Shown here piece after piece: positions 1 to 64,000 of a stretch of 64,000 bases of DNA. The position numbers and the translations under genes were made by a program. The DNA is from Acidobacteriota bacterium. GTDB lineage: Bacteria; Acidobacteriota; Vicinamibacteria; Vicinamibacterales; UBA2999. The stretch spans positions 1 through 64,000 of the forward strand of contig JAEUQR010000022.1 of assembly GCA_016789705.1 (NCBI GenBank). The letters are read 5' to 3'. The first letter of the stretch is position 1. Every line of letters begins with the position of its first letter. A model generated the notes under the pieces. It did not search any database. It was not told where the DNA came from and saw only the letters and a program-made list of their open reading frames with translations.

Positions 1-520
1 CGGCCGGGCTCTCGCGGCGGCCGTCGAGATAGTCGCGCAGGGAATCCTTCGTGCTCGGGAACGCCATCTCGTCCCACGGCAAATCGGCCGGATCGAACGT
101 GCGGACTTCGGAGCTCTCGTCGTCGATGGCGAGAGTGCCGCCCGTCCACACGGCGCTGTAGACGATGATGACGGCCGTCACCCCGGGATACGAGTAGATG
201 CCGACGAGGCCGTCGAGGCGGATGTCGATGCCGGCTTCCTCGCGCACCTCGCGGATGGCCGCCGTGCGCACCTCTTCGCCGCGGTCGACGTAGCCGCCGG
301 GAAAGACCCACAGGCCGTACCCGGGCTCGATGGCCCGGCGGGTGAGCACGATGCGCCCGTCGGGCATGCGGACGATCGTGCCCACCGCGAGTTTCGGGTC
401 GAGATAGAACACGAAGCCGCAGGTCGGCCCCGTGCAGACGAGCCGCATCGGCTCGCCCGTCCGCAGCGCGCGCGGTTCGAGCGCGGCGCCGCAGACGGGG
501 CAGAAGCGGAACTGGCTCAT
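1..520 (-). CDS. Nudix hydrolase with N-terminal zinc ribbon (3' end outside window)
   Basis: At least 173 residues are visible and the C terminus lies off the left edge. The ATG is at 518-520. Residues 7-10 (CPVC) and Cys29/Cys34 form a small zinc ribbon. A complete Nudix box GX5EX7REUXEEXGU spans residues 76-98, with the metal-binding REVREE helix. Nudix enzymes cleave nucleoside diphosphate linkages. The zinc ribbon plus Nudix layout is also that of NudC-type NAD/RNA-cap pyrophosphatases, but the length visible here is closer to short ADP-ribose or nucleotide-sugar hydrolases, so the substrate is open. The start lies 1 base from the stop of the minus-strand gene at 522-3074, so it probably sits at the 3' end of that transcript. 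Confidence 0.85.
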   Translation of the reverse strand, partial: MSQFRFCPVCGAALEPRALRTGEPMRLVCTGPTCGFVFYLDPKLAVGTIVRMPDGRIVLTRRAIEPGYGLWVFPGGYVDRGEEVRTAAIREVREEAGIDIRLDGLVGIYSYPGVTAVIIVYSAVWTGGTLAIDDESSEVRTFDPADLPWDEMAFPSTKDSLRDYLDGRRESPA

Positions 521-521
521 G

Positions 522-3074
522 CTAGGGGCGGCCGGCCGCCGCCGCTTCCTTGCCGCGCGCCAGATAGATGTCGCGCGCTTCCTTGAACTGGCCGAGCACG
601 TGCGCCTTTTCCTTGTCGCTGCGCCAGCCCGGGTCTTTGTCGGCCATCGCCGTCAGCTTGTCGATCCAGCGCACGAAGTAGTCGGCCGAGGCGGCGCTGC
701 GGATGGGCTGCGTGCCGACGGTGACGAAGATCGGGTTGGTCACGGCCATCGGCCGCGAGTTCTCGACCGGGAAGGTGCGCGGCGCGCCGATCGCGCGCAG
801 CGAGTACCAGCCGCTCGCCTTGAGGTCGAGCGGCAGCTCGAAGGAGGCGCTGCGCTTGTCGCCGGTGAGCGGAATCGTGTGCACCACCTTGCCGCCCGAG
901 ACGAGTTCGAAGCGCTCGACGCCCACCATCGACTGCAGCGTGCCGCGGAACGTCACGCGGCCGCCGGAGGCCGGCAGCGTCACTTCCTCGCCCATCGTGG
1001 CGTCGTTGCCGCTGAACTCGAGCAGCGGTCCGTTGGTGACGAAGCCCTTGCCGGCGAGCATCGCGCTCATCCAGTTCTCCCAGGTGAGCGGCCGATCGCC
1101 GAGGTGGAAGTAGCCGCGCGACACGCCCACGAGTTCGACGCGGTGCAGGCTCGAGATCGAGTCTTCGCCGCCCGTGACCGGCACGCGGAAGCCGTTGTTG
1201 AGCGTGTGGTACCACACCGTGAGCACGGCATCACCCGCGCTCTGCGACCACAGCTCGTGGTAGCTGAGCGAGCCGAGCGCGACGTCCACCGGGAACCCCT
1301 TGGCCGTGCCGAGGCTGCCCTCGAGCGGGTCGGCGTCGCCGGCGTACGGGTGCACGTAGGCGCCGATGGCGCCCTGCTGCTTCGCGTAGCGGAAGATGTC
1401 GGTGTTCGATGGATACAGGCTGCCGATGCCGGTGCCCTCGTAGCCGGTCACGAACGGCGACACCAGGTTGTTCTTCAGGTTGAAGAGCGAGATGTGGCCG
1501 TAGAACGGCGGCCGGTATTCCTGGCCGACGTGCATCACGTAGCCGTCCTTCGACAGCGGATGCAGCGACTGGCCGGGCGTGTAGTGCTGGTAGTCGAGCA
1601 CGCGGTTGTCCTTGTTGGCCACCTGCAGGCTGGTCATGCCCATGTCTTCGGCGCGGGCCATCATCAGCATGTTCTCGGGCGTGTTGTGCAGGTTGCCCGC
1701 GTAGTTCATGTGCACGTGGTTGCTGCCCGACTGCCAGCCGCGGGCGCCGAAATCGACCATCCGCTTCATCCGCAGCGTGACGTTGTTCGTCGAGCCCGGC
1801 TTGATGTCGATGGTCGTGGTCGCGAGCTCGTACTCGAAGCCGTGCGTCGCCTCGATCTTGAAGGCGCCAACGGGCGCCCGGGTGATGTAGTGGCCGGGCG
1901 TGTGGAAGAGGTGCCGGTTGAGCGTGGCGAGCCGCTCGTACGAGTCCGGCGGCGTGTAGGGCTTGCCGTCGGCGGCCGTGTGATAGACACGCGCTGCCAG
2001 TTCCGCGCCGGTTGCATCATCGACGATGCGCACGGACACCGTGCCCATCGGCCGCATGTAGCGCCGTTCGGCGATCCGCACGATGTGCTGCTCACCGCCC
2101 CACGACTTCATCGTCTTCAGTTGCGGAATGCCTTCTTCGTTCGAGATGTAAGCGATCCACTCGCCGTCGGGTGACCAGCGCGGCAGGAAGTTGTCGTGAC
2201 CGCTGAAGGTCATCTTGTAGGGCTCGCCGCCCACCGTGGGCAGCACGAAGAGTTCGGTGTACTGGCCGCCGAGATGCGAGGCGTAGACCATGCGCTTGCC
2301 GTCGGGCGACCACTGCGGCCGCGTGCGATAGAGCGTCTCCTCCTTGTGGATCACCTTCGCCCGCGGCGTCGCCATGACGTTCGGTTCGACCGGCACGCGC
2401 CAGATGCCGCCCGAGCCGAGCGGGATGCCGCGATTCGAGACGAGCAGCAGCTCCTTGCCGTCCGGCGAGAAGGCAGGCGAGATGTGCACGTCCACATCGC
2501 CGAAGTAGAGGCGATCGCGGCCGAACGAGTTATCGGTCGTCACCTGGACGCTCTTGCCCGGCTTGCCGTCCACGATGTCCATCACGAACACGTTGAAGTA
2601 GCCGTTCGGCGCCGTCGAGACGTAGGCGAGGCGCCTGCCGTCCGGCGACCAGGCCGGTTCGTGGTTCACGTGCGGCCCGGTCGTCAGGTCCACCGACGCG
2701 CCGGTGGCCAGGTTCAGCAGCCGCAGGTTGATGCTCTTCGCGTCGTCGTCGGCTGTGTAGGCGAGCCACTTGCCGTCGGGTGAATACTCGGGCATCGACA
2801 GGTATTCGCGCGGCGAGTAGGCGAGCTCCTTGGCCACCGTGCTGCCCACCTCGATCGTCCAGATCGAGCCGTCCATCGCGAAGGCGATGCGCTTGCCGTC
2901 CGGCGACCACGACGGCCACCACGGCGTGCTGCTCGCCGCCGGCGCGAAGTAGTAGTTGTGCATGTAATTGCCACCCGTCTTCGCGTTCGGGTAGACCTGC
3001 GCCTCGACTCGCCCGGCGGCAAGGGCGGTGAGCAGCATGACGACGAGTCCCAGCGGGCGCGCAAGTGTCTTCAC
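522..3074 (-). CDS. Secreted TolB-propeller / PHP-type (CehA/McbA-like) metallohydrolase
   Basis: 850 residues. The start is a GTG at 3072-3074, chosen because GGAGG lies 6 bases upstream (3081-3085) and it begins a typical signal peptide (KTLARPLGL then a hydrophobic run ending VEAQ). The N-terminal half holds repeated W-S-P-D-G-K strands (PD40/TolB-like propeller blades). The C-terminal part resembles CehA/McbA family PHP metallohydrolases: HVH at residues 453-455 is the metal-binding HxH, with later His-rich segments (VHPYAG, GGEDS). Family members hydrolyse carbamates or amides, or are uncharacterised. The export signal places it in the periplasm or outside the cell. The substrate cannot be read from the sequence. 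Confidence 0.85.
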   Translation of the reverse strand: MKTLARPLGLVVMLLTALAAGRVEAQVYPNAKTGGNYMHNYYFAPAASSTPWWPSWSPDGKRIAFAMDGSIWTIEVGSTVAKELAYSPREYLSMPEYSPDGKWLAYTADDDAKSINLRLLNLATGASVDLTTGPHVNHEPAWSPDGRRLAYVSTAPNGYFNVFVMDIVDGKPGKSVQVTTDNSFGRDRLYFGDVDVHISPAFSPDGKELLLVSNRGIPLGSGGIWRVPVEPNVMATPRAKVIHKEETLYRTRPQWSPDGKRMVYASHLGGQYTELFVLPTVGGEPYKMTFSGHDNFLPRWSPDGEWIAYISNEEGIPQLKTMKSWGGEQHIVRIAERRYMRPMGTVSVRIVDDATGAELAARVYHTAADGKPYTPPDSYERLATLNRHLFHTPGHYITRAPVGAFKIEATHGFEYELATTTIDIKPGSTNNVTLRMKRMVDFGARGWQSGSNHVHMNYAGNLHNTPENMLMMARAEDMGMTSLQVANKDNRVLDYQHYTPGQSLHPLSKDGYVMHVGQEYRPPFYGHISLFNLKNNLVSPFVTGYEGTGIGSLYPSNTDIFRYAKQQGAIGAYVHPYAGDADPLEGSLGTAKGFPVDVALGSLSYHELWSQSAGDAVLTVWYHTLNNGFRVPVTGGEDSISSLHRVELVGVSRGYFHLGDRPLTWENWMSAMLAGKGFVTNGPLLEFSGNDATMGEEVTLPASGGRVTFRGTLQSMVGVERFELVSGGKVVHTIPLTGDKRSASFELPLDLKASGWYSLRAIGAPRTFPVENSRPMAVTNPIFVTVGTQPIRSAASADYFVRWIDKLTAMADKDPGWRSDKEKAHVLGQFKEARDIYLARGKEAAAAGRP

Positions 3075-3189
3075 GTGTATCCTCCGAAGTACGGGCGGTC
3101 GAACCGGCGTGAGTCTACACCCGGCGCCCCCCGATGACACCATCCGCGCGGACGGCGGGCGCCAGGTGGACAGCGGAGCGCCAGTCTGT

Positions 3190-3195
3190 TGTACT
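3190..3195 (+). promoter_or_regulatory. Candidate leaderless -10 box of def
   Basis: TGTACT ends 7 bases before the def ATG, so transcription would start at or next to the start codon. The hexamer lies inside an inverted repeat GCCAGT (3180-3185) / ACTGGC (3193-3198) that could be a small operator. The -35 box is not clear. Confidence 0.4.
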
Positions 3196-3202
3196 GGCGG
3201 GC

Positions 3203-3730
3203 ATGTCCATCCTGAAGGTCTCGCGCATGGGGCATCCGGTGCTGCGCCAGAAGGCCCGGTCCGTGGAACGCTCGGAGATCAAGGACCCGCGCTTCCAGAA
3301 GTTCATCGACGACATGATCGACACCATGCACGAATACAGCGGTGTCGGCCTGGCCGGACCGCAGGTGCATGAGGGCCTGCGCATCTTCGTCGCGATGCTC
3401 GATGACGGCGACGATGCCGAGGCGAGCGTGCTCATCAACCCCGTCATCACTCCGGCCGACAGCCGCGTGGTCGAGGGCTGGGAGGGGTGTCTGAGCATTC
3501 CCGACATCCGCGGCCGGGTGCCGCGCGCCCACAAGATCGTCGTCAAGGCGCTCGACCGCCAGGGACGCACGGTGGAGATCGAGGCCGAGGACTTCCCGGC
3601 CCGCGTCATCCAGCACGAGACCGATCACCTCGACGGCGTGCTCTTCCTCGACCGCATGCAGACGCTCACGTCGCTGTCGTATCTCGACGAGTACTCGCGG
3701 TACCACGTCCGCGGCGGCGACGACGAGTGA
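3203..3730 (+). CDS. def: Peptide deformylase
   Basis: 175 residues, the usual length. The enzyme removes the formyl group from the initiator methionine of new proteins. All three diagnostic motifs are present: GVGLAGPQ (47-54), EGCLS (94-98, metal ligand Cys96) and HETDH (138-142, two His ligands and the catalytic Glu). The ATG at 3203 is chosen because the protein aligns with the family from MSILKV onward; an in-frame extension to 3134 is unsupported. A -10-like TGTACT ends only 7 bases before the ATG, suggesting a leaderless transcript. Divergent from the PHP/TolB gene. Confidence 0.97.
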   Translation: MSILKVSRMGHPVLRQKARSVERSEIKDPRFQKFIDDMIDTMHEYSGVGLAGPQVHEGLRIFVAMLDDGDDAEASVLINPVITPADSRVVEGWEGCLSIPDIRGRVPRAHKIVVKALDRQGRTVEIEAEDFPARVIQHETDHLDGVLFLDRMQTLTSLSYLDEYSRYHVRGGDDE

Positions 3731-3749
3731 CCAGGCCGCCGGTGGCGCG

Positions 3750-4700
3750 ATGAGACGCACACTCAGACGCCTCGGCGTGCTGCTGGTCGTGGCAGGCACG
3801 GGCCTTGCGGCGTGGCGCGGGCTGGCCGAGCGGCCAGGGCTGCCTTACGCCGGCACCATCGAGCGGCCGCTGTGGACGGCGGACGCGCCCGCGGTGCTCA
3901 TCGACGCCGCCCACTGGAACGACGGCACGAGCACGGGCCGGCTGCGTGCCTTCGCCGGCCTGCTCGAGGCCGACGGCTACCCGCGCCTGCGCGACGGCAA
4001 CGCCACCCGCGCCGAGGTGCTGGTGGACGCGAAGATTGCCGTGGTGGCCAACCCGCTCGGGGTGCTCGGCGTGCTGCGGCGGACGGCCGTCGCAGCGGGG
4101 CTCGACGGCCTGCGGTTCTTCGACGACGACGGCCTCATCACGCAGGAAATCGAGACCACCCTGCAGTGGGTCGAGAACGGCGGCTCGCTGCTGCTGGCCG
4201 CGGACGAAGCGCCCATCGCGCGCGGCAGCGTTGGCCTTGCGGCGCGGCTCGGCGTCAGGATGCGCGAGCGGCTCGTGGTCGATGTCGGCCACTCCGAGGG
4301 CGCGCCCGGGAACCTCGTCTTCTCGCGTGAGAACGGCCTCTTCGGCGCGCATCCTATCGTGGACGGTTTCCCCGACGCGCCGCCCGTGAACCGCGTGGTC
4401 AGCTTCGGCGGCCAGGCGCTCGAGCCATCGCCCGGCGCGGCCGTGCTGCTGCGCCTGAGCGGTTCGGCCACGGAAGTGGCCCGGGCCGGCGACCCGCCCA
4501 CCACGGGCCAGCCGGTGGCTGGCCTCGCGCAGGCCATCGCCTTCGAGCGCGGCCGCGGCCGTGTGGTCGTCATCGGCGACACGCACCTGCTCACGGCGGA
4601 TGCCGTGGCCGGTGGGCCGCCCACGGGTCTGGCCTGGGCCGGCACGAACAACGAACGGTTCGTGCGCTACGTGATGCGCTGGCTGTCGCGCCGCGACTAG
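3750..4700 (+). CDS. Membrane-anchored protein of unknown function (DUF4350/GldG-like fold suspected)
   Basis: 316 residues. An N-terminal hydrophobic stretch (about residues 8-22) works as a signal anchor. The rest looks like a periplasmic alpha/beta domain: a strand followed by VLIDAAHWND, then repeated hydrophobic strands (KIAVVANPLG, GGSLLLAADE) typical of the glutamine-amidotransferase-like fold in DUF4350 and GldG-like proteins. No catalytic residue can be assigned. It starts 19 bases after the def stop, so the two may be co-transcribed. Function unknown. Confidence 0.7.
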   Translation: MRRTLRRLGVLLVVAGTGLAAWRGLAERPGLPYAGTIERPLWTADAPAVLIDAAHWNDGTSTGRLRAFAGLLEADGYPRLRDGNATRAEVLVDAKIAVVANPLGVLGVLRRTAVAAGLDGLRFFDDDGLITQEIETTLQWVENGGSLLLAADEAPIARGSVGLAARLGVRMRERLVVDVGHSEGAPGNLVFSRENGLFGAHPIVDGFPDAPPVNRVVSFGGQALEPSPGAAVLLRLSGSATEVARAGDPPTTGQPVAGLAQAIAFERGRGRVVVIGDTHLLTADAVAGGPPTGLAWAGTNNERFVRYVMRWLSRRD

Positions 4701-4706
4701 AATAAT
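4701..4706 (+). promoter_or_regulatory. Candidate leaderless -10 box of the thyX-like gene
   Basis: AATAAT (or the overlapping TAGAAT, 4698-4703) ends 6 bases before the ATG at 4713, overlapping the stop of the gene before it. The implied transcript starts at or beside the start codon. Confidence 0.45.
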
Positions 4707-4712
4707 CGGTCC

Positions 4713-6260
4713 ATGCCCTCGCTGGCCCTTGCCACCGACGCCCCGAAGATCACGCTGCGCAGCGCACCCGCCGTGCCCTACGACGGCGCCATCGCGGCCG
4801 CCCGCACCTGCTATTCGCCACGCGTCGTCGATGCCTCCGAAGTCACGGACAAACAGCGCGACTCGATCGGGCCGCTGACCTTCGAGGGCGGGCACCACAC
4901 GGTCTTCCAGCACGCGCACTTCGAGTTCGGCCTCGAGAACATCTCGCGCCAGTTCGTCTGGAGCGTGCTGCACGCGTATCCCTTCTACAACTCGGAGCAG
5001 TCGAGCCAGCGCTACGTGAAGCTCCGGGAGCCGCGCGCCTTCGTGCCGCCAATCACCGGCGAGGCGCTGCGGGTCTACGAGCAGTCGGTGCTCTCGGCGT
5101 GGGACTACTACGCGGAGCTCTCGGCGCTGCTCAAGGACGACGCCTGGGCCATCCTGAAGGAGCTGCGCTACCTGCGGCCGTCGAACAGCCCCGAGCGGCA
5201 CAAGGCGGTCGAGCGCGAAGCCGAGAAGAAGGCCATCGAAACGGCCCGCTACGTCATCCCGATTGCCGCCTTCACGTCGATGGTGCACACGGTCTCGGGA
5301 CTCGTGCTGCACCGCCTGCACCGGATGCTGAGCGCCGGCGACACGCCGCACGAAGCGCGGCTCGTCATCGGCGCGATGGTCGAGCTCGTGAAGAGCGTCG
5401 ACCCGATGTTCTTCGAGAAGGTCGGCCTCGACACGCTCGCGAGCGACGAACTTCCGGAGGCCGCGTTTCCGCGGGCCAGAGCCGGCGGCGATGCGTTCGC
5501 CGCCGCGTTCGACGCCCGTCTCGGCGGCCGCGTGTCACGGCTGCGCGACTGGTCGTCGGATGCGGAAGGTGTCGTTGGTGATGCCGTGCGCGCCACCTTC
5601 GGCCTCGACGCCGCCGACCTGCCGGACGACGAGGCCATCGACCGGGTGATGAACCCGGCCCGCAACCTCTACCGCGTGGACATGCTGAACGTGTCGCACC
5701 ACTCGCCGATGATGCGGGCGCTGCACCACGTGGCCTACGTGTTCGAGAAGAAACTCAGCCACACCGCCGATTCGCAGGATCAGCGCCACCGCATGGTGCC
5801 GGCCTCGCGCCCGCTCATGACGTTCGCCGACACGGCGGCGCCGGATGTTGTGACGCCGCGGCTGCTGCGGCAGAACCCGCGCGCGCTCGCCGTCTACGAA
5901 CGCGCGATCGCCGAGGCCTGGGCGGCGAAGAACCGCCTGCTCGAACTTGGCGTGCCGCTCGAGTACGCGCTCTATCTGCTGCCGAACGCCAAGGCGCTGC
6001 GTCTCGTGGAGTCGGGGAGCCTGCTGTCGCTGCAGCACAAGTGGACGCTGCGCACCTGCTTCAACGCACAGGAAGAGATCTATCTCGCGTCCATGGACGA
6101 GATCGCCCAGGTGCAGGACGTCCATCCGCGGCTCGGCCGGTTCCTCGGGCCGCCGTGCGTGCTGCGCAACCGGATCGTCTCGCCCCGCTGCACCGAAGGC
6201 TCGCACTTCTGCGGCGTACCCGTGTGGAACAGCTTCCCGCAGGCCGTGCGCCGGCTGTAA
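4713..6260 (+). CDS. Double-domain FAD-dependent thymidylate synthase-like protein (ThyX family)
   Basis: 515 residues, about twice a normal ThyX (220-250). Domain 1 (about 10-235) has the ThyX core GGHHTVFQHAHFEF followed by SEQSSQRY (94-101), but the RHR triad that should precede it is replaced (VLHAYPF). Domain 2 (about 290-515) has a second core (SHHSPMMRALHH) and keeps RHR at 358-360, but lacks SxRY. The C terminus (RTCFNAQEEI) matches the ThyX end. ThyX makes dTMP from dUMP using methylenetetrahydrofolate and FAD; whether this split arrangement is active cannot be told from sequence. A -10 box lies 6 bases before the ATG. Confidence 0.85.
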   Translation: MPSLALATDAPKITLRSAPAVPYDGAIAAARTCYSPRVVDASEVTDKQRDSIGPLTFEGGHHTVFQHAHFEFGLENISRQFVWSVLHAYPFYNSEQSSQRYVKLREPRAFVPPITGEALRVYEQSVLSAWDYYAELSALLKDDAWAILKELRYLRPSNSPERHKAVEREAEKKAIETARYVIPIAAFTSMVHTVSGLVLHRLHRMLSAGDTPHEARLVIGAMVELVKSVDPMFFEKVGLDTLASDELPEAAFPRARAGGDAFAAAFDARLGGRVSRLRDWSSDAEGVVGDAVRATFGLDAADLPDDEAIDRVMNPARNLYRVDMLNVSHHSPMMRALHHVAYVFEKKLSHTADSQDQRHRMVPASRPLMTFADTAAPDVVTPRLLRQNPRALAVYERAIAEAWAAKNRLLELGVPLEYALYLLPNAKALRLVESGSLLSLQHKWTLRTCFNAQEEIYLASMDEIAQVQDVHPRLGRFLGPPCVLRNRIVSPRCTEGSHFCGVPVWNSFPQAVRRL

Positions 6261-6277
6261 CGCCGCCGAGACTCCGC

Positions 6278-6979
6278 GTGGCCTGGCTGGCGCATCTCTA
6301 CACGGCCTCGGGGGCGGCCACGGCCCTGGCCGCCGTGCTGGCGCTCGAAGCCGGTGACCTGCGCGCCACGCTCCTCTGGCTCGTTCTCGCCGTCGTCATC
6401 GACGCGACGGACGGCGTGCTCGCCCGGGCGCTCCACGTGAAGGAACGTCTGCCGTGGTTCGACGGCGGCACGCTCGACAACGTCGTCGACTACCTGACGT
6501 ACGTGTTCGTGCCGGCGCTCATCGTCGCGAAGGCCGGCCTCGTGCCGCCGTCGCTCGCCCTGCCGATCGGCGCCGCCATGCTCATCGCCAGCGGCTACGG
6601 CTTCAGCCGCGCCGACGCGAAGGTGGCGACGACCGACTACTTCTTCACCGGCTTTCCCTCGTACTGGAACCTCGTGGTCGTGTACCTCGTGGACTGGCGC
6701 CTGTCGCCGGTGGTCAATACCGGCATTCTGGCGCTGCTCGTCGTGCTCGTGTTCGTGCCGGTGCGCTACGTCTACCCGTCGCGCACGGTCACCTGGCGCC
6801 CGGTCACGATCGGGCTCGGCGCGATCTGGGGCGTGTGCCTCGCCATGGTGATCTGGCGGCTGCCGGAGCCCGGCGGGCCGTGGTCGTGGCTCGCCCTCGT
6901 GTTCCCGGTGTACTACGTGGCGCTGTCGCTGCGCCTCAGCGTGGATGAGCGGCGCCGCCGTGCGATACCATCGCCGTGA
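6278..6979 (+). CDS. pcs: Phosphatidylcholine synthase (CDP-alcohol phosphatidyltransferase)
   Basis: 233 residues from the GTG at 6278. The family condenses CDP-diacylglycerol with choline in the inner membrane. The CDP-alcohol motif is seen as D42, D45-G46, A49-R50, then G63, D67 and D71. The longer spacing between the AR and G elements, with VKERLPWFDGG in between, is that of Pcs rather than of ordinary phosphatidyltransferases. About seven hydrophobic segments follow. The start is uncertain because no ribosome site is clear. The stop TGA overlaps the ATG of the next small gene (ATGA), so the two are very likely one transcript. Confidence 0.85.
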   Translation: MAWLAHLYTASGAATALAAVLALEAGDLRATLLWLVLAVVIDATDGVLARALHVKERLPWFDGGTLDNVVDYLTYVFVPALIVAKAGLVPPSLALPIGAAMLIASGYGFSRADAKVATTDYFFTGFPSYWNLVVVYLVDWRLSPVVNTGILALLVVLVFVPVRYVYPSRTVTWRPVTIGLGAIWGVCLAMVIWRLPEPGGPWSWLALVFPVYYVALSLRLSVDERRRRAIPSP

Positions 6980-7209
6980 TGCCCGCCGCATTTTCTGCCG
7001 TCCTCATCTTCGGCAAGGACACCTGACCCTACACGCTGGCCGCCCGTGAGGCGTACGAAGCGAAGGGGCCCGTCACCTACGTGAACGCGAAGCGCGATGC
7101 CGACGGCCTTGCGCGCATGCTCGAACACTCCGGCGGGCAGCGTCGCGTGCCGGTCATCGTCGACGCCGGCGCCGTCACCATCGGCTACGGCGGCACCTGA
7201 GGGGTGTGA
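6979..7209 (+). CDS. Glutaredoxin-like selenoprotein with two in-frame UGA (Sec) codons, ending U-X-X-stop
   Basis: The frame ATG (6979) to TGA (7207-7209) gives 76 residues if the TGAs at 7024-7026 (residue 16) and 7198-7200 (residue 74) are read as selenocysteine. It follows a glutaredoxin fold: strand VLIFGKDT, then U-P-Y-T where Grx has CPYC, helix LAAREAYEAKG, strand VTYVNAKRD, helix LARMLEHSGG, the cis-Pro segment RVPVI, strand AVTIGYGG, then T-U-G-V-stop. Both UGAs occupy expected redox positions, and the sequence stays Grx-like on both sides of the first, which argues against a pseudogene. From memory, an annotation family called 'UXX-star' has this C-terminal pattern; I could not check it. 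The start overlaps the pcs stop. It needs selA/selB/selC/selD elsewhere in the genome. Confidence 0.85.
7033..7054 (+). promoter_or_regulatory. Possible SECIS hairpin after the first UGA
   Basis: Six bases after the UGA at 7024-7026, ACGCT (7033-7037) can pair with GCGT plus A (7049-7054, one bulged G). The apical loop begins with GG (7038-7039). This fits the loose bacterial SECIS pattern, but the stem is short and constrained by coding. Confidence 0.35.
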
Positions 7210-7238
7210 CACGGCGGCCGGTCGGGCCGCCACACCCC
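7201..7238 (+). promoter_or_regulatory. Strong SECIS-type hairpin directly after the second UGA
   Basis: GGGGTGT (7201-7207) pairs with ACACCCC (7232-7238). After a five-base bulge (7208-7212), GGCGGCC (7213-7219) pairs with GGCCGCC (7225-7231). The loop is GGTCG. A GGUC loop about 19 bases after the UGA is the hallmark of the E. coli fdhF SECIS that SelB recognises. The stem covers the last two codons and the stop, and extends into the 3' untranslated region. No T-run follows, so it is not a standard terminator. Confidence 0.75.
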
Positions 7239-7282
7239 CTGCACCCACCTCAGGCGGACGCAGCCGCCCCGGACCCGGGCGT

Positions 7283-7311
7283 TTGACAGTTTGTGAAAGA
7301 CTTCACAAAAT
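7283..7311 (+). promoter_or_regulatory. Exporter-operon promoter with Rex-type operator between -35 and -10
   Basis: A perfect -35 (TTGACA, 7283-7288), a 17-base spacer and a -10-like CAAAAT (7306-7311). The spacer and -10 are overlaid by the perfect inverted repeat TTTGTGAAAGACTTCACAAA (7290-7309). This contains TTGTGAA-N4-TTCACAA, the consensus of the NADH-sensing repressor Rex. It also satisfies the CRP pattern TGTGA-N6-TCACA, but its position over the core promoter fits a repressor better. Confidence 0.7.
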
Positions 7312-7338
7312 CGGGGTATGGGCGTGTGCGAGGTGCCA

Positions 7339-8181
7339 ATGTCCCGTTCCCGCCGTGTGTTCCGCCCGGCGGCGCTTGCGGTCTTCGTGATTGCCGGTGC
7401 CCTGATGGTCACCGCGGCGCCAGGAGCGCAGCCGGCCGCGGCGCCGGTTGAAGGCAGCGCGGACTGGGTGGCCGCGCGCATCGACGCCCGTGACACCGGC
7501 CGCGACTCGCGCCTGGCGATGACGATGCGCCTGGCCGACCGGCAGGGGCGCACGCGCGAGCGCACGCTCGTCATCACCACCCTCGCTGCCGCCGGCGCCC
7601 GCGGCGACCGCGTGCTCGTGCGCTTCCTGGGTCCGGCCGACATCCGTGGCACCGGATTCCTCGTCTGGGAGCACGCGCAGAAGGACGACGAACGCTTCCT
7701 CTACCTGCCGGCGCTCGGCCGCGTGCGCCGCATCGCCGGCGCCGAAGCGCAGGAGAGCTTCGTTGGGAGCGACCTGAGCTACGAAGACATTGGTGGCCGC
7801 AGGCTGACCGACTACACCTACCGGATGGTCGAGGCTACCGCCGCGTGGACCGACACGCAGGGCGCGTCGCACCCGGCCTGGCGGATCGAGTCGCTGGCGA
7901 AGGACGCCGGCGCGCGGTATCCGAAGGTGCAGTCGCTCGTGCGCAAGGACGCCTTCGTCATCGTCGAGGCCCAGGTGTTCAACCGCCGCGGCGAACGCGA
8001 GAAGCAGTACACCGTCTCGCGGCTCGAGCGCCCGGGCGGCATCTGGACGGTCATGGACGCCACGATGGCCAACGAGGCGACGCGCACGCGCACGACGCTC
8101 GTCGTGACCGAGGCCCGCTACAACACCGGCCTCGCCGAGGACGCCTTCAGCCGGCGTGAACTGGAGCAGGGCGCCCGGTGA
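7339..8181 (+). CDS. Periplasmic outer-membrane lipoprotein-sorting-like protein (LolA fold) of an RND export operon
   Basis: 280 residues from the ATG at 7339, preceded by GAGGTG and starting a clean signal peptide (MSRSRRV, hydrophobic core, ending near APGAQ). An alternative ATG at 7318 lies 6 bases after the -10 box and would be leaderless, giving 287 residues. The mature part (RVLVRFLGPADIRGTGFLVWEH, ERFLYLPALGRVRRIAG) is characteristic of the LolA-like proteins found beside HAE3-type RND exporters. It probably handles a lipid or lipoprotein in the periplasm. Its stop overlaps the RND start. Confidence 0.85.
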   Translation: MSRSRRVFRPAALAVFVIAGALMVTAAPGAQPAAAPVEGSADWVAARIDARDTGRDSRLAMTMRLADRQGRTRERTLVITTLAAAGARGDRVLVRFLGPADIRGTGFLVWEHAQKDDERFLYLPALGRVRRIAGAEAQESFVGSDLSYEDIGGRRLTDYTYRMVEATAAWTDTQGASHPAWRIESLAKDAGARYPKVQSLVRKDAFVIVEAQVFNRRGEREKQYTVSRLERPGGIWTVMDATMANEATRTRTTLVVTEARYNTGLAEDAFSRRELEQGAR

Positions 8182-10502
8182 GTCCGTCGGCGCGGCTGGC
8201 CCGCATCCTCTACCGGTGGCGGCTGCCGATCACCGCGCTCGTGCTCGCCGGCGCCCTGGTCTGCGCCGGCAAGGCCAACCTCAATAACATCAACAACGAC
8301 CTGAGCGCCTGGGTCGCGACGGACTCGCCGGAATACGTCGAGTACGAACGTTTTCGCCGTGAGTTCGGCGGTGGCCGCACGCTCATCATCGCCGTCGCCG
8401 GCGAGGGCATCTTCACGCCAGACGGCCTGCGCTACATCGACCGCATCTCGCGCGAGATCGCCCGCCTGCCGCTCATCGAACGTGTGCAGAGCCTGGCGAC
8501 GGCGAACGTCGTGCGCCAGCTGCCGCCACAGGACGGCGACGACGGCGGCATCGAGGTGACGCCGCTCGTCGGCGATCGGCTCGACACGGCCACGGGCGCC
8601 GCCGACGTGCGCGAGGACGCGCTCGACGATCCGCTGCTGCGCGGCGATCTCGTCTCGGCGGATGGCCGCGTGACGGCGCTCGTCATCTCCACCGACGAAG
8701 AGCGGATCGACGCCGTGCGCGGCGAGGTCATCGAGCAGATCCGCGGCATCGTCGACACGGCGCGGCCGCCCGGCCTCGCCACCTACTTCAACGGTCCGCT
8801 CGAAATCAGCGAAACCTACAACCGCATCACCCTGGCCAACCAGCGCGACCTGACGCCGCCGGTGCTCGGCATCACCATCATCGCGCTCTACGCGATGTTC
8901 CGCTCGGTCCGCAAGGTGGTGCTGCTCGTCTTCGCCATCGGCGTGAGCGTGCTCTGGACGCTCGGGCTCTACGTGCTGCTCGGCTACGAGATGAACGTCC
9001 TCACGAGCATGCTGACGCCGCTCGTGGTCGTGCTGGCCGTGGCGGACGACGTGCACATCGTGCAGCACTTCGACCGCGAGATGCGCGAGCACGGTGACCG
9101 GCAGCGGGCGTTCGAATCCACCATCGCGCACCTCGTGACGCCGCTCTTCGGGGCCAGCGCGACGACGGCACTCGGCCTGCTGTCGCTGGCGACGAGCGAT
9201 GTCGTCGCCGTGCACTCCTTCGGCATCGGCGCCGCCACGGGCGTGATGGTCGACATGATGGTCTCGCTCGTGCTCGTGCCGACGCTGCTCGTCTGGATGC
9301 GGCCCGACACCCACACGCCGCCGCAGGAAACGTGGCTGCTCGAGCCGCTGCGCCGCCTCGGCCGCTGGTCGTTCACCCACGCCACGCCGGTACTCGCCGT
9401 GACCGGGCTCGTGCTCGTGGCCGCCGTGGCCGGTGTGCTGCGGCTGCGGGTGGACACCAACCACGTGAACTTCTTCGCGCCCGGGCATCCGCTGCACGAG
9501 TCGGCCGACGTGATGGACCGCGAACTGGCCGGCATCTACAGCTTCAACGTGATGCTCGACGGGCCGCCAGACGCCATCGCCAGGCCCGATGTGATGGCGC
9601 GCATGGACCGCCTGGCCGAGGCGCTGCGCCGGCAGCCGCAGGTGCGCAAGGTCACGTCGGTCGTCGATTACGTGAAGCGCACCAACCAGCGGCTGGAGGG
9701 CGGCGCCGAGGCTGCCTACGTGCTGCCGGCGGCGCCGGGCGGCATCGCGCAGGAGCTCTTCGTGTTCGGGCTGTCGGACGAAGGCCGCACCGAACTCGAG
9801 CGCGTCGTCGCCAGCGACTACAGCCGCGCGCACCTCACGGTGAAGCTGGCGTCGATGAGCTCGGATGTGGTCTTCGAGCAGATCTTCGAGGCCGAGCGCC
9901 TCGCGCGTGACGCCTTCGCCGGCTCGGACGTGACGCCCACCGTCACCGGCGCCGGCCGCATCTTCGCCACGCTCGATCACTACCTCGTGACCTCGCAGGT
10001 CACGAGCTTCGGCACCGCCTTCGTCACGGTGTTCGCGGTGATCTTCCTGGTCTTCCGCTCGGCGAAGTTCGGCCTGCTGGCGATTGTCGCGAACGTCGTG
10101 CCGGTGGCGGCCGTGCTCGGCCTGATGGGCTGGATCGGCATCTCGCTGAACGTCGCCACGATCATGGTGGCGAGCGTGGCGCTCGGCGTCGTCGACGACG
10201 ACACCATCCACTTCATCGGCCGCTTCCGGCGCGAGACGGCCCACGGTGCCACGGCCGACGTGGCGGTGGAGCGCGCCGCCATGGACGAAGGGCGCGCGTC
10301 GCTCACGACCGCGCTCGTCAACAGCCTGAGCTTCGGGGTGCTCTGGTTCTCGGAGTACAAACCCACCGCCTGGTTCGGGTCGTTGCTGGCCGTCACGATG
10401 GCCGTGGCCTTCCTGGCCGAGATCTTCATCGTGCCGGCCGTGATCGCCCGCTTCCCGAGGCTCTACGGATCGGCGGCCCGGCCGGCCGTGGCGGCGGCGT
10501 GA
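8178..10502 (+). CDS. RND superfamily exporter, HAE3/MMPL-like
   Basis: 774 residues in two homologous halves, each a hydrophobic helix, a large periplasmic loop and five further helices. The GTG start at 8178 overlaps the previous stop (GTGA). Charged membrane motifs expected in proton-driven RND pumps are present: AVADDVHIVQHF in the first half and VVDDDTIHFIGRF in the second. HAE3 proteins export hydrophobic molecules such as hopanoids or other lipids and do not need a membrane-fusion protein. With the LolA-like protein before it and the outer-membrane protein after it, it probably moves a lipid-like substrate to the outer membrane. Confidence 0.9.
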   Translation: MSPSARLARILYRWRLPITALVLAGALVCAGKANLNNINNDLSAWVATDSPEYVEYERFRREFGGGRTLIIAVAGEGIFTPDGLRYIDRISREIARLPLIERVQSLATANVVRQLPPQDGDDGGIEVTPLVGDRLDTATGAADVREDALDDPLLRGDLVSADGRVTALVISTDEERIDAVRGEVIEQIRGIVDTARPPGLATYFNGPLEISETYNRITLANQRDLTPPVLGITIIALYAMFRSVRKVVLLVFAIGVSVLWTLGLYVLLGYEMNVLTSMLTPLVVVLAVADDVHIVQHFDREMREHGDRQRAFESTIAHLVTPLFGASATTALGLLSLATSDVVAVHSFGIGAATGVMVDMMVSLVLVPTLLVWMRPDTHTPPQETWLLEPLRRLGRWSFTHATPVLAVTGLVLVAAVAGVLRLRVDTNHVNFFAPGHPLHESADVMDRELAGIYSFNVMLDGPPDAIARPDVMARMDRLAEALRRQPQVRKVTSVVDYVKRTNQRLEGGAEAAYVLPAAPGGIAQELFVFGLSDEGRTELERVVASDYSRAHLTVKLASMSSDVVFEQIFEAERLARDAFAGSDVTPTVTGAGRIFATLDHYLVTSQVTSFGTAFVTVFAVIFLVFRSAKFGLLAIVANVVPVAAVLGLMGWIGISLNVATIMVASVALGVVDDDTIHFIGRFRRETAHGATADVAVERAAMDEGRASLTTALVNSLSFGVLWFSEYKPTAWFGSLLAVTMAVAFLAEIFIVPAVIARFPRLYGSAARPAVAAA

Positions 10503-11800
10503 TGCCGCGTCACGCGCGCGTGGCGGCACTTGCCCTGGCCCTGCTGGCTGCGCCGGTCACTGCCGTGGCACAGCCTGCAGCCACGCTGAGCGGCTACACG
10601 TCGCTCATGCTCGACGCGGTGCCCGATGCGCCAGGTCCGTCGGCCTCACCGGCAGGTGCGATCGAACTGCGTGGACGTGTCTTCCTGGACGGCCGCCTGA
10701 CGTTCGGCGAACGCCTGACCGTGCGCGCGTCGGCGTGGGCGGAGGGCCTGACCGGCGAGCGGAACGGCTCGGCGCGACGGGCGGCGTTGGCGCAGCCGCA
10801 CGAGATCTCGGCCACCTGGGCTACGTCCGCGCTGGAGGTCACGGCCGGGATCGGCCAGGTGGTCTGGGGCCGTCTGGACGAGTTCCAGCCGACCGATGTC
10901 GTCAATCCGATCGACGTGACGCGGTTCTTCCTCGAAGGCCGGGCCGAGGCGCGCCGTGCCGTGGCCCTCGCGCGCCTGCGGGCGTTCCTGCCGGCCGGCG
11001 CGACCTTCGACGCCGTGTACGTGCCGGTCTTCCGGGCTGCCACCTTCGACATGCTGGGCGAGGCGACGTCGCCCTTCTCGCTCGCGCCGCGCGAGGCCTG
11101 CGTCACAGGCGCGTGCCTGCCGGTCGTGACCTCGCAGGTCCGGCCGGCGGTGACGGTCGCGAACGGGCAGGGCGGCGCGCGTCTTGCGGCCACCACGGGC
11201 CGCGTGGACTGGGCGCTCATGGCCTGGCGCGGATTCGAGGCCGTGCCGCTCTACGAGGCGGCCGCGCCGTTCGTGCCCGGCGTCCGCGGTGTGGCGGTGG
11301 ACGCGGTGCATCCGCGCACCACCGTGGTGGGTGGTGACGTGGAGACCGTACGCGGCGCCTGGGGCGTGCGCGGTGAGCTCGCCTGGCACGTGGAGGACAC
11401 GCTCCAGGCGACCGACCGTTTCGCCGCGCTCGCCGCGCGCTCGGTCGAGGGCGGCGTGGGCGTCGACCGCCGGGCCGGCGACTATCGCGTCTCGGCGACG
11501 ATTCTCGGCGTGGCGCGCCGCCTGCGGGCCGGCGAGGCGGGCCTCGTCGATCGTCACGACCTGCAGGTCGTCACGTCAGTCGACCGCTCGAATGCCCGCG
11601 ACACCCGCCGGCTCCGCCTGTTCGGCGTCTACAATCCCGGCGATCGCAGCGCGTTCGTGCGCGGTGTCGGCGGTGTCAGCGTGCGCGACGGCTGGTGGCT
11701 CGAGGCGTCGGCGGGATGGCTGACTGGCAACGGCACCGACACGCTGTCGCGCCTCGCAGGTCGCGACTTCGTCTACCTGCGCGCCCGCGTGTATTTCTGA
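10502..11800 (+). CDS. Outer-membrane beta-barrel partner of the RND exporter (DUF1302-like)
   Basis: 432 residues from the ATG at 10502 (overlapping the RND stop); a GTG at 10499 is the alternative. A signal peptide ends at AVAQ. The mature part is a series of alternating strands ending in an aromatic terminal strand (DFVYLRARVYF), as outer-membrane barrels do. The segment IGQVVWGRLDEFQPTDVVNPID matches the pattern of DUF1302 proteins encoded next to HAE3 exporters. Likely role: the outer-membrane step of the same export path. Confidence 0.75.
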   Translation: MPRHARVAALALALLAAPVTAVAQPAATLSGYTSLMLDAVPDAPGPSASPAGAIELRGRVFLDGRLTFGERLTVRASAWAEGLTGERNGSARRAALAQPHEISATWATSALEVTAGIGQVVWGRLDEFQPTDVVNPIDVTRFFLEGRAEARRAVALARLRAFLPAGATFDAVYVPVFRAATFDMLGEATSPFSLAPREACVTGACLPVVTSQVRPAVTVANGQGGARLAATTGRVDWALMAWRGFEAVPLYEAAAPFVPGVRGVAVDAVHPRTTVVGGDVETVRGAWGVRGELAWHVEDTLQATDRFAALAARSVEGGVGVDRRAGDYRVSATILGVARRLRAGEAGLVDRHDLQVVTSVDRSNARDTRRLRLFGVYNPGDRSAFVRGVGGVSVRDGWWLEASAGWLTGNGTDTLSRLAGRDFVYLRARVYF

Positions 11801-11854
11801 GCGGGCCTCGGCGGCGCCCGCCTTGTGGACCTCGGGCGCGTCCTCCTTTTCCCC

Positions 11855-11860
11855 TACAAT
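11855..11860 (+). promoter_or_regulatory. Candidate -10 box of the MBL-fold gene
   Basis: TACAAT about 31 bases before the GTG at 11892. No clear -35. Confidence 0.4.
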
Positions 11861-11891
11861 CGACGGGTATCCTTCTGCGCCGCCGGCTCCT

Positions 11892-12683
11892 GTGAACGTC
11901 GTCACCCTGCATGCCGCCAACCCGGGCCCGATGACCGGCTCCGGGAACTGGACCTACCTGCTGCCTGGCCCCCGGCCGCTGCTGGTGGATGCCGGCGTGG
12001 GCCACGACGACCACCTCGCCCGTCTGTTCGAGGCAGTGCCCGGCGGGCCCGCCACCGTCGTGGTCACGCATGCGCACTCGGACCACGCGAGTGGTGCCCC
12101 GGCACTCCACGAGCGGGCGCCCGCCATCCGCTTTCTCAAGGTGCCGTGGCCCGACAGCGACGCCGCCTACGCCGTGCCGTGGGATGCGCTGGATGACGGA
12201 CAGGTGCTCGAGACGGCCGAGGGGCCGCTCACCGTGGTGCACACGCCCGGGCACTCCCCCGACCACGTGGTGCTCTGGCACGAGGCGTCGCGCACGGCCT
12301 TCACGGGCGACCTGCTCGTGCGCGGCAGCACGGTGGTCATCCCGGCATCTCGCGGTGGCGTGCTCGCCGACTATCTGCACTCGCTCGGACGCCTGGCCGC
12401 GCTCGGGCCGCGGCGGGCCCTGCCGGCGCACGGTCCGGTCATCGACGATCCGCTGGCCGTCATCGACGCCTATCTCGCGCACCGCCGCGACCGCGAGCGG
12501 CAGGTGCTCGAGACGCTCGGCGAGACTCCGGCGACGATTCCGGCGCTCGTCGGGCGGATCTACCGGGAACTGCATCCCGCCCTGGTCGCGATGGCCGGGG
12601 AAAGTGTGCTCGCGCATCTCGTGATGCTCGAAGGCCAGGCGCGCGTCGCGCGCGACGGCGCCACGTGGCGGCTCGTCCGCTGA
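11892..12683 (+). CDS. MBL-fold metallohydrolase, LACTB2-like
   Basis: 263 residues from the GTG at 11892, where family similarity begins (VNVVTLHAANPGPMTGSGNW). THAHSDHASG is the HxHxDH zinc motif, followed by HTPGHSPDH and FTGDLLVRG, which supply further ligands. The C-terminal 60 residues form the winged-helix end typical of LACTB2-type proteins. Relatives include glyoxalase-II-like hydrolases and the LACTB2 endoribonuclease, so the substrate (thioester or RNA) is unresolved. Followed 70 bases later by a peptidase on the same strand. Confidence 0.85.
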   Translation: MNVVTLHAANPGPMTGSGNWTYLLPGPRPLLVDAGVGHDDHLARLFEAVPGGPATVVVTHAHSDHASGAPALHERAPAIRFLKVPWPDSDAAYAVPWDALDDGQVLETAEGPLTVVHTPGHSPDHVVLWHEASRTAFTGDLLVRGSTVVIPASRGGVLADYLHSLGRLAALGPRRALPAHGPVIDDPLAVIDAYLAHRRDRERQVLETLGETPATIPALVGRIYRELHPALVAMAGESVLAHLVMLEGQARVARDGATWRLVR

Positions 12684-12707
12684 CGTCCGGCCGCCCGGTG
12701 GCAGTGT

Positions 12708-12713
12708 TACAGT
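12708..12713 (+). promoter_or_regulatory. Candidate -10 box of the M20 peptidase gene
   Basis: TACAGT, about 40 bases before the ATG at 12754. Unlike many neighbours this gene would have a leader, and it has a matching ribosome site (GGAG at 12744-12747). Confidence 0.35.
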
Positions 12714-12753
12714 GACGAAGCGCGTCCGGGCCCGGGCGGACGCGGAGCATCCC

Positions 12754-14136
12754 ATGGAAAAGATCGTCGATTTCATCAATCTGAACCGCGACAGGTTCGT
12801 CGAGCAGCTCAAGGGTTACCTCGCCATCCCCAGCATCTCGGCCCTGCCGGAGCACACTGCCGACGTCAGGCGCTGCGCCGAGTGGACGGCCGCCGAACTC
12901 ACCCGCATCGGCATGCACGGCGCGCGTCTGGTCGAGACGCCCGGGCATCCGGTGGTCTATGCCGAATGGCTCGGCGCCACCGGCGCGCCGACCATCCTCT
13001 TCTACGGCCACTACGACGTGCAGCCGGTCGATCCGCTGGAACTCTGGACCTCGCCGCCCTTCGAGGCCACCGTGCGCGACGGCGAGCTCTACGCGCGCGG
13101 CGCCGTCGATGACAAGGGCCAGGTCTTCATGCACATGAAGGCCATCGAGGCGCACCTGTCGCAGACCGGCCGGCTGCCGGTGAACATCAAGGTCGTCCTC
13201 GAGGGCGAGGAAGAGGTGGGCAGCGCCAACCTCGACAACTTCATCAAGGCCAACAGGGACCTGCTCGCGGCCGACGTCGTCGTCATCAGCGATTCGCCGA
13301 TGTTCGATCGGGACGTGCCGTCGATCTGCTACGGCCTGCGCGGCCTGGCGTACTTCCAGATCGACGTGCGCGGCACGAAGTCGGATCTGCATTCCGGCTC
13401 CTTCGGCGGCGCGGTCGTGAACCCGGCGATGGCGCTGGCAACGGCACTGGCGGCGATGAAGGACAAGGGCGGGCGCATCAAGATCCCCGGCTTCTACGAC
13501 GATGTCGTGGCGCTGCGCGACGAAGAACGCGCCGAGTTCGCCAAGCTGCCCTTCAACGAGAAGCGCTACCGGATGGACCTGGGCGCGCCGAAACTGTTCG
13601 GCGAGTCGGGTTACACGACCCTCGAACGCGTGTGGGCGCGGCCCACCTTCGAGGTGAACGGCCTGCTCTCGGGCTTCACCGGCGACGGCGCGAAGACGGT
13701 GCTGCCGGCCGTGGCGATGGCCAAGGTCAGCATGCGCCTCGTGCCCAACCAGGACCCGCAGAAGATCGGCGACCTCTTCGAGGACTACCTGAAGAAGGTC
13801 ATGTCGAAGGCCGTGCACTACTCGCTCACGCGCATGCACGGCGGCAAGCCGTGGATGACCTCGTTCGACAACCAGTACGTGCAGGCCGCCGGCCGGGCCA
13901 TCGAACGCGGCTTCGGCAAGACGCCGGTCTTCAACCGCGAGGGCGGCTCGATTCCGGTCGTCGCCACCTTCCAGGAAGAACTCGGCCTGCCGTGTGTGCT
14001 CTTCGGCGTGGGCCTGCCCGACGAGAACGCCCACGCGCCCGACGAGAAGATCGATCTGGGCAACTTCCACAACGGTGTCGTCGCCTCGGCCGCGCTCTAT
14101 GAGGAGATCGGTCGCTTGGGGACCGCCTCGAACTGA
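12754..14136 (+). CDS. M20 family dipeptidase / metallopeptidase
   Basis: 460 residues. The ATG at 12754 is chosen because GGAG lies 6 bases upstream. The co-catalytic zinc site is complete in outline: HYDVQP (H86, D88), AVDDKG (D119/D120) and EGEEEVG (E152-E154). A dimerisation (lid) domain occupies the middle third. This is the CNDP/DapE-like branch of M20 that cleaves dipeptides and related amides in the cytoplasm. No signal peptide. Confidence 0.93.
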   Translation: MEKIVDFINLNRDRFVEQLKGYLAIPSISALPEHTADVRRCAEWTAAELTRIGMHGARLVETPGHPVVYAEWLGATGAPTILFYGHYDVQPVDPLELWTSPPFEATVRDGELYARGAVDDKGQVFMHMKAIEAHLSQTGRLPVNIKVVLEGEEEVGSANLDNFIKANRDLLAADVVVISDSPMFDRDVPSICYGLRGLAYFQIDVRGTKSDLHSGSFGGAVVNPAMALATALAAMKDKGGRIKIPGFYDDVVALRDEERAEFAKLPFNEKRYRMDLGAPKLFGESGYTTLERVWARPTFEVNGLLSGFTGDGAKTVLPAVAMAKVSMRLVPNQDPQKIGDLFEDYLKKVMSKAVHYSLTRMHGGKPWMTSFDNQYVQAAGRAIERGFGKTPVFNREGGSIPVVATFQEELGLPCVLFGVGLPDENAHAPDEKIDLGNFHNGVVASAALYEEIGRLGTASN

Positions 14137-14164
14137 CATGGAGCGGGGGAGAGTCCCCAGCCTC

Positions 14165-14836
14165 ATGGACGGAACACTGACGGCGCTCGCGGCCTTCTAC
14201 GGGCCGCTGGCGCCGCCGCCTCGTGACCTCTTCGCGTTCTTCGTGTGGGAGATCCTGTCGGCGCGGGCGTTGCCGGCGCGTCGTGACATGGCCTGGCAGG
14301 CGGTGAAGCGCATTCCCGCGCTGACGCCGGATGCGATGTTCCGCGCGCCGAAGGACGATCTGAAAGCCGCCCTCGAAGGCCTCGGCGGCTTCGAGGAGCG
14401 CCTCGAGGCGCTCCGGGCCGGCAGCGGCCACTTCCGTCGCCACCGCGACCTGCCCGAGATCGTCGCCGGACCGCTCCTCGGCGCCACGCGGGCCCTGCGC
14501 GATGTGCCGCACCTCACGCCCTCGGCGCAGGTGCGGGCGCTGTTCTTCGCCGGCGGACACGCCGTGCCCGCGGTGGACGACCAGACGTCTCGCGTCGTGG
14601 CACGGCTGGCCGGCGTCGCCGCGCCGGCCGGACCACGGCGCCGGCGCGCGGCCCGAAAGCACCTGCAGGCCGCGTTCGACCGTGACCCCGACCGGCTCGC
14701 CCAGGCGCTCGTGCTGCTCGGGCACCATGCCGGGCATGCGTGCGTCGAACACGCGCCGCACTGCACGGTGTGCCCGCTCAAGACCGGCTGCGCGTGGGCG
14801 CTGGCGCGGCAGGATCCGGCGGCCGGCCCGGGTTAG
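14165..14836 (+). CDS. Endonuclease III-like HhH-GPD protein with 4Fe-4S loop and altered catalytic lysine
   Basis: 223 residues from the ATG at 14165; an ATG at 14138 would add nine. The C-terminal loop C193-X6-C200-X2-C203-X5-C209 is the canonical Nth/MutY iron-sulfur cluster. The helix-hairpin-helix LPGVGRK of Nth aligns without gaps with VPHLTPS (114-120): the lysine is Ser120, as in the monofunctional glycosylase MutY, and the hairpin glycines are lost. The catalytic Asp is kept (D138), in VDDQTSRVV instead of VDTHVxRV. It may be a glycosylase without lyase activity, or a DNA-binding relative. Its stop overlaps the convergent gene's stop by 4 bases. Confidence 0.8.
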   Translation: MDGTLTALAAFYGPLAPPPRDLFAFFVWEILSARALPARRDMAWQAVKRIPALTPDAMFRAPKDDLKAALEGLGGFEERLEALRAGSGHFRRHRDLPEIVAGPLLGATRALRDVPHLTPSAQVRALFFAGGHAVPAVDDQTSRVVARLAGVAAPAGPRRRRAARKHLQAAFDRDPDRLAQALVLLGHHAGHACVEHAPHCTVCPLKTGCAWALARQDPAAGPG

Positions 14837-15717
14837 TTCAGCGAGGCGACCTTGCGGCGCAGCGACTTCACGTGGTCCCACACCTGCGTCGTTTCCTCGC
14901 GCGCCTCGTCGCCCCTGTCGGTGAGCGTGAGCAGCCGCAGGTACTTCTCCAGATCCCGCAGCGCCGCCGCGTAATCGTGCAGGTGATACGAGAGCAGCCC
15001 GCGATCGCGCAGCTCGGCGAGCGACGACGGCGACAGCGCCAGCAGCGCGTCAGTCACCGCGTGCGCCTGCGGGAACGAGCGATTCTGCACGTAGAGCCGC
15101 TTGAGGTTCACGAGCATCCGCACGAAGACCTGCCGGCGCGTGGCGCGGGCCAGCAGGTCGGGACGGAACGGCACGTGCTCGTCGTGCCTGGCGAGCAGGG
15201 CGCGGCAGTCCGTATCGGTCAGGATCGCGCCGTCGCCGAACGCATCCACGACCAGTCCGGTGCCGGCGTCCTGTCCGGCGGCGCCGTCCCACACCCGCAC
15301 CAGGAAGTGCCCGGGGAAGTTGATGCCTTCCACGCGCAGGCCGGCCCGTCGCGCCACGTCCATGTAGATGATGGCCAACGTGATCGGAATGCCGGTGCGG
15401 CGGTCGATCACCTGGTTGAGGCAGCTGTTGCGCACGTCGCCGTAGTGTTCGCGATTGCCGCGGAAGCCGAGCGTGCCGAAGAGGCAGCGGTTGATGGCCT
15501 CGATGCGCGCGTGCAGCGGACCTTCCACGCCGGCTTCGGCGTTCACCGCGGCCAGCGCGTCGTCGCCGATGGCGTCGAGACGGGCGAGATAGCGCGCGGC
15601 ATCGAGCGACGGGTACTCGACCGCGGCGATGAGCAGGGCCCCGGGCGCGAAGGCCGGATCCGGCCGCGCGTCCGCGTCTTCGAGAGCCTGAGCGAGCGCG
15701 GCGCCTGAGGGAAGCAT
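14833..15717 (-). CDS. SirB1-like transglutaminase-fold / TPR protein
   Basis: 294 residues, starting at the ATG at 15715-15717 (MLPSGAAL). Upstream codons in the same frame run through the HAD gene in another frame and are not part of it. The N-terminal half matches the SirB1 family: LFGTLGFRGNREHYGDVRNSCLNQVIDRRTG, ITLAIIYMDVARRAGL and NFPGHFLVR supply the Cys, His and Asp of a transglutaminase-like core. The C-terminal 90 residues are TPR-like helices. Function is undefined; known members are small cytoplasmic proteins. 13 bases after the HAD gene, same strand. Confidence 0.85.
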   Translation of the reverse strand: MLPSGAALAQALEDADARPDPAFAPGALLIAAVEYPSLDAARYLARLDAIGDDALAAVNAEAGVEGPLHARIEAINRCLFGTLGFRGNREHYGDVRNSCLNQVIDRRTGIPITLAIIYMDVARRAGLRVEGINFPGHFLVRVWDGAAGQDAGTGLVVDAFGDGAILTDTDCRALLARHDEHVPFRPDLLARATRRQVFVRMLVNLKRLYVQNRSFPQAHAVTDALLALSPSSLAELRDRGLLSYHLHDYAAALRDLEKYLRLLTLTDRGDEAREETTQVWDHVKSLRRKVASLN

Positions 15718-15730
15718 GCGGGCGGGCGTC

Positions 15731-16420
15731 CTACCTGGCGCAGAGCTGCTCGAGCGCGTCGAGGTCGAGCCCGTCGAGCCCGCCGACGACCAGTTCGGCG
15801 TGGGCGGTGAGCGCCTCGGCAGGGTAGGTCGTGGCCACGGCCACCGTGCGCAGGCCGGCCGCCCGGGCCGACTCGAGCCCCCAGCGTGAATCCTCGATGG
15901 CCACCGTGCGGGAGGGCAGGAGCGTGCGGCCGGTGATGCGACCGAGGCGCGCGAACGCCTCCAGATACGGGTCCGGCGCCGGCTTCGAGTTCGGCGTCTG
16001 GTCGGCGCCGACGACGGCGAGGAAGTGCGCGCGCAGGCCGGCCTTGCCGAGCACGTCGTCGATCTCGTGTGTCTGTGCGCCGGAGGCGACCGCGACCGGC
16101 ACGCGCGCGGCGGCCGCACGGATGAAGTCGGCGGCGCCGGGGAAGAGCATCTCGCCGGCGGCGGCGAGCGCGTCGTAGCGATGGCCCTTGGCGGTCACGA
16201 GGGCGTCGAGGGTGCGCTCGTCGAGCACCTGGCCCTGGTCGCGGGCGAGCTGCCGGAACACGCCATGATCGTCGAACCCGAGGTAGTGCGCATAGTAGGC
16301 GTCGGTCGAGAGCGTGAGCGGCGTGCCGTCGAGCGTCTGCTGGAAGGCGAGCAGGTGCAGCCGCTCGCTGTTGGCGATGACGCCGTCGAAGTCGAAGATG
16401 ATCGCGTGCAGCGCGCTCAT
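15731..16420 (-). CDS. HAD superfamily hydrolase, beta-phosphoglucomutase-like
   Basis: 229 residues. Motif I FDFDGVI (nucleophile D10, acid D12), motif II VASG, a lysine in NSKPAPDPY, and motif IV VAIEDSRWG are all present. The helical cap between motifs I and II puts it in the beta-PGM/phosphatase subgroup I. It probably acts on a small phosphorylated metabolite; a second catalytic function is not evident. It overlaps the DUF1684 gene by 4 bases, so the three minus-strand genes 14833-17061 form one transcript. Confidence 0.9.
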   Translation of the reverse strand: MSALHAIIFDFDGVIANSERLHLLAFQQTLDGTPLTLSTDAYYAHYLGFDDHGVFRQLARDQGQVLDERTLDALVTAKGHRYDALAAAGEMLFPGAADFIRAAAARVPVAVASGAQTHEIDDVLGKAGLRAHFLAVVGADQTPNSKPAPDPYLEAFARLGRITGRTLLPSRTVAIEDSRWGLESARAAGLRTVAVATTYPAEALTAHAELVVGGLDGLDLDALEQLCAR

Positions 16421-17061
16421 CGGCGGCCAGGCGCCAGGGCGTCTGCGGCGCGCAGCCGCTCGCCCGCCCGGATCGGCACCTTCAGGCGGTTCTCCGCCGG
16501 CGGATACGGGCAGTCGTACTCGGCGTTGTAGTAGCAGTACGGGTGATAGGCGGTGTTGAAGTCCACCACGTAGACACCGCTCGACTGCGGGTCGATGTCC
16601 ATGTAGCGGCCGGCCTGGTAGCTCTCGGTGCCGCTCGTGAGGTCGCTGAACGGCACGAAGAGCCGCGACACCTCCTGGCCCACCTCGGCAAAGGCCGTGA
16701 GCTTGAGCGTCTGGCCGCGCAGCGTGAACTCGAGGATGCCCACGCGCTCCATGTCGCGCGACTTGCCGGTGGAGGTCGGCATCACGAGCCGAGTGCGCTC
16801 GTCGAGCAGCTTCAGCGTGGCCGGAGAGGCGTAGTCGGGGTCGATGTCGAAGTAGCTGATGGGCAGGAACTTCGCCTGCTCCTCGGGCTTCACCGGCGAT
16901 TCCTTGCCGCCGCCGCGGAAGAACTCATCCTTCCGCGCGCGTTCCTCGGCCACCTTGCGGACGTAGGCGGCCGTGGGCGGCTCCTGCCTACAGCCGGCGG
17001 CCAGCCCGAGCGCAACCGCGAGGGCGACGGCGCGCCAGTTCCCGATGCGTGACACGTCCAT
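16417..17061 (-). CDS. DUF1684 lipoprotein
   Basis: 214 residues with a lipoprotein signal (hydrophobic core, LAAGC, lipidated Cys24). The conserved DUF1684 core is recognisable: YHPYCYYNAEYDCPYPPAENRL followed by I-x-AGE. The function of the family is unknown. It leads the transcript with the HAD and SirB1-like genes. Confidence 0.85.
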   Translation of the reverse strand: MDVSRIGNWRAVALAVALGLAAGCRQEPPTAAYVRKVAEERARKDEFFRGGGKESPVKPEEQAKFLPISYFDIDPDYASPATLKLLDERTRLVMPTSTGKSRDMERVGILEFTLRGQTLKLTAFAEVGQEVSRLFVPFSDLTSGTESYQAGRYMDIDPQSSGVYVVDFNTAYHPYCYYNAEYDCPYPPAENRLKVPIRAGERLRAADALAPGRR

Positions 17062-17125
17062 CAGTGTGCCACAGCCCGGGCGGCGGCCGGTGGCGCGGCC
17101 GCCGAGCCTCGCGGCAGGCGCGGCG

Positions 17126-17160
17126 CGTCACGTCACGTCACGTCACGTCACGTCACGTCA
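17126..17160. repeat. Seven tandem copies of CGTCA
   Basis: A perfect 5-base repeat, seven units, lies between DUF1684 and the acyl-CoA dehydrogenase gene. On the minus strand the first TGACG unit supplies the dehydrogenase stop codon (17158-17160). Copy-number changes would therefore alter only the 3' flank, not the protein. Confidence 0.95.
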
Positions 17161-18921
17161 CGCAAACGGATAGGCGCCGCGGCTGACAGCGGCTGCGGCC
17201 AGCAGGCGGCGCCGGGCCACCAGATTCGCCGGTGTGAGCTTGAGCAGGCGGCGCAGCGCCGCCAGGTGCGTGCGCAGCATGTCGCCCTCGCCGAGGGCGG
17301 CGAGGGCCGCGCGGGCGGCCAGTTCGATGCGGCCGGCCGCGTCGTGGGTGACGACGACGGCGGCGGCCGCGTGCAGGGCGGCATCCGGCCTGCCCGTGGC
17401 CGCCAGGGCCCGCAGTACGGCGCTCTCGGCGGCGTAGGCGTCGATGACGATGTCGGCGAGCGACGACAGCACTTCCTGCTCCTCCTGCAGGGCGTCGCCG
17501 AAGCGCTGCATGGCCGCGCCTGAGACGAAGAGGGCGACCTTCTTGAACGCCGCCACGCCGCGTCGTTCGTCGGCGAGCGGCGTGTCGTCGGCCTCGGGCA
17601 GGGCGGCTGGCGCCATCAGCTCGTCCTGAATGCCCCTGGCGGCCGCCATCAGCGGCAGGTCGCCCTTCACGGCCTTCCGGATGAGCATGCCGGGGATGAG
17701 CAGGCGGTTGATCTCGTTCGTGCCCTCGAAGATGCGGTTCACGCGCGCATCGCGGTAGCGGCGCTCGATCGGGTAGTCGGCCACGAAGCCGTTGCCGCCG
17801 AAGATCTGCAGGGCCTCGTCGATGGCGAAGTCGACCACTTCGCTGCCGCAGACCTTGGCGATCGACGCCTCGACCGCGTACTCCTCGAGTGCGGCGAGCA
17901 CCGCGGCCGTCGTGCCGCCGCCGGCCGCGATCGCCTGGTCGAGCAGCCCCGCCGTGCGGTACATCAGGCTTTCGAGCGCGTACTCGCGCGCCGTCATCTC
18001 GCCCAGCTTGTGGCGGATGGCGCCGAAGCTGGCGATCGGCACGCCGAACTGCTGCCGCGACGCCGCATACTTCGCGGCGTCGGCAATCGTCGCGCGGGCG
18101 CCGCCCGAGGTCATCGCGCCCAGCTTGAAGCGGCCGAAGTTCAGCACGTTGAAGGCCACTTTGTGGCCCCTGCCGATCTCACCGAGCACCGCGTCGGCCG
18201 GCACGGCCACGTCCTGCAGGACGACAGGTGTCGTCGACGACCCGTGCAGCCCGAGCTTGTGCTCTTCCTTGCCGGACGACACGCCCGGCCACGCCCGCTC
18301 GACGATGAACGCGGTGAAGTGCTGTCCGTCGACCTTCGCGAAGACGATGTAGACATCGGCGAAGCCGCCGTTCGTGATCCACATCTTCTCGCCGGTGAGC
18401 AGGAAGCTGCCGTCGGGCTGCCGCATCGCCTTCGCGCGCGCGCCGAGCGCGTCGGAGCCCGCGCCCGTCTCGCTCAGGCAGTAGGCGCCGGCGACCCGTC
18501 CGCTCACGAGTCCCGGCAGGTACTTCGCCTTCTGCGCCTCGGTGCCGAAGAGCACGAGCGGCAGGATGGTGAGGTTCGCCTGAGCGCCGAAGGTGGCTGC
18601 GAACGAGGCGTTCACGCCCAGCTGTTCGCTCACGACCAGGGTGGCGACCTTGTCGAGGTCGACGCCTCCCCAGGCTTCGGGGACGTTCGTGCCGAGCAGC
18701 CCCAGCTCGCCGCATTTCGCGAGCAGGTCACGATTGAGCGCCCAGTCCTTCAGTTCAAGACGCTCGAGGTGCGGCAGCACCTCGCCGGTCATGAAGTCGG
18801 CGGTGGTCTGTTCGATGAGCCGATGTTCCCCGGTGATCCGCTCGCGCGTCATCACCGCCGCCGGGTCGCTCGTGGCCACGAGCCACTCGCCGCCGCGCGT
18901 GATGTGTGAGGCCTGGCCCAT
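17158..18921 (-). CDS. fadE: Acyl-CoA dehydrogenase (VLCAD-like, long C-terminal extension)
   Basis: 587 residues. It catalyses the first, FAD-dependent step of beta-oxidation. FAD/substrate motifs are clear: AYCLSETGAGSDALG, WITNGGFAD, and FGGNGFVADYPIERRYRDARV followed by IFEGTNEIN, which holds the catalytic Glu. About 180 residues follow the canonical domain, as in very-long-chain enzymes. GGAGG precedes the ATG. It is the last gene of the beta-oxidation operon, 15 bases after the thiolase stop. Confidence 0.95.
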   Translation of the reverse strand: MGQASHITRGGEWLVATSDPAAVMTRERITGEHRLIEQTTADFMTGEVLPHLERLELKDWALNRDLLAKCGELGLLGTNVPEAWGGVDLDKVATLVVSEQLGVNASFAATFGAQANLTILPLVLFGTEAQKAKYLPGLVSGRVAGAYCLSETGAGSDALGARAKAMRQPDGSFLLTGEKMWITNGGFADVYIVFAKVDGQHFTAFIVERAWPGVSSGKEEHKLGLHGSSTTPVVLQDVAVPADAVLGEIGRGHKVAFNVLNFGRFKLGAMTSGGARATIADAAKYAASRQQFGVPIASFGAIRHKLGEMTAREYALESLMYRTAGLLDQAIAAGGGTTAAVLAALEEYAVEASIAKVCGSEVVDFAIDEALQIFGGNGFVADYPIERRYRDARVNRIFEGTNEINRLLIPGMLIRKAVKGDLPLMAAARGIQDELMAPAALPEADDTPLADERRGVAAFKKVALFVSGAAMQRFGDALQEEQEVLSSLADIVIDAYAAESAVLRALAATGRPDAALHAAAAVVVTHDAAGRIELAARAALAALGEGDMLRTHLAALRRLLKLTPANLVARRRLLAAAAVSRGAYPFA

Positions 18922-18936
18922 GACGTCCTCCGCGGG

Positions 18937-20118
<1,182 letters not shown>

Positions 20119-20119
20119 G

Positions 20120-20752
20120 TCAGCCCTTCCAGTCGGCCAGCAGCCCTTCGACGGCATCAGCCACGAGCGTCGTGCGTGCCTCGAAGAGATGGTTGGCGTC
20201 TTCAATCATGACCAGTTCCTTCGGTTCGGCGAGCGTGCCGTAGAACCGGCGCACGTCCTTCGCGGCGATGAGTTCGTCCTCTTCGCCGTGCACGATGAAC
20301 ACGGGCTTGCCGGCGCCGGCGAGCTCCGCGTAGTCGTAGCGATCGACGGCGGGCGCCACGAGCAGCACGAGCGAGATCCGCGGGTCGGTGGCGCCGATCG
20401 AGGCGGCAATCCACGAGCCGAACGACATGCCGGCGGCCCAGATCGGCAGGCCGGGGAACCGTGCGGCGGCATAGGTGATGGCGGCGCGAAAGTCGTCTTT
20501 CTCGCCGGGGCCGGCATCGAACGTGCCGGCGCTCGCGCCGACGCCCCGGAAGTTGAAGCGCAGCGCTGCCACGCCCACGCGCGTCAGGCCCTTGGCTGTC
20601 TGGTACAGGGCCTTCGTATGCATGGTGCCGCCGTGCAGCGGATGCGGGTGGCCGCAGACGGCAACCGCGCGCACCTCGCCCGCGGGCAGATCGAGGCGGG
20701 CCTCGAGGGGGCCCGACGGGCCGGCGATCTCTCTAAGAAACTCGGTGGGCAC
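20120..20752 (-). CDS. Alpha/beta hydrolase (COG2945-like)
   Basis: 210 residues. The nucleophile elbow GMSFGSW places Ser110; the acid is in HGEEDELI and the His in [23 protein letters not shown] near residues 33-47 is characteristic of the small COG2945 hydrolases. Substrate unknown; within a fatty-acid operon an acyl-thioester or ester is reasonable, but this is inference. Its start overlaps the previous gene by 20 bases and its stop lies 1 base from the thiolase start. Confidence 0.85.
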
Positions 20753-21551
20753 GCACTGTCTCCGATGGGTAAGGCAGACCCGCGATGAGGCCGGACACGG
20801 CCGCGGCGAAGTCGCGGGCCTTCGTGACGCAGCCGTTGTGGCCCGTGTGGGCCAGGGTGACGACGCGCGCGCCGGGCAGCCACGCGCGGTATTCGAGGGT
20901 GTCGGCCGGTGGCACGACCCGCTCGAGTTCGGGCTCGCCCGTCACGATGAGCGAGGGGACATCGATCCGGTGGTCGAGCGAGAAGTGCGCCGTCTCGAGC
21001 CAGCGCAGGCGGCGCACCATACGCATCGACGAGGCCGGGGCGGCGGCGATCCGGCGGCCGTGATCGAACACGAAGTGCCAGCGGTCGCGGCTCGAGGGGA
21101 GCGCGGCCTTCAGCTCCGGGTAGGCGCGAAGCGGCGCGCCGAGCCAGAACACCGGCGCCATCAGGCGCGGCGCCTTGAGATACCGCAGCGCGCGTTCCGG
21201 CAGCCGCCACGACGGCGGCGGCGACGACGCGATGACGAGCGATGAGACGCGGCCCGGATGCCGGGCCGCGAACTCCGCGGCGATGAGGCCGCCGTACGAC
21301 ACGCCGACGAGCACGGGAGGCGTGGCGCAGGTGACGCCGATGACCGCTTCGAGCTGCGTGAGGTAGTTCTCGAAGCCGGCGGATTCCGTCCACGCAAAGC
21401 CGCTCGTCGGTTCGTCGGCGAGCGAGAACGTCACGACGCGGCCGAGGCCGGCGAGGGCGTCCACGGTGGGCAGGCCCCACTCGTAGCGTCCCTGGATGCC
21501 GGGCACGACCACGATGGGCCGTCCGTCGCCGCGTTCGATGATGCGAGGCAC
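20733..21551 (-). CDS. Alpha/beta hydrolase
   Basis: 272 residues from the GTG at 21549-21551. An oxyanion segment (VVVPGIQGRYEWG) is followed by nucleophile elbow GVSYGG with Ser85. The acid is probably in VTGEPELE and the His in LAHTGHNG. Four bases after the FadB/FadN-type stop, so co-transcribed. Two different hydrolases in one beta-oxidation operon is unusual; one may be a thioesterase or lipase supplying substrates. Confidence 0.82.
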   Translation of the reverse strand: MPRIIERGDGRPIVVVPGIQGRYEWGLPTVDALAGLGRVVTFSLADEPTSGFAWTESAGFENYLTQLEAVIGVTCATPPVLVGVSYGGLIAAEFAARHPGRVSSLVIASSPPPSWRLPERALRYLKAPRLMAPVFWLGAPLRAYPELKAALPSSRDRWHFVFDHGRRIAAAPASSMRMVRRLRWLETAHFSLDHRIDVPSLIVTGEPELERVVPPADTLEYRAWLPGARVVTLAHTGHNGCVTKARDFAAAVSGLIAGLPYPSETVRAHRVS

Positions 21552-21555
21552 GGCG

Positions 21556-23850
21556 TCAGTTCCTGAGGGGCTTGCCCGTCGTGAGGGTGTGCTGGATGCG
21601 GGCCAGCGTCTTCGGCTCACCGAGCAGCCGCAGGAAGGCTTCGCGTTCGAGATCCAGCAGGTATTGTTCGCTCACCGTCGTGGCGTGCGGCAGGTTGCCG
21701 CCGGCGAAGATGTGCGCCAGCGCGCGGCCGACGACCACGTCGTGATCGGTGGCGCGGCCGGCTCGCCACGCCAGATGCACGCCGAGCTTGAGGGCGGCGG
21801 CGAGCGACTCGCCGCCCACGGGAATCGCCGCGCGCGGCAGCGGCGCCCTGTAGCCTTCGGCCACGCGTGCCAGTGCCCGGGCCCTGGCGTCGGCGATGAG
21901 CCGCTCGCGATTCATCGAGAAGGTGTCGAGCACCGAGAGATAGCCGAGGCGCGCCGCGTCCGGACCGCTCGCCGACACCTTCGCCAGCGCCACGGTCTCG
22001 AAGGCCTGCTGCACCGCGGGCAGCGGATCGGCGGTGGGTGAGGGCAGGCGCGACATGGCGCGCGCCAGCATCTCCTTGGTGCCGCCGCCAGCCGGGATCA
22101 GGCCCACGCCCACTTCGACGAGGCCCATGAACGTGTCACCCGCCGCATGGACCCGATCGGCGTGCAGCGCCATTTCGCAGCCGCCGCCGAGGGCCAGACC
22201 GGCCGGCGCGACCACGACCGGCACCGGGCTGAGACGCAGCGCCATCGTGGCGCGCTGGAAGGCGCGCACCATCAGGTCCAGCTCGTCCCAGTTGCCCTCC
22301 TGCGCCTCGAGCAGCACCAGCATCAGGTTGGCGCCGGCCGAGAAGTTCGGGGCCTCGTTGCCGACGACGAGCGCGCGATGGTTCGCCGAGGCTTCAGTGA
22401 TCCCCGCATGGATCATCGCCAGCGTATCGCCGCCGATGGCGTTCATCTTCGAGTGGAACTGCACGGCGAGCACGCCGTCGCCGAGGTCGACCAGGCTGGC
22501 GCCGGCGTTCTTCTTCACGACCTGCGAACGCCGCGCCGCTTCGGTCAGGATGAGCAGCCCCGGACGCGCCGGCATGGGCGCCTCGCGCAGGCGGTTCCGG
22601 CCGGCGGCGAGGGCCGCGGCGATGAGTGGCGGTACCTCGATGGCGCCTGCTGCCGACGCGGCATCGACGACCTCGCCGAGGCCGATGGCGTCGAGCGTCT
22701 CGAACGGACCGAGTTCCCAGCCGAACCCCCAGCGCATCACGCGGTCGACGTCGTCGATCGAGTGGGCGATGTCGCCGGCGACCCGCGCCGCATAGAGGAG
22801 GGTGGGCGCGAGTGTCTCGCGCAGGAACGCGCCGACCGTGTCGGTGCCGAGGAAGAGCGTGCGGATGCGGGCGCCGGTGTCGTCGATGGCCGCGGCGGCC
22901 GCGATCGACGGGAACGTCGGCTTCTGCTGCGGGCGGTAGTCGAGTGTGGCCGGATCGAGCGTGAAGACCGCCGATGCGCCACCCGCGTCGCGCCGCCTTT
23001 CGTAGAAGCCGCGGCCGGACTTTTCGCCGAAGGCGCCGCGTTCGAGCAGGCGCGTCACGAGCGCCGGTTGCCGGAACCACGCGCGGTCGGCCTCGCCGGG
23101 CAGCCGGTCCTCCAGATTCTTCATGACGTGCGCGAGGACGTCGAGGCCGGCGATGTCCATCGTGCGGAACGTGGCCGAGCCCGGCCGGCCGATAGCCGGG
23201 CCGGTCATCGCGTCCACGTCGTCGATCGTGTAGCGGCCGCTCTCGACCGCGCGGAGGATCGCCGCCACGCCGTGCAGACCCAGGTGATTGCCGATGAAGT
23301 TCGGCGTGTCCTTCGCGACCACGACGCCCTTGCCGAGCACCCTGTCGCCGAACGTAGCCATGCGATCGACCACGGCCGGATCGGTGTCGGAGGCGGGCAC
23401 GAGTTCGAGGAGCGGCAGATACCGCGGCGGGTTGAAGAAGTGCGTGCCGAGCCAGCGGCGGCGGCGCTCGAGCGGCCAGCCTTCGGCGATGGCGCCCACC
23501 GGAATACCCGACGTGTTCGTCGTGAGTACCGCATCCGGCCGGCACACCGCGGCCACCCGCTCGAGCAGCGCGCGCTTCACGTCGATCCGCTCGACCACCG
23601 CTTCGAGCACCCACTCGGCGTCGGCGATGAGCGCCAGGTCGTCGTCGAAGCCGCCCGTGCGGACGCGCGTCCACGTGTCGGGCGTGAACTGCGGGTCGGG
23701 CTTGAGCGTCCGCGCGCGCTCGAGGCCGGCGCGGGCCGCCTCGCGGGAGACATCCAGCAGCACCACCGGCACGCCGGCGTTGGCCAGGTGCAGGGCGATC
23801 TGCGCGCCCATGGTGCCGGCACCGAGCACGGCCGCGTTCTTGAACGTCAT
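21556..23850 (-). CDS. 3-hydroxyacyl-CoA dehydrogenase / enoyl-CoA hydratase fusion (FadN-type order)
   Basis: 764 residues. The NAD-binding hydroxyacyl-CoA dehydrogenase domain is N-terminal (GAGTMGAQIA; catalytic His in LGTHFFNPPRYLPLLE). A second dehydrogenase C-domain follows (about 310-400), then a crotonase domain (about 430-700) with oxyanion segment GLALGGGCEMAL and the acidic VEVGVGLIPAGGG. This order is that of B. subtilis FadN, the reverse of E. coli FadB. It performs hydration and dehydrogenation in beta-oxidation. GGAGG precedes the ATG. The start overlaps the regulator's stop by 4 bases. Confidence 0.95.
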   Translation of the reverse strand: MTFKNAAVLGAGTMGAQIALHLANAGVPVVLLDVSREAARAGLERARTLKPDPQFTPDTWTRVRTGGFDDDLALIADAEWVLEAVVERIDVKRALLERVAAVCRPDAVLTTNTSGIPVGAIAEGWPLERRRRWLGTHFFNPPRYLPLLELVPASDTDPAVVDRMATFGDRVLGKGVVVAKDTPNFIGNHLGLHGVAAILRAVESGRYTIDDVDAMTGPAIGRPGSATFRTMDIAGLDVLAHVMKNLEDRLPGEADRAWFRQPALVTRLLERGAFGEKSGRGFYERRRDAGGASAVFTLDPATLDYRPQQKPTFPSIAAAAAIDDTGARIRTLFLGTDTVGAFLRETLAPTLLYAARVAGDIAHSIDDVDRVMRWGFGWELGPFETLDAIGLGEVVDAASAAGAIEVPPLIAAALAAGRNRLREAPMPARPGLLILTEAARRSQVVKKNAGASLVDLGDGVLAVQFHSKMNAIGGDTLAMIHAGITEASANHRALVVGNEAPNFSAGANLMLVLLEAQEGNWDELDLMVRAFQRATMALRLSPVPVVVAPAGLALGGGCEMALHADRVHAAGDTFMGLVEVGVGLIPAGGGTKEMLARAMSRLPSPTADPLPAVQQAFETVALAKVSASGPDAARLGYLSVLDTFSMNRERLIADARARALARVAEGYRAPLPRAAIPVGGESLAAALKLGVHLAWRAGRATDHDVVVGRALAHIFAGGNLPHATTVSEQYLLDLEREAFLRLLGEPKTLARIQHTLTTGKPLRN

Positions 23851-24503
23851 GCCACGCCTCCGACCGGGCGCGTCCTGTCGCCCACGCCGTGCAGGAACAG
23901 ATCGATGACCGTGTCGGCGTCGTTCTCGAGCGGATACCGCCGCCGGCTCAGCATCCAGTTGGTAGCCATTTCATCCAGCGCGCCGAAAAGGATCTTGGCC
24001 GCCGCCGTGGCGCTCACGTCGCGGCGGAAGAGGCCCTCAGCCTGACCGGCCTCGACCGCCTCGCGGATGAGGCCGAGATATTCGCGGAGGTAACTCGACG
24101 AGAAACGCTCCATGAACTTCGTGGACTGCCGCAACTCCACCTGGAACACCACCGCCAGGTCGCGATCGCGGCCGAGGCGTTCGAGGTGCAGCCGGGCGAT
24201 CCGGCTCAGCCGGTCGCGTGGGTCGGTCGCTCCGGCGAGCGCGGCGCGGCCTTCGGCGATGGCGTCCTTCATCGTGCGCTCGAAGAGCGAGACGAGCAGA
24301 TCGTCCTTGCTGCGGAAATACAGGTACACCGTGCCGGCGGCGACGCCCGCTGCGCGGGCCACGTCGGCCACCTGCGCGTTGAAGAAGCCGCGCTGCGCGA
24401 ACACCTGCGTCGCGGCGCGCATGATGGCGTCGCGTTTGTCGGCGACCGGCGGCCGCGGGTCGGCTGTCCTGCGGGACGAGGCGGCGGGGAGGGCGCGCTT
24501 CAT
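23847..24503 (-). CDS. TetR-family regulator of beta-oxidation (FadR-like)
   Basis: 218 residues from the ATG at 24501-24503; an ATG at 24521 in the same frame would add six. The N-terminal helix-turn-helix is clear: RDAIMRAATQVFAQRGF then VADVARAAGVAAGTVYLYFRSKDDL. First gene of the beta-oxidation operon. A 20-base palindrome of the FadR type lies directly upstream, so autorepression relieved by acyl-CoA is likely. Confidence 0.88.
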   Translation of the reverse strand: MKRALPAASSRRTADPRPPVADKRDAIMRAATQVFAQRGFFNAQVADVARAAGVAAGTVYLYFRSKDDLLVSLFERTMKDAIAEGRAALAGATDPRDRLSRIARLHLERLGRDRDLAVVFQVELRQSTKFMERFSSSYLREYLGLIREAVEAGQAEGLFRRDVSATAAAKILFGALDEMATNWMLSRRRYPLENDADTVIDLFLHGVGDRTRPVGGVA

Positions 24504-24523
24504 GAATGAATGTTCATTCATTC
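24504..24523. promoter_or_regulatory. FadR-type operator palindrome
   Basis: GAATGAATGTTCATTCATTC: a perfect 9-base inverted repeat around TT. It resembles the TGAATGA...TCATTCA operator of the TetR-family FadR of Bacillus. It abuts the regulator ATG and overlaps the predicted -10 and start of its promoter. Confidence 0.8.
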
Positions 24524-24548
24524 TGGGCGTCGCTTTCCGGCAAGTCAA
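24520..24548 (-). promoter_or_regulatory. Promoter of the beta-oxidation operon
   Basis: On the minus strand TTGACT (24548-24543), 17 bases, then CAGAAT (24525-24520). Transcription would start within the palindrome, about 10 bases before the regulator ATG. Confidence 0.55.
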
Positions 24549-24559
24549 TCGTCCGGGCC

Positions 24560-24565
24560 TATAAT
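24560..24565 (+). promoter_or_regulatory. Leaderless -10 box of the binding-protein gene
   Basis: A perfect TATAAT ending 8 bases before the ATG at 24574; transcription would begin at the start codon. Divergent from the fad operon promoter, with the two core promoters within about 45 bases. Confidence 0.7.
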
Positions 24566-24573
24566 CGCCGCCG

Positions 24574-26175
24574 ATGTCCCCTCGTTCCGATCGCGTGCGC
24601 CACCGGGCGGCCCTGCCGGTCCGGCTCATCCTTGGCTCTGTCGTGCTCGCGCTCGCGGCCGCCTGCGGCAGCGCCCCTGACGCGCCCGCCACCGCGCCGC
24701 CGCTGCGCGACCGGCTCGTGTTCGCCGCCGCCGCCGACGCCACCACGCTCGACCCGCACAACACCACCGACACCGAGTCCGACCAGGTGATCATGATGGT
24801 GTACGAGCCGCTGCTCGCTTTCGACGACACGATGAAGATCGTGCCGAAGCTGGCCGAGCGCTACAACGTCGAGGCCGACGGCGTCACCTGGACCTTCCAT
24901 CTGCGGCCCGGTGTGCGGTTCCACGACGGCACGCCGCTCGATGCCGAGGCGGTGAAGGCGAACTTCACGCGGGTGCTCGACCCGGTAGCCAATCACAAGC
25001 GGCTGTCGCTCTTCTCGATGATCGACCGCGTGGACGTCGTCGATCCGCTGACCGTGCGCATCGTCACGAAGTACCCGTTCGGCGCCTTCGAGCCCACGAT
25101 CGCTCACGTCTCGGCCGCCATTGTCAGCCCGGCGGTGGCCGCGGCGCACGGCAAGGCGTTCGGCAGCGCCGCCGAGGCCGTGGGCGGCACCGGTCCCTAC
25201 CGCGTGGCGAGCTGGAAGAAGGATCAGGAGATCGTGCTCGAGCGCTTCGACGGCTACTGGGGCACGAAGGGGGCCACGAAGCAGATCGTCTACCGGCCCA
25301 TCCCCGAAGCCGCCGCGCGCGTGCTCGCGCTCGAAAGTGGCGATGTCGATGTCATCAGCCGTATCCCGGCCACCGACATCCCGCGGCTCGAAGCGCACGA
25401 GGGCATCGCCGTGCACAAGCTCCCGGGCGTCGGTGCGCAGCAGTTCCGCTTCAATGTGGCGAAGAAACCGTTCACGGACCCGCGCGTGCGCCAGGCCATC
25501 TCCTACGCCATCGACCGGCCGTCGATCGTGAAGAACCTCGTGGCGAGCTTCGCCCGCCCCTCGACGAGCGCGCTCACGTCGATCATGCGCGGCTATACCA
25601 ACCTGGGCGAGATTCCGTACGACCCGGCCCACGCGAAGGCCCTGCTCGCGGCGGCCGGGTATCCCAACGGCTTTCGCACGAAGATCGCGACGACGCCGCG
25701 GTATCCCATGGGCGTGGAGCTCGCCGAGGCCGTGGCGGCCGATCTGAAGAAGGTGGGCATCGAGGCCACGATTGAGGTCTTCGACTGGGCCACGATGGTG
25801 CAGTTCTGGGCCGGGCTGCCGCCCGAGAAGAACCCGCAGGAGATCTTCATCATGGGCGCCGGCGCGTCCACGGCGGATGCCGACTGGGGGCTGCGGCCGA
25901 TCTTCCGCACCGCGCCCACCAACGAGAACAACTATGGGTACTACTCGAACCGGGAGTTCGACACCGTCATCGAAGCGGCGATGCGCGAAACCGATCCGGC
26001 AAAACGCCAGGCGCTCTACACGCGCGCGCAGCAGATCGTGTACCTCGAAGACCCAGGCGCCGTGTGGCTGTTCGACACGCTCTACAGCGTGGCGGCGCGC
26101 AAGGCCGTGCGCGATCTGCGGCCGCAGGCGCTCGGCGTCGTCACCTTCGAGCGTGCCGCCGTCAGCGGGTCCTGA
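24574..26175 (+). CDS. ABC transporter substrate-binding lipoprotein (peptide/nickel family, SBP_bac_5)
   Basis: 533 residues with a lipoprotein signal (ALAAAC, Cys31). Family markers: LDPHNTTD, LAERYNVEADGVTWTFHLRPGVRFHDGTPLDAEAVKANF, then VRQAISYAIDRPSI. It binds a peptide-like solute outside the inner membrane and hands it to the two permeases that follow (6 bases and 1-base overlap). Divergent from, and close to, the fatty-acid regulator, so shared control is possible. Confidence 0.93.
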   Translation: MSPRSDRVRHRAALPVRLILGSVVLALAAACGSAPDAPATAPPLRDRLVFAAAADATTLDPHNTTDTESDQVIMMVYEPLLAFDDTMKIVPKLAERYNVEADGVTWTFHLRPGVRFHDGTPLDAEAVKANFTRVLDPVANHKRLSLFSMIDRVDVVDPLTVRIVTKYPFGAFEPTIAHVSAAIVSPAVAAAHGKAFGSAAEAVGGTGPYRVASWKKDQEIVLERFDGYWGTKGATKQIVYRPIPEAAARVLALESGDVDVISRIPATDIPRLEAHEGIAVHKLPGVGAQQFRFNVAKKPFTDPRVRQAISYAIDRPSIVKNLVASFARPSTSALTSIMRGYTNLGEIPYDPAHAKALLAAAGYPNGFRTKIATTPRYPMGVELAEAVAADLKKVGIEATIEVFDWATMVQFWAGLPPEKNPQEIFIMGAGASTADADWGLRPIFRTAPTNENNYGYYSNREFDTVIEAAMRETDPAKRQALYTRAQQIVYLEDPGAVWLFDTLYSVAARKAVRDLRPQALGVVTFERAAVSGS

Positions 26176-26181
26176 CCGCTG

Positions 26182-27108
26182 ATGCGCCACTGGCTCCGGT
26201 TGTCGAGCGCCGCGCTGGCGCGGCTCGTGCCCGTGCTCGTGGCGATCTCGGTGCTGGTGTTCTCGATCGTCCACATGATTCCCGGCGATCCGGCCGTCAT
26301 CGCCGCGGGGCTCGAAGCGTCGCCGGCCACCGTGGACGCCATTCGCCGCGATCTCGGTCTCGACCAGCCGCTCGTCGTGCAGTACGCGCGCTTCGTCACG
26401 CGAGCGCTGCAGGGCGACTTCGGCGTCTCGATTCGCACGGGCGCGCCGGTGGGCCGCGAGATTCTCGACCGGCTGCCGCATACGGCGATCCTCGCCGCCG
26501 GCGGCGTGGCGCTGGCGGTCGTGCTCGGCCTCATCGTCGGCGCCGCCTCGGCGCTCTCGCGCCGGGTGTTCGTCGACCGCCTGCTCACGGCGGGCAGCCT
26601 CGTGGCGGCCTCGACGCCGTCGTACTGGCTGGCGCTGATGCTGATGCTCCTCTTTTCGGTGACGCTCGGCTGGCTGCCGGCCATCGGCGTTGGCAGCGCC
26701 GCCCACTACCTGCTGCCGTGCCTGGCGCTCGGCCTGCAGTCGGCCGGCGCAGTGGCGCGTATGACGCGCGCCTCGGTGCGTGACGTCCTCACGCAGGACT
26801 TCCTGCGTGCCGCAAGAGCCAAAGGCGTGCCGTACCGGCGCGTGCTCCTCGCGCACGGTATGCGCAATGCGCTCCTGCCCGTGCTCAGTCTCGTGGGCCT
26901 GCGCGTCGGCGGCCTGCTCGCCGGCACGGTGCTCGTCGAAAGTGTGTTCGCCGTGCCCGGCGTGGGCCGCATGATGGCCGACGCCGTGGTCGCGCGCGAC
27001 TTCCCGATGGTGCAGGGCGGCGTGCTCGTCGTGGCGGCGATGGTGGTGGTCGTGAACGGCATGACCGACGTCATCGCCGGACTGCTCGATCCGCGGGTGC
27101 GCGCCTGA
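26182..27108 (+). CDS. ABC transporter permease (DppB-like)
   Basis: 308 residues, about six membrane helices. MIPGDPAVIAAG near residue 32 and the EAA loop (LRAARAKGVPYRRVLLAHGMRNALLP) are typical of DppB/OppB. It forms half of the membrane channel with the next gene. Its last base is shared with the next ATG. Confidence 0.93.
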   Translation: MRHWLRLSSAALARLVPVLVAISVLVFSIVHMIPGDPAVIAAGLEASPATVDAIRRDLGLDQPLVVQYARFVTRALQGDFGVSIRTGAPVGREILDRLPHTAILAAGGVALAVVLGLIVGAASALSRRVFVDRLLTAGSLVAASTPSYWLALMLMLLFSVTLGWLPAIGVGSAAHYLLPCLALGLQSAGAVARMTRASVRDVLTQDFLRAARAKGVPYRRVLLAHGMRNALLPVLSLVGLRVGGLLAGTVLVESVFAVPGVGRMMADAVVARDFPMVQGGVLVVAAMVVVVNGMTDVIAGLLDPRVRA

Positions 27109-27935
27109 TGGAGATCTGGGCGCGCCTGCGCGGTGACACGCTGGCGCTCGCCGCGCTCCTGGTGCTGACACTCGCCGGCGGCGCCGCGGTGTTCGGGCCG
27201 TGGCTCACGCCCTACGATCCGGTGGCGGTCGATCTGGCCGCCAACTACCAGCCGAGTTCGGCCGCTCATCCCCTCGGCACCGACCACCTCGGCCGCGACA
27301 CCCTCAGCCGGCTCATCGCCGGCGCCCGCGTATCGCTCGGCATCGCGCTCGCTGCCACGGCCGCCGGGCTGGCGGCGGGCGGCGCCATAGGCCTGCTGGC
27401 GGCGTGGCGACGCGGACTCCTCGAACGCGCGCTGCTGCAGCTCGTGGACATCCTGCTGGCGCTGCCCGAACTGCTGCTCGCGATCTCCGCAATCACCATC
27501 CTCGGCCGGGGCACGATCTCGACCGTGGTCGCCGTGGCCGTCTACGCTGTGCCGAGCTTCGCGCGGATCGTGCGCTCGGCCGCGCAGCCGATCGTGCAGG
27601 GCGAGTTCGTGGCGGCCGCCAGAGCGTCGGGGGCCTCGGACCTGCGTGTGCTGGTCATGCACGTGCTTCCTGGCTGCTGGTCGCCGATTCTCGCGCACAC
27701 GACGGTGATGCTCGGCAGTGCCATCCTGCTCGCCTCCGGATTGTCGTTCCTCGGGTTGGGCGTGCAGCCGCCGGACGCCGAGTGGGGCGCGATGCTCAGC
27801 CGCGGCCGGGAACTGCTGCGCACCGCGCCACTCGGTGCGATTGCGCCGGGTGTGGCCATCACTGCGACCGTGCTCGGCTTCTCGGTGCTTGGCGACGGTC
27901 TGCGCGATGCGGCCGATGGCCGCCGCGGCCGCTGA
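27108..27935 (+). CDS. ABC transporter permease (DppC-like)
   Basis: 275 residues, about six helices. HPLGTDHLGRDTLSRLIAGARVSL is the N-terminal signature of DppC/OppC; the EAA loop is AAARASGASDLRVLVMHVLPG. No ATPase gene follows, so the ATP-binding subunits must be encoded elsewhere. It converges with the kinase gene 9 bases later. Confidence 0.93.
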   Translation: MEIWARLRGDTLALAALLVLTLAGGAAVFGPWLTPYDPVAVDLAANYQPSSAAHPLGTDHLGRDTLSRLIAGARVSLGIALAATAAGLAAGGAIGLLAAWRRGLLERALLQLVDILLALPELLLAISAITILGRGTISTVVAVAVYAVPSFARIVRSAAQPIVQGEFVAAARASGASDLRVLVMHVLPGCWSPILAHTTVMLGSAILLASGLSFLGLGVQPPDAEWGAMLSRGRELLRTAPLGAIAPGVAITATVLGFSVLGDGLRDAADGRRGR

Positions 27936-27944
27936 CGAGGGCCG

Positions 27945-30368
27945 TCAGGGCGCCCTGTCACCGTCGACGAGCGCGCGCAGCCGTCGCTCGGTCAGGGGCG
28001 CCGCCGCGAGCAGCGGCCGGCCGATCTCCAGCGCCTCGAGGGCGCGGGCGCGCGCGCCGGCACGGTCGCCGGTCTGCGCGAGGCAGAGCGCCTCGACCTT
28101 CAGGCGCACGACCCGCCAGGCCGTGGGCATGGCGTCGCCGGCGCGGCCATCCGTCGAGGCGAGCAGCGCCGCCACCTCCGCGCAATCACCGGTCTCCATG
28201 AACGCGTCGGCGAGATCGACGTGGATCATCCACGCCGTCGTCGCCAGTTCGCTTTCCCGCCGCGTGGTCTCCGCACGCACCGCCTGCGCCAGCGCGCGTG
28301 CCCGTTCCCGTTCGCCCGCCTGCGCGAGGCGCGTGGCCCACGACGCTCTGAGACGCAGCTCGGCGAACGGCGTGCTCCGGCCGGGTGCGATCCGCACGGC
28401 ATCCTCGAGCGCCCGGGCGGCAGCGGCGAAATCGCCAGTCGCCGCGGCGCTGCCCGCCTGCAGCCGCAGCAATGACAGGCGCACGGTGTCGCCGTCGGGA
28501 TGTCCTTCCACCATCCGCAGGCCGTCGGCCAGCGCCGCCCGCGCGTCGGCGTGCCGGCCGAGGTCGCTCAGGTGCCCGGCGTGCTGGGCGACGACCGAGG
28601 CGCGGTCGATCCGCGTCATTTCCGGCGCGGGCAGTGACGGCAGCAGCGCGACGGCGTCTCGGGTGAGCGCCTCGGCACGCGCTGGATCGGTCTCGCACCG
28701 CGACACGAGCCGCGCCCGTCCTGTGAGATACACCACGCGCGGCCGCGTCGCGCCGCCCGGCAGACGGCGCGCCACGTCGTCCCATTCGTTCGCAAGAGCC
28801 AGGGCGTCGTCGCAGCGGCCGGCGGGAATCTGCAGCAGCACAAGGTTGCCGAGCGCCGCCGCATGCACGGTGGGATCGGCGCTGGCGCGCGCCTGTTCGA
28901 GCGCGCGCTGCGCCAGGCTGAGCCCGCGTGGCTCGTTGCCGTCGCTGAACGCCACGTACGCAAGCACGCTCTGGACGCCGGCGCGGACGTCGAGTGGAAG
29001 GTCGTCGCCCGCTTCGAGCGCGGCGGTGGCGCGCTCCGCCAGCTCGGCGACGGTCATGCCGCGACGGCCGCCGTTTTCGGGACTCGCGGCGGCGAGCATG
29101 CGGTAGAGGAAGTCCGCGGTCTGCCGGGCCCGCTGGCCCTCGGCGAGCGCCCGCTGCTGTTCGCGCCAGGCCACGCCGGCGAGCGTGAGCAACGCGGCGA
29201 TCGCGGCGATGGCGGCCGTCGCGGCGAGCGGATGGCGTGAGACGAGCTTCGTGGCGCGGTAGGCGAGGGTGGGCCGGCGCGCGGCGATCGGACGGCCGCC
29301 CGCACACGCATCCAGATCGTCGGCGAAGGCGCCGGCCGTGGCGTAGCGCCCACGCCAGTCGGGCGCCAGAGCCTTCTGCAGGATCACTTCGAGATCGCCC
29401 GTGAGTTCGGATCGCAGGCGGGCCACCGTCGTGCCCCGGCGAGCCGCCGCTTCGGAGGTGATCGTCTCGGTGATGCGGCCCGGCGCTTCACGCCCGAGCA
29501 TGCGATCCGCCGTCGATACGAACGAGCCCTTGCCGCCGAACGGCCAGGCGCCGGTGGCCAGCTCGTAGAGGATGAGGCCGAGGCTGTAGGTGTCGGACGC
29601 GGTCGAGATCGGCTCGTGCCGCAGTTGTTCGGGGCTGGCGTAGTGGGGTGTGAGCCGGATCGTGGTCGTGGCCGCCCCAGGCGCCGCCAGCAGCTTCGAC
29701 GTGCCGAAGTCCACGATCTTCGCGCGCCCGTCAGCGGTCACGAGGATGTTCGACGGCTTGAGGTCGAGATGGGCGATCAGGCGTTCGTGTGCCGCCTGCA
29801 CGTCGCGGCAGACGGCCGCCATCATCCGGACGCGGTCGCTGACGCCGAGACGATGGCCGTCGCAGTAGGCGTCGATCGGCTGGCCGTCCACGAACTCCAT
29901 GACGAGATACGGCCGTCCTGTGTCGTCGCGCCCGGCGTCGATGAAGCGCGCGATGCCGGGGGAATCGAGACTCGCGAGCAGGAAACGCTCGCGTTCGAAG
30001 CGCGCCAGATCGTCGGGCGTGGTCGCGTGTTCGTGCAGCCGTTTGATGGCGACGCGCGACGGCTCACCCGGACCGGGCCGCGTGGCTTCGTAGACCGTGC
30101 CGAAGCCGCCGCTGCCGATGACGCGTATCAACGTGTACGGACCGAGGGGGCGTGGCAGGTCGCTCTCGGCCAGCGGGGCGGCCGCGGTACCGCTGGCGCC
30201 GCGGTGCGCGTCGGCCCGTTCGTCGGCGGCGATGAGCCGCAGGACCTCGGCGCGCACCTCTGCGTCCGGCTCGAGGACGGCGAGACGGGCCTCGAGCTCC
30301 GCGGCGGGCCACTCGACGGCCGCGTCGAAGAGTTCCATCACGCGGTCCCAGCGATCGCGGGGCGTCAT
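27945..30368 (-). CDS. Membrane-anchored Ser/Thr protein kinase with TPR-like C-terminal domain
   Basis: 807 residues. Kinase domain about 75-350: glycine loop GSGGFG, Lys109 in VAIK, catalytic loop HLDLKPSN (200-207), DFG (220-222), then ASPEQ. The usual HRD is HLD, so this is a non-RD kinase. One membrane helix at about 381-402 is followed by 400 residues of alpha-helical repeats facing the periplasm. Relatives in Acidobacteriota and Planctomycetes are paired with an ECF-like sigma factor, as here: the sigma gene overlaps by 4 bases upstream. Together they probably pass a signal to transcription. Confidence 0.92.
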   Translation of the reverse strand: MTPRDRWDRVMELFDAAVEWPAAELEARLAVLEPDAEVRAEVLRLIAADERADAHRGASGTAAAPLAESDLPRPLGPYTLIRVIGSGGFGTVYEATRPGPGEPSRVAIKRLHEHATTPDDLARFERERFLLASLDSPGIARFIDAGRDDTGRPYLVMEFVDGQPIDAYCDGHRLGVSDRVRMMAAVCRDVQAAHERLIAHLDLKPSNILVTADGRAKIVDFGTSKLLAAPGAATTTIRLTPHYASPEQLRHEPISTASDTYSLGLILYELATGAWPFGGKGSFVSTADRMLGREAPGRITETITSEAAARRGTTVARLRSELTGDLEVILQKALAPDWRGRYATAGAFADDLDACAGGRPIAARRPTLAYRATKLVSRHPLAATAAIAAIAALLTLAGVAWREQQRALAEGQRARQTADFLYRMLAAASPENGGRRGMTVAELAERATAALEAGDDLPLDVRAGVQSVLAYVAFSDGNEPRGLSLAQRALEQARASADPTVHAAALGNLVLLQIPAGRCDDALALANEWDDVARRLPGGATRPRVVYLTGRARLVSRCETDPARAEALTRDAVALLPSLPAPEMTRIDRASVVAQHAGHLSDLGRHADARAALADGLRMVEGHPDGDTVRLSLLRLQAGSAAATGDFAAAARALEDAVRIAPGRSTPFAELRLRASWATRLAQAGERERARALAQAVRAETTRRESELATTAWMIHVDLADAFMETGDCAEVAALLASTDGRAGDAMPTAWRVVRLKVEALCLAQTGDRAGARARALEALEIGRPLLAAAPLTERRLRALVDGDRAP

Positions 30369-30973
30369 GTCCGATCAGGCGTAAACGGCGTGCCGGATGG
30401 CTCCGTGCCGCCGAGTCCCAGTCGCTGCGCCAGCCAGGCGCGGGCCGAGCGGGCTCGCCGGTTCACCGTGACGCGTGAGATGCCGAGGAGTTCGGCGGCC
30501 TCGTCGGCCGTGCAGCCGAGCACGAAGCGCGCGTTCACGACCTGAAATCGTTCGGGATCGAGCTGTTCGAGTTCCGAGAGCGCGCGGTCGAAGTCGAGGA
30601 AGCCGGGGCCCGCGGCGTCCACCCAGGGCAACTCGTCATGGAGCGGCACGATCTCGGCCCGGCCGCCGCGTTTCTCACTGCGCACGCGGCGCGCGTGGTC
30701 CACGAGAGCCATGCGCATCAGCGTTGCCGCGAGCGCGAAGAAGTGCTGGCGGTCGGTGAACCGGGCTTCGCGCCGCGCCAGCAGGCCGACGAAGAGCTCG
30801 TTGACGAGCGCCGTCGCCTGCAGCGTGCCGGCGTTCGACTCGCGCCTGAGGTACGAGGCGGCCAGCCGTTGCAGGTGCGGATAGACGAGCGGCGCGAGCT
30901 GGTGGAGGGCGTCCCGCTCGCCGCGTCCCCAGGCGTCGAGCAGCAGCGTGATGTCCCCGGGCGCCTCGGCCAT
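30365..30973 (-). CDS. ECF-type RNA polymerase sigma factor (Sig-70_X6 / kinase-associated group)
   Basis: 202 residues from the ATG at 30971-30973; a TTG at 30982 is the alternative. Sigma region 2 is ALVNELFVGLLARREARFTDRQHFFALAATLMRMALVDHARR. Region 4 is ERFQVVNARFVLGCTADEAAELLGISRVTVNRR, a helix-turn-helix that reads the -35 element. GAPs such as an anti-sigma gene are absent, which fits control by the kinase in the same operon. A -10-like TAGGTT ends 7 bases before the ATG. Confidence 0.92.
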   Translation of the reverse strand: MAEAPGDITLLLDAWGRGERDALHQLAPLVYPHLQRLAASYLRRESNAGTLQATALVNELFVGLLARREARFTDRQHFFALAATLMRMALVDHARRVRSEKRGGRAEIVPLHDELPWVDAAGPGFLDFDRALSELEQLDPERFQVVNARFVLGCTADEAAELLGISRVTVNRRARSARAWLAQRLGLGGTEPSGTPFTPDRT

Positions 30974-30980
30974 CCCGATC

Positions 30981-30986
30981 AACCTA
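30981..30986 (-). promoter_or_regulatory. Candidate leaderless -10 box of the sigma factor gene
   Basis: TAGGTT on the minus strand, 7 bases before the ATG. It supports the ATG over the upstream TTG. Confidence 0.4.
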
Positions 30987-31084
30987 GCAGAAGACGCCGC
31001 CGGGTGGCACCCGCGCGCTGGCGTGATTCATTCCGGCGCCCGTCTGCGCCTGATGGGGTGACGCACGCTTCCAAGGAGCCGCTG

Positions 31085-32809
31085 ATGATCCCCCGCCTCG
31101 TCCCGTTCCTGTCCATCGCCCTGTGGCTGTTCGCAGTTACGCCCGCGCTGGCCCAGCACAGCGTCCGAGCCCGGGCGTGCCAGGCCCAGCACCAGGGCCC
31201 GGCGTTTGCCACCTACTGCTTCACGAATCTCAACGGCACGCTCAGCGAGGACCTCGGTCCGAACCCTGGAGGCTCGGGAACTGGCAGTCCGACAGGCCCC
31301 GGCCCGACCGCCGTGTTCGCGCAGGGGACGCTCAGCGGGTCGCATGGCGTGATCTCGGCCTCCTCCGCGGTGGACCTGGCCACCGCCACGATGCGCCTCA
31401 CGACGACGCCACAGCTCAACTACACCGGTGGCCAAGGTCTGCCTGAGGCGGAGTGGACCGACACACTGACGTTCGTGAATGCGACGACCGGATCGCTGTC
31501 AGTGCCATTCTCGTGGGAGGCGGACGGCGTGCTCACCCCGGGCGCGCACGAGGCCGTCAGTCTCACGGCCACCCTGCATCTGAATCCGGTCTCCGGTGCG
31601 ACGATGCCAACGCTGCCCACGATTGGCGGCAGCAACTTCCTGCAGATCAACACCACCGGGTGCGTGCAGGCGGCCGGCTCGTCGTGCGGTGAGTTCGGCA
31701 TCCCGAACTCGTTCGTCTATTGGCGCGCCAGCTCAGGCTCGTACAGCGCGGCAAGCACGCCGGCGCCGTGGGTCTTCGAACGCTACGGAAACCGCGGTGC
31801 CCGCCTGCGCGGCGCGCTCATCCTGCCGCCAGGCATCTCGAAGGTGACTTTGCGCGGCCTCGTCACGACCGTGTGCGGCCAGAACCTCACCTGCGACTAC
31901 GCGTCGCCCGGCCTCGGTGTCTCGTTCGCGTTCGGCACGATTCCAGCGGGTGTCTCGATCGCCTCGAACTCCGGCGTGTTCCTCGGCACGCCGGTGCCGC
32001 AGCCGCGTCCGACGAACCTCTCGGTCGTCTCCGTCGTCGGCAACCGCGCGACGTTCCGCTGGACGCCGCCGACGAGTGTGGTCGCCACCGGCTACGTGCT
32101 CGAAGGCGGCGTGGCGCCAGGGCAGGTGCTCGGCAGCCTGCCGACGGGGGGCGCGGCGACGACGTTCAGCGTGGACCTGCCCACCGGGACGTTCTTCGTG
32201 CGCATCCACGCGCTCTCCGCGAGCGGCCGGTCAGCTGCGACCAATGAGGTGCAGGTGTTCGTGAACGTGCCGCAACCCCCGGCCACGCCGGCGCGGCTGC
32301 TCGGGCTCGTGAACGGCACGGCCCTCGGACTGAGCTGGATGAACTCCGGCATGGCCGGAGTGCCCACCTCGATGTTGCTCGACGTCTCGGGAGCCATCTC
32401 CGCGACGTTGCCCATTCCCGCGGGTGAGTCGTTCGCGTTCCCGGCGGTGCCGCCCGGCACCTACACCTTCGCCGTGCGCGCGGCGAACGCGATGGGCGCG
32501 AGCGCTCCGTCGGCGCCGGTGACCCTGACATTCCCGGGGGGATGCTCTGGCGCGCCGCAGACACCGGTCGGGCTCACGGCGTCGGCCACCGCGGGCCGGC
32601 TCGCCGTGGCCTGGGAGCCACCAGCCTCGGGGGCGGCCGTCGCAAGCTATGTGCTCGACGTATCCGGGGCCATCACGCTCAGCGTGCCGTTCGCGGCGCG
32701 CAGCATCACGGCACCGGTGCCGCCCGGCGTTTACACCTTCCAGGTGCGGGCCGTGAACGCCTGTGGTGCGAGCGCTCTGTCGGCACCGGTCAGCGTGACG
32801 GTGTCGTAG
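31085..32809 (+). CDS. Secreted protein with unknown N-terminal domain and three fibronectin type III modules
   Basis: 574 residues from the ATG at 31085, with AAGGAG 6 bases upstream. The signal peptide ends at PALAQ. Residues about 25-300 form a beta-rich domain of unknown type, with cysteines that could pair. Three FN3-like modules follow (about 305-395, 397-487 and 492-574). The last two share near-identical stretches (LDVSGAI, PPGTYTFAVRA / PPGVYTFQVRA, GASA), so they arose by duplication. No sorting motif is seen. It is transcribed divergently from the sigma/kinase pair. Confidence 0.75.
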   Translation: MIPRLVPFLSIALWLFAVTPALAQHSVRARACQAQHQGPAFATYCFTNLNGTLSEDLGPNPGGSGTGSPTGPGPTAVFAQGTLSGSHGVISASSAVDLATATMRLTTTPQLNYTGGQGLPEAEWTDTLTFVNATTGSLSVPFSWEADGVLTPGAHEAVSLTATLHLNPVSGATMPTLPTIGGSNFLQINTTGCVQAAGSSCGEFGIPNSFVYWRASSGSYSAASTPAPWVFERYGNRGARLRGALILPPGISKVTLRGLVTTVCGQNLTCDYASPGLGVSFAFGTIPAGVSIASNSGVFLGTPVPQPRPTNLSVVSVVGNRATFRWTPPTSVVATGYVLEGGVAPGQVLGSLPTGGAATTFSVDLPTGTFFVRIHALSASGRSAATNEVQVFVNVPQPPATPARLLGLVNGTALGLSWMNSGMAGVPTSMLLDVSGAISATLPIPAGESFAFPAVPPGTYTFAVRAANAMGASAPSAPVTLTFPGGCSGAPQTPVGLTASATAGRLAVAWEPPASGAAVASYVLDVSGAITLSVPFAARSITAPVPPGVYTFQVRAVNACGASALSAPVSVTVS

Positions 32810-32831
32810 CGTCCGTGGGCGCGGCGGGCCG

Positions 32832-34046
32832 TCACTGGATGGCCCGCTGCGCGATCGCCTTGAACTTCTGCCGCAATCCGTCAGGATTGGCCGGCGAGCT
32901 CTGCGTCATCAGCACGATGACCGTCTGCTTCACCGGATCGTTCCAGAAGATCGTGCCGGCCGTGCCGTCCCACCCGTACTCGCCCACCGACGCGCCGGAG
33001 CCGTCGGCTGCCATCAGCACGTTGACGTTGGCAAGGCCCCAGCCCATGCGGCCACTGCGCGCGGCAAGGATCTCGGCGGGGAGGCCGTTGGCCGTGATCC
33101 GCGCGGCTGTCTCCGCCGTGAGCAGGCGGGTTCCGCCGAACGTGCCCTTGTCCAGCAGCATCTGCGCGAAGCGCAGAAAGTCGGGCACGCTCGAAACGAG
33201 GCCCACTGCACCTTCGAGCAGCGCGGGCTTCGTGGTGAAGGGCACGGCTTCGATGTCCACCGGCACGAGGCCGCCGCCCGGCGCCGGCCCGTAGACGGTC
33301 GCCAGCCTGGCGGCGCGATCGCCGTCCACCCAGAACACCGTGTCGTTCATGCCGAGCGGCTGGAAGATCCGGCGCGTGAGGAAACGGTCGAACGCCTCCC
33401 CCGACCAGATCTCGACGAGGCGTCCGAGCACGGTCGTCGCTTCGCTGTAGCGGAAGCGCGTGTGCGGATCTTCCATGAGCGGCGCCGCCGTGATCCTGCG
33501 AATGAAGGCCGGCAGCGTGTCGGCGCGCGACCGGACGCCGAGCGTGCGGTAGAGATCCGAGGTGCGGTGGCTGAGCCCGGAGGTGTGCAGCAGCAGGTCT
33601 TCCACCGTGACCGGACGGGCCGGCGCGCGCGGCGCCGCACCGGGCGCGTCGACGACGCGGACATCCGCGAACTCCGGCAGGTACTTCGAGACCGGGTCGT
33701 CGAGGCGGAAGCGTCCCTCGTCGTGCAGCATCATCGCCGCCACGGCCGTGACGGCCTTCGTCATCGAGTAGATGCGGAAGAGCGAGCGCTCGGTCATCGG
33801 CGCTTTCGTCGTGAGGTCCTGCACGCCGACGGCCTTCATGTAGCCGATCTGTCCGCGCCGGGCGATGGCCGCCACGCCGCCGGCGATCTTGCCGTCTGCC
33901 GCGAACTGCTCGAGCAGGGCCGTGGCCTCCGCGAGCGCCTCGGGCGCGAGGCCGAGCGACGCCGGGGGCGCCGCAGGCATGGGCGGCTGAGCCGCGGGCA
34001 CCGCCACGAGGCACAGGGCGGCAAGCAGGGAGAGGCAGACGCGCAT
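32832..34046 (-). CDS. Serine hydrolase, class C beta-lactamase / esterase family
   Basis: 404 residues from the ATG at 34044-34046, with a signal peptide ending near VPAAQ. The catalytic SxxK is SMTK (94-97). The second motif tyrosine is in RYSEAT, where penicillin-binding relatives have YSN. The family includes esterases, D-peptidases and beta-lactamases, so resistance cannot be inferred. Probably periplasmic. A -10 box lies 9 bases before the ATG. Confidence 0.88.
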   Translation of the reverse strand: MRVCLSLLAALCLVAVPAAQPPMPAAPPASLGLAPEALAEATALLEQFAADGKIAGGVAAIARRGQIGYMKAVGVQDLTTKAPMTERSLFRIYSMTKAVTAVAAMMLHDEGRFRLDDPVSKYLPEFADVRVVDAPGAAPRAPARPVTVEDLLLHTSGLSHRTSDLYRTLGVRSRADTLPAFIRRITAAPLMEDPHTRFRYSEATTVLGRLVEIWSGEAFDRFLTRRIFQPLGMNDTVFWVDGDRAARLATVYGPAPGGGLVPVDIEAVPFTTKPALLEGAVGLVSSVPDFLRFAQMLLDKGTFGGTRLLTAETAARITANGLPAEILAARSGRMGWGLANVNVLMAADGSGASVGEYGWDGTAGTIFWNDPVKQTVIVLMTQSSPANPDGLRQKFKAIAQRAIQ

Positions 34047-34055
34047 CACGCCTCG

Positions 34056-34061
34056 ATTCTA
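34056..34061 (-). promoter_or_regulatory. Leaderless -10 box of the serine hydrolase gene
   Basis: TAGAAT on the minus strand, 9 bases before the ATG (6 before an in-frame GTG at 34049). Confidence 0.5.
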
Positions 34062-35120
34062 ACGGCTCACGCGGTGCCACACCTGCTCGAAGAGGTGCAG
34101 GGCGTGTTCGCCGAGGACACCGCGGACGTCGGCCTCCGAGAAGCCGCGCACCAGCATCCGCTCGGCCAGCGTGAAGACGTGCGCGTAGTCGCTGAAGCCG
34201 TCGAGCGATCGCTTCGCCGAGCGCGGATCGGCGGTCACGTGCCGTCCGTAGTCGTCGGCGATACCCGGGTAGGCCGGCGCCCCCCACGGGTCGGCGTCGT
34301 GCCGCGGATAGGTGCCGAGCGACATGTCGGTCGAGAACGTCAGATGCGCCGTGCCGCCGAGCAGGTCCGCGGCATAGGCCACCATGTCGATGTACTCGTC
34401 GAGCGTCGGCCAGTGCGTGGTGCCGGGCCGCATGACGAGTGGCCCCCAGGCGACGAGGCCGATGAGCCCGCCGCGCGCGGCGCAGGCCTGTATCAGCGCG
34501 TCGTCGATGTTGCGGGGATTCGGGGCGAGGCGGCTCGGGTTCGAGTGGCTGAAGATGACCGGATCGGCGCTGCGGTCGATGATCTCGTGCGCCGAGCGCG
34601 CGCCGACGTGCGTGCAGTCGAGCACGATGCCGAGGCGGTTGCACTCCTCGACGACGAGCCGGCCGAAGCGTGTGACGCCGCCATTCGTCGTGTCGAGCAG
34701 GCCGTCGCAGATCTCGTTCGTGCGGTTGTAGGCCGGGATCATCACGCGCAGGCCGAGCCGGTGCATCGCTTCGAGCCGGTGCAGGCGCCCGCCGATGAAG
34801 TCGCCCCCCTGCGAGAAGAGCAGCAGCGCGGCGCGGCCGGCCTCCCGCGCCCGCCGCACCTCGCCCACCGAGACGGCGACGTCGAGGTTCGGGTAGCGGC
34901 GGCCGACGAGGTGCCAGTACATCAGCCGCTCGACGGCCTGGTCGAAGGTGTCGTGCGGGTCGAACGCGGTGACACCGTAGGCGGTGATGCCGTGGCGATG
35001 CGCCATGTCGAAGCGGGCGTCGGGCCAGGCCTGCATGCACAGGTCGACGACCAGAAACGGGCACGGCCCGTCGACGACGGAATGGTCGCCGCCACGATCG
35101 CGGTCGGGTGCAACGGTCAT
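34059..35120 (-). CDS. Membrane dipeptidase (M19) family protein with degenerate zinc site
   Basis: 353 residues from the ATG at 35118-35120; residues upstream in the same frame overlap the permease gene and are rejected. M19 features: DCTHVGARSAHEIID, VIFSHSNPS, NRTNEICDGLLD and GGLIGLV. However, the N-terminal HxD metal pair is missing (VDLCMQAWPD, residues 25-34), and the bridging Glu of the usual EGG is Gln104 (FSQGG). A classical binuclear-zinc dipeptidase is therefore unlikely. No signal peptide. It starts 4 bases after the ABC permease stop. Confidence 0.8.
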   Translation of the reverse strand: MTVAPDRDRGGDHSVVDGPCPFLVVDLCMQAWPDARFDMAHRHGITAYGVTAFDPHDTFDQAVERLMYWHLVGRRYPNLDVAVSVGEVRRAREAGRAALLLFSQGGDFIGGRLHRLEAMHRLGLRVMIPAYNRTNEICDGLLDTTNGGVTRFGRLVVEECNRLGIVLDCTHVGARSAHEIIDRSADPVIFSHSNPSRLAPNPRNIDDALIQACAARGGLIGLVAWGPLVMRPGTTHWPTLDEYIDMVAYAADLLGGTAHLTFSTDMSLGTYPRHDADPWGAPAYPGIADDYGRHVTADPRSAKRSLDGFSDYAHVFTLAERMLVRGFSEADVRGVLGEHALHLFEQVWHRVSR

Positions 35121-35124
35121 CGGA

Positions 35125-35940
35125 TCACGTCCATGCGGTGAGGATACGCTCGCGGTCGAAGACATGCACGGCCACGCGCGCGAGCACGGCGGCCAGCACC
35201 AGCAACGCGGCCGTGGCGAGCAGCAGGTCGGCCGTGGAGAACGCCGCCGCGCCGTTCAGTTGCGCCACGAAGCCGCCGACGAGCGGCAGCACCACGAGCA
35301 CGCCCGCCTGCTGGGCCGCCCGGGCGTCTTTCGCGCGGGTCGAGACGATGGCGCCGAGCGTGAGCGCGACGAGCGACGCAGCCGGCGCGACACCGCCGAC
35401 GAGCGCGAGCACGCGGCTGGTGGCGAGAGTCGCGGCCACGCCTGGCGCCGCCGTCAGCGTCGTGAGGACGGCCAGGAGCACGACGCCGGCCGCGAGCAGC
35501 GCCAGCGACAGCACCCACGCAGTGCCGGTCTTGGCGGCCAGCAACTCGCCGGCGGTGAGGGGCGTCGCGAGCAGCGGCTCGAGCGTGCGGGCCTGCCTCT
35601 CGCCGACGATGGCCGTGGTCACGAAGGTCATCGCGCCGACGACCGGCACGAGTGCCATGAGCGGCAGGAACTGGTGCAGCAGCAGCGCCTGCACGAGCGC
35701 GGCATCGGTGAGGCCGTCGGCGCCAGGCACCTGGAACTGTCGCGCCAGGCGCACGAGGTCAGCGGTGTCGTCGAGCGGCGCGCCCGACCACGCGGGCACC
35801 CCGACGGCGAGGGCGAGCGGCATGACAACGGCCGTCAGCAGCATCGCCAGCGGACCGAGGAGCACGCCCGTCGAGGCGCGCAGGTCGGCCATCTCCTTCC
35901 CGGCCAGGGCGCGGATGCGGGCGAATGACGCGCGGCTCAT
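35125..35940 (-). CDS. ABC-2 type transporter permease
   Basis: 271 residues from the ATG at 35938-35940 with GGAGG just upstream. About six membrane helices; a large extracytoplasmic loop lies between the first two. VGERQARTLEPLLATPLTAGELLAAK is the conserved cytoplasmic segment of NatB-like permeases. It forms an exporter with the ATPase, whose stop overlaps its start (4 bases). Confidence 0.88.
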   Translation of the reverse strand: MSRASFARIRALAGKEMADLRASTGVLLGPLAMLLTAVVMPLALAVGVPAWSGAPLDDTADLVRLARQFQVPGADGLTDAALVQALLLHQFLPLMALVPVVGAMTFVTTAIVGERQARTLEPLLATPLTAGELLAAKTGTAWVLSLALLAAGVVLLAVLTTLTAAPGVAATLATSRVLALVGGVAPAASLVALTLGAIVSTRAKDARAAQQAGVLVVLPLVGGFVAQLNGAAAFSTADLLLATAALLVLAAVLARVAVHVFDRERILTAWT

Positions 35941-36674
35941 GCCTCCTCCGTGCGCGCGAGATACACGTCCTCGAGTGACACCTGCCCCGGCCGCACGCCG
36001 AGACCGCGCGCCGTGTCGAAGGCGAGGAGCCGCGTCTTCAGGATGCCGATGCGTCCGGCCAGTGCTTCGGCTTCCGCCAGGTTGTGCGTGCAGACGACGA
36101 CGGCCGTGCCGTCGCGTGCGAGCTCGGCGACGAGCCGGCGCACGTCGCGGGCAGCGGCAGGGTCGAGTCCGGACGTCGGCTCGTCGAGCAGCAGCACCGG
36201 CGGCGCGTGCAGCAGCGCGCGGGCGAGGGCCACGCGTTGACGCAGGCCCTTCGAGAGCACCGCCGCGACGTCGTTGGTCCGGTCGGCCAGGCCGAGCCTG
36301 TCGAGCACCGCCCGCACGCGGGCGCCCGGATCGGTCACGCCGTAGAGGCGCGCGTAGGTCAGCAGATTGGTCCACACGGTGAGCCGGTCCCAGAGGCCGG
36401 GTGTTTCCGTGAGCAGGCCCACCCTGGCCCGCAGCGCCGCATCCGCCGTGGCCGTGAGCGGCACGCCGGCCACCGTGCCGCTGCCGCTCGTCGGCGCGAG
36501 CAGCCCGGCCAGCATGCGCAGCGTGGTCGTCTTGCCGGCACCGTTCGGGCCGAGCAGGGCCACGACCTCTCCGGGCGCGACCTCCAGCGTCACGTCTTCC
36601 ACGGCCACACGCGCGCCGAACCGGCGCGTCAGGCCCCGCGCGTCGATGGCGGGCGAAGGGGCGGCGGCGATCAT
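35937..36674 (-). CDS. ABC transporter ATP-binding protein (NatA-like)
   Basis: 245 residues. Walker A GPNGAGKT (42-49), signature LSKGLRQRVALARAL, Walker B LLLDEPTSGLD and the switch His in VVCTHN are intact. It powers the ABC-2 permease encoded next. Substrate unknown. Confidence 0.94.
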   Translation of the reverse strand: MIAAAPSPAIDARGLTRRFGARVAVEDVTLEVAPGEVVALLGPNGAGKTTTLRMLAGLLAPTSGSGTVAGVPLTATADAALRARVGLLTETPGLWDRLTVWTNLLTYARLYGVTDPGARVRAVLDRLGLADRTNDVAAVLSKGLRQRVALARALLHAPPVLLLDEPTSGLDPAAARDVRRLVAELARDGTAVVVCTHNLAEAEALAGRIGILKTRLLAFDTARGLGVRPGQVSLEDVYLARTEEA

Positions 36675-36692
36675 CGGTCGCGCCTCGCTGGC

Positions 36693-37721
36693 TCAGCGGC
36701 CTTCGTAGGTGGTGCGGATGGCGGTGAAGAACGTCTCGGCCATGCGCTGATACCCCGCTTCCGTCGGATGCAGGCCGTCGATGCCGATGAGCGTCGTGAC
36801 GTTGGCGGCCATCGCGGCGTGCAGGTCCACGACCACTGCGCCCTCGCGCGCCGCGCCGGCCCGGATGCCGTCGTTGAACGTCTGCACGAGCGCCACGGGC
36901 AACGAGAGCCGGCCGCCGGGGCGCACCGGCGGCAGGGTGCCGACGAACACGGCCACGCCGCGCTGACGTGCCGTGCGCACCATCGTCAGCAGCCCGTTCA
37001 GTCCCGTCGAGACGCCCGTCGACGTCGGCACCGCCTCGATGTCGTTGGCGCCGGCCAGGAGCAGCAGCACCTGCGGATTCGTCGAGGTCAGCACCCCGGG
37101 CAGCCGGCTCGCGCCATCCGCCGCCCACTCGCGCGGCAGTCCGGCGTTCGTCACGACGAACTGCGCCGCCTGCGTGAAGTATCTCGCCCGCATCAGCGTG
37201 ACGAGCTTGGTGGGATATGACTCAGCCGGCACGACGATCTGGCGGAAGTTCGGGAAGCCGTCGAGGCCGAGCGCCGTGCCGACCGGCACCGTGACTTCGC
37301 CGGCCGTCATGCTGTCGCCGAAGGCGAGGAACGTCGTGCGGCCGAGCGGTGGCGGCGCCACGTTGACGTTGAACGAACAACTCGCCGTGGAGCCGCGCGC
37401 GTCGGTTGCGCCGCACGTCACGCGCGTCGAGCCCACCGGGAACGGCGCGCCGGCGGGCGAACACGACACCGTCACCGGCAGCACGCCGCCGGTGGCCGTC
37501 GCCGCCGGTACCTGGATCGAGACCGGCGCACCCGACGTGGACTGGCCGAGGACGTCGGCCGGACACTGCAGCGCGAACGGCTGCACCGTGGGCGGAATTG
37601 GCGTTGGCGCGACGGGCGTTGGGGCGTCGTCACCGCACGCGACCGCCGTGACCGTCGCGAGGACGACGAGCAGGAGGCGCCAGGAACGTCGGCTGCGCGC
37701 CACGACGGTCGGCCAGCTCAT
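36693..37721 (-). CDS. SGNH/GDSL hydrolase lipoprotein with HYR-like domain
   Basis: 342 residues from the ATG at 37719-37721. Lipoprotein signal with Cys29 (TAVACG), then a Pro-rich linker, a HYR-like Ig domain with paired cysteines (about 50-122), then the SGNH hydrolase. The nucleophile is Ser137 in AFGDSMTAGE, the oxyanion Asn is in LLAGANDIE, and the Asp-His pair is in GIDGLHPTEAGY. It probably deacylates a surface glycan or lipid ester. A -10 TATGAT lies 10 bases upstream. Confidence 0.88.
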   Translation of the reverse strand: MSWPTVVARSRRSWRLLLVVLATVTAVACGDDAPTPVAPTPIPPTVQPFALQCPADVLGQSTSGAPVSIQVPAATATGGVLPVTVSCSPAGAPFPVGSTRVTCGATDARGSTASCSFNVNVAPPPLGRTTFLAFGDSMTAGEVTVPVGTALGLDGFPNFRQIVVPAESYPTKLVTLMRARYFTQAAQFVVTNAGLPREWAADGASRLPGVLTSTNPQVLLLLAGANDIEAVPTSTGVSTGLNGLLTMVRTARQRGVAVFVGTLPPVRPGGRLSLPVALVQTFNDGIRAGAAREGAVVVDLHAAMAANVTTLIGIDGLHPTEAGYQRMAETFFTAIRTTYEGR

Positions 37722-37731
37722 GGGGAATCCG

Positions 37732-37737
37732 ATCATA
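37732..37737 (-). promoter_or_regulatory. Leaderless -10 box of the SGNH gene
   Basis: TATGAT on the minus strand, 10 bases before the ATG. Confidence 0.5.
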
Positions 37738-37785
37738 CCGGTGGCCGTGGCCGCGGGGCCAGTGGCGGGACGGCGCATGGCGCCG

Positions 37786-38880
37786 TCACCGCACGTCGAA
37801 CTCGGCGCACCCGGGCGTGACGAGGAGACGGCCGGGGGCAGGGAAGCTCAGGCTGTTCGGGGCGTTCAGCCCGGCCGCCTGGAACTGCACCGTGCGCACC
37901 TTCTCGCCGAGGCCGTCGTAGACGTAGGTGTAGGGCACGACGAACGAGACCCACAGCCGTCCGGCCGGATCGAGTGCCGCCGTACGCACGGCCGGCGACA
38001 CGAGTGGCACCTCGGTGCCGTCGATGGCGCGGCGCGGCCACACCGCCGGGATGGCCGCCAGCACGGGGTCGAGTTCGCGGCCCTGCATCCGCCGGTGGAA
38101 GACGAGGCCGCCCTGCGCGTCGAATCGCGAGATCGCCGGCTCGCCCGCGATGAAGACGAACCAGTACCCGCCGTCGGCGGCCTTGAGGGGGATGCCGGCG
38201 TTGAGTGCGAGGTGCAGGTCGCGGTCGGCCTCGTGGCCGGTGGCGCGCAGCCGGCCGATGGTCCGCACCGGCGTGCCCGCAAGGCCGTATTCGGTCATGA
38301 GGCCGCCGGTTTCCGGCTGGCTGATGAGCACCGAGCGGCCGGTGAACTGCAGCGTGCCGACGCCGCTCAGCGACAGGGCGCCGAGCGTCACCCGCGCCGT
38401 GGCGCGGCCCGGCAGCTGGAAGCCGCCGGCGCGGCGGCCCTCCTTCGTGAAGATCTGCACGCGCTCGCGGCCGTTCGGCGCATCGGCGACGACGAACGTG
38501 CCGTCGGGCTGTGCGTCGAACGCCGAGGGTTCGATGACGCGGCCGTCTTCGCCGCCGATGGCGACGAGCTTGCGGGCGGCCGAGCCGTCGGCCGGCACGC
38601 CGTAGACGGCATGACCGCGGCGATCGAAGACGAGCGCGTCACCCGAGGCGAGCCGTTCGTAGCCGAGGGGCTCGCGGAACTCGCCCACGACGTCGAACGG
38701 GAGAGCGGCGACCGCGCGCAGCGTGTCCACTCGGCCCGGCGACCACGGTTCCGCGGCGGCGGACGCCGCCGCAGGCCGTGACGGCGCAGGTCGTGGACGC
38801 GGACGCGACTGGGGCGCCGCGAGCGCTGCCGCGCCGAGCGCGAGCATCAGCAGCCACGCGATCGCGCCGGTCGGGGTCAC
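37786..38880 (-). CDS. Exported beta-propeller protein of unknown function
   Basis: 364 residues from a GTG at 38878-38880. A signal peptide is followed by a Pro/Arg/Ala-rich stretch. The rest shows repeated blades with GD/DG turns (FDRRGHAVYGVPADG, FDAQPDGTFVVADAPNGRERVQIFTKEGR, LDPAGRLWVSFVVPYTYVYDGLGEK), as in NHL/6-bladed propellers. No catalytic residue is evident. It starts 7 bases after the E1 stop, so it may be the tail of that transcript. Confidence 0.72.
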   Translation of the reverse strand: MTPTGAIAWLLMLALGAAALAAPQSRPRPRPAPSRPAAASAAAEPWSPGRVDTLRAVAALPFDVVGEFREPLGYERLASGDALVFDRRGHAVYGVPADGSAARKLVAIGGEDGRVIEPSAFDAQPDGTFVVADAPNGRERVQIFTKEGRRAGGFQLPGRATARVTLGALSLSGVGTLQFTGRSVLISQPETGGLMTEYGLAGTPVRTIGRLRATGHEADRDLHLALNAGIPLKAADGGYWFVFIAGEPAISRFDAQGGLVFHRRMQGRELDPVLAAIPAVWPRRAIDGTEVPLVSPAVRTAALDPAGRLWVSFVVPYTYVYDGLGEKVRTVQFQAAGLNAPNSLSFPAPGRLLVTPGCAEFDVR

Positions 38881-38887
38881 GGGGCGG

Positions 38888-41044
38888 TCAGTAGGCCGCG
38901 AGCTTTCTGATCGCGGCGAGCACGTCTGACGTCTGCGGCAGGATCTCTTCCTCGAGATCCGGGTAGTAGGCTACCGGGCAGTCCATCGAGGCCACGCGCT
39001 TCACCGGCGCATCGAGGTGATCGAACAGCTCGTCGCTGATGCGCGCGGCGATCTCGGCGCCGAATCCGCAGGTGAGCTGGTCTTCGTGCGCGACGACGAC
39101 GCGGTTGGTCTTCTTCACGAGCGCGGCGATGCCGTCCCAGTCGTACGGCATGATCGTCCGCAGGTCGAACACGGCCGTGCTGATGCCGTCCTTCTCGGCC
39201 TGCTGGGCCGCCAGGATCGATCGCTGCACGAGCGCGCCCCAGGTGATGACGACCACATCCGAGCCGTCGCGCCTGAGCGCGCCCTTGCCGAACGGCACCA
39301 TGTAGTTGGCGCCGGGATAGGCGCCCTTGTTGTAGGTCTGCCGGTAGAGGTGCTTGTGCTCCAGGTAGAGCACCGGATCGTCGCAGCGGATGGCCGTGCG
39401 GAGCAGGCCCGCCGCGTCCACGGCGTTCGACGGGAAGGCGATGCGGATGCCGGGGCAGTGCGCGAAGATGCTGACGCCCGACTGGCTGTGATAGGGCGCG
39501 CCGCCGCGCAGGTAGCCGCCGATCGGCACGCGGATCACCATCGGGTTCGACCAGTTGTTGCCCGAACGGTACCGCATCATCGACATCTCGTCCTTGATCT
39601 GCATCATGGCGGGCCAGATGTAATCGAAGAACTGGATCTCGACGACGGGCTTGATGCCGCGCTGCGCCATGCCGACGGCGCGGCCGACGATGTTGGCTTC
39701 GGCGAGCGGCGAATTGAAGACCCGATCGGAACCGTAGGTGCGCTGCAGGCCGTGCGTGACCTTGAACACGCCGCCCTTGCCCTGCACTTTGGCGAGCGCC
39801 GCCGCATGGCTGGCATCGGCCACGTCTTCGCCGAAGATGACGATGCGCGGGTTGGCGGCCATCTCGTCTTTCAGCGTGCGGTTGATGGCGGCCACCATCG
39901 TGTCGGGACGGCCCTCGGGCTCTTCCGGCGTCTCGAAGGCCGGCGACGTCGGATCGACGTCGGGCGAATACACCCAGAGGCCGGCGGTGTCTGGCGTGGG
40001 CTTCGGCGAGGCGATGGCGTCGTCGGTGGCGCGCGCGATCTCCTGGTCGACGTCGGCGGCGATGGCGCTGAAGTCGGCGTCCGTCGCCAGGCCCTCCGCG
40101 AGCAGGTAGGCGCGCATCTTCACGAGCGGGTCGCGGGCCGCCTCGGCCTCGCGCTCCTCCGGCGTCTTGTAGAGGCGTTCGTCGTCGGAGAGCGAGTGCG
40201 AGTAGGGTCGCGTCACGGTGGCGTGCACGAGCGCCGGCTTGCGCTCGCGGCGCACCCACTGCACCGCTTCTTCCATGGTGCGGTGGCTGGCCACGTAGTC
40301 GGTGCCGTCGCAGCGCAGCACCTTGAGGTTGGGGAAGCTCTCGACGAGGCGCGAGACGTCGCCGCCGGGCGTCTGTGCCGCGACCGGCACCGAGATCGCG
40401 TAGCCGTTGTCTTCCACGAGGTAGAGCACCGGCACCGGCTTGGTGCACGCCGAGTTCAGCGACTCCCAGAACTCGCCTTCGCTCGTGGCGCCGTCGCCGA
40501 TCGATACGTAGGTGACTTCGTCGCCGTGCTGGCGCGCGGCGCCATCGGGGATCTCTTTCACCGCCGCGTAGATCTGTCCGGCTTCGCCGGCGCCCACCGC
40601 CTGCAGGCACTGCGTGCCGGTGGGGCTGCCCTGCGACGGGATGTTGAGCGCGCGGTGGCCCCAGTGCGACGGCATCTGGCGGCCGCCGGAGTTCGGGTCG
40701 TCCTTGGCGCCGACGGCACCCTGCAGCATCTCGAGCGGCGTCATGCCGAGCGCGAGGCAGAGCGCGCGATCGCGGTAGTAGGGATAGAACCAGTCGTAGC
40801 CCGGGCGCAGATTCGCCGCCGCCGCGACACAGATGGCTTCATGCCCGGCGCCGCTGATCTGGAAGAAGATCAGGCTCTGGTTCTTGAGCTGAATCTCCTT
40901 GTCGTCGAGGCGCCGCGAGAGCAGCATCAGCCGGTAGGCGGCGATGAGGTCTTCGCGGGTGAGTGACGCGCCTGACGCCACGGCGGCTCCGGTGGATCTG
41001 CGCGCGGCAGCCTCGCTGTTCCTGGCGAGCGTCGAACCCTTCAT
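38888..41044 (-). CDS. Fused E1 alpha-beta 2-oxoacid (branched-chain-type) dehydrogenase
   Basis: 718 residues. Residues about 30-370 are the alpha subunit: the thiamine diphosphate motif [17 protein letters not shown]...[10 protein letters not shown] and the phosphorylation-loop-like [12 protein letters not shown]. Residues about 380-718 are the beta subunit: [35 protein letters not shown] and [12 protein letters not shown]. It decarboxylates a 2-oxoacid (probably from Val/Leu/Ile) and passes the acyl group to a lipoyl E2, which is not encoded here. The alpha-beta fusion is known in several phyla. It has its own promoter at 41112-41117. Confidence 0.92.
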
Positions 41045-41111
41045 GCGGCTTCCTTCCCGAGGGCGGCGAACGCCCGCGTGCGCGGCCTATCCCGCAGCGT
41101 CAGTACGTCGA

Positions 41112-41141
41112 ATTATACCACCCGGGTACGGATGTTATAAT
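41112..41141. promoter_or_regulatory. Back-to-back divergent promoters
   Basis: Two perfect TATAAT boxes: minus strand at 41117-41112 for the E1 gene, plus strand at 41136-41141 for the cupin gene, separated by 18 bases. Each would overlap the -35 region of the other, so the two probably exclude each other. Neither has a good -35. Confidence 0.65.
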
Positions 41142-41223
41142 CCGCCCCGCCCGCGCATGGAACCGACATCGCGGTGCCATTTCCCGACGCTCGGCGGCTG
41201 CCCGGCGCTTCTCGAGGAACCTC

Positions 41224-41616
41224 ATGTCCACACGCCCCGTCCGCCTGCACCGCTGGGATGAAATCGCGCTCGAGAAGGTCACCGAGATGATCTCGCGGAA
41301 GGTCGTGACCGGCGAACGCGAGATGATCGGCCAGATCTACCTGAAGCGTGGCGCCATCGTCCCGATGCACTCGCACGAGAGCGAACAGCTCACCTACGTG
41401 CTGCAGGGGGCGCTGAAGTTCCTGATCCACGGCGAGGAGATCACCGTGCGTGAGGGCGAGGTGCTGCACATCCCGTCATGGGTGCCGCACCAGGCCGAGG
41501 CACTCGAAGACACGTTCGAGATCGATCTCTTCAGCCCGATCCGCCAGGACTGGCTCGACGGCACCGACAGCTACTTCAACGACACGCCCACGCCGACGCC
41601 GGGTTCGTCGTCCTAG
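41224..41616 (+). CDS. Single-domain cupin protein
   Basis: 130 residues; GAGGAA lies shortly before the ATG at 41224. Cupin motif 1 is MHSHESEQLTYVLQGALKFLIHG; motif 2 is EGEVLHIPSWVPHQAEAL. Metal ligands His-His-Glu and the last His are present. Small cupins of this kind bind a ligand or act as isomerases or dioxygenases; which applies here is unknown. Confidence 0.88.
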   Translation: MSTRPVRLHRWDEIALEKVTEMISRKVVTGEREMIGQIYLKRGAIVPMHSHESEQLTYVLQGALKFLIHGEEITVREGEVLHIPSWVPHQAEALEDTFEIDLFSPIRQDWLDGTDSYFNDTPTPTPGSSS

Positions 41617-41617
41617 G

Positions 41618-41747
41618 CCGCACCGACGGCCAGCCCGGCGTGATGCGTTCTTGCCGGCGGAGATGAACTGTAGAGCGACTGGTGGCGAAGCCTGGGAGGG
41701 TGGCGAAGCCGGAAGAATGCATCGCGCCGGGTTGGCCGTCGCGCGGA
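41618..41747. repeat. Long imperfect inverted repeat with internal direct repeat, intergenic
   Basis: The left arm (41618-41657) and right arm (41711-41747) are complementary over about 37 bases with few mismatches; core GACGGCCA(G/A)CCCGGCG, then GATGC, TTCTT and CCGG. The 53-base centre has a direct repeat GGTGGCGAAGCC at 41681-41692 and 41699-41710. It fills the gap between the convergent cupin and rhomboid genes. It could be an extragenic palindrome, a MITE-like element or a strong RNA hairpin. Confidence 0.8.
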
Positions 41748-41758
41748 CGATGCCGCGG

Positions 41759-42526
41759 TCAGTGCACGTGTTTCTTCCACTCCTTGGTCCAGTCGCCTGA
41801 CGGGCCGGGAGTGGACGGGCCGCGCCTGCCGCCTTGGTAGACGTCGAACTTCGCGCGCGTGCGGCCGAGCCGCCACTTGAGCCAGCGGTACTTCAGCTCG
41901 TCGAGCGGACCTCGCCGTCCCTTGAGGTAGAGGTACCCCACGAGCAGGCCGCCCAGGTGGGCCACGTGCGCCACGCCGTCGCCGGAGCTTCCGACCGACG
42001 ACAGGAACGCGATGGCGCCGAGGATCATCACGGCGTAGCGCGCTGGCACCGGGAAAAAATAGAGCACCACCATGCGGTGCGGGAAGTACAGCCCGTAGGC
42101 GAGCAGCAACCCGTAGATAGCGCCCGAGGCGCCGACGACCACCGTGTTGTAGAGGGCCGCCGCGTAGGGCAGGCCGGTGAGTGACCAGGCGATCGTCACG
42201 AGCGCCGCGCCGATGCCGGTCACGAAGTAGTAGCGCACGAAGAACCGCGTGCCCCACGTGCGCTCGAGATCGGTGCCGAACATCCAGAGCGCCAGCATGT
42301 TGAACACGAGGTGGCCGATGCCCCCGTGGAGGAACATGTAGGTGAGCGGCTGCCACAGCGCGAACTCGCGCAGCACCGCCACCGGCATGAGGCCGAGACG
42401 CATCGTGAGCGCCGGCACGATCAGGCTCAGCAGGTAGGCGCCGACGTTGATGGCGATGAGCGTCTTCAGCGCCTGGGTGAGCGGGCCGGGGCCGAACTGA
42501 TACCCGGCCGTGCTGTAACGGGCCAT
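41759..42526 (-). CDS. Rhomboid family intramembrane serine protease
   Basis: 255 residues from the ATG at 42524-42526. Six or so membrane helices. The catalytic Ser134 is in GASGAIYG, the catalytic His190 in HVAHLGG, and the oxyanion His/Asn in HLVFNMLALWMFG. WQPLTYMFLHGG is a typical L1-region motif. It cuts membrane-spanning substrates within the bilayer. The basic C-terminal tail (KYRWLKWRLGRTRAK) is cytoplasmic. Its -10 box lies 6 bases upstream, inside the last codons of the MFS gene. Confidence 0.92.
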   Translation of the reverse strand: MARYSTAGYQFGPGPLTQALKTLIAINVGAYLLSLIVPALTMRLGLMPVAVLREFALWQPLTYMFLHGGIGHLVFNMLALWMFGTDLERTWGTRFFVRYYFVTGIGAALVTIAWSLTGLPYAAALYNTVVVGASGAIYGLLLAYGLYFPHRMVVLYFFPVPARYAVMILGAIAFLSSVGSSGDGVAHVAHLGGLLVGYLYLKGRRGPLDELKYRWLKWRLGRTRAKFDVYQGGRRGPSTPGPSGDWTKEWKKHVH

Positions 42527-42532
42527 CTCCGG

Positions 42533-42538
42533 ATTATA
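42533..42538 (-). promoter_or_regulatory. Leaderless -10 box of the rhomboid gene
   Basis: TATAAT on the minus strand, 6 bases before the ATG. It overlaps the 3' end of the MFS gene. Confidence 0.65.
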
Positions 42539-43772
42539 GGGCGCGCGTTGCGGGCGTGCCTGGCGCGGGCGGCGGTACGTGACTGCCTTGTGCACGTTCG
42601 GGCAACTGCGCGGCGAGCGCGGCGGCGACGAGCGGCAGCACCGAGATGACGAGGAGCGCCGAGGGCAGGCCGACGCGGTCGGCCATCCAGCCGACGAGCG
42701 GCACCATCACGGCGCCCATGCCCCACGCAAAGCCCATCATCAGCGACGAGACCGTGGCGGCGCCCACCGGCGCGAGCTGCTGCGCGTAGGTGACGTTGAC
42801 CGGGAGGGTCGACTGCAGCAGCAGCCCGCCGAACGACACCGCGGCAGTGAGCCACCAGCCGGTAAGCTGCGAGGCGGCCATCATGAACGGCACCGCCGAG
42901 ATGAGCGACGTGAGGATGACGCGTCGCGGACCGAAGCGATCGGCGAGCGGACCGCCCGAGAAGCCGCCGATGCCCGAGATGAGCAGGTAACACGTGCCGG
43001 CGAGGCTGGCGTGCGCGATCGACATCCCCTGCGAGGTGAGCATCACCGGCAGGAACACCGAGAAGCCCGACGCGGTGAGCGTGCGCAGCACGATCGAGAA
43101 GTACAGGAGCGTGAGTGGTTTCGCGTACGGCCGCAGGCCGGCGAGGCCCTCACCGCCGCCGTGGTGCTGGCGCTCGATGACGGGCACGCGGCGCAGCAGG
43201 AACCACAGTGCCACCAGGCCCGGCACGGCGATGATCGGCGACCAGTGCAGGCCGAGCCGCTCGATCGTCGGCGCGAAGAAGAGCGGCGCCATCGCCATGC
43301 CGACCGAGCCGCCGGTGATGTGCACCGACATCGCGAAGCCCTTGTTGGCGCCGGCCGCGCGGTAGACGGCCGCCGCGGCCGGGGGATGGAACGCCGCGCC
43401 GCCGAGGCCGCCGAGCACGAGCAGGGCGCCGAGCGCGAAGGGGCTCGGCGCGAGGCCGACGAAGCTCAGCACCACCACGGCAAGGATCGGCCCGGCCATG
43501 AGCAGCGCGTGCGGGCGCCAGCGATCGGCGAGCGCGCCGAAGGCGAGCTGCGACATCGACGAGGCCATCTGGAAGCACATGGCCAGCGTGCCCACGGCGG
43601 CGAGCGACAGGCCGAAGTGGGGGATGAGCAACGGCAGGAGGGGCGTGTAGATGTTCGTGTAGGCGTCCACGATGAAGTGCGTGGAGGCCAGCGACACGAC
43701 TGTCGGCGGGAGCCCGGCGATGGTGCGGGCAGCGGCGGGCGCCGGGGCAGTCACGGCGTCTGCGGGTGTCAC
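42534..43772 (-). CDS. MFS exporter, fosmidomycin-resistance (Fsr)-like
   Basis: 412 residues from a GTG at 43770-43772, twelve membrane helices. STHFIVDAYTNIYTPLLPLLIPHFGLSLAAVG and GGLGGAAFHPPAAAAVYR are hallmarks of the Fsr branch. The drug or metabolite exported is unknown; the name is by family only. A TAGACT box lies at 43799-43794 on the minus strand. Confidence 0.88.
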   Translation of the reverse strand: MTPADAVTAPAPAAARTIAGLPPTVVSLASTHFIVDAYTNIYTPLLPLLIPHFGLSLAAVGTLAMCFQMASSMSQLAFGALADRWRPHALLMAGPILAVVVLSFVGLAPSPFALGALLVLGGLGGAAFHPPAAAAVYRAAGANKGFAMSVHITGGSVGMAMAPLFFAPTIERLGLHWSPIIAVPGLVALWFLLRRVPVIERQHHGGGEGLAGLRPYAKPLTLLYFSIVLRTLTASGFSVFLPVMLTSQGMSIAHASLAGTCYLLISGIGGFSGGPLADRFGPRRVILTSLISAVPFMMAASQLTGWWLTAAVSFGGLLLQSTLPVNVTYAQQLAPVGAATVSSLMMGFAWGMGAVMVPLVGWMADRVGLPSALLVISVLPLVAAALAAQLPERAQGSHVPPPAPGTPATRAL

Positions 43773-43849
43773 GACTGCGGCCCCATCCCTTCTAGTCTAC
43801 ACGCCGGCCGGGCTGGGTCCGGGGGCGCGCGTCGGCGAGCCCGCGGCGG

Positions 43850-43855
43850 TATCAT
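43850..43855 (+). promoter_or_regulatory. Leaderless -10 box of the S41 protease gene
   Basis: TATCAT ending 8 bases before the ATG at 43864. Confidence 0.5.
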
Positions 43856-43863
43856 CCTCAGGC

Positions 43864-45141
43864 ATGCGCCGTGCCGGCTGCGCCGTTGTCGTGTTCGCCC
43901 TGCTGCTTGCGTCGCCCGCCGCCGCGCAGAGCCCGGCGTGCACGCCGCTCGGCCAGGCGACGTTCGTGCGCGACACGCTCGAAGAGCTGTACCTGTGGTA
44001 CCGCGACCTGCCGGAGCTCGATCCAGCCGACGTCGGCTCGCCCGAGGAATACCTGGAGCGGACGCGCCTGCGCCCCCTCGATGCGGCGTTCAGCTACATC
44101 ACGTCGCGCGCCGCTGACGAGGCGTTCTACTCCGAGAGCCAGTTCATCGGTCTTGGTCTCACCACGGCGACCATCGCCGGCGAGCTTCGCGTGCTCCAGG
44201 TGTTCGAGGGCAGCCCGGCGGCCGACGCGGGCCTCGATCGCGGTTCGCGCATCGACACGATCGACGGCCAGTCCGTGAGCGCGATCATCGCCGAGGGGCG
44301 CATCGACGGCGCCTTCGGTCCCGCCGAGGTCGATCGTGCCGTCGCCCTCACGTTCGTCACACGCGGCGGCGAGGCGCGCGCCGCGACGCCGCGCAAACGC
44401 CCCGTGACCATTCCCACCGTGTCGCTCACCAGGGTGTTCGTGGTCGACGGCCGCACGGTCGGGTATCTGTTCTTCCGCAACTTCGTGCGCCCGTCGGTGG
44501 CGGCGCTCGACGAGGCCTTCGCCGCGCTCGAGACGGCCGGCGTGCAGGAACTGGTGCTCGATCTGCGCTACAACGGCGGCGGCCTCGTGGACGTGGCGCG
44601 GCATCTCGCCGGCCTCATCGGCGGCCCGTCGCTGCGCGATCAGGTGTTCGCCGAATCGCGACACAACGACCGCAACCGCCGCTGGAACCAGACGCTGCGT
44701 TTCGGCGGCGCCGCGTCGTCACTGCGGCTGGCGCGGCTCGTGGTCATCGCGACCCGCGCGTCGGCGTCGGCAAGCGAGCTGCTCATCAACGGCCTCACGC
44801 CCTTTCTGCCGGTGGTCGTCGTCGGCGATCGCACCTACGGCAAACCCGTGGGCCAGTACGTGCTGCCGTTCTGTGACAAGGTGTTCGCGCCCGTGGCGTT
44901 CGCGATGGTGAACGCCAACGGCCAGGGCGATTACTTCGACGGGCTGCCGGTGGATTGTGTCGCCGCCGATGACATCGGCCACGAACTCGGCTCGCCGGAC
45001 GAGGCGTCACTCGCGGCCGCGCTCGACTTCATCGGCACGGGAGGCTGCCAGACGCCGGCCGGCCGCGTCGGCGCGCGCGCCGTGTCGCGCGAGCGTGTCG
45101 TGCGGGCCACGGGCTGGCGGGCCCTCATCAACGCGCAATAG
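43864..45141 (+). CDS. S41 family (C-terminal-processing-like) peptidase
   Basis: 425 residues from the ATG at 43864, beginning a signal peptide that ends at PAAAQ. A PDZ-like region (about 95-185; LRVLQVFEGSPAADAGLDRGSRI) precedes the protease domain. The catalytic Ser lies in SASASE (300-305) and the general-base Lys in YGKPVGQ (about 328). Substrate-site strand: LDLRYNGGGLVDVA. It is shorter than CtpA and probably degrades periplasmic or surface proteins. Confidence 0.9.
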   Translation: MRRAGCAVVVFALLLASPAAAQSPACTPLGQATFVRDTLEELYLWYRDLPELDPADVGSPEEYLERTRLRPLDAAFSYITSRAADEAFYSESQFIGLGLTTATIAGELRVLQVFEGSPAADAGLDRGSRIDTIDGQSVSAIIAEGRIDGAFGPAEVDRAVALTFVTRGGEARAATPRKRPVTIPTVSLTRVFVVDGRTVGYLFFRNFVRPSVAALDEAFAALETAGVQELVLDLRYNGGGLVDVARHLAGLIGGPSLRDQVFAESRHNDRNRRWNQTLRFGGAASSLRLARLVVIATRASASASELLINGLTPFLPVVVVGDRTYGKPVGQYVLPFCDKVFAPVAFAMVNANGQGDYFDGLPVDCVAADDIGHELGSPDEASLAAALDFIGTGGCQTPAGRVGARAVSRERVVRATGWRALINAQ

Positions 45142-45164
45142 CCCGGCGCGGCCGCCGGCCGTGG

Positions 45165-46832
45165 TCAGGCGCGGCCGCTCATGCGGCGCAGGCGCTTCAG
45201 CACGGCGTCGCGCACTTCCTCGAACTCACGGATGGCGAGGAGCTGCGCGCCCAGACCGAGCACGGCCACCGCGGCCGCAATCGCGCCGCCGAGGCGCACC
45301 GCCTGCGCGACGAGCGACGGCCCCGGGGCCACGGCGGCCAGCCACCGCTCGCCCCACCATGCCGTCGCAGCCATCGCCGCACCGGCCACCAGCACCTTGC
45401 CGAGCGTCGAGGTGACGCGCGCCAGTTCGAGGCCGCCGAGCGAGCGGCGCAGCAGGAAGGCGAGCATCCCGGCGTTGAAGAGCGCGGCGGCCGAGGCGCT
45501 GAGCGCGATGCCCCGGAAGCCGAAGTACGGGGCCGTCGAAAAACTGAGAGCCGCGTTCAGCAGCACCGAGGCCACGCCCACCGCGGCCGGCGTCCGGCTG
45601 CGGCCGAGCGCATAGAAGGCGGGCGACAGGATCTTCACGACGGAGTACCCCACGAGGCCAATCGCGTAGAACTGCACGGCCGACGCCGTCGCGATGGTAT
45701 CGGCGGGCGTGAAGTTGCCGCGTTCGAGCAGCAGTCGGACGATCGGGGTGGCCAGCACGACGAGGCCGAAGGTCGCCGGCACATTCAGCGTGAGCATGAG
45801 CGCGACGGCCGAGGCGAGCGTCGATCGCATCGCCGGCGTATCACCGCTCGCGACGAGTCGCGACAGCGCCGGCGTCGTGGCCGTGGCGATCGACACGCCG
45901 AACATGCCAATCGGCAGGTACATCAGCCGGAAGGCATAGGTGAGCCACGACACCGCGCCCGTGCCCTCGCCGGTTGCGACCACCGTGTTCACGAACACGT
46001 TGAGCTGGGTCGCGGCGAGTCCGATGACGCCGGGGCCCATCAGCGTGAGCACCTGCCGCATGCCCGGGTCGGCCAGATCCAGACGCGCCTGGTAGCGGTA
46101 GCCCTGCGCGCGCAGAGCCGGCCACTGCAGGAGCACCTGGCCCAGTCCGCCCACGATCGTGCCGGCGGCCATCGCGAGAATCGGCTCGACGCCGGCGCCG
46201 ATGGCGATTGGCACCAGGCCGACACCGACTGCGATCGAGGCCACGTTGAACATCGCCGGCGAGAGCGCCGGGATGAAGAATACGTTCAGTGAGTTCAGCA
46301 TGCCCATGCAGGCGGCGGCGACGGCCACGAGCATGAGGAAGGGCGCCATGACACGCGTGAGCAGCACCGTCAGCTCGAATTTGCCGGGCACCGCCGCGAA
46401 GTCGCCCGCCAGCCACGTGACCAGCTGCGGCGCGAAGACGACGGCGGCGAGCACGAGGACGCCGGTGACTGCGACGAGCGCGTTCATCACCGAGTTGCCG
46501 AGCTGCCAGGCTCGGGCGCGTCCGTCGGTGGCGATCGTGCGGCTGAAGGTGGGCACGAGCGCCGCGCTCATGGCCCCTTCGGCGAAGAGATCGCGCACCA
46601 GGTTGGGCACGCGGAAGGCGACGAGGAAGGCGTCCATCGCGTCGCTGGCGCCGAACCAGTAGGCGAGCACCTGCTCGCGCACCAGCCCCAGCACGCGGCT
46701 CGTCATCGTGGCCGCGCCGACGACGCCGGCCGAGCGCGCGAGGCCGGATGATGAGGGGGCGGCGGGACGTTCGGTGTGGCCGGATGCCGGGCCCGGCTCA
46801 CTTCCGCCCGGGATCGACTCCGAAGCTGACAT
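45165..46832 (-). CDS. murJ: Lipid II flippase MurJ
   Basis: 555 residues from the ATG at 46830-46832. Fourteen hydrophobic segments. MTSRVLGLVREQVLAYWFGASDAMDAFLVAFRVPNLVRDLFAEGAMSAALVPTF is the conserved MurJ N terminus, with the functionally important arginines. It moves lipid-linked peptidoglycan precursor across the inner membrane, supporting the dcw products encoded at 55198-64000. It is convergent with the S41 gene (23 bases apart). Confidence 0.95.
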   Translation of the reverse strand: MSASESIPGGSEPGPASGHTERPAAPSSSGLARSAGVVGAATMTSRVLGLVREQVLAYWFGASDAMDAFLVAFRVPNLVRDLFAEGAMSAALVPTFSRTIATDGRARAWQLGNSVMNALVAVTGVLVLAAVVFAPQLVTWLAGDFAAVPGKFELTVLLTRVMAPFLMLVAVAAACMGMLNSLNVFFIPALSPAMFNVASIAVGVGLVPIAIGAGVEPILAMAAGTIVGGLGQVLLQWPALRAQGYRYQARLDLADPGMRQVLTLMGPGVIGLAATQLNVFVNTVVATGEGTGAVSWLTYAFRLMYLPIGMFGVSIATATTPALSRLVASGDTPAMRSTLASAVALMLTLNVPATFGLVVLATPIVRLLLERGNFTPADTIATASAVQFYAIGLVGYSVVKILSPAFYALGRSRTPAAVGVASVLLNAALSFSTAPYFGFRGIALSASAAALFNAGMLAFLLRRSLGGLELARVTSTLGKVLVAGAAMAATAWWGERWLAAVAPGPSLVAQAVRLGGAIAAAVAVLGLGAQLLAIREFEEVRDAVLKRLRRMSGRA

Positions 46833-46900
46833 GGAAACCGCCCGAAGCGTAGCACGGCCTCCGGCGGCCGTATTCGGACACCGTCCCGTGTTCGGACGGC

Positions 46901-46936
46901 AAAAAAATCGGGCTCCGACCCTGCGGCGGGAGCCCG
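46901..46936 (-). terminator. Rho-independent terminator downstream of the YqeY gene
   Basis: On the minus strand CGGGCTCC (46936-46929) pairs with GGAGCCCG (46916-46909), followed by a run of seven T (46907-46901). It ends the yqeY transcript, or a small RNA, before murJ. Confidence 0.8.
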
Positions 46937-46944
46937 AGGAGGAT

Positions 46945-46971
46945 GGTGAGAGGCTGACTAGGCCTTTCACC
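46945..46971. other. Second hairpin in the murJ-yqeY gap
   Basis: GGTGAGAGGC (46945-46954) and GCCTTTCACC (46962-46971) form a ten-base-pair stem with one G-T pair and a seven-base loop. It precedes the terminator on the minus strand by about 9 bases, so the two would make a compact two-stem RNA. The remaining bases of the gap (46833-46900, 46972-47007) show nothing further. Confidence 0.6.
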
Positions 46972-47007
46972 AGCTATAGACGGAGCCCGCGGGCAAATAG
47001 TTTGCGG

Positions 47008-47454
47008 CTACGACAGCTTCGCGCGCACGAGCTCGTTCACGCGTCTGCCGTCCACGGTCTTGCCGGTGAGCGCGCTCATCACCGCTTTCATCACCTTGCC
47101 CATGTCCTTGGCCGACGCGGCGCCCGTCGCGGCGACGGCGGCTTCGACCGCGGCCGTCAGTTCGTCGTCCGTGGCCGACGGCGGCAGGTAGGCGTCGAGC
47201 ACGGCGATTTCCGCCTTCTCCTTCGCCGCCAGCTCGTGGCGGCCGGCGGCCTCGAACTGCTCGATCGAGTCGCGGCGCTGTTTGACGAGCGCGTTCACGA
47301 CCTGCAGTTCCTCGGCGGCGTCGAGCGCGCGGCTCTTCTCGATGCTCTTGTTCGTCAGCGCGGTCTTCAGCATCCGCAGCGCCGTGAGCGTGGTGGCGTC
47401 TTTCGCCTTCATCGCGCGGGCGATGTCGGCGCCGAGTGTATCCGTGAGGGACAT
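47008..47454 (-). CDS. yqeY: GatB/YqeY domain protein
   Basis: 148 residues, full length for YqeY. GGAGA lies 7 bases before the ATG. Conserved: LRMLKTALTNKSIEKSRALD, VVNALVKQRRDSIEQF, YLPP and the C-terminal MGKVMKAVMSALTGKTVDGRRVNELVR. The domain resembles the tRNA-binding tail of GatB; its exact task is unclear. Often near dnaG/rpoD, which are not here. Confidence 0.93.
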   Translation of the reverse strand: MSLTDTLGADIARAMKAKDATTLTALRMLKTALTNKSIEKSRALDAAEELQVVNALVKQRRDSIEQFEAAGRHELAAKEKAEIAVLDAYLPPSATDDELTAAVEAAVAATGAASAKDMGKVMKAVMSALTGKTVDGRRVNELVRAKLS

Positions 47455-47485
47455 AAGTGTCTCCGATTTCTCAGGTCGCGGCGGG

Positions 47486-48526
47486 TCAGTGGTCGACCGC
47501 GCCGTCGCCGAGCGTGAAATGCCAGTCGTCGGTGTTGGCGTAGAAGGCGCGCGTCGCGCGCGTGTCGTGCAGCTTCACCGACAGCGTGGCCGTCGAGCGC
47601 ACGCCGAAGTACCCCGAACGGCGCAGCACCTTGCGGAATCCGGCGTGCAGGACGTGGCAGCGGATCTTGTCGGAGTCGGCGACGCGGGCCTCCCGGTCGA
47701 CCCAGCGGAGCAGCGTCTTGAGCGCGCGGTCGTCGCCGGGCACGGCGAGGAAGTCGACGACATAGGTCACGCGTCCGCGCGGTTCGTGCGCGTGGCGATA
47801 CACCACGTAGCCGGCGGCGGCGCCCTGACGGCGCAGCACGGCGATGGCGTACCGCGCGTGCGGCGGCTCGGCGAAGCGCCAGTTCACGTAGGCGGCGTCG
47901 CGGCGCACGGCGAGGGCGATGGTCTCGGCGGCCCGCGCCCACAGTTCGTCGGCGCTGCCGTCGAGGCGGCGCACGACCTCGACCGACTCGCGCAGCGGCC
48001 GCTGCCGCGCGACGACCTTGACGATCGGGAGTGTCACGGCCGAGACGAGCCGGTTGACCGGCTGCGGCCAGTCGGGACGCCGCAGGGCGCGGCGGCTGAG
48101 CGGCTTGACCAGGCACGGGAGCGGCATCGCCTTCGGCGCGCGCACCCGATCGAGCACCGCGCGGGTGGCGTCGCTGAGGCCGGTCGCGAGTGTGATGTCG
48201 TGCTCGCGATGGGCGGCACGCACGAGCAGTTCCTGCAGGCCCTGGCGATCGCGCTCGGCGGTGACGAGCGGATCGACGAGCCACACGCCGCGAATGTCCG
48301 TACCGGCGAGCGACACCCGCACCGGCCGCGGCACGAGCGCGGCGACGATGGCGGTGCCTTCGCGCACCACCCACGGGGCGTCGGCGCCGCGGGCGCCCGG
48401 GTTCTGCCGCCGCTCCCACGACCAGGTCAGCTTGAGGCGCTCCGCCGCTTCGGCGCCGAGCGTGCGCCGGTAGAGCGCTTCCAGCGCCCGGCGGTCGTCC
48501 GAGCGGTAGCGATCGAGACCGGACAT
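47486..48526 (-). CDS. GNAT-like acyltransferase of the glycan locus
   Basis: 346 residues. The N-terminal GNAT-like half has PWVVREGTAIVAALVPRPVRVSLAG and GLQELLVRAAHREHD (acyl-CoA loop region). The second half has AYVNWRFAEPPHARY, a Y-x-NWRF motif common in GNAT/FemAB-like proteins near polysaccharide genes. It may acylate a sugar amine, perhaps the product of the aminotransferase at 50293-51393; this is inferred from position only. Confidence 0.7.
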   Translation of the reverse strand: MSGLDRYRSDDRRALEALYRRTLGAEAAERLKLTWSWERRQNPGARGADAPWVVREGTAIVAALVPRPVRVSLAGTDIRGVWLVDPLVTAERDRQGLQELLVRAAHREHDITLATGLSDATRAVLDRVRAPKAMPLPCLVKPLSRRALRRPDWPQPVNRLVSAVTLPIVKVVARQRPLRESVEVVRRLDGSADELWARAAETIALAVRRDAAYVNWRFAEPPHARYAIAVLRRQGAAAGYVVYRHAHEPRGRVTYVVDFLAVPGDDRALKTLLRWVDREARVADSDKIRCHVLHAGFRKVLRRSGYFGVRSTATLSVKLHDTRATRAFYANTDDWHFTLGDGAVDH

Positions 48527-48538
48527 GGCGGGCGGCGA

Positions 48539-49294
48539 TCAGCCCTGGGGGCGGGGACGCACGCCCGGCTGCTGCACGACGCCCGGCGTGGGTGAGCCGA
48601 TGACGCCGAAGCTCGGCTGGCCCTGCGGCTGCACCGGCGTGAAGAGTCCCTGCCCGGTCTGCGGCTGCAGCGGCTGCCCGAAGGGATTCTGCGGAAGCGC
48701 CTGGCCGAACGGATTCTGGGGAATGGGCTGGCCGAATGGATTGGCCGGAGGCTGCCCGAAAGGCTGGGCACTACCGGGTTGCCCGAACGCGTTCGCGAAC
48801 GGATTGACCTGCGGCATCTCGGCCGCGGGTTCGGGCTCGCCGACGCCGATGTCGGACGAATCGGGCGGCTCGACCGCCGGCGGCACGCCGAACGCACGGG
48901 TTGCCGGCCGGTTACCGGCACCGGCGGCTGGTCCGCCGCCCGCGGGCGGCGTGCTCGTGGCGAGGACGAGAATGCGGTCGTAGCTGGAGCGCCCGCTGCC
49001 CGGCACCGACCTGGCGGCGGCCATGTATCCGGCCGCGCCACGCAGCACGATGTCGAGCGCTCTGGCTTCCGGCACGCCTTCGAGGCTCAGCGTGAGTGGC
49101 GCTCCGGCCACGCGGTCCCCGCCCACCACCCGGGTACCGCCGACACGGGCCCATTCGGCCAGAATCTGGCGCACCGTGGCGTTCGTGGCCTGCAGGGTCA
49201 CCAGGCCATCGCGAATGTCGAGCGACAGCTGCTGCGCCGAGACGGGCCGCACGAGGAGCAGCAGTGCCAGCGCCGTGACGGACGCGCGAACCAT
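48539..49294 (-). CDS. Exported secretin-N (STN)-like protein with Pro/Gln/Asn-rich NPFGQ repeats
   Basis: 251 residues from the ATG at 49292-49294. A signal peptide (ends VSAQ) is followed by an STN-like domain of about 90 residues (LSLDIRDGLVTLQATNATVRQILAEWARVGG, VPEARALDIVLRGAAG). STN domains occur in secretins and TonB receptors. A linker leads to a low-complexity tail with repeated NPFGQ(P/A) units (about 165-215). No barrel is present, so it may be a secretin accessory or an independent periplasmic protein. Unrecognised as a named family. Confidence 0.7.
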   Translation of the reverse strand: MVRASVTALALLLLVRPVSAQQLSLDIRDGLVTLQATNATVRQILAEWARVGGTRVVGGDRVAGAPLTLSLEGVPEARALDIVLRGAAGYMAAARSVPGSGRSSYDRILVLATSTPPAGGGPAAGAGNRPATRAFGVPPAVEPPDSSDIGVGEPEPAAEMPQVNPFANAFGQPGSAQPFGQPPANPFGQPIPQNPFGQALPQNPFGQPLQPQTGQGLFTPVQPQGQPSFGVIGSPTPGVVQQPGVRPRPQG

Positions 49295-49303
49295 GGTAGG
49301 TCC

Positions 49304-49309
49304 AGTATA
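49304..49309 (-). promoter_or_regulatory. Leaderless -10 box of the STN-like gene
   Basis: TATACT on the minus strand, 9 bases before the ATG. Confidence 0.55.
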
Positions 49310-49325
49310 CGCCCGCCGGCCGGCC

Positions 49326-50288
49326 TCAGCGGGTGCGGAAGTCCTCGACCACCCGGCTGATGATTTCGTCGAGCTGGACCCTGGGTTCGTAACCGACGAG
49401 GTTGCGGATCTTCGTAAGATCCGGCACCCGGCGCGGCATGTCCTCGAAGCCCGAGTCATAGGCCTGGTCGTAGGGAATGGTCACGATCTCCGAACTCGAC
49501 CCGGTGGCCGCCTTCACGCGCTCGGCGAGACCCCGGATGGAGACTTCCTCGACGTTGCCGATGTTGAACACCTGGCCAATCGCCCTCGGCTCGACCATGA
49601 GCGCCATCAGACCGCGCACGACGTCGCCCACGTAGGTGAAGCTGCGGCTCTGTGAGCCGTCGCCGAACACCGTGATGGGCTCGTTGGCGAGCGCCTGACG
49701 GACGAAGTTGGGGAGCACCATGCCGTACTGCCCGGTCTGGCGCGGGCCGACCGTGTTGAACAGGCGGAAGACGATCGCCGGCAGCTTGCGCTCCTTGTAG
49801 TAGGCGAGCGCGTGGAACTCGTCGAGCATCTTGCTGCACGCATAAGCCCAGCGATTGCGCGTGGTCGCGCCGAGCACGAGGTCCGCGTCCTCCTCGAACG
49901 GCACGTTGGTGCTCTTGCCGTAGACCTCGGAGGTCGAGGCGACCAGCACCAGCTTCTTCTTCTTGCTGGCGTGGCGCAGCACGACTTCGGTGCCATGCAC
50001 GTTGCACTCGATCGTGTGCACCGGGCGCTCCACGATGAGCTTCACGCCGACGGCGGCGGCGAGGTGGAAGACCACGTCGGCGTGATCGATGAGCTCGGCG
50101 GTGAGCTGCTCGTTGAAGATCGTGTCGATCGTGTAGCCGAAGTCCGTGTGCGGCTTCAGGTGCGAGATGTTGTCGATCGAGCCCGTGGAGAGGTCGTCCA
50201 CGACGTGCACGTGATGCCCGGCCGAGAGCAGGGCGTCGGACAGATGGGAGCCGATGAAACCGGCGCCTCCCGTGACCAGGACTCGCAT
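49326..50288 (-). CDS. NAD-dependent sugar-nucleotide epimerase/decarboxylase (extended SDR)
   Basis: 320 residues. Rossmann motif TGGAGFIGSH; catalytic Ser-Tyr-Lys with Y149 and K153 in YACSK; HLAAAVGVKLIVERPVHTIECNVHGT and FNTVGPRQTGQYGMVLPNF resemble UDP-glucuronate decarboxylases and UDP-glucose 4-epimerases. It makes an activated sugar for the glycan built by the neighbouring transferases. 4 bases after the aminotransferase stop. Confidence 0.9.
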   Translation of the reverse strand: MRVLVTGGAGFIGSHLSDALLSAGHHVHVVDDLSTGSIDNISHLKPHTDFGYTIDTIFNEQLTAELIDHADVVFHLAAAVGVKLIVERPVHTIECNVHGTEVVLRHASKKKKLVLVASTSEVYGKSTNVPFEEDADLVLGATTRNRWAYACSKMLDEFHALAYYKERKLPAIVFRLFNTVGPRQTGQYGMVLPNFVRQALANEPITVFGDGSQSRSFTYVGDVVRGLMALMVEPRAIGQVFNIGNVEEVSIRGLAERVKAATGSSSEIVTIPYDQAYDSGFEDMPRRVPDLTKIRNLVGYEPRVQLDEIISRVVEDFRTR

Positions 50289-50292
50289 CAGG

Positions 50293-51393
50293 TCACCTCG
50301 AGAATGCCGCGACGGCCGCAGCCACTTCCGCCAGGGCGTCCGGCGGCAGCGACGGGTACAACGGCAGCGACACGACCTCGGTCGTGACGCGGTCGGCCAC
50401 CGGACAGACGGCGGGCGACCACACGGCGGCGGCAGGCTGGCGTGGAATGGGCACGGGGTAGTGGATCAGGGTCTCGATGCCGGCAGCCCGCATGTGGGCC
50501 TGGAACCGATCGCGCTCGGCGACGAGCACCGGGAAGAGATGGTACACGTGGCCGGGGTCGCACTCACGCGGAACCTGAAGGGCCGGATTGGCCAGCCGCG
50601 CGCGGTAGTCGGCCGCGAGTCGGCGGCGAGCCGCTGTCGCCGCGGCCAGCCTCGGCAGGCGAGCCCGCAGGATCGCCGCCTGCAGCTCGTCGAGGCGGCT
50701 GTTCACGCCGCGCTCTTCATGGTGATACCGCGTGACCTGGCCGCCGTTCCGCAACCGGCGGATGCGGCCGGCAAGCGCCGCGTCGTCGGTCGTGACGGCG
50801 CCGCCGTCGCCGAGCGCGCCCAGGTTCTTCGTAGGGTAGAAACTCCACGCCGCCGCCGCCGATTCTTTGCCGAGCGGCACGCCGCGATGCGTGGCCAGGT
50901 GTGCCTGGCAGGCGTCTTCGACCACGGCCAGGTTGTGCCGCGCCGCCACCGCATGGATGCCGTCGAGGTCCGCGGGCTGACCGTAGAGGTGCACCGGCAG
51001 GATGGCTCGCGTGCGGCTCGTGACGGCCGCGGCCGCGGCGGCCGGATCGATCGTGAGCCGCTCCGGATCGATGTCGGCGAACACCGGCGTCGCACCGGCC
51101 ATGTCGATGGCGAGCGCCGAGTAGGCCGCCGAGAGCGGCGACGTGATCACTTCGTCGCCGCGGCCGATGCCGAGGGCCATGAGGGCGAGTGCGATGGCAT
51201 CGGTGCCGGTGTTCACACCGGCGGCGTGCCCGGCGCCCATGGCGGCGGCGAATTCCGCCTCGAAGGCGCTCACTTCCGGGCCGAGCACGAACCAGCCCGA
51301 ATCGAGCACGCGCGCGATGGCCGCATCGATGTCGGCGCGCTCGTCGCCGAGGCGCAGCATGTTGAAGGGCACCCGCAGTGGCGTCGCAGTCAT
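50293..51393 (-). CDS. DegT/DnrJ/EryC1 sugar aminotransferase
   Basis: 366 residues. The PLP lysine is K189 in FYPTKNLGALGDGGAV. NTGTDAIALALMALGIGRGDEV and EDACQAH complete the cofactor site. It transfers an amino group to a keto-sugar nucleotide. The start overlaps the upstream epimerase stop by 4 bases. An aminated sugar in the product fits the GNAT-like gene at 47486. Confidence 0.93.
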   Translation of the reverse strand: MTATPLRVPFNMLRLGDERADIDAAIARVLDSGWFVLGPEVSAFEAEFAAAMGAGHAAGVNTGTDAIALALMALGIGRGDEVITSPLSAAYSALAIDMAGATPVFADIDPERLTIDPAAAAAAVTSRTRAILPVHLYGQPADLDGIHAVAARHNLAVVEDACQAHLATHRGVPLGKESAAAAWSFYPTKNLGALGDGGAVTTDDAALAGRIRRLRNGGQVTRYHHEERGVNSRLDELQAAILRARLPRLAAATAARRRLAADYRARLANPALQVPRECDPGHVYHLFPVLVAERDRFQAHMRAAGIETLIHYPVPIPRQPAAAVWSPAVCPVADRVTTEVVSLPLYPSLPPDALAEVAAAVAAFSR

Positions 51394-52406
51394 GCGCTGG
51401 TGACCTCGTCGTCCACGTAGGCGTGGTAATGGGCGCGGTAGTAATCGAGCGTCGCCGCCAGGCCCTTGCGCAGGCGCACGACGGGCGCCCAGCCGGTGCG
51501 CGCGCGGAAACGACTCGAATCGGCGTAGAAGCTGCCGATGTCGATCGCCTTCTTCTCGGGCGGCCAGTCGACGAAGCGGCAGCTGCCGCGGCCGCTCAGT
51601 TCGACGAGCAGGCGCACCAGGTCGGCGTGGCTCGTCGGTTCGTCGCCGCCCACGTTGAAGACCTCGCCGTTGACCGCGTCGGTGGCGCCGGCGCGCAGGA
51701 ATGCCTCCACGGCGTCATCGACGTGCACGAAGTCGCGGATCTGCGAGCCGTCGCCGAATACCTGAATCTCGCCGCCGTCGAGCGCCAGGCGCACGAACCA
51801 GCCGATGAAGCCCTGACGGTTGTGGCGGATGAGCTGTCGCGGCCCGTAGACGTTCGTCAGGCGCAGCGAGCAGGCGCGGACGCCGAAGACGTTGTTGTAG
51901 ACGAGGTGGTAGTACTCGCCCGCCACCTTGTTGATGCCGTTGACATCGGTGGGGCGCACGAGGTGGTCTTCCGTGACGGGCAGGTGATCAGGCCGCCCGT
52001 AGACCTGACGCGTGCCCGCGAACACCACCTTGGTGCCGGGGTTGTGATGCCGGCACGCCTCGAGCAACGTGAGCTGCGCCCGGCAGTTGACCTCGAGGTC
52101 GGTCTGCGGGTCGCGCATGCTGTCGATGTGGCTGACCTGCCCGGCCAGGTTGAAGATGACGTCGTGGCCGCGCACGAGATAGTTCATCGTGCTCGCCTGC
52201 CGGATGTCGGCGACGTTCAGCCGCACTTGATCCTTCACCGGCGCGATGTTCGCGAGATTGCCGCCGGAGTCCGGGATGAGCGAGTCCACCAGCAGCACCT
52301 CGGCGCCGAGCCCGGCGAGGCGGATGGCGAGGTTGCTGCCGATGAAGCCCAGGCCGCCCGTGATCATCACGCGGCGGCGGTGGTAATGGGCGGCGAGATC
52401 GATCAT
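51390..52406 (-). CDS. NAD-dependent epimerase/dehydratase with Asn at the catalytic Tyr position
   Basis: 338 residues from the ATG at 52404-52406. GGLGFIGSN binds NAD. The SDR Y-x-x-x-K is here N156-G-I-N-K160 (DVNGINKVAGEYYH), so the usual catalytic tyrosine is lost while the lysine remains. The substrate half (LRLTNVYGPRQLIRHNRQGFIGWFVRLALDGGEIQVFGDG) is well conserved. From memory, a subfamily with this DVNGINK motif exists in polysaccharide loci; its reaction is unknown to me. Overlaps the glycosyltransferase stop by 4 bases. Confidence 0.85.
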   Translation of the reverse strand: MIDLAAHYHRRRVMITGGLGFIGSNLAIRLAGLGAEVLLVDSLIPDSGGNLANIAPVKDQVRLNVADIRQASTMNYLVRGHDVIFNLAGQVSHIDSMRDPQTDLEVNCRAQLTLLEACRHHNPGTKVVFAGTRQVYGRPDHLPVTEDHLVRPTDVNGINKVAGEYYHLVYNNVFGVRACSLRLTNVYGPRQLIRHNRQGFIGWFVRLALDGGEIQVFGDGSQIRDFVHVDDAVEAFLRAGATDAVNGEVFNVGGDEPTSHADLVRLLVELSGRGSCRFVDWPPEKKAIDIGSFYADSSRFRARTGWAPVVRLRKGLAATLDYYRAHYHAYVDDEVTSA

Positions 52407-53176
52407 TGCGGCCCCCGGGCCTGGCCGGCGGTGGCCGCGGCGGAGCCGCCGCGCAGGTGTTCGCGCCGCACGACGAGCGCCCACCACAGTTTCAGCACGT
52501 CCACGCCGGTGCGCGCGATGCGTCTGAAGTTGAAGAACTGCGAGGTGCCGTGCGTGCGGTGGTAGTGGTGCACCGGCACCTCGGCCACGCGGAAGCCGGC
52601 GTCCTTGAACTTCTTCATCATCTCCAGACAGATGACGCCGCTGTTCTTCTCGAGGCGCACCGTGTCGAAGATGCGGCGGCGCATCAGCCGGAAGTCGCAG
52701 TCCACGTCGCGCACGGTCAGGCCGAACAGCGTCTTCACGGTGTGGTGGTAGACGCGGCCGATGATGATGCGGTGCAGTGGATCCGAGCGGCTGATCTTCC
52801 AGCCGTTCACCCAGTCAACGTCGTCGGTGAGCGCCTTCCAGAGCTCGGTGACCTCGCCGGGGTCGTACTGGGCGTCGCCATCGGTGTAGAACACCAGGTC
52901 CTTCGTGGCCGACTCGAAGCCGCTGCGCAGGGCGCCGCCGTAGCCGCGGTTCACGACGTGGTGCACCACGCGGAAGTGATCCGGGTAGACCCGCGTGAGC
53001 TCGTCCAGGATCTCGCCGGTGTTGTCCTTGCTCCCGTCGTTGACGACGATGACCTCGTAGTCGGGCGTCAGCGTCTCGGCCACCTGCAGCGCGCGGATCA
53101 CGAGACTGCCGATCGTGCCGCTGTCGTTGTAGGCGGGAAAGAAGATGCTGAGGCTGTGGGGAGTCGAGGCGGACAT
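52403..53176 (-). CDS. Family 2 glycosyltransferase
   Basis: 257 residues from the ATG at 53174-53176. IFFPAYNDSGTIG, VVNDGSKDNTGEIL and YTDGDAQYDPGEV are the nucleotide-sugar and metal sites of a GT-A fold. DVDCDFRLMRRR and the C-terminal basic patch resemble polyprenyl-phosphate glycosyltransferases. It probably primes or extends a lipid-linked glycan at the membrane. Confidence 0.9.
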   Translation of the reverse strand: MSASTPHSLSIFFPAYNDSGTIGSLVIRALQVAETLTPDYEVIVVNDGSKDNTGEILDELTRVYPDHFRVVHHVVNRGYGGALRSGFESATKDLVFYTDGDAQYDPGEVTELWKALTDDVDWVNGWKISRSDPLHRIIIGRVYHHTVKTLFGLTVRDVDCDFRLMRRRIFDTVRLEKNSGVICLEMMKKFKDAGFRVAEVPVHHYHRTHGTSQFFNFRRIARTGVDVLKLWWALVVRREHLRGGSAAATAGQARGPQ

Positions 53177-53178
53177 GG

Positions 53179-53958
53179 TTACGCGCCTGGGGAATTGTAG
53201 CGCGTGCCCTCGGCCGGCCGCCGGCCGAACCAGCGCCTGAGCAGCAGGCGCCACGGCGTGAAGAACGACTCGCGAATCACGCCGCCCGAAATCTTCGAGG
53301 CGCCGACGCGGCGCTCCACGAAGATGATCGGCACTTCGCCCACCGTGCAGCCGGCATCGAGGGCGAGGAACAGTGTCTCGACCTGGAACGAATACCCGTC
53401 GGACGTGATGCTGTCGAGCGGCATCCGTGCGATGGCCTCGCGGCGCCAGCAGCGGAAGCCGGCGGTGCAGTCGCGCACCATCATGCCGGTGACCGTGCGC
53501 ACGTACCAGTTGGCGAAGGTGCTGAGGATCAGGCGGCGGAGCGGCCAGTTCACGACGCTCACGCCCTGCAGGTAGCGCGAGCCGATCACGACGTCGTGGT
53601 CGGCCGAGGCGCGCACGAGGTCGGGCACGTACTTCGGGTCGTGCGACAGATCGGCGTCCATCTGGAAGACGACATCGGCGTCGGTCTTGAGCGCCGCCCG
53701 CATGCCGTCGAGGTACGACCGGCCGAGCCCGCGTTTGCCGGTGCGATGCATCACTGTCAGCCGCCCGCCGCTGGCGGCCGCGAGTTCGTCGGCGATCGCG
53801 CCGGTGCCGTCGGGCGAGCCGTCGTCGATGACCAAGACGCGCACGTTCGGCTGCGCGAGCAGCAGGCTCGTGATGGTCGGCAGGTTCTCGCGCTCGTTGT
53901 AGGTCGGCAGGAGCACGAGCGCCGTGGGCAACGCGCCGGATGGAGTCGTTTCAGCCAT
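53179..53958 (-). CDS. Polyprenol monophosphomannose synthase-like glycosyltransferase (GT2, DPM1-like)
   Basis: 259 residues from the ATG at 53956-53958. LLPTYNERENLPTI, VIDDGSPDGTG and VFQMDADLSHDPKYVPDLV are the DPM1 signatures; KRGLGRSYLDGMRAAL and RCWRREAIARM follow. It makes polyprenyl-phosphate-linked mannose or another hexose as a donor outside the cytoplasm. Its start overlaps the neighbouring gene's stop by 8 bases. Confidence 0.9.
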   Translation of the reverse strand: MAETTPSGALPTALVLLPTYNERENLPTITSLLLAQPNVRVLVIDDGSPDGTGAIADELAAASGGRLTVMHRTGKRGLGRSYLDGMRAALKTDADVVFQMDADLSHDPKYVPDLVRASADHDVVIGSRYLQGVSVVNWPLRRLILSTFANWYVRTVTGMMVRDCTAGFRCWRREAIARMPLDSITSDGYSFQVETLFLALDAGCTVGEVPIIFVERRVGASKISGGVIRESFFTPWRLLLRRWFGRRPAEGTRYNSPGA

Positions 53959-54997
53959 GAGATACGAGGCGCTCGATGACGTCATCCCAGGTGATGGCCG
54001 AGGCCCGGGCGCGCCCGGCGTCGCCGAGGGCGGCGGCCCGCGCCCGCGAACCGTGCAGCGCCGCGACGGCCGCGCCGAGGGCCTCCGGCTCGGGCGCGGT
54101 GACGGCGCCGGTCACGCCGTCGTCCACGAATTCCAGCGTGCCGCCCGAATCCGCGGCGGTCACGACCGGTTTTGCCGCCAGAAACGCCTCCAGCGTCACG
54201 AGGCCGTAGTCTTCGTCGTACGGCACGTACATGACCGCGAGCGCGTCGCGGTAGAGCGCCGGCAGCGCGTCGTCGCCGACCGCCCCCAGGAACGACACCC
54301 GCGCGCGCACCCCCGCTTCGTCGGCGGCCCGCTCGACCAGCGCGCGCTGGCTGCCTTCGCCGACGACCACGAGACGCAGCGGCTCGGGCCAGAACGCCAC
54401 CGAGCGCACCGCCAGGTCGACGCGTTTGTTCTGCTCGAGCCGCGCGACCGACAGCACGTAGTTCCCGTACTCACCTGGCGTGAGCTGGCGCGCCAGCAGC
54501 GGCGGGTGGTAGAGCGGTGTCGAATCGAGGCCGTTGTAGCGCTGCAGGCGGGCGGTGACCGTGCGCGAGATGGTGTAGCGGCCCACGCAGTCGCCAAGCG
54601 CGCGTTCGTCGATCTGCATCAGCCGATCGCGGAGCGCGACGTCGAGTTCCTCGTGCGCGAAGTCGGAATAGGGCGTGTCGGCCAGTTCGTAGGCGGCGCG
54701 ATGCTGATGCACCAGCCAGCAGACCTTGCGCGGATGGCGGGCGAGATAGGTGGGGAACTTGGTGGCGATGACGAGGTCCACCGGCCGGCCGTTGCTCTCG
54801 CTCAGGTCGAGCAGGCCCCAGGCGGCGGCGTGCGGCAGCAGTTCGTCCTTCGGATACCACTTGAAGGGCACCGACACGCGATCGGTCTCGAAGCCCCGCC
54901 GGCGCAGTTCATCGACGAGCTGCTGGACGAGCAGTTCGGCGCCCCCGCGGACGAACGGAACCTGGGTTTCGCAGACAAGGACGGTGCGAACGGCCAT
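53951..54997 (-). CDS. Family 4 glycosyltransferase
   Basis: 348 residues from the ATG at 54995-54997 (MAVRTVLV). The GT-B fold ends with NYVLSVARLEQNKRVDLAVRS, VVVGEGSQRALVERAADEAGV and the nucleotide-binding YVPYDEDYGLVTLEAFLAAKPVV. First gene of the glycan operon on the minus strand, divergent from mraZ. No ribosome site is seen; a TACGAT -10-like box lies at 55028-55023 on the minus strand. Confidence 0.9.
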   Translation of the reverse strand: MAVRTVLVCETQVPFVRGGAELLVQQLVDELRRRGFETDRVSVPFKWYPKDELLPHAAAWGLLDLSESNGRPVDLVIATKFPTYLARHPRKVCWLVHQHRAAYELADTPYSDFAHEELDVALRDRLMQIDERALGDCVGRYTISRTVTARLQRYNGLDSTPLYHPPLLARQLTPGEYGNYVLSVARLEQNKRVDLAVRSVAFWPEPLRLVVVGEGSQRALVERAADEAGVRARVSFLGAVGDDALPALYRDALAVMYVPYDEDYGLVTLEAFLAAKPVVTAADSGGTLEFVDDGVTGAVTAPEPEALGAAVAALHGSRARAAALGDAGRARASAITWDDVIERLVSHG

Positions 54998-55032
54998 CGT
55001 TTGTGCAAAAATGGAACCGCTTATCGTATCAC

Positions 55033-55108
55033 GTGGCCTCAATGGCGAAACTAAGGCGAGGCCACTTGTGGCCTCGCCTGTTCGGCCCCAAGAAAAAGTG
55101 GGGCGAAC
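55033..55108. repeat. Cluster of inverted repeats upstream of mraZ
   Basis: Three alternating arms: GTGGCCTC (55033-55040), GAGGCCAC (55058-55065), GTGGCCTC (55068-55075), so arm 2 can pair with either neighbour. The second pairing belongs to a near-perfect palindrome at 55054-55079. A further hairpin GTTCGGCCCCA (55080-55090) / TGGGGCGAAC (55099-55108) follows. All lie upstream of the predicted mraZ start site. Confidence 0.7.
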
Positions 55109-55144
55109 GAAATACGTAAGCCCAATATCCACGACAACTTACCG

Positions 55145-55173
55145 TTGACAGTCCCCTTTTGGTCCAATACCAT
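55145..55173 (+). promoter_or_regulatory. mraZ / dcw promoter with flanking TTGGNCCA boxes
   Basis: TTGACA (55145-55150), 17 bases, TACCAT (55168-55173). TTGGTCCAA (55159-55167) lies in the spacer and TTGGACCAG (55188-55196) just after the start site; they are 29 bases apart and mutually inverted. They may be operator half-sites for MraZ or another regulator. Confidence 0.65.
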
Positions 55174-55197
55174 CTCGGTGGAAATTTTTGGACCAGA

Positions 55198-55650
55198 GTG
55201 GAGCAAAAGTCCTTTCGAGGGAACGAGCCGGCCAAGATTGACGACAAGGGCCGGCTGAAGATCCCGAACGCCCATCGCGCCGTGTTCCAGAACTGCGAAT
55301 ACGGCAGCGAGGTCTATGTCACCAGCCTCACTGGCGAGTCGGTACTCGTGTATCCGATGCCAGTCTGGCTCGAGAAGGAAGCCAAGTTGCGCAAGGCCCC
55401 GCCCTCGCACCCGGCCGTGCGCAAATTCATCGAGCGCGTCAGCTACTTCGGCCAGGTCGCCGAAATCGACTCCCAGGGACGGCTGCTCATCCAGCCCCGC
55501 CTGCGCGAGTCGGCGCGCATCAATGGTCCGGTCGCCGTGCTCGGCAATCTCGACCATCTCGTCCTGTGGAACGACGAGAACATCGGCGCGAGGGTCAAGT
55601 CCCCGCTGACGACGGAAGACGAAGTCGCCCTGTCCGGCTTCGAGCTCTAG
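55198..55650 (+). CDS. mraZ: Transcriptional regulator MraZ
   Basis: 150 residues from the GTG at 55198. The start is set by the family pattern (FRGN...AKIDDKGRLKIP) and because the next in-frame start upstream (55159) lies before the predicted transcription start. Two AbrB-like half-domains each carry the DxxGR motif: IDDKGRLKIP and IDSQGRLLIQP. MraZ forms rings that bind the dcw promoter and represses it. First gene of the cluster. Confidence 0.93.
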   Translation: MEQKSFRGNEPAKIDDKGRLKIPNAHRAVFQNCEYGSEVYVTSLTGESVLVYPMPVWLEKEAKLRKAPPSHPAVRKFIERVSYFGQVAEIDSQGRLLIQPRLRESARINGPVAVLGNLDHLVLWNDENIGARVKSPLTTEDEVALSGFEL

Positions 55651-55671
55651 CAACCGCCAGCCTTCAACCCG

Positions 55672-56571
55672 GTGTCGGATGTGACCCAGCCGCAGCACCT
55701 GCCGGTCATGGTGGACGAAGTCACGCGGCTCCTGCAGCCGGAGCGTGGGGGCACGTTCGTCGACTGCACGCTCGGGCTGGGCGGGCACACGAAGGCCCTG
55801 CTCGACCTCGGCGCCGAGCTCGTCGTCGGCATCGATCGCGACCCGACGGCGCTCGAGGCCGCCGCCCGCACGCTCGAGCCGTTCGGCTCGCGCGTGCGTC
55901 TCGTGCACGCCGATTACCGCGACTACGACGCGGTGCTCGACAGCCAGGGGCTCGACCGCGTGCAGGGCACGCTGGCCGACCTCGGCGTCTCCTCGCTGCA
56001 GTTCGATGCGCCCGGCCGCGGCTTCTCCTTCCGCCGTGACGAGCCGCTCGACATGCGGATGGATCAGTCGCAGGGAGAGACGGCCGCCGAGCGGCTGGCC
56101 TCCGTGAGTGAAACCGACCTCGCCGACGTCATCTACCGCTTCGGCGAGGAGCGCAAGTCACGCCGCGTGGCGCGGGCCGTCGTCATGGCGCGCGAACGCG
56201 AGGCCATCACGACCACCGGCCAGCTGGCGGCGATCGTGCGCCGCGCGGTCGCGGCGCCGGGGTGGCAGCGGATCGACCCGGCCACGCGCACGTTCCAGGC
56301 GCTGCGCATCTGGGTCAACGGCGAACTCGACCGGCTCGACGAGTTCATCCGCCACGTCGCCGTGCGGCTCGCCGCCGGCGGCCGCATGGCGGTCATCAGC
56401 TTCCACTCGCTCGAGGATCGCGTCGTGAAACACACGCTGCGCGCCCTTGACCGGGAGGCCGGTGTCGTCCGGGTGCTCACCGGCCGGCCGCTCGTGGCCT
56501 CGGAGCAGGAAATCGCAGTGAATCCCCGCGCCCGCAGCGCCAAGCTGCGAGTCGCGGAACGTCTGGCGTGA
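55672..56571 (+). CDS. rsmH: 16S rRNA (cytosine-1402-N4)-methyltransferase
   Basis: 299 residues from the GTG at 55672. HLPVMVDEVTRLLQP, FVDCTLGLGGHTKALL (SAM site), VGIDRDPTALEAA, LGVSSLQFDAPGRGFSFRRDEPLDMRMD and ISFHSLEDRVVK identify RsmH (MraW). It modifies C1402 in the ribosomal P site. Confidence 0.97.
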   Translation: MSDVTQPQHLPVMVDEVTRLLQPERGGTFVDCTLGLGGHTKALLDLGAELVVGIDRDPTALEAAARTLEPFGSRVRLVHADYRDYDAVLDSQGLDRVQGTLADLGVSSLQFDAPGRGFSFRRDEPLDMRMDQSQGETAAERLASVSETDLADVIYRFGEERKSRRVARAVVMAREREAITTTGQLAAIVRRAVAAPGWQRIDPATRTFQALRIWVNGELDRLDEFIRHVAVRLAAGGRMAVISFHSLEDRVVKHTLRALDREAGVVRVLTGRPLVASEQEIAVNPRARSAKLRVAERLA

Positions 56572-56588
56572 GTCGGGGGGAGGACAAC

Positions 56589-56984
56589 GTGGAGCACGCG
56601 GAAACCTTCGAATACGCAATCCGCAAGGACGTCAGGAACAACCCGATCGTGCGCGAGGTCGACGAGCGCAAGCAGCGGGAGCTGCTGAGCATGTTCGGCA
56701 TCGGCGCCGTGCTCGTGCTGGTCGTCATGTTCGACGCCTGGCAGCACTTCGAGCACATCCGTCACGGCTACGAGATCGACGCGCTGCAGAAGGCGCTCGC
56801 CGCCGAGGACGACGTGCGCCGCCACCTCAAGCTCGAAATCGAGACGCTGCGCGCGCCGCAGCGCGTCGAGCGCATCGCCCTGACGCGCCTCGGCATGGTG
56901 GCGCCGAAGTCCGGTGACGCGATCGTGCTCGAGCGTGTGCTTCCCGCCGAGCCGCCCGCGCGCTCGGTCGTCGTCTCGCGCTAG
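56589..56984 (+). CDS. ftsL: Cell-division protein FtsL
   Basis: 131 residues. The GTG at 56589 is preferred because GGGGGAGG lies 5 bases before it; the frame also opens at a GTG at 56568 overlapping the rsmH stop. A short cytoplasmic head, one membrane helix (MFGIGAVLVLVVMFDAW) and a periplasmic coiled coil (YEIDALQKALAAEDDVRRHLKLEIETL) are the FtsL plan. Position between rsmH and ftsI supports the call. It joins FtsB and FtsQ to activate FtsWI. Confidence 0.88.
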   Translation: MEHAETFEYAIRKDVRNNPIVREVDERKQRELLSMFGIGAVLVLVVMFDAWQHFEHIRHGYEIDALQKALAAEDDVRRHLKLEIETLRAPQRVERIALTRLGMVAPKSGDAIVLERVLPAEPPARSVVVSR

Positions 56985-57004
56985 TTCGACTACGGGGAGT
57001 CTCG

Positions 57005-59011
57005 ATGGCTGACGAACGTCCCAACGCCTGGCGCCAGACAATCCGGCAGCGCGCCCTCGTCGCGGGGGGGCTGCTGGCGCTCTGGACCGTCGGCATCGAA
57101 AGCCGGCTGCTGTACCTGCAGGTGGCCCGCCACACCGACCTCGTGGCGCGCGCCGACCGGCAGCAGAAGCGCACCATCGACGCGCCCGCCAAGCGCGGCG
57201 AGATCCGCGATCGCAACAACCGCGTGCTGGCGTTCAGCGTCGACGTCGACACCATCTACGCGGTGCCGTCGGACATCGCCGACCCGAAGCAGGCGGCGCG
57301 CGAGCTCTGCCGCGCCCTCGACGACTGCTCCGCGGCCGACCGCGCCGAACTCGAAGAGAAGCTCGGCCGCAAGTCGCAGTTCACCTACGTCCAGCGCTTC
57401 GTGTCGCACGCGGCGTACGAACGGGTGAAGGCGCTCGACCTCGAAGGCGTCGGCTTCATGAAGGAGAGCCGGCGGTTCTACCCGAACAAGGAGCTGGCCA
57501 GCCAGGTGCTCGGCTACGTCGGCACGGACAACGTCGGCCTCGGCGGCCTCGAAGCGGCCTACAACAAGGCGATTCTCGGCACGCCGGGGACGGTGCTCGT
57601 CCAGACCGACGCCCGCCGCCGCGCCTTCAGCCGCATCGAACGGCTGCCGACGAGCGGCGCCAACCTCGAGCTGACGATCGACGAGTACCTGCAGCACATC
57701 GTCGAGCGCGAGCTCGAAGCCGGCGTCAAGGCGCACAAAGCCGCCGGCGGCACCGCGGTCGTGATGGATCCGGCCACCGGCGAGATCCTCGCCATGGCGA
57801 GCTATCCGACCTACAACCCGAACATGTTCCGCGACGCCAGCGCCGAGCAGCGCCGGAACCGCGCCGTGCAGGATCTCTACGAGCCCGGCAGCACCTTCAA
57901 GATCGTCACCGCGTCGGCGGCGCTCGAGGAAGGTGTCATCAAGCCGGCCGACCTGGTCGATACCGCGCCGGGATTCATCAAGATCAAGTCCCGCCGGATC
58001 GACGACACGCACAACTACGGCACGCTGAGCTTCGCCGACGCGCTCGTGAAGTCGAGCAACGTCGGCGCGATCAAGGTGGGCTGGAAGCTCGGCCCCGAGC
58101 GTCTCGGCACCTACGTGAGCGCCTTCGGCTTCGGCCGCGCCGTGTCGAGCGACTTCCCCGGTGAGAGCCCCGGCATCGTGTGGAACCCGGCCCGCCTCGA
58201 CGACAGCGCGCTGGCCTCGGTGTCGATGGGGTATCAGGTCGGCGTGACGCCGCTGCAGATGGTGACGGCCACCGCCGCCGTGGCCAACGGCGGGCGCCTG
58301 CTCAAGCCGCGCATCGTGCGGGCCATCGTGCGCGACGGCGTACGCACGCCGACTGACGTCGTCGAGGTACGGCGCGTCATCAGCCCGCGCACGGCCGCCG
58401 AACTCACCACGATCATGGAAGACGTGATCGTGCGCGGCACCGGCACGCAGGCCGGTGTCGAGGGGTACACGGTGGCCGGGAAGACCGGCACCGCGCAGAA
58501 GCTCGTCGCCGGCGCCTACTCGCACACCGACTACAACGTCTCGTTCACCGGCTTCGTGCCGTCGCGCGAGCCGCGGTTCGCCATCGTGGTCGTCGTCGAC
58601 ACGCCGCGCAACGGCTTCTATTACGGCGGCTCGGTGGCCGGCCCGATCTTCCAGAAGATCGCCGACGCGTCACTGCGTCACGTGGGCGTGCCGCCCACGG
58701 TGTTCCCGGCGCCGCCGGTGCTCGTGGACCGCAAGGCCCAGGCGATCGTGCCGCCGGCCGGTGAGCCCGTCGTCGTCACCGTGGACGATGCCGGCGGTCG
58801 CGCGATGCCCGACCTCGTGGGCCTGAGCGCCCGGGAAGCGCTGCGCCGCATGGCGCGGCTCGGCGTGTCGCTCAAGATGCAGGGCAGCGGCGTGGTCGTC
58901 GCGCAATATCCCGAGGCCGGCGACAGTGTGGCCGTCGGCGGGTCGTCCACCATCATGCTCGACCGCGCACCGGCGCGGATCGCGCGCGCCATGGCCGGAG
59001 GCGAACGGTGA
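57005..59011 (+). CDS. ftsI: Septal peptidoglycan transpeptidase FtsI (PBP3) with C-terminal PASTA domain
   Basis: 668 residues; GGGGAG precedes the ATG. One membrane anchor near residues 15-35, a pedestal domain (RGEIRDRNNRVLA), then the transpeptidase: SxxK at S296-K299 (PGSTFK), SxN at 350-352 (SSN) and KTG at 493-495. A PASTA domain (about 600-660, MPDLVGLSAREALRRMARLGV) ends the protein. It crosslinks septal peptidoglycan. PASTA on FtsI is found in spirochaete-like and acidobacterial enzymes as well as Gram-positives. Confidence 0.96.
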   Translation: MADERPNAWRQTIRQRALVAGGLLALWTVGIESRLLYLQVARHTDLVARADRQQKRTIDAPAKRGEIRDRNNRVLAFSVDVDTIYAVPSDIADPKQAARELCRALDDCSAADRAELEEKLGRKSQFTYVQRFVSHAAYERVKALDLEGVGFMKESRRFYPNKELASQVLGYVGTDNVGLGGLEAAYNKAILGTPGTVLVQTDARRRAFSRIERLPTSGANLELTIDEYLQHIVERELEAGVKAHKAAGGTAVVMDPATGEILAMASYPTYNPNMFRDASAEQRRNRAVQDLYEPGSTFKIVTASAALEEGVIKPADLVDTAPGFIKIKSRRIDDTHNYGTLSFADALVKSSNVGAIKVGWKLGPERLGTYVSAFGFGRAVSSDFPGESPGIVWNPARLDDSALASVSMGYQVGVTPLQMVTATAAVANGGRLLKPRIVRAIVRDGVRTPTDVVEVRRVISPRTAAELTTIMEDVIVRGTGTQAGVEGYTVAGKTGTAQKLVAGAYSHTDYNVSFTGFVPSREPRFAIVVVVDTPRNGFYYGGSVAGPIFQKIADASLRHVGVPPTVFPAPPVLVDRKAQAIVPPAGEPVVVTVDDAGGRAMPDLVGLSAREALRRMARLGVSLKMQGSGVVVAQYPEAGDSVAVGGSSTIMLDRAPARIARAMAGGER

Positions 59012-60510
59012 CACTGGCCGCCGTCCTCGCCGCGCTCGGTGACCTGGTCGTCTCGACGATCGGATCCGCGAGTGCTCGTACGCCCGCCTTCACCGGCGTG
59101 GCCTACGACTCGCGGCGCGTGACCGACAGCGCGGTGTTCGTCGCCCTCAAGGGCCTCAAGGCCGACGGGCTCGATTTCGTGCCCGAGGCGATTCGTCGCG
59201 GCGCGGCCCTCATCGTGAGCGAGTCGGCACGGCCGGATGGCCTCGACGTGCCGTGGGTGGTCGTGCGCGATGGCCGCCTGGCGCTGGCGCTCATCGGCGC
59301 CGAGGTACACGGGCACCCGAGCCGCGAGATTCCGGTCATCGGCGTGACCGGCACGAACGGCAAGACCACGACGACCTACCTGCTCGCCGCCATCCTCGAC
59401 GCGGCCGGACGGTCGGCCGGTGTCATGGGCACCGTGCACTACAAGATCGGCCAGGAGGCGCGCGAAGCGGCCCGCACCACGCCCGAAGCCTCCGACGTGC
59501 AGGCCCTGCTGCGCCAGATGGTCGACGCCGGCAACCGCTCGTGTGTGATGGAAGTGTCGTCGCACGCGCTGTCGCTTCGCCGCGTGGACGGCGTGCGCTT
59601 CGCCGCCGGCGCCTTCACCAACCTGACGCGCGACCACCTCGACTTCCATGCCGACATGGAGTCGTACTTCGCGGCCAAGCGCCGCCTGTTCGAGATGCTC
59701 GGTTCCGACGCGCCGGGGATCATCAACGCCGACGACCCGCGTGCCGCGACGCTCGTCGGCACCTGCGCGCGGCCGCTCACCTACGGCATCCAGAAGCCCG
59801 CCGACGTGCGGCCCGAAGGCCTGGTGATGGACCTCGCCGGTGTGCGCTTCACGGCGACGACCCCGGCGGGCCCGGTCGCGATCCGCTCGTCGCTCGTCGG
59901 CCGGCCCAACGTCTACAACCTGCTCGCCGCCGTGGCGACGGCGAGTGCCCTCGGCATTCCGCGCGAGGCGATCGCCGAAGGGCTGTCCAGCCAGACCGGC
60001 GTGCCCGGCCGCTTCGAAGTGGTGTCGAGCCCCGCTGACGGGGTCACCGTGGTCGTGGACTACGCCCACACCGACGATGCCCTGCGCAACCTCATCGAGA
60101 CGGCGCGGCCGCTGACTGCCGGCCGCGTCATCACACTGTTCGGCTGCGGCGGCGACCGCGATCGCACCAAGCGGCCGCTCATGGGCATGGTGGCGGCCCG
60201 GCTGAGCGACGTCGTCGTCATCACCTCCGACAACCCGCGCAGCGAAGACCCGCTCGCCATCATCGACGAGATTCGCCGCGGCATTCCGGCCGGTGAGGCC
60301 GCCTCGGACCGCGCGCCCGATGTCACCGCGATCGTCGATCGCGCCGCCGCCATCGAGAAGGCCGTGGCGATGGCCCGGCCCGGGGACGTCGTGCTCATCG
60401 CCGGCAAGGGCCACGAGAAGACACAGCACATCGGCGATCGTGTGCTGGCGTTCGACGATGCCGACGTGTCGCGGGCGGCGCTGGCCCGCCGTCATGCGAG
60501 GGCCGGCTAG
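59008..60510 (+). CDS. murE: UDP-MurNAc-L-Ala-D-Glu:meso-diaminopimelate ligase
   Basis: 500 residues from a GTG overlapping the ftsI stop. P-loop GTNGKTT at 115-121, the carbamylated-Lys region (YFAAKRRLFEML) and DNPR at 408-411, the motif that selects meso-diaminopimelate over lysine. It adds the third residue of the peptidoglycan stem. Confidence 0.97.
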   Translation: MTLAAVLAALGDLVVSTIGSASARTPAFTGVAYDSRRVTDSAVFVALKGLKADGLDFVPEAIRRGAALIVSESARPDGLDVPWVVVRDGRLALALIGAEVHGHPSREIPVIGVTGTNGKTTTTYLLAAILDAAGRSAGVMGTVHYKIGQEAREAARTTPEASDVQALLRQMVDAGNRSCVMEVSSHALSLRRVDGVRFAAGAFTNLTRDHLDFHADMESYFAAKRRLFEMLGSDAPGIINADDPRAATLVGTCARPLTYGIQKPADVRPEGLVMDLAGVRFTATTPAGPVAIRSSLVGRPNVYNLLAAVATASALGIPREAIAEGLSSQTGVPGRFEVVSSPADGVTVVVDYAHTDDALRNLIETARPLTAGRVITLFGCGGDRDRTKRPLMGMVAARLSDVVVITSDNPRSEDPLAIIDEIRRGIPAGEAASDRAPDVTAIVDRAAAIEKAVAMARPGDVVLIAGKGHEKTQHIGDRVLAFDDADVSRAALARRHARAG

Positions 60511-60511
60511 C

Positions 60512-61918
60512 ATGCAGCTCGCCCACGGCACCTATTCCGCGTCGGACCTCGCGGCGGCCATCGGCGGCCGTCAGGTGGCCGGTGCGCCGACGCGCCGGCT
60601 TGGCCGCGTGTCGATCGACTCGCGCGCGATCGCGCCCGGTGACCTCTTCTTCGCCATCGTCGCCGCCCGCGACGGCCACGACTTCGTCCCGGCGGCGATG
60701 GCCGGCGGGGCCGCCGGTGTCGTCGTCCAGCGTGCCGATGCGGCGCCTGTCACGGGGGGCGACACCGTCGTCGTCGAGGTGCCCGACACGCTCACGGCGC
60801 TCCAGGCGCTCGGGCGCGAAGTACGCCGCGCGTCGGGCGCGCGCGTCGTCGCCATCACGGGCAGCGCCGGCAAGACCACCACCAAGGACGCGATTGCGGC
60901 CGTCGCCGGCGCGAAGTTCCGTGTGGTGAAGAACCGCGGGAACCTGAACAACCATCTCGGGCTGCCGATCTCGCTCGTCGAGATGCGCGAGCGTCCGGAC
61001 GTGGCGGTGATGGAACTCGGCATGAACCACGCCGGCGAGATTCGCGTGCTGGTCGGCCTGGCCGAACCCGACATCCGTGTCTGGACCAACGTCGGCGACG
61101 CGCACATCGGCTACTTCGGCTCGCGCGAGAAGATTGCCGACGCGAAGGCCGAGATCCTCGAAGCGGCGACCGCGTCGTCGGTACTCGTCTGCAACGCCGA
61201 CGACCCGCTGGTGATGGCGCGGGCCGCCGGCTTCGCCGGCCGCACGGTGACCTTCGGCGTGTCGCCCGCGGCCGACATCCGCGCGGCGGCGGTGGACGAC
61301 CGCGGCATCGGCGGGACCGCCGCCACCGTCACGACACCGGCCGGCGAGTTCGCGCTCACGATCGCGCTGCCCGGCCATGGGCATCTGCTGAACGCGCTTG
61401 CGGCCACGGCCGTCGGCCTCGAACTCGGCGTCGACACGGCGACCATCGCCCGCGAACTGGCGGCGCTCGCCCCGGCCGACCACCGCGGCGTCACGCTCAC
61501 GACGCCGGCCGGCGCGACGATTCTCGACGACAGCTACAACTCGAGCCCCGCCGCGCTCATGCGCTCGCTCGACGCCCTCGGCGCCAGCCGGCCCGCCGGC
61601 CGCCGCGTCGCCGTGCTCGGCGAGATGCTCGAACTGGGCGATCGGGCGGGCGACCTGCACGAGGCGTGCGGGCGTCATGCCGTCACGGCGGGCGTGCAGC
61701 GCCTCATCACCGTGGGCGGCGACGCCGCCCGTGGCCTTGGCGCGGCGGCGATCGGCGCCGGCCTGCCGGCCGCTGCCGTCACCCATGCGGCGACCAGTGA
61801 CGAAGCCGCCGCCGTCCTTGCGCGCGAGCTCACGGCCGGCGATCTCGTGCTCGTGAAGGGCTCGCGCGGCATCCGGACCGACCTCGTGGTGGCGCGTCTC
61901 ATGGCGGGAGGGAAGTGA
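60512..61918 (+). CDS. murF: UDP-MurNAc-tripeptide:D-Ala-D-Ala ligase
   Basis: 468 residues from the ATG at 60512, with GAGGG shortly upstream; the longer open frame upstream overlaps murE and is rejected. ATP site TGSAGKTTTKD at 116-126, MELGMNHAGEI, and LDDSYNSSPAALMRSLDAL are MurF signatures. It adds D-Ala-D-Ala. The stop overlaps the mraY start. Confidence 0.97.
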   Translation: MQLAHGTYSASDLAAAIGGRQVAGAPTRRLGRVSIDSRAIAPGDLFFAIVAARDGHDFVPAAMAGGAAGVVVQRADAAPVTGGDTVVVEVPDTLTALQALGREVRRASGARVVAITGSAGKTTTKDAIAAVAGAKFRVVKNRGNLNNHLGLPISLVEMRERPDVAVMELGMNHAGEIRVLVGLAEPDIRVWTNVGDAHIGYFGSREKIADAKAEILEAATASSVLVCNADDPLVMARAAGFAGRTVTFGVSPAADIRAAAVDDRGIGGTAATVTTPAGEFALTIALPGHGHLLNALAATAVGLELGVDTATIARELAALAPADHRGVTLTTPAGATILDDSYNSSPAALMRSLDALGASRPAGRRVAVLGEMLELGDRAGDLHEACGRHAVTAGVQRLITVGGDAARGLGAAAIGAGLPAAAVTHAATSDEAAAVLARELTAGDLVLVKGSRGIRTDLVVARLMAGGK

Positions 61919-63003
61919 TGCTGTATCACCTCCTCTTCCCGCTCGCCCCGCAGGTCGGTGTGCTGAACGTGACGCGCTACATCACGTTCCGCACGGCCGT
62001 CGCCAGCATCTCGGCGCTCGTCATCTCGCTCGTGCTCGGTCCGTGGCTCATCCGTCGCCTGCGCGACTTCCAGATCGGGCAGGTGATCCGCCAGGAGGGG
62101 CCGCAGTCGCACCGCGCCAAGGCCGGCACGCCCACGATGGGCGGCCTGCTGATCCTCACGGCCTCGCTCGTGCCGACGCTGCTCTGGGCGGATCTCACGA
62201 ACGTGTTCATCTGGATCGCCGTGCTGTCGACGGCCGCCTTCGGCGCCATCGGCTTCCTCGACGACTACCTGAAGATCACGCGGCGGTCATCGGGCGGCCT
62301 CGCCGCTCGTTACAAGATGGGACTGCAGCTGCTCGTGGCCGGCCTCGTCGGCCTGACACTGCTGTACCTGGCGTCGCAGAACCAGTACACGACGCGGCTC
62401 ATCTTCCCGTTCTTCAAGCAGCTCATCCCCGACCTCGGCTGGGGCTACGTGCCGTTCGCGATGCTGCTGCTGACCGGCGCCTCGAACGCCGTCAACCTCA
62501 CGGACGGCCTCGACGGGCTCGCCATCAGCACGTTCGCGGTGGCGGCGGCGTGTTTCACGGCGCTCGCCTACGTGACCGGCCATGCCGTGTTCGCCGAGTA
62601 CCTGCTGCTCGTGCGCATTCCGGCGACCGCCGAACTGACGGTGTTCTGCGGCGCGCTCGTCGGCGCGGCGCTCGGGTTCCTCTGGTACAACTGCTATCCC
62701 GCCGAGATCTTCATGGGGGATGTCGGTTCGCTCGCCCTCGGCGGCGCGCTCGGCACGGTCGCCATCCTCATCAAGCAGGAGATCCTGCTCGGCATCGTCG
62801 GCGGCGTCTTCGTCATGGAAGCGGTGTCCGTGATCCTGCAGGTGGGCTCCTTCAAGCTCACCGGCAAGCGCATCTTCCGGATGGCGCCGCTGCACCATCA
62901 CTTCGAGCTGCTCGGCTGGAGCGAGCCGAAGGTCATCACCCGTTTCCTCATCATGGCGATCCTCTTCGCCCTGCTGAGCCTCACCACGCTGAAGCTCCGA
63001 TGA
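61918..63003 (+). CDS. mraY: Phospho-N-acetylmuramoyl-pentapeptide transferase
   Basis: 361 residues, about ten membrane helices. The ATG at 61918 is favoured over the GTG at 61915 because GGAGG lies 6 bases before it. Catalytic aspartates are in FLDDYLKI and NLTDGLDGLA; the conserved HHHFE lies near the C terminus. It forms lipid I on undecaprenyl phosphate. TGATG overlap with murD. Confidence 0.97.
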   Translation: MLYHLLFPLAPQVGVLNVTRYITFRTAVASISALVISLVLGPWLIRRLRDFQIGQVIRQEGPQSHRAKAGTPTMGGLLILTASLVPTLLWADLTNVFIWIAVLSTAAFGAIGFLDDYLKITRRSSGGLAARYKMGLQLLVAGLVGLTLLYLASQNQYTTRLIFPFFKQLIPDLGWGYVPFAMLLLTGASNAVNLTDGLDGLAISTFAVAAACFTALAYVTGHAVFAEYLLLVRIPATAELTVFCGALVGAALGFLWYNCYPAEIFMGDVGSLALGGALGTVAILIKQEILLGIVGGVFVMEAVSVILQVGSFKLTGKRIFRMAPLHHHFELLGWSEPKVITRFLIMAILFALLSLTTLKLR

Positions 63004-64000
63004 TGGCTGCCACCACGCCTCTCGGGCCCCGCGGACGGGCATTCACAGTCCGCGGACTACGCGTGCTGGTCGTCGGCGCGGCGCGCAGCGGCCTGGCCGC
63101 CGCGGAGCTGCTGGTCGCGCGCGGCGCCGCGGTCACCCTGACCGATCGCGCGGCGACGATCCCCGGCGAAGACCGCCTGCGCGCCATCGGCGTGACGCTC
63201 GATCTCGGCGGTCACGATGCCGCGCTCTTCACGGGCGCCGAGCTCATCGTGACGAGTCCCGGCGTGCCGCCGGAACTGGCGCCGCTCGCGGCAGCGCGGA
63301 CGGCCGGCGTGCCGGTCATCGGCGAACTCGAACTGGCCTCACGGTGGCTCGCCGGCAAGGTCATCGCCATCACCGGCACGAAGGGCAAGTCCACCACGAC
63401 GACGCTCGTCGGCCGGATGCTCGACGCCTCTGGCCTGCGCGCGCTCGTCGGCGGCAACATCGGCGTGCCGCTCAGCGCGCAGGTCGAGGCCTCGACGCCC
63501 GAGACGTGGCACGTCGTCGAAGCGAGCAGCTTCCAGCTCGAGACCACCGACACCTTCCACCCGGCCATCGCCGCCCTGCTCAACCTGTCGGCCGACCACC
63601 TCGATCGCCATCCCGACGAGGCGTCGTATGCGGCGGCCAAGGCGCGGATCTTCGCCAACCAGACGGCGGCCGACTGGAAGGTGCTGAACGCCGATCAGCC
63701 CGAGACGCTGGCCCTGGCCGAGGGCACGGCGGCCCGCGAGGTGCGGTACTCGTCCACGCGCACGCTCGACGCCGGCGTCTCGGTGCGCGACGGCGTCGTC
63801 CGGTATCGGGGGGCGAACGGCGAGGTGCCGCTCGCGCCGCTCGCCGCGGTGCGCCTGCCGGGCCGGCATATGACGTCGAACGTGGTCGCCGCCTGCGCCA
63901 TCAGCCATCTGGCGGGTGCGACGCCGTCCGGCATGACGGCCGCGCTCGAGTCGTTCACCGGCCTCGAGCACGTGCTGGAGTTCGTGCGCGAGCTCGACGG
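63003..64000 (+). CDS. murD: UDP-MurNAc-L-Ala:D-Glu ligase (3' end outside window)
   Basis: 332 residues visible, running off the right edge. An N-terminal Rossmann-like domain (VLVVGAARSGLAAAELL) and P-loop TGTKGKSTTT identify MurD; SADHLDRHPDEASYAAAKARIF is the carbamylated-Lys and Mg region. It adds D-Glu. Order after mraY is canonical. Confidence 0.96.
   Translation, partial: MAATTPLGPRGRAFTVRGLRVLVVGAARSGLAAAELLVARGAAVTLTDRAATIPGEDRLRAIGVTLDLGGHDAALFTGAELIVTSPGVPPELAPLAAARTAGVPVIGELELASRWLAGKVIAITGTKGKSTTTTLVGRMLDASGLRALVGGNIGVPLSAQVEASTPETWHVVEASSFQLETTDTFHPAIAALLNLSADHLDRHPDEASYAAAKARIFANQTAADWKVLNADQPETLALAEGTAAREVRYSSTRTLDAGVSVRDGVVRYRGANGEVPLAPLAAVRLPGRHMTSNVVAACAISHLAGATPSGMTAALESFTGLEHVLEFVRELD

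Follow-up and report, generated by a model that had tools for sequence, protein, structure and literature searches.

Gene locus and family assignment

The window (the whole 64,000-nucleotide stretch of DNA that was analyzed) contains a gene of 76 codons whose ATG, at 6979–6981, overlaps the stop codon of a phosphatidylcholine-synthase-like gene (pcs) in the sequence TGATG, 6977–6981. Reading of the frame at 6979–7209 gives the protein MPAAFSAVLIFGKDT-U-PYTLAAREAYEAKGPVTYVNAKRDADGLARMLEHSGGQRRVPVIVDAGAVTIGYGGT-U-GV-stop, with TGA at residues 16 and 74, in agreement with the original prediction made for this DNA (Table 1). The pcs product had its best match to NF045886 (E 2e-52), under the strict cut-off of that profile. 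The cis-proline is P58 in the alignment numbering and residue 59 when codons are counted, and was therefore taken as the Pro of RVPVI.

Table 1. Features of the selenoprotein locus (window positions).
Feature	Position	Strand	Description
Upstream phosphatidylcholine-synthase-like gene (pcs)	6281..6979	+	Neighbor only; profile match NF045886
UXX-star family 1 selenoprotein gene	6979..7209	+	76 residues, ATG to TGA stop
Sec16 UGA codon	7024..7026	+	U-P-Y-T, in the place of glutaredoxin CPYC
Putative SECIS-like hairpin of Sec16, coding region	7027..7067	+	Fold; Arg codon bias
Sec16 hairpin apical loop CGUGA	7045-7049	+	18 nt past UGA16
cis-Proline codon	7153..7155	+	Residue 59 counting codons from 6979; invariant in alignment
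Sec74 UGA codon	7198..7200	+	Third-last residue; UGA in all 30 phylum sequences and in 25 of 27 others
Putative 3' SECIS-type hairpin of Sec74	7201..7238	+	Mostly 3' UTR, includes stop codon; conserved place and loop
Sec74 hairpin stems	lower 7201-7207/7232-7238, upper 7213-7219/7225-7231	+	Covarying stem in homologues
Sec74 hairpin apical loop GGUCG	7220-7224	+	19 nt past UGA74
True stop codon, residue 77	7207..7209	+	UGA in window; UGA, UAG or UAA there in homologues

The protein matched NCBIfam NF041114 (UXX-star selenoprotein family 1, an equivalog model) with 107.5 bits against a cut-off of 72, over positions 1–70 of the 70 in the profile, and its Sec stands third from the end (U-X-X-stop) as in that family. 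Because this match is full-length and above the cut-off, the family is one that has already been curated, and a "UXX-star" family does exist in annotation models, as the original prediction had it. The claim that standard gene callers miss the gene applies to plain table-11 calling, and the gene was absent from the default table-11 ORF list of the window, but a curated equivalog model for the family is available at NCBI. Pfam Glutaredoxin (PF00462) was also matched, with 30.3 bits over a gathering threshold of 22.9. The profile match and the homologues described below confirm, at the level of sequence comparison, that the gene is a real two-selenocysteine member of UXX-star selenoprotein family 1; it is a plain member, with nothing setting it apart, and shares its two Sec residues with nearly all members in the phylum. 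According to their names, UXX-star families 2 (NF041211) and 3 (NF047338) and the HUGP/GUXX-star fusion family (NF045501) have in common a glutaredoxin-like domain ending U-X-X-stop, but the window protein matched them weakly (36–38 bits), far under their cut-offs of 97–325. A 2026 review lists the sister UXX-star families, with one Sec given for family 2 (PMC13188914); no paper on the biochemistry of family 1 was found in the literature searched.

Conservation of the two selenocysteine positions

Both TGA codons were found at identical places in 29 of the 30 phylum sequences, counting the window gene; residue 74 was UGA in all 30 and residue 16 in 29, the remaining sequence (L025) having Cys16. 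A separate scan with a pattern requiring Cys16 provided a second set of 27 relatives from Myxococcota, Thermodesulfobacteriota, Planctomycetota, Bacillota (Pelotomaculum) and two more Acidobacteriota, all read as Cys16, and the share of Cys16 is no frequency, since the scan selected for it. In this set UGA74 was kept in 25 of 27, the others having Cys74 (L087) and Ser74 (L094), so that Sec74 was present in 55 of the 57 homologues overall. The expectation that residues 16 and 74 would be Sec or Cys in every homologue thus held for all but one, the Ser74 gene. On a tree of the 57 sequences, which is weakly resolved because it was built on only 70 columns, the label of residue 16 changed 9 times, and at least 4 of these changes were forced by well-supported branches. 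This pattern makes Sec74 the nearly invariant selenium of the family, whereas residue 16 has switched repeatedly between Sec and Cys. It reverses the earlier view of U16 as the classic redox center to which U74 had been added. The Cys74 and Ser74 genes belong to sister Myxococcota lineages, and the Ser74 form, which keeps Cys16 alone, may have lost the two-center chemistry.

Recoding signals of the two UGA codons

The bacterial SECIS (bSECIS) model calls for an apical loop of 3–9 nt with G in the first two positions, located 16–37 nt from the UGA, and an MFE of -7.5 or lower (PMC13188914). The hairpin that follows UGA74 agrees with this model in its GGUCG loop, its distance of 19 nt and its folding energy of -28.7 kcal/mol (z -2.5 against shuffles). 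A script took the apical loop as the anchor for hairpins in homologues; shuffles and shifted windows were the controls. A best stem score of at least 15 together with a G[G/U] loop was found in 27 of the 30 phylum homologues; at eight shifted positions the count was 0–2 of 30. In all 27, the stem's first five pairs formed, with many two-sided changes, although the picking of best stems by the hairpin finder inflates such pairing counts, and the claim rests on the controls rather than on raw pairing. No weight is placed on a combined Fisher p value, which counts related sequences as if they were independent. The hairpin was seen again in 24 of the 25 Sec74 genes of the Cys16 set, and the Cys74 and Ser74 genes had weak hairpins, with scores of 10 and 13. 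MAFFT aligned the region poorly, owing to variation in stem and spacing, and an Rfam search of window positions 5500–9000 returned no match and no bacterial SECIS family. We also considered an intrinsic terminator and rejected it, since no T run follows the hairpin in the window; the distance from UGA74 and the G[G/U] loop are kept across homologues, which likewise rules it out, and the weak hairpins of the Cys74 and Ser74 relatives speak further against it.

This putative SECIS, which extends across and beyond the stop codon, was overlooked by the original prediction. The terminal stop in the 30 phylum sequences was UGA in 25, UAG in 4 and UAA in 1, and where it is UGA, as in the window, a Sec codon and a stop codon of the same identity stand nine bases apart beside one hairpin. 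UGA74 lies 19 nt from the apical loop, within the published range of 16–37 nt, and UGA77 lies 10 nt from it, outside that range; we offer this as a possible explanation of why the first would be decoded as Sec and the second would terminate translation. The locus could therefore serve as a compact natural test of discrimination by the ribosome and SelB. Reviews place bacterial SECIS elements inside coding regions (PMC13188914), or "often" so, and a conserved, covarying SECIS lying mostly in the 3' UTR contrasts with this placement. The nearest likeness is rat thioredoxin reductase engineered in E. coli, in which a SECIS after the stop serves a Sec near the C-terminus (PMC10778597, section 5.4); that element is man-made, whereas the arrangement in UXX-star family 1 appears natural and conserved. 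At three homologous loci we observed an ORF of a WLM/YgjP-like metallopeptidase, family f50 (L057, 7585-8010, minus strand; L059, 7546-8010, minus strand; L065, 5545-6006, plus strand). A same-strand ORF of this family runs uninterrupted through the 3' SECIS, so the hairpin may share sequence with the coding region of a gene downstream.

For Sec16, the fold of the window hairpin by itself (-16.5, z -0.56) was no better than that of shuffles. Its CGUGA loop, its distance of 18 nt and its energy are within the bSECIS model, and support is carried by codon usage. In 30 genes that are mainly Sec16 (L025, a Cys16 gene, is included), the Ala codon of the loop was GCC in 30 of 30, and the loop Arg codon was CGT in 24 of 30 and never CGC, compared with CGT in 13 of 114 other Arg codons of the same genes (p 8e-13). 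The Cys16 genes provide a natural control, in that CGT was used for the same Arg in 2 of 23 and CGC in 15 (p 2e-7); both p values are understated because the sequences are related, but the contrast still tracks Sec. Comparison among homologues shows, for each of the two Sec codons, a SECIS-type signal of its own.

Selenocysteine machinery and genomic context

The machinery for Sec insertion, proposed earlier as a check, was found in full in the same genome: profile searches detected SelA (528 bits), SelB (322 bits, with the C-terminal part) and SelD (353 bits), and a tRNA-Sec with anticodon TCA was present. The selD gene (L018, 1501-2424) has an in-frame TGA, suggesting that SelD is probably a selenoprotein itself. 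Across the phylum, NF041114 was above its cut-off in 34 of 297 genomes, and selA was present in 31 of these 34 compared with 160 of the 263 other genomes (Fisher p 2e-4); the three family genomes without selA are draft assemblies with 77–92% completeness.

The host genome encodes bshC of bacillithiol synthesis (459 bits), and a search for one glutathione-synthesis family, glutathione synthetase TIGR01380, gave no match. These two results together agree with a glutathione-independent redoxin. Clustering of 31 regions of up to 16 kb revealed that lineage-specific neighbors alone recur (a thioesterase, an MBL-fold hydrolase, a histidine kinase, a WLM/YgjP metallopeptidase and an HD/OB protein), and because of this no partner was assigned.

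Predicted structure

AlphaFold models, computed with Cys replacing Sec, had a pLDDT of 85.7 for the window protein (moderate confidence, five models ranging from 60 to 86) and of 96.7 for the homologue L051. Both depict a glutaredoxin fold, beta-alpha-beta-alpha-beta-beta, ending where glutaredoxins begin their last helix; the window protein stops at residue 76 after E65-68, with no further helix. Glutaredoxins were the top PDB matches in Foldseek, and the agreement of the profile matches and the models bears out the proposal that the protein is glutaredoxin-like. The redoxin-site features (cis-Pro, Thr after the CPY site, GG motif) are kept in the alignment, and the two details first read from the window alone, Thr in place of the second Cys and the Pro of the cis-Pro loop, are both invariant. 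With U-P-Y-T instead of C-X-X-C, the site is not that of a dithiol glutaredoxin. The suggested likeness to thioredoxin reductase goes no further than the C-terminal Sec: at 76 residues, with no FAD/NADPH domains bearing a C-terminal GCUG, the protein gives no other sign of relationship.

Escherichia coli glutaredoxin 3 (3grx, 1fov) was the best sequence match among solved structures, sharing the CPY motif and the TVP/VPV cis-Pro loop, but its second active-site Cys is Thr in the window protein, which also has no last helix and whose host gave no match to the glutathione synthetase model. The selenoprotein glutaredoxins of Clostridium oremlandii, cGrx1 (PDB 7c10/7c12) and cGrx2 (4tr0), were among the closest PDB matches in both sequence and fold. 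The natural proteins have an active-site Sec (reference 85 of PMC13188914). They have the same fold at full length, including the last helix, and a second, C-terminal Sec does not figure in their description.

In both models, DSSP placed the U-G dipeptide (74-75; 67-68 in L051) in a strand or bridge of two residues, and it also marked as strand or bridge the pair immediately preceding the cis-Pro (56-57; 48-49 in L051). Bridge partners were deduced from the DSSP letters, and the modeled Sec74-Gly75 tail likely pairs with the residues just before the cis-Pro. In glutaredoxins and thioredoxins, this site binds the backbone of glutathione or of the substrate. With the tail bridged there in the models, we infer that it may act as a built-in stand-in for glutathione that places Sec74 beside residue 16. 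Relative to the curated family, four observations are new: Sec74 is nearly invariant; a putative 3' SECIS spans the stop codon; codon usage marks a Sec16 signal, for which the Cys16 genes are a natural control; and the tail is docked in the models.

Possible function of the two selenocysteines

We give about even odds to the well-motivated reading that, in this two-Sec glutaredoxin-like protein, Sec74 serves residue 16 as its built-in resolving selenol. Within the U-P-Y-T site, the attack would be made by Sec16, or by Cys16 in other lineages. The C-terminal tail, as modeled, would fold back to bring Sec74 beside the cis-proline, into the place that glutathione takes in ordinary glutaredoxins, and Sec74 would then resolve the intermediate by closing a diselenide with Sec16, or a selenenyl-sulfide in Cys16 members. 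Such a protein could reduce disulfides or other oxidized substrates without glutathione. The intramolecular selenium bridge of the original prediction is made plausible by the models. The fuller proposal is more tentative and, in our judgment, somewhat short of probable: that the Sec tail replaces glutathione in the groove, that the protein forms a natural intramolecular diselenide, that this occurs in hosts without glutathione, and that a SECIS beyond the stop distinguishes the two UGAs by distance. As a candidate for an internal diselenide, and for a redoxin with a glutathione substitute of its own, the protein is a rare natural case.

It is conceivable, although we think it rather unlikely, that residue 16 (U16 or C16) performs the chemistry as a single site reduced by bacillithiol or thioredoxin reductase, and that U74 forms no bridge and faces a substrate such as peroxide, methionine sulfoxide or another protein, comparable to the exposed Sec of mammalian thioredoxin reductase. 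That enzyme uses its flexible C-terminal Sec as an electron shuttle, and the bacillithiol gene of the host would suit such a scheme, as would the service of a selenoprotein Grx to Sec-MsrA, known in Clostridium (reference 85 of PMC13188914). However, the tail is ordered rather than free in both models, and the conservation of Sec74 above that of residue 16 would be left unexplained if Sec74 were a mere accessory.

Slightly less credit is due to a role as metal or metalloid ligand, in which two selenols, or a thiol and a selenol, would bind soft metals such as Hg, Cu or As and so detoxify or traffic them, the redox appearance being inherited from the fold. The Sec of UXX-star proteins has been suggested to be a metal ligand (PMC13188914), and two close selenols would, from general chemistry, bind soft metals strongly. 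Yet metal-resistance genes do not recur among the annotated neighbors in the sample, and a pure chelator would not need the conserved cis-Pro, Thr after CPY and GG motif of the redoxin site.

We reject as highly improbable the possibility that UGA16 alone is recoded and UGA74 is the real stop. UGA is frequent as a stop, and the product would be shorter by only three residues, but the tail after residue 74 is conserved (mostly U-G-V), every homologue has a further stop exactly two codons later, as UAG or UAA in several, L087 has a Cys codon at this position, and Cys16 homologues with no other Sec keep both UGA74 and the SECIS hairpin. Two in-frame stops within so short a gene might suggest stops arisen by chance, through a sequencing error or gene decay, but this is refuted to near certainty by the recurrence of the same two codons in 29 of the 30 phylum sequences, which come from other species and families.

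Other genes in the window

A 515-residue ORF at 4713-6260 on the plus strand contains two ThyX-like stretches and matched TIGR02170 with 84.0 bits, just below the cut-off of 87.9, and appears to encode a doubled ThyX-like protein. On the minus strand at 522-3143, a CehA/McbA-family metallohydrolase domain is fused with a TolB-type beta-propeller.

Follow-up and report, generated by a model that had tools for sequence, protein, structure and literature searches.

A predicted SECIS element beyond the stop codon of a UXX-star family 1 selenoprotein gene

The selenoprotein gene of the window and its hairpin

The window analysed in this work, a stretch of 64,000 nucleotides from an Acidobacteriota bacterium, holds a UXX-star selenoprotein family 1 gene with two Sec codons (Table 1). 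The encoded protein scored 107.5 bits against the NCBIfam model NF041114 (cut-off 72), covering profile positions 1-70 of 70, and 30.1 bits against the Pfam Glutaredoxin model (cut-off 22.9), and its C-terminus, UGV-stop, fits the U-X-X-stop implied by the name of the family. It is the only UXX-star family 1 gene in the whole genome that holds the window. The Sec machinery was found in the same genome, with selA at 528 bits, selB at 296.6 bits, over its cut-off, and a tRNA-Sec at 64.4 bits against a gathering score of 47. In the excerpts of PMC13188914 cited here, family 1 is tabled as 'distant Grx-like protein 1', with UxxT and 2 Sec, whereas a place for the second SECIS, as described below for the window gene, is not given in those excerpts. 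The original prediction mentioned neither that the protein family is already catalogued nor that the true stop is also a UGA.

Table 1. Coordinates of the features of the selenoprotein gene and its 3' hairpin in the window.
Feature	Position	Strand	Description
UXX-star selenoprotein family 1 gene	6979..7209	+	76 residues, MPAAFSAVLIFGKDTUPYT...GYGGTUGV-stop; glutaredoxin-like
First Sec codon, UGA	7024..7026	+	KDTUPYT, UxxT position
GCC CGU GAG, putative coding-region signal (part) for the first UGA	7042..7050	+	Codon fixation in Sec forms; weak helix test
Second, C-terminal Sec codon, UGA	7198..7200	+	Third-last codon; U in 91/91 homologues
Two XX codons, GGG GUG (Gly-Val)	7201..7206	+	Sole translated part of the predicted hairpin
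True stop codon, UGA	7207..7209	+	9 nt after the Sec UGA
Predicted SECIS upper stem-loop	7213..7231	+	7 bp (7213-7219 with 7225-7231), loop GGUCG at 7220-7224; entirely 3' UTR
Lower stem with five-base bulge	7201..7238	+	7201-7207 with 7232-7238, bulge 7208-7212; folds in the window, not conserved

The surroundings of the gene can be described briefly. The UGA stop of an upstream open frame overlaps the ATG of the selenoprotein gene (UGAUG, 6977-6981), an arrangement that suggests that the two may be translationally coupled. Further upstream, a 515-residue open frame at 4713-6260 may encode an FAD-dependent thymidylate synthase (ThyX), of about twice the usual length. Between the hairpin and the next gene, close to the former, a promoter-like TTGACA-17-CAAAAT lies at 7283-7311, with 10 of 12 matches where none are expected in shuffles. 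A protein structure predicted from the single sequence reached a pLDDT of 44.7 and was left out of the argument.

The original prediction had described, after the UGA at 7198-7200, a two-part stem of seven and seven pairs with a five-base bulge and a GGUCG loop about 19 bases from that UGA, and had read it as a SECIS lying mostly beyond the stop, with UGA as the third-last codon and two further codons translated. The frame ends as described (...GGTUGV-stop), the MFE fold of 7195-7245 is identical to the structure proposed (-28.7 kcal/mol, z = -2.09) and the GGUCG loop begins 19 nt past the UGA, so that the observation of a hairpin past the stop is confirmed; its interpretation as a SECIS is supported by the comparisons reported below. 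A search of 6900-7400 against Rfam gave no family at threshold, the weak hits being chance-like. Six of 200 dinucleotide shuffles folded equally well, and since a lone GC-rich sequence could form a hairpin by chance, homologues were collected.

The upper stem-loop among homologues

Profile searches with NF041114 gave matches over the cut-off in 58 of the 193 class genomes and 43 of the 396 phylum genomes searched. All of these loci were fetched, together with 30 of the weaker relatives (below the cut-off or Cys-like), and after six duplicates had been dropped (L006, L075, L077, L083, L084, L089) there remained 103 distinct loci, 91 of which have a readable family 1 C-terminus. The other 12, without the C-terminal family 1 motif, are two loci cut by contig ends (L060, L101) and the more distant relatives L062-L065 and L104-L109. 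Hairpin tests were run on 90 of the 91 loci, L036, which holds N, being left out. Control stops were taken from the longest open frames (200 codons or more) that the same loci contain, some of which may not be genes. A tblastn search against plasmids gave no match, and a pattern search of the genome contigs returned one locus, a duplicate of L069, since its patterns had Cys codons substituted for UGA. Among class genomes, selB exceeded its cut-off in 51 of the 58 that are family-positive versus 90 of the 135 others (p = 0.002), and was absent at that level from 7 of the 58.

The C-terminal codons are strongly preserved. The third-last codon is UGA (Sec) and the order UGA-X-X-stop is kept in all 91 loci, with GV as the two X residues in 72 of them; the true stop is UGA in 65, UAG in 18 and UAA in 8. 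At the N-terminal site, read in 88 loci and not covered in 3, U occurs 77 times and Cys 11 times. Within the 91-locus set the C-terminal U is more conserved than the N-terminal U, a comparison to be read with the knowledge that the NF041114 model was built on such U proteins and that Cys forms may fall below its cut-off.

Contiguous stems of 6 bp or more, closing a loop of 3-6 nt, were found at the expected position in 72 of 90 homologues, versus 13% of shuffles and 13 of 68 stops of other genes. With the threshold lowered to 5 bp, the count rises to 84 of 90 (30% of shuffles; 22/68 at other genes' stops). The hairpin that the original prediction expected wherever the C-terminal U is present is thus there in nearly all of the homologues. 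It falls short of 5 bp in 6 of the 90, L020 and L069 included. In these two loci, L020 (from genome G100) and L069, the codons UGA-GGN-GUN-UGA are kept and no stem reaches 5 bp; the SECIS may have diverged there, or the assembly may be faulty.

The compensatory changes on which the original prediction had been made to depend are abundant, as seen in three tests. When columns were anchored on the UGA, without any picking of hairpins, the best 6-bp helix of 86 sequences scored 11.9, whereas none of 100 column shuffles exceeded 8.7. When the register was set by the three inner pairs alone and the outer pairs were scored, pairs 4 to 7 formed in 79/85, 69/85, 65/85 and 55/84 sequences, with re-dealt means of 36.3, 37.6, 34.5 and 34.1 (z = 9.6, 7.1, 7.6 and 5.5, respectively). 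In a fixed register, 55 of the 90 tails, hand-chosen to thin near-duplicates after the folds had been seen, gave a covariation of 0.343 versus 0.225 in shuffles, the former value being reached in 0 of 500; 54.5% of the cells were paired versus 44.6%, and the true register beat all six slid registers. Every position of the stem shows a mixture of GC, CG, AT and TA pairs. Kinship among the sequences somewhat inflates these tests, and the margins of the second are large; the MAFFT alignment of the tails is ungapped and does not register hairpins of unlike spacing, so that its counts understate pairing. Taken together, the enrichment of the stem and the strong covariation of the outer pairs indicate that the upper stem-loop is a real element under selection.

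The features shared among these elements resemble those of fdhF, as the original prediction had proposed from the loop and its spacing. In 83 of 84 homologues the loop has G in its first two positions, stems are mostly 5-8 bp long, and the distance from UGA to loop has a median of 18 nt (5-95% range 15-21, extremes 12 and 23), some values lying just under 16. The predicted position beyond the stop also holds: of 84 homologues, 80 have a 5' arm that begins past the stop codon and 4 have one that begins inside it, a count made with a search that barred arms from entering the two XX codons. The lower 7-bp stem, which the original prediction had counted as part of the element, was not supported. 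At the 5% level, just 2 of 84 homologues have a 3' flank that folds better than its shuffled versions, and for the window 26% of such shuffles fold equally well. The upper stem-loop is therefore, on the sequences compared, the only conserved part of the hairpin. This agrees with previous work in E. coli, in which the minimal SECIS is the 17-nt upper stem-loop (PMC11431864, excerpts).

The first UGA and the distant relatives

The same mRNAs carry another signal, of a different kind, at the first UGA. At 18-23 nt after it, GCC is found in 77 of 77 Sec forms versus 3 of 11 Cys forms, and CGU in 64/77 versus 1/11; the heptamer CCCGUGA follows the first UGA in 62 of 77 Sec forms and in 0 of 11 Cys forms. 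The stretch at 7042-7050 of the window resembles a SECIS bound to coding sequence and apparently fixed, not covarying. A contiguous small-loop stem of at least 6 bp at the first UGA was present in 6 of 77 sequences, no better than chance (9% of shuffles). Under synonymous resampling the first-UGA stems gave a mean of 10.3 versus 9.4, the maximum set mean being 10.1. A helix with a wider loop, on the other hand, showed a modest excess, with 183 of 426 cells against a re-dealt mean of 148 and a maximum of 170. The notion that an N-terminal signal is absent was dropped in view of this modest enrichment and of the fixed codons. In 63 of 76 mRNAs, no small-loop stem near the first UGA is as long as the stem in the 3' UTR.

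The distant Uxx-star relatives (L105-L107 and L114-L133) mostly have CPYC or CPHC at the first site, with Sec placed 3-5 codons ahead of the stop. A stem past the stop was found in 12 of 18 such relatives with a C-terminal Sec versus 2 of 8 Cys forms, a count resting on the 26 of 30 relatives that were scored (L109 and L131 were set aside without the motif; L107 and L129 failed the pattern). Two of the distant relatives were compared with NCBIfam models and scored 68.9 and 87.5 bits for the Uxx-star subfamily (cut-off 66), both remaining below the cut-offs of families 1-3.

Two UGAs under one hairpin, and the relation to known SECIS elements

A GC-rich hairpin directly after a gene could also serve to terminate transcription intrinsically or to stabilise the 3' end in general, the UGA at 7198 being then a real stop. 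However, no terminator-like site was found in 6900-7400 and just 4 of 84 homologues have a T-rich stretch past the hairpin, on which grounds the terminator was rejected. The preservation of UGA-X-X-stop (91/91), the loop G (83/84), the spacing fixed from the UGA and the occurrence of the stem at just 13 of 68 stops of other genes argue against the whole of this explanation, which we consider extremely improbable. It could be supposed as well that both C-terminal UGAs (7198 and 7207) are decoded as Sec and that the protein extends further, given that UGA stands at both places in 65 of 91 loci with one hairpin in common. Against such an extension, UAA or UAG occupies exactly the second place in the remaining 26, and the next in-frame stop is unconserved, lying 2 to 20 codons on in 18 of the 65 and past the 75 nt examined in 47. 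Moreover, the stop UGA stands closer to the loop (median 9 nt, range 5-12) than the 16-37 nt given by the published model (PMC13188914, excerpts), and decoding of both UGAs as Sec is in our judgement very improbable; low-level read-through of the second UGA (7207) may occur. As to how much of the hairpin is needed, the window does fold into the two-part 14-bp structure at -28.7 kcal/mol, as would be expected if Sec insertion required all of it, lower stem included, but the lower stem outdoes shuffles of the 3' flank in no more than 2 of 84 homologues, the window not among them, and the minimal E. coli element (PMC11431864, excerpts) dispenses with it. A requirement for the whole structure is thus unlikely.

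We therefore read the hairpin as a probably genuine bacterial SECIS for the C-terminal Sec of UXX-star family 1, with its functional upper stem-loop wholly in the 3' UTR, and assign this reading a probability of about 0.92. According to the excerpts of PMC13188914 that give the bSECIS consensus (Fig. 2 legend), such elements have a loop of 3-9 nt, an upper stem of 4-16 bp, a G in the first two positions of the loop, a UGA-to-apical-loop distance of 16-37 nt and an MFE of at most -7.5 kcal/mol. The window hairpin agrees with all of these structural features (5-nt loop, 7-bp stem, GGUCG, 19 nt, -28.7 kcal/mol). What sets it apart is its location, since bacterial SECIS elements are placed in the coding region (PMC13188914, PMC11431864; excerpts), whereas the upper stem-loop here, at 7213-7231, is untranslated and lies past the stop at 7207-7209. 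Archaeal and eukaryotic SECIS elements share the 3' UTR location, but they differ in structure and act over far longer distances (PMC13188914, PMC11431864; excerpts), in contrast to the tight, bacterial-type spacing seen here. The closest likeness is an engineered one: in E. coli, an untranslated 3'-UTR SECIS drives Sec insertion near the C-terminus of rat TrxR1, and that thioredoxin reductase construct likewise combines a Sec near the C-terminus, a stop and a minimal 17-nt untranslated stem-loop (PMC3834832, PMC11431864; excerpts). The engineered element, however, is man-made and in the scheme excerpted from PMC11431864 follows a UAA, whereas the natural elements mostly follow a UGA and have another stem sequence. 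A partial search of the literature, with the related-family definitions of Haft et al. outside its range, found no description of a natural bacterial SECIS past a stop. The protein family and engineered 3'-UTR SECIS elements were already known; the natural past-stop elements are a well-supported variant.

The presence of two UGAs under one hairpin raises the question of how they are told apart. UGA is no rarer as the true stop than at control stops (65/91 versus 45/68; Fisher p = 0.49), and in the 59 UGA-stop genes with a clear hairpin it lies 5-12 nt (median 9) from the loop. No link was found between stop identity and the spacing from the Sec UGA to the loop (median 18 nt for UGA, n = 59; 19 for UAG, n = 18; 16 for UAA, n = 7; p = 0.93). 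Since UGA as a stop is undiminished at only 9 nt from the Sec UGA and under the same hairpin, position must separate Sec from stop; and since it is not depleted, the second UGA is seemingly not misread as Sec often enough for counter-selection. Previous studies offer a possible explanation. In the excerpts of PMC4513850 cited here, the ribosome covers about 11 nt ahead, early recruitment of SelB to the SECIS shields the UGA from RF2, and RF2 wins if the upper stem alone is available from the outset. The second UGA of these genes is likely spared because the ribosome has by then entered the stem.

By analogy with the fdhF work, SelB with Sec-tRNA-Sec would bind the G-containing loop before the ribosome arrived there. 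With the UGA at 7198 in the A site, the loop would lie some 18-19 nt away and the upper stem would be folded just outside the ribosome, favouring Sec over RF2; two codons on, the ribosome would have moved 9 nt into the stem, SelB delivery would cease and RF2 would read the UGA at 7207 as a stop. On balance, and with moderate confidence, we favour the view that these hairpins represent a widespread, undescribed class of natural bacterial 3'-UTR SECIS, in which melting of the stem over three codons may act as a one-shot, position-read switch that makes the first UGA Sec and the second stop. If these hairpins do work as such a switch, the fact that UGA is not selected against as the stop would imply that discrimination between Sec and stop is nearly complete in the cell.

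In a coding-region SECIS, codons and RNA structure limit each other, and the dozens of natural elements described here escape that limit. What selection appears to keep in them is an upper stem of 5-9 bp of nearly any sequence, a G-containing loop and a spacing of about 18 nt, with no lower stem. The second, apparently coding-bound signal of the same mRNAs (GCC CGU GA, at the first UGA) allows a comparison within one mRNA, and the UGA-X-X-UGA layout is a natural two-codon test of how UGA is shared between SelB and RF2. Such genes may thus serve as a natural test of what the bacterial Sec machinery requires.
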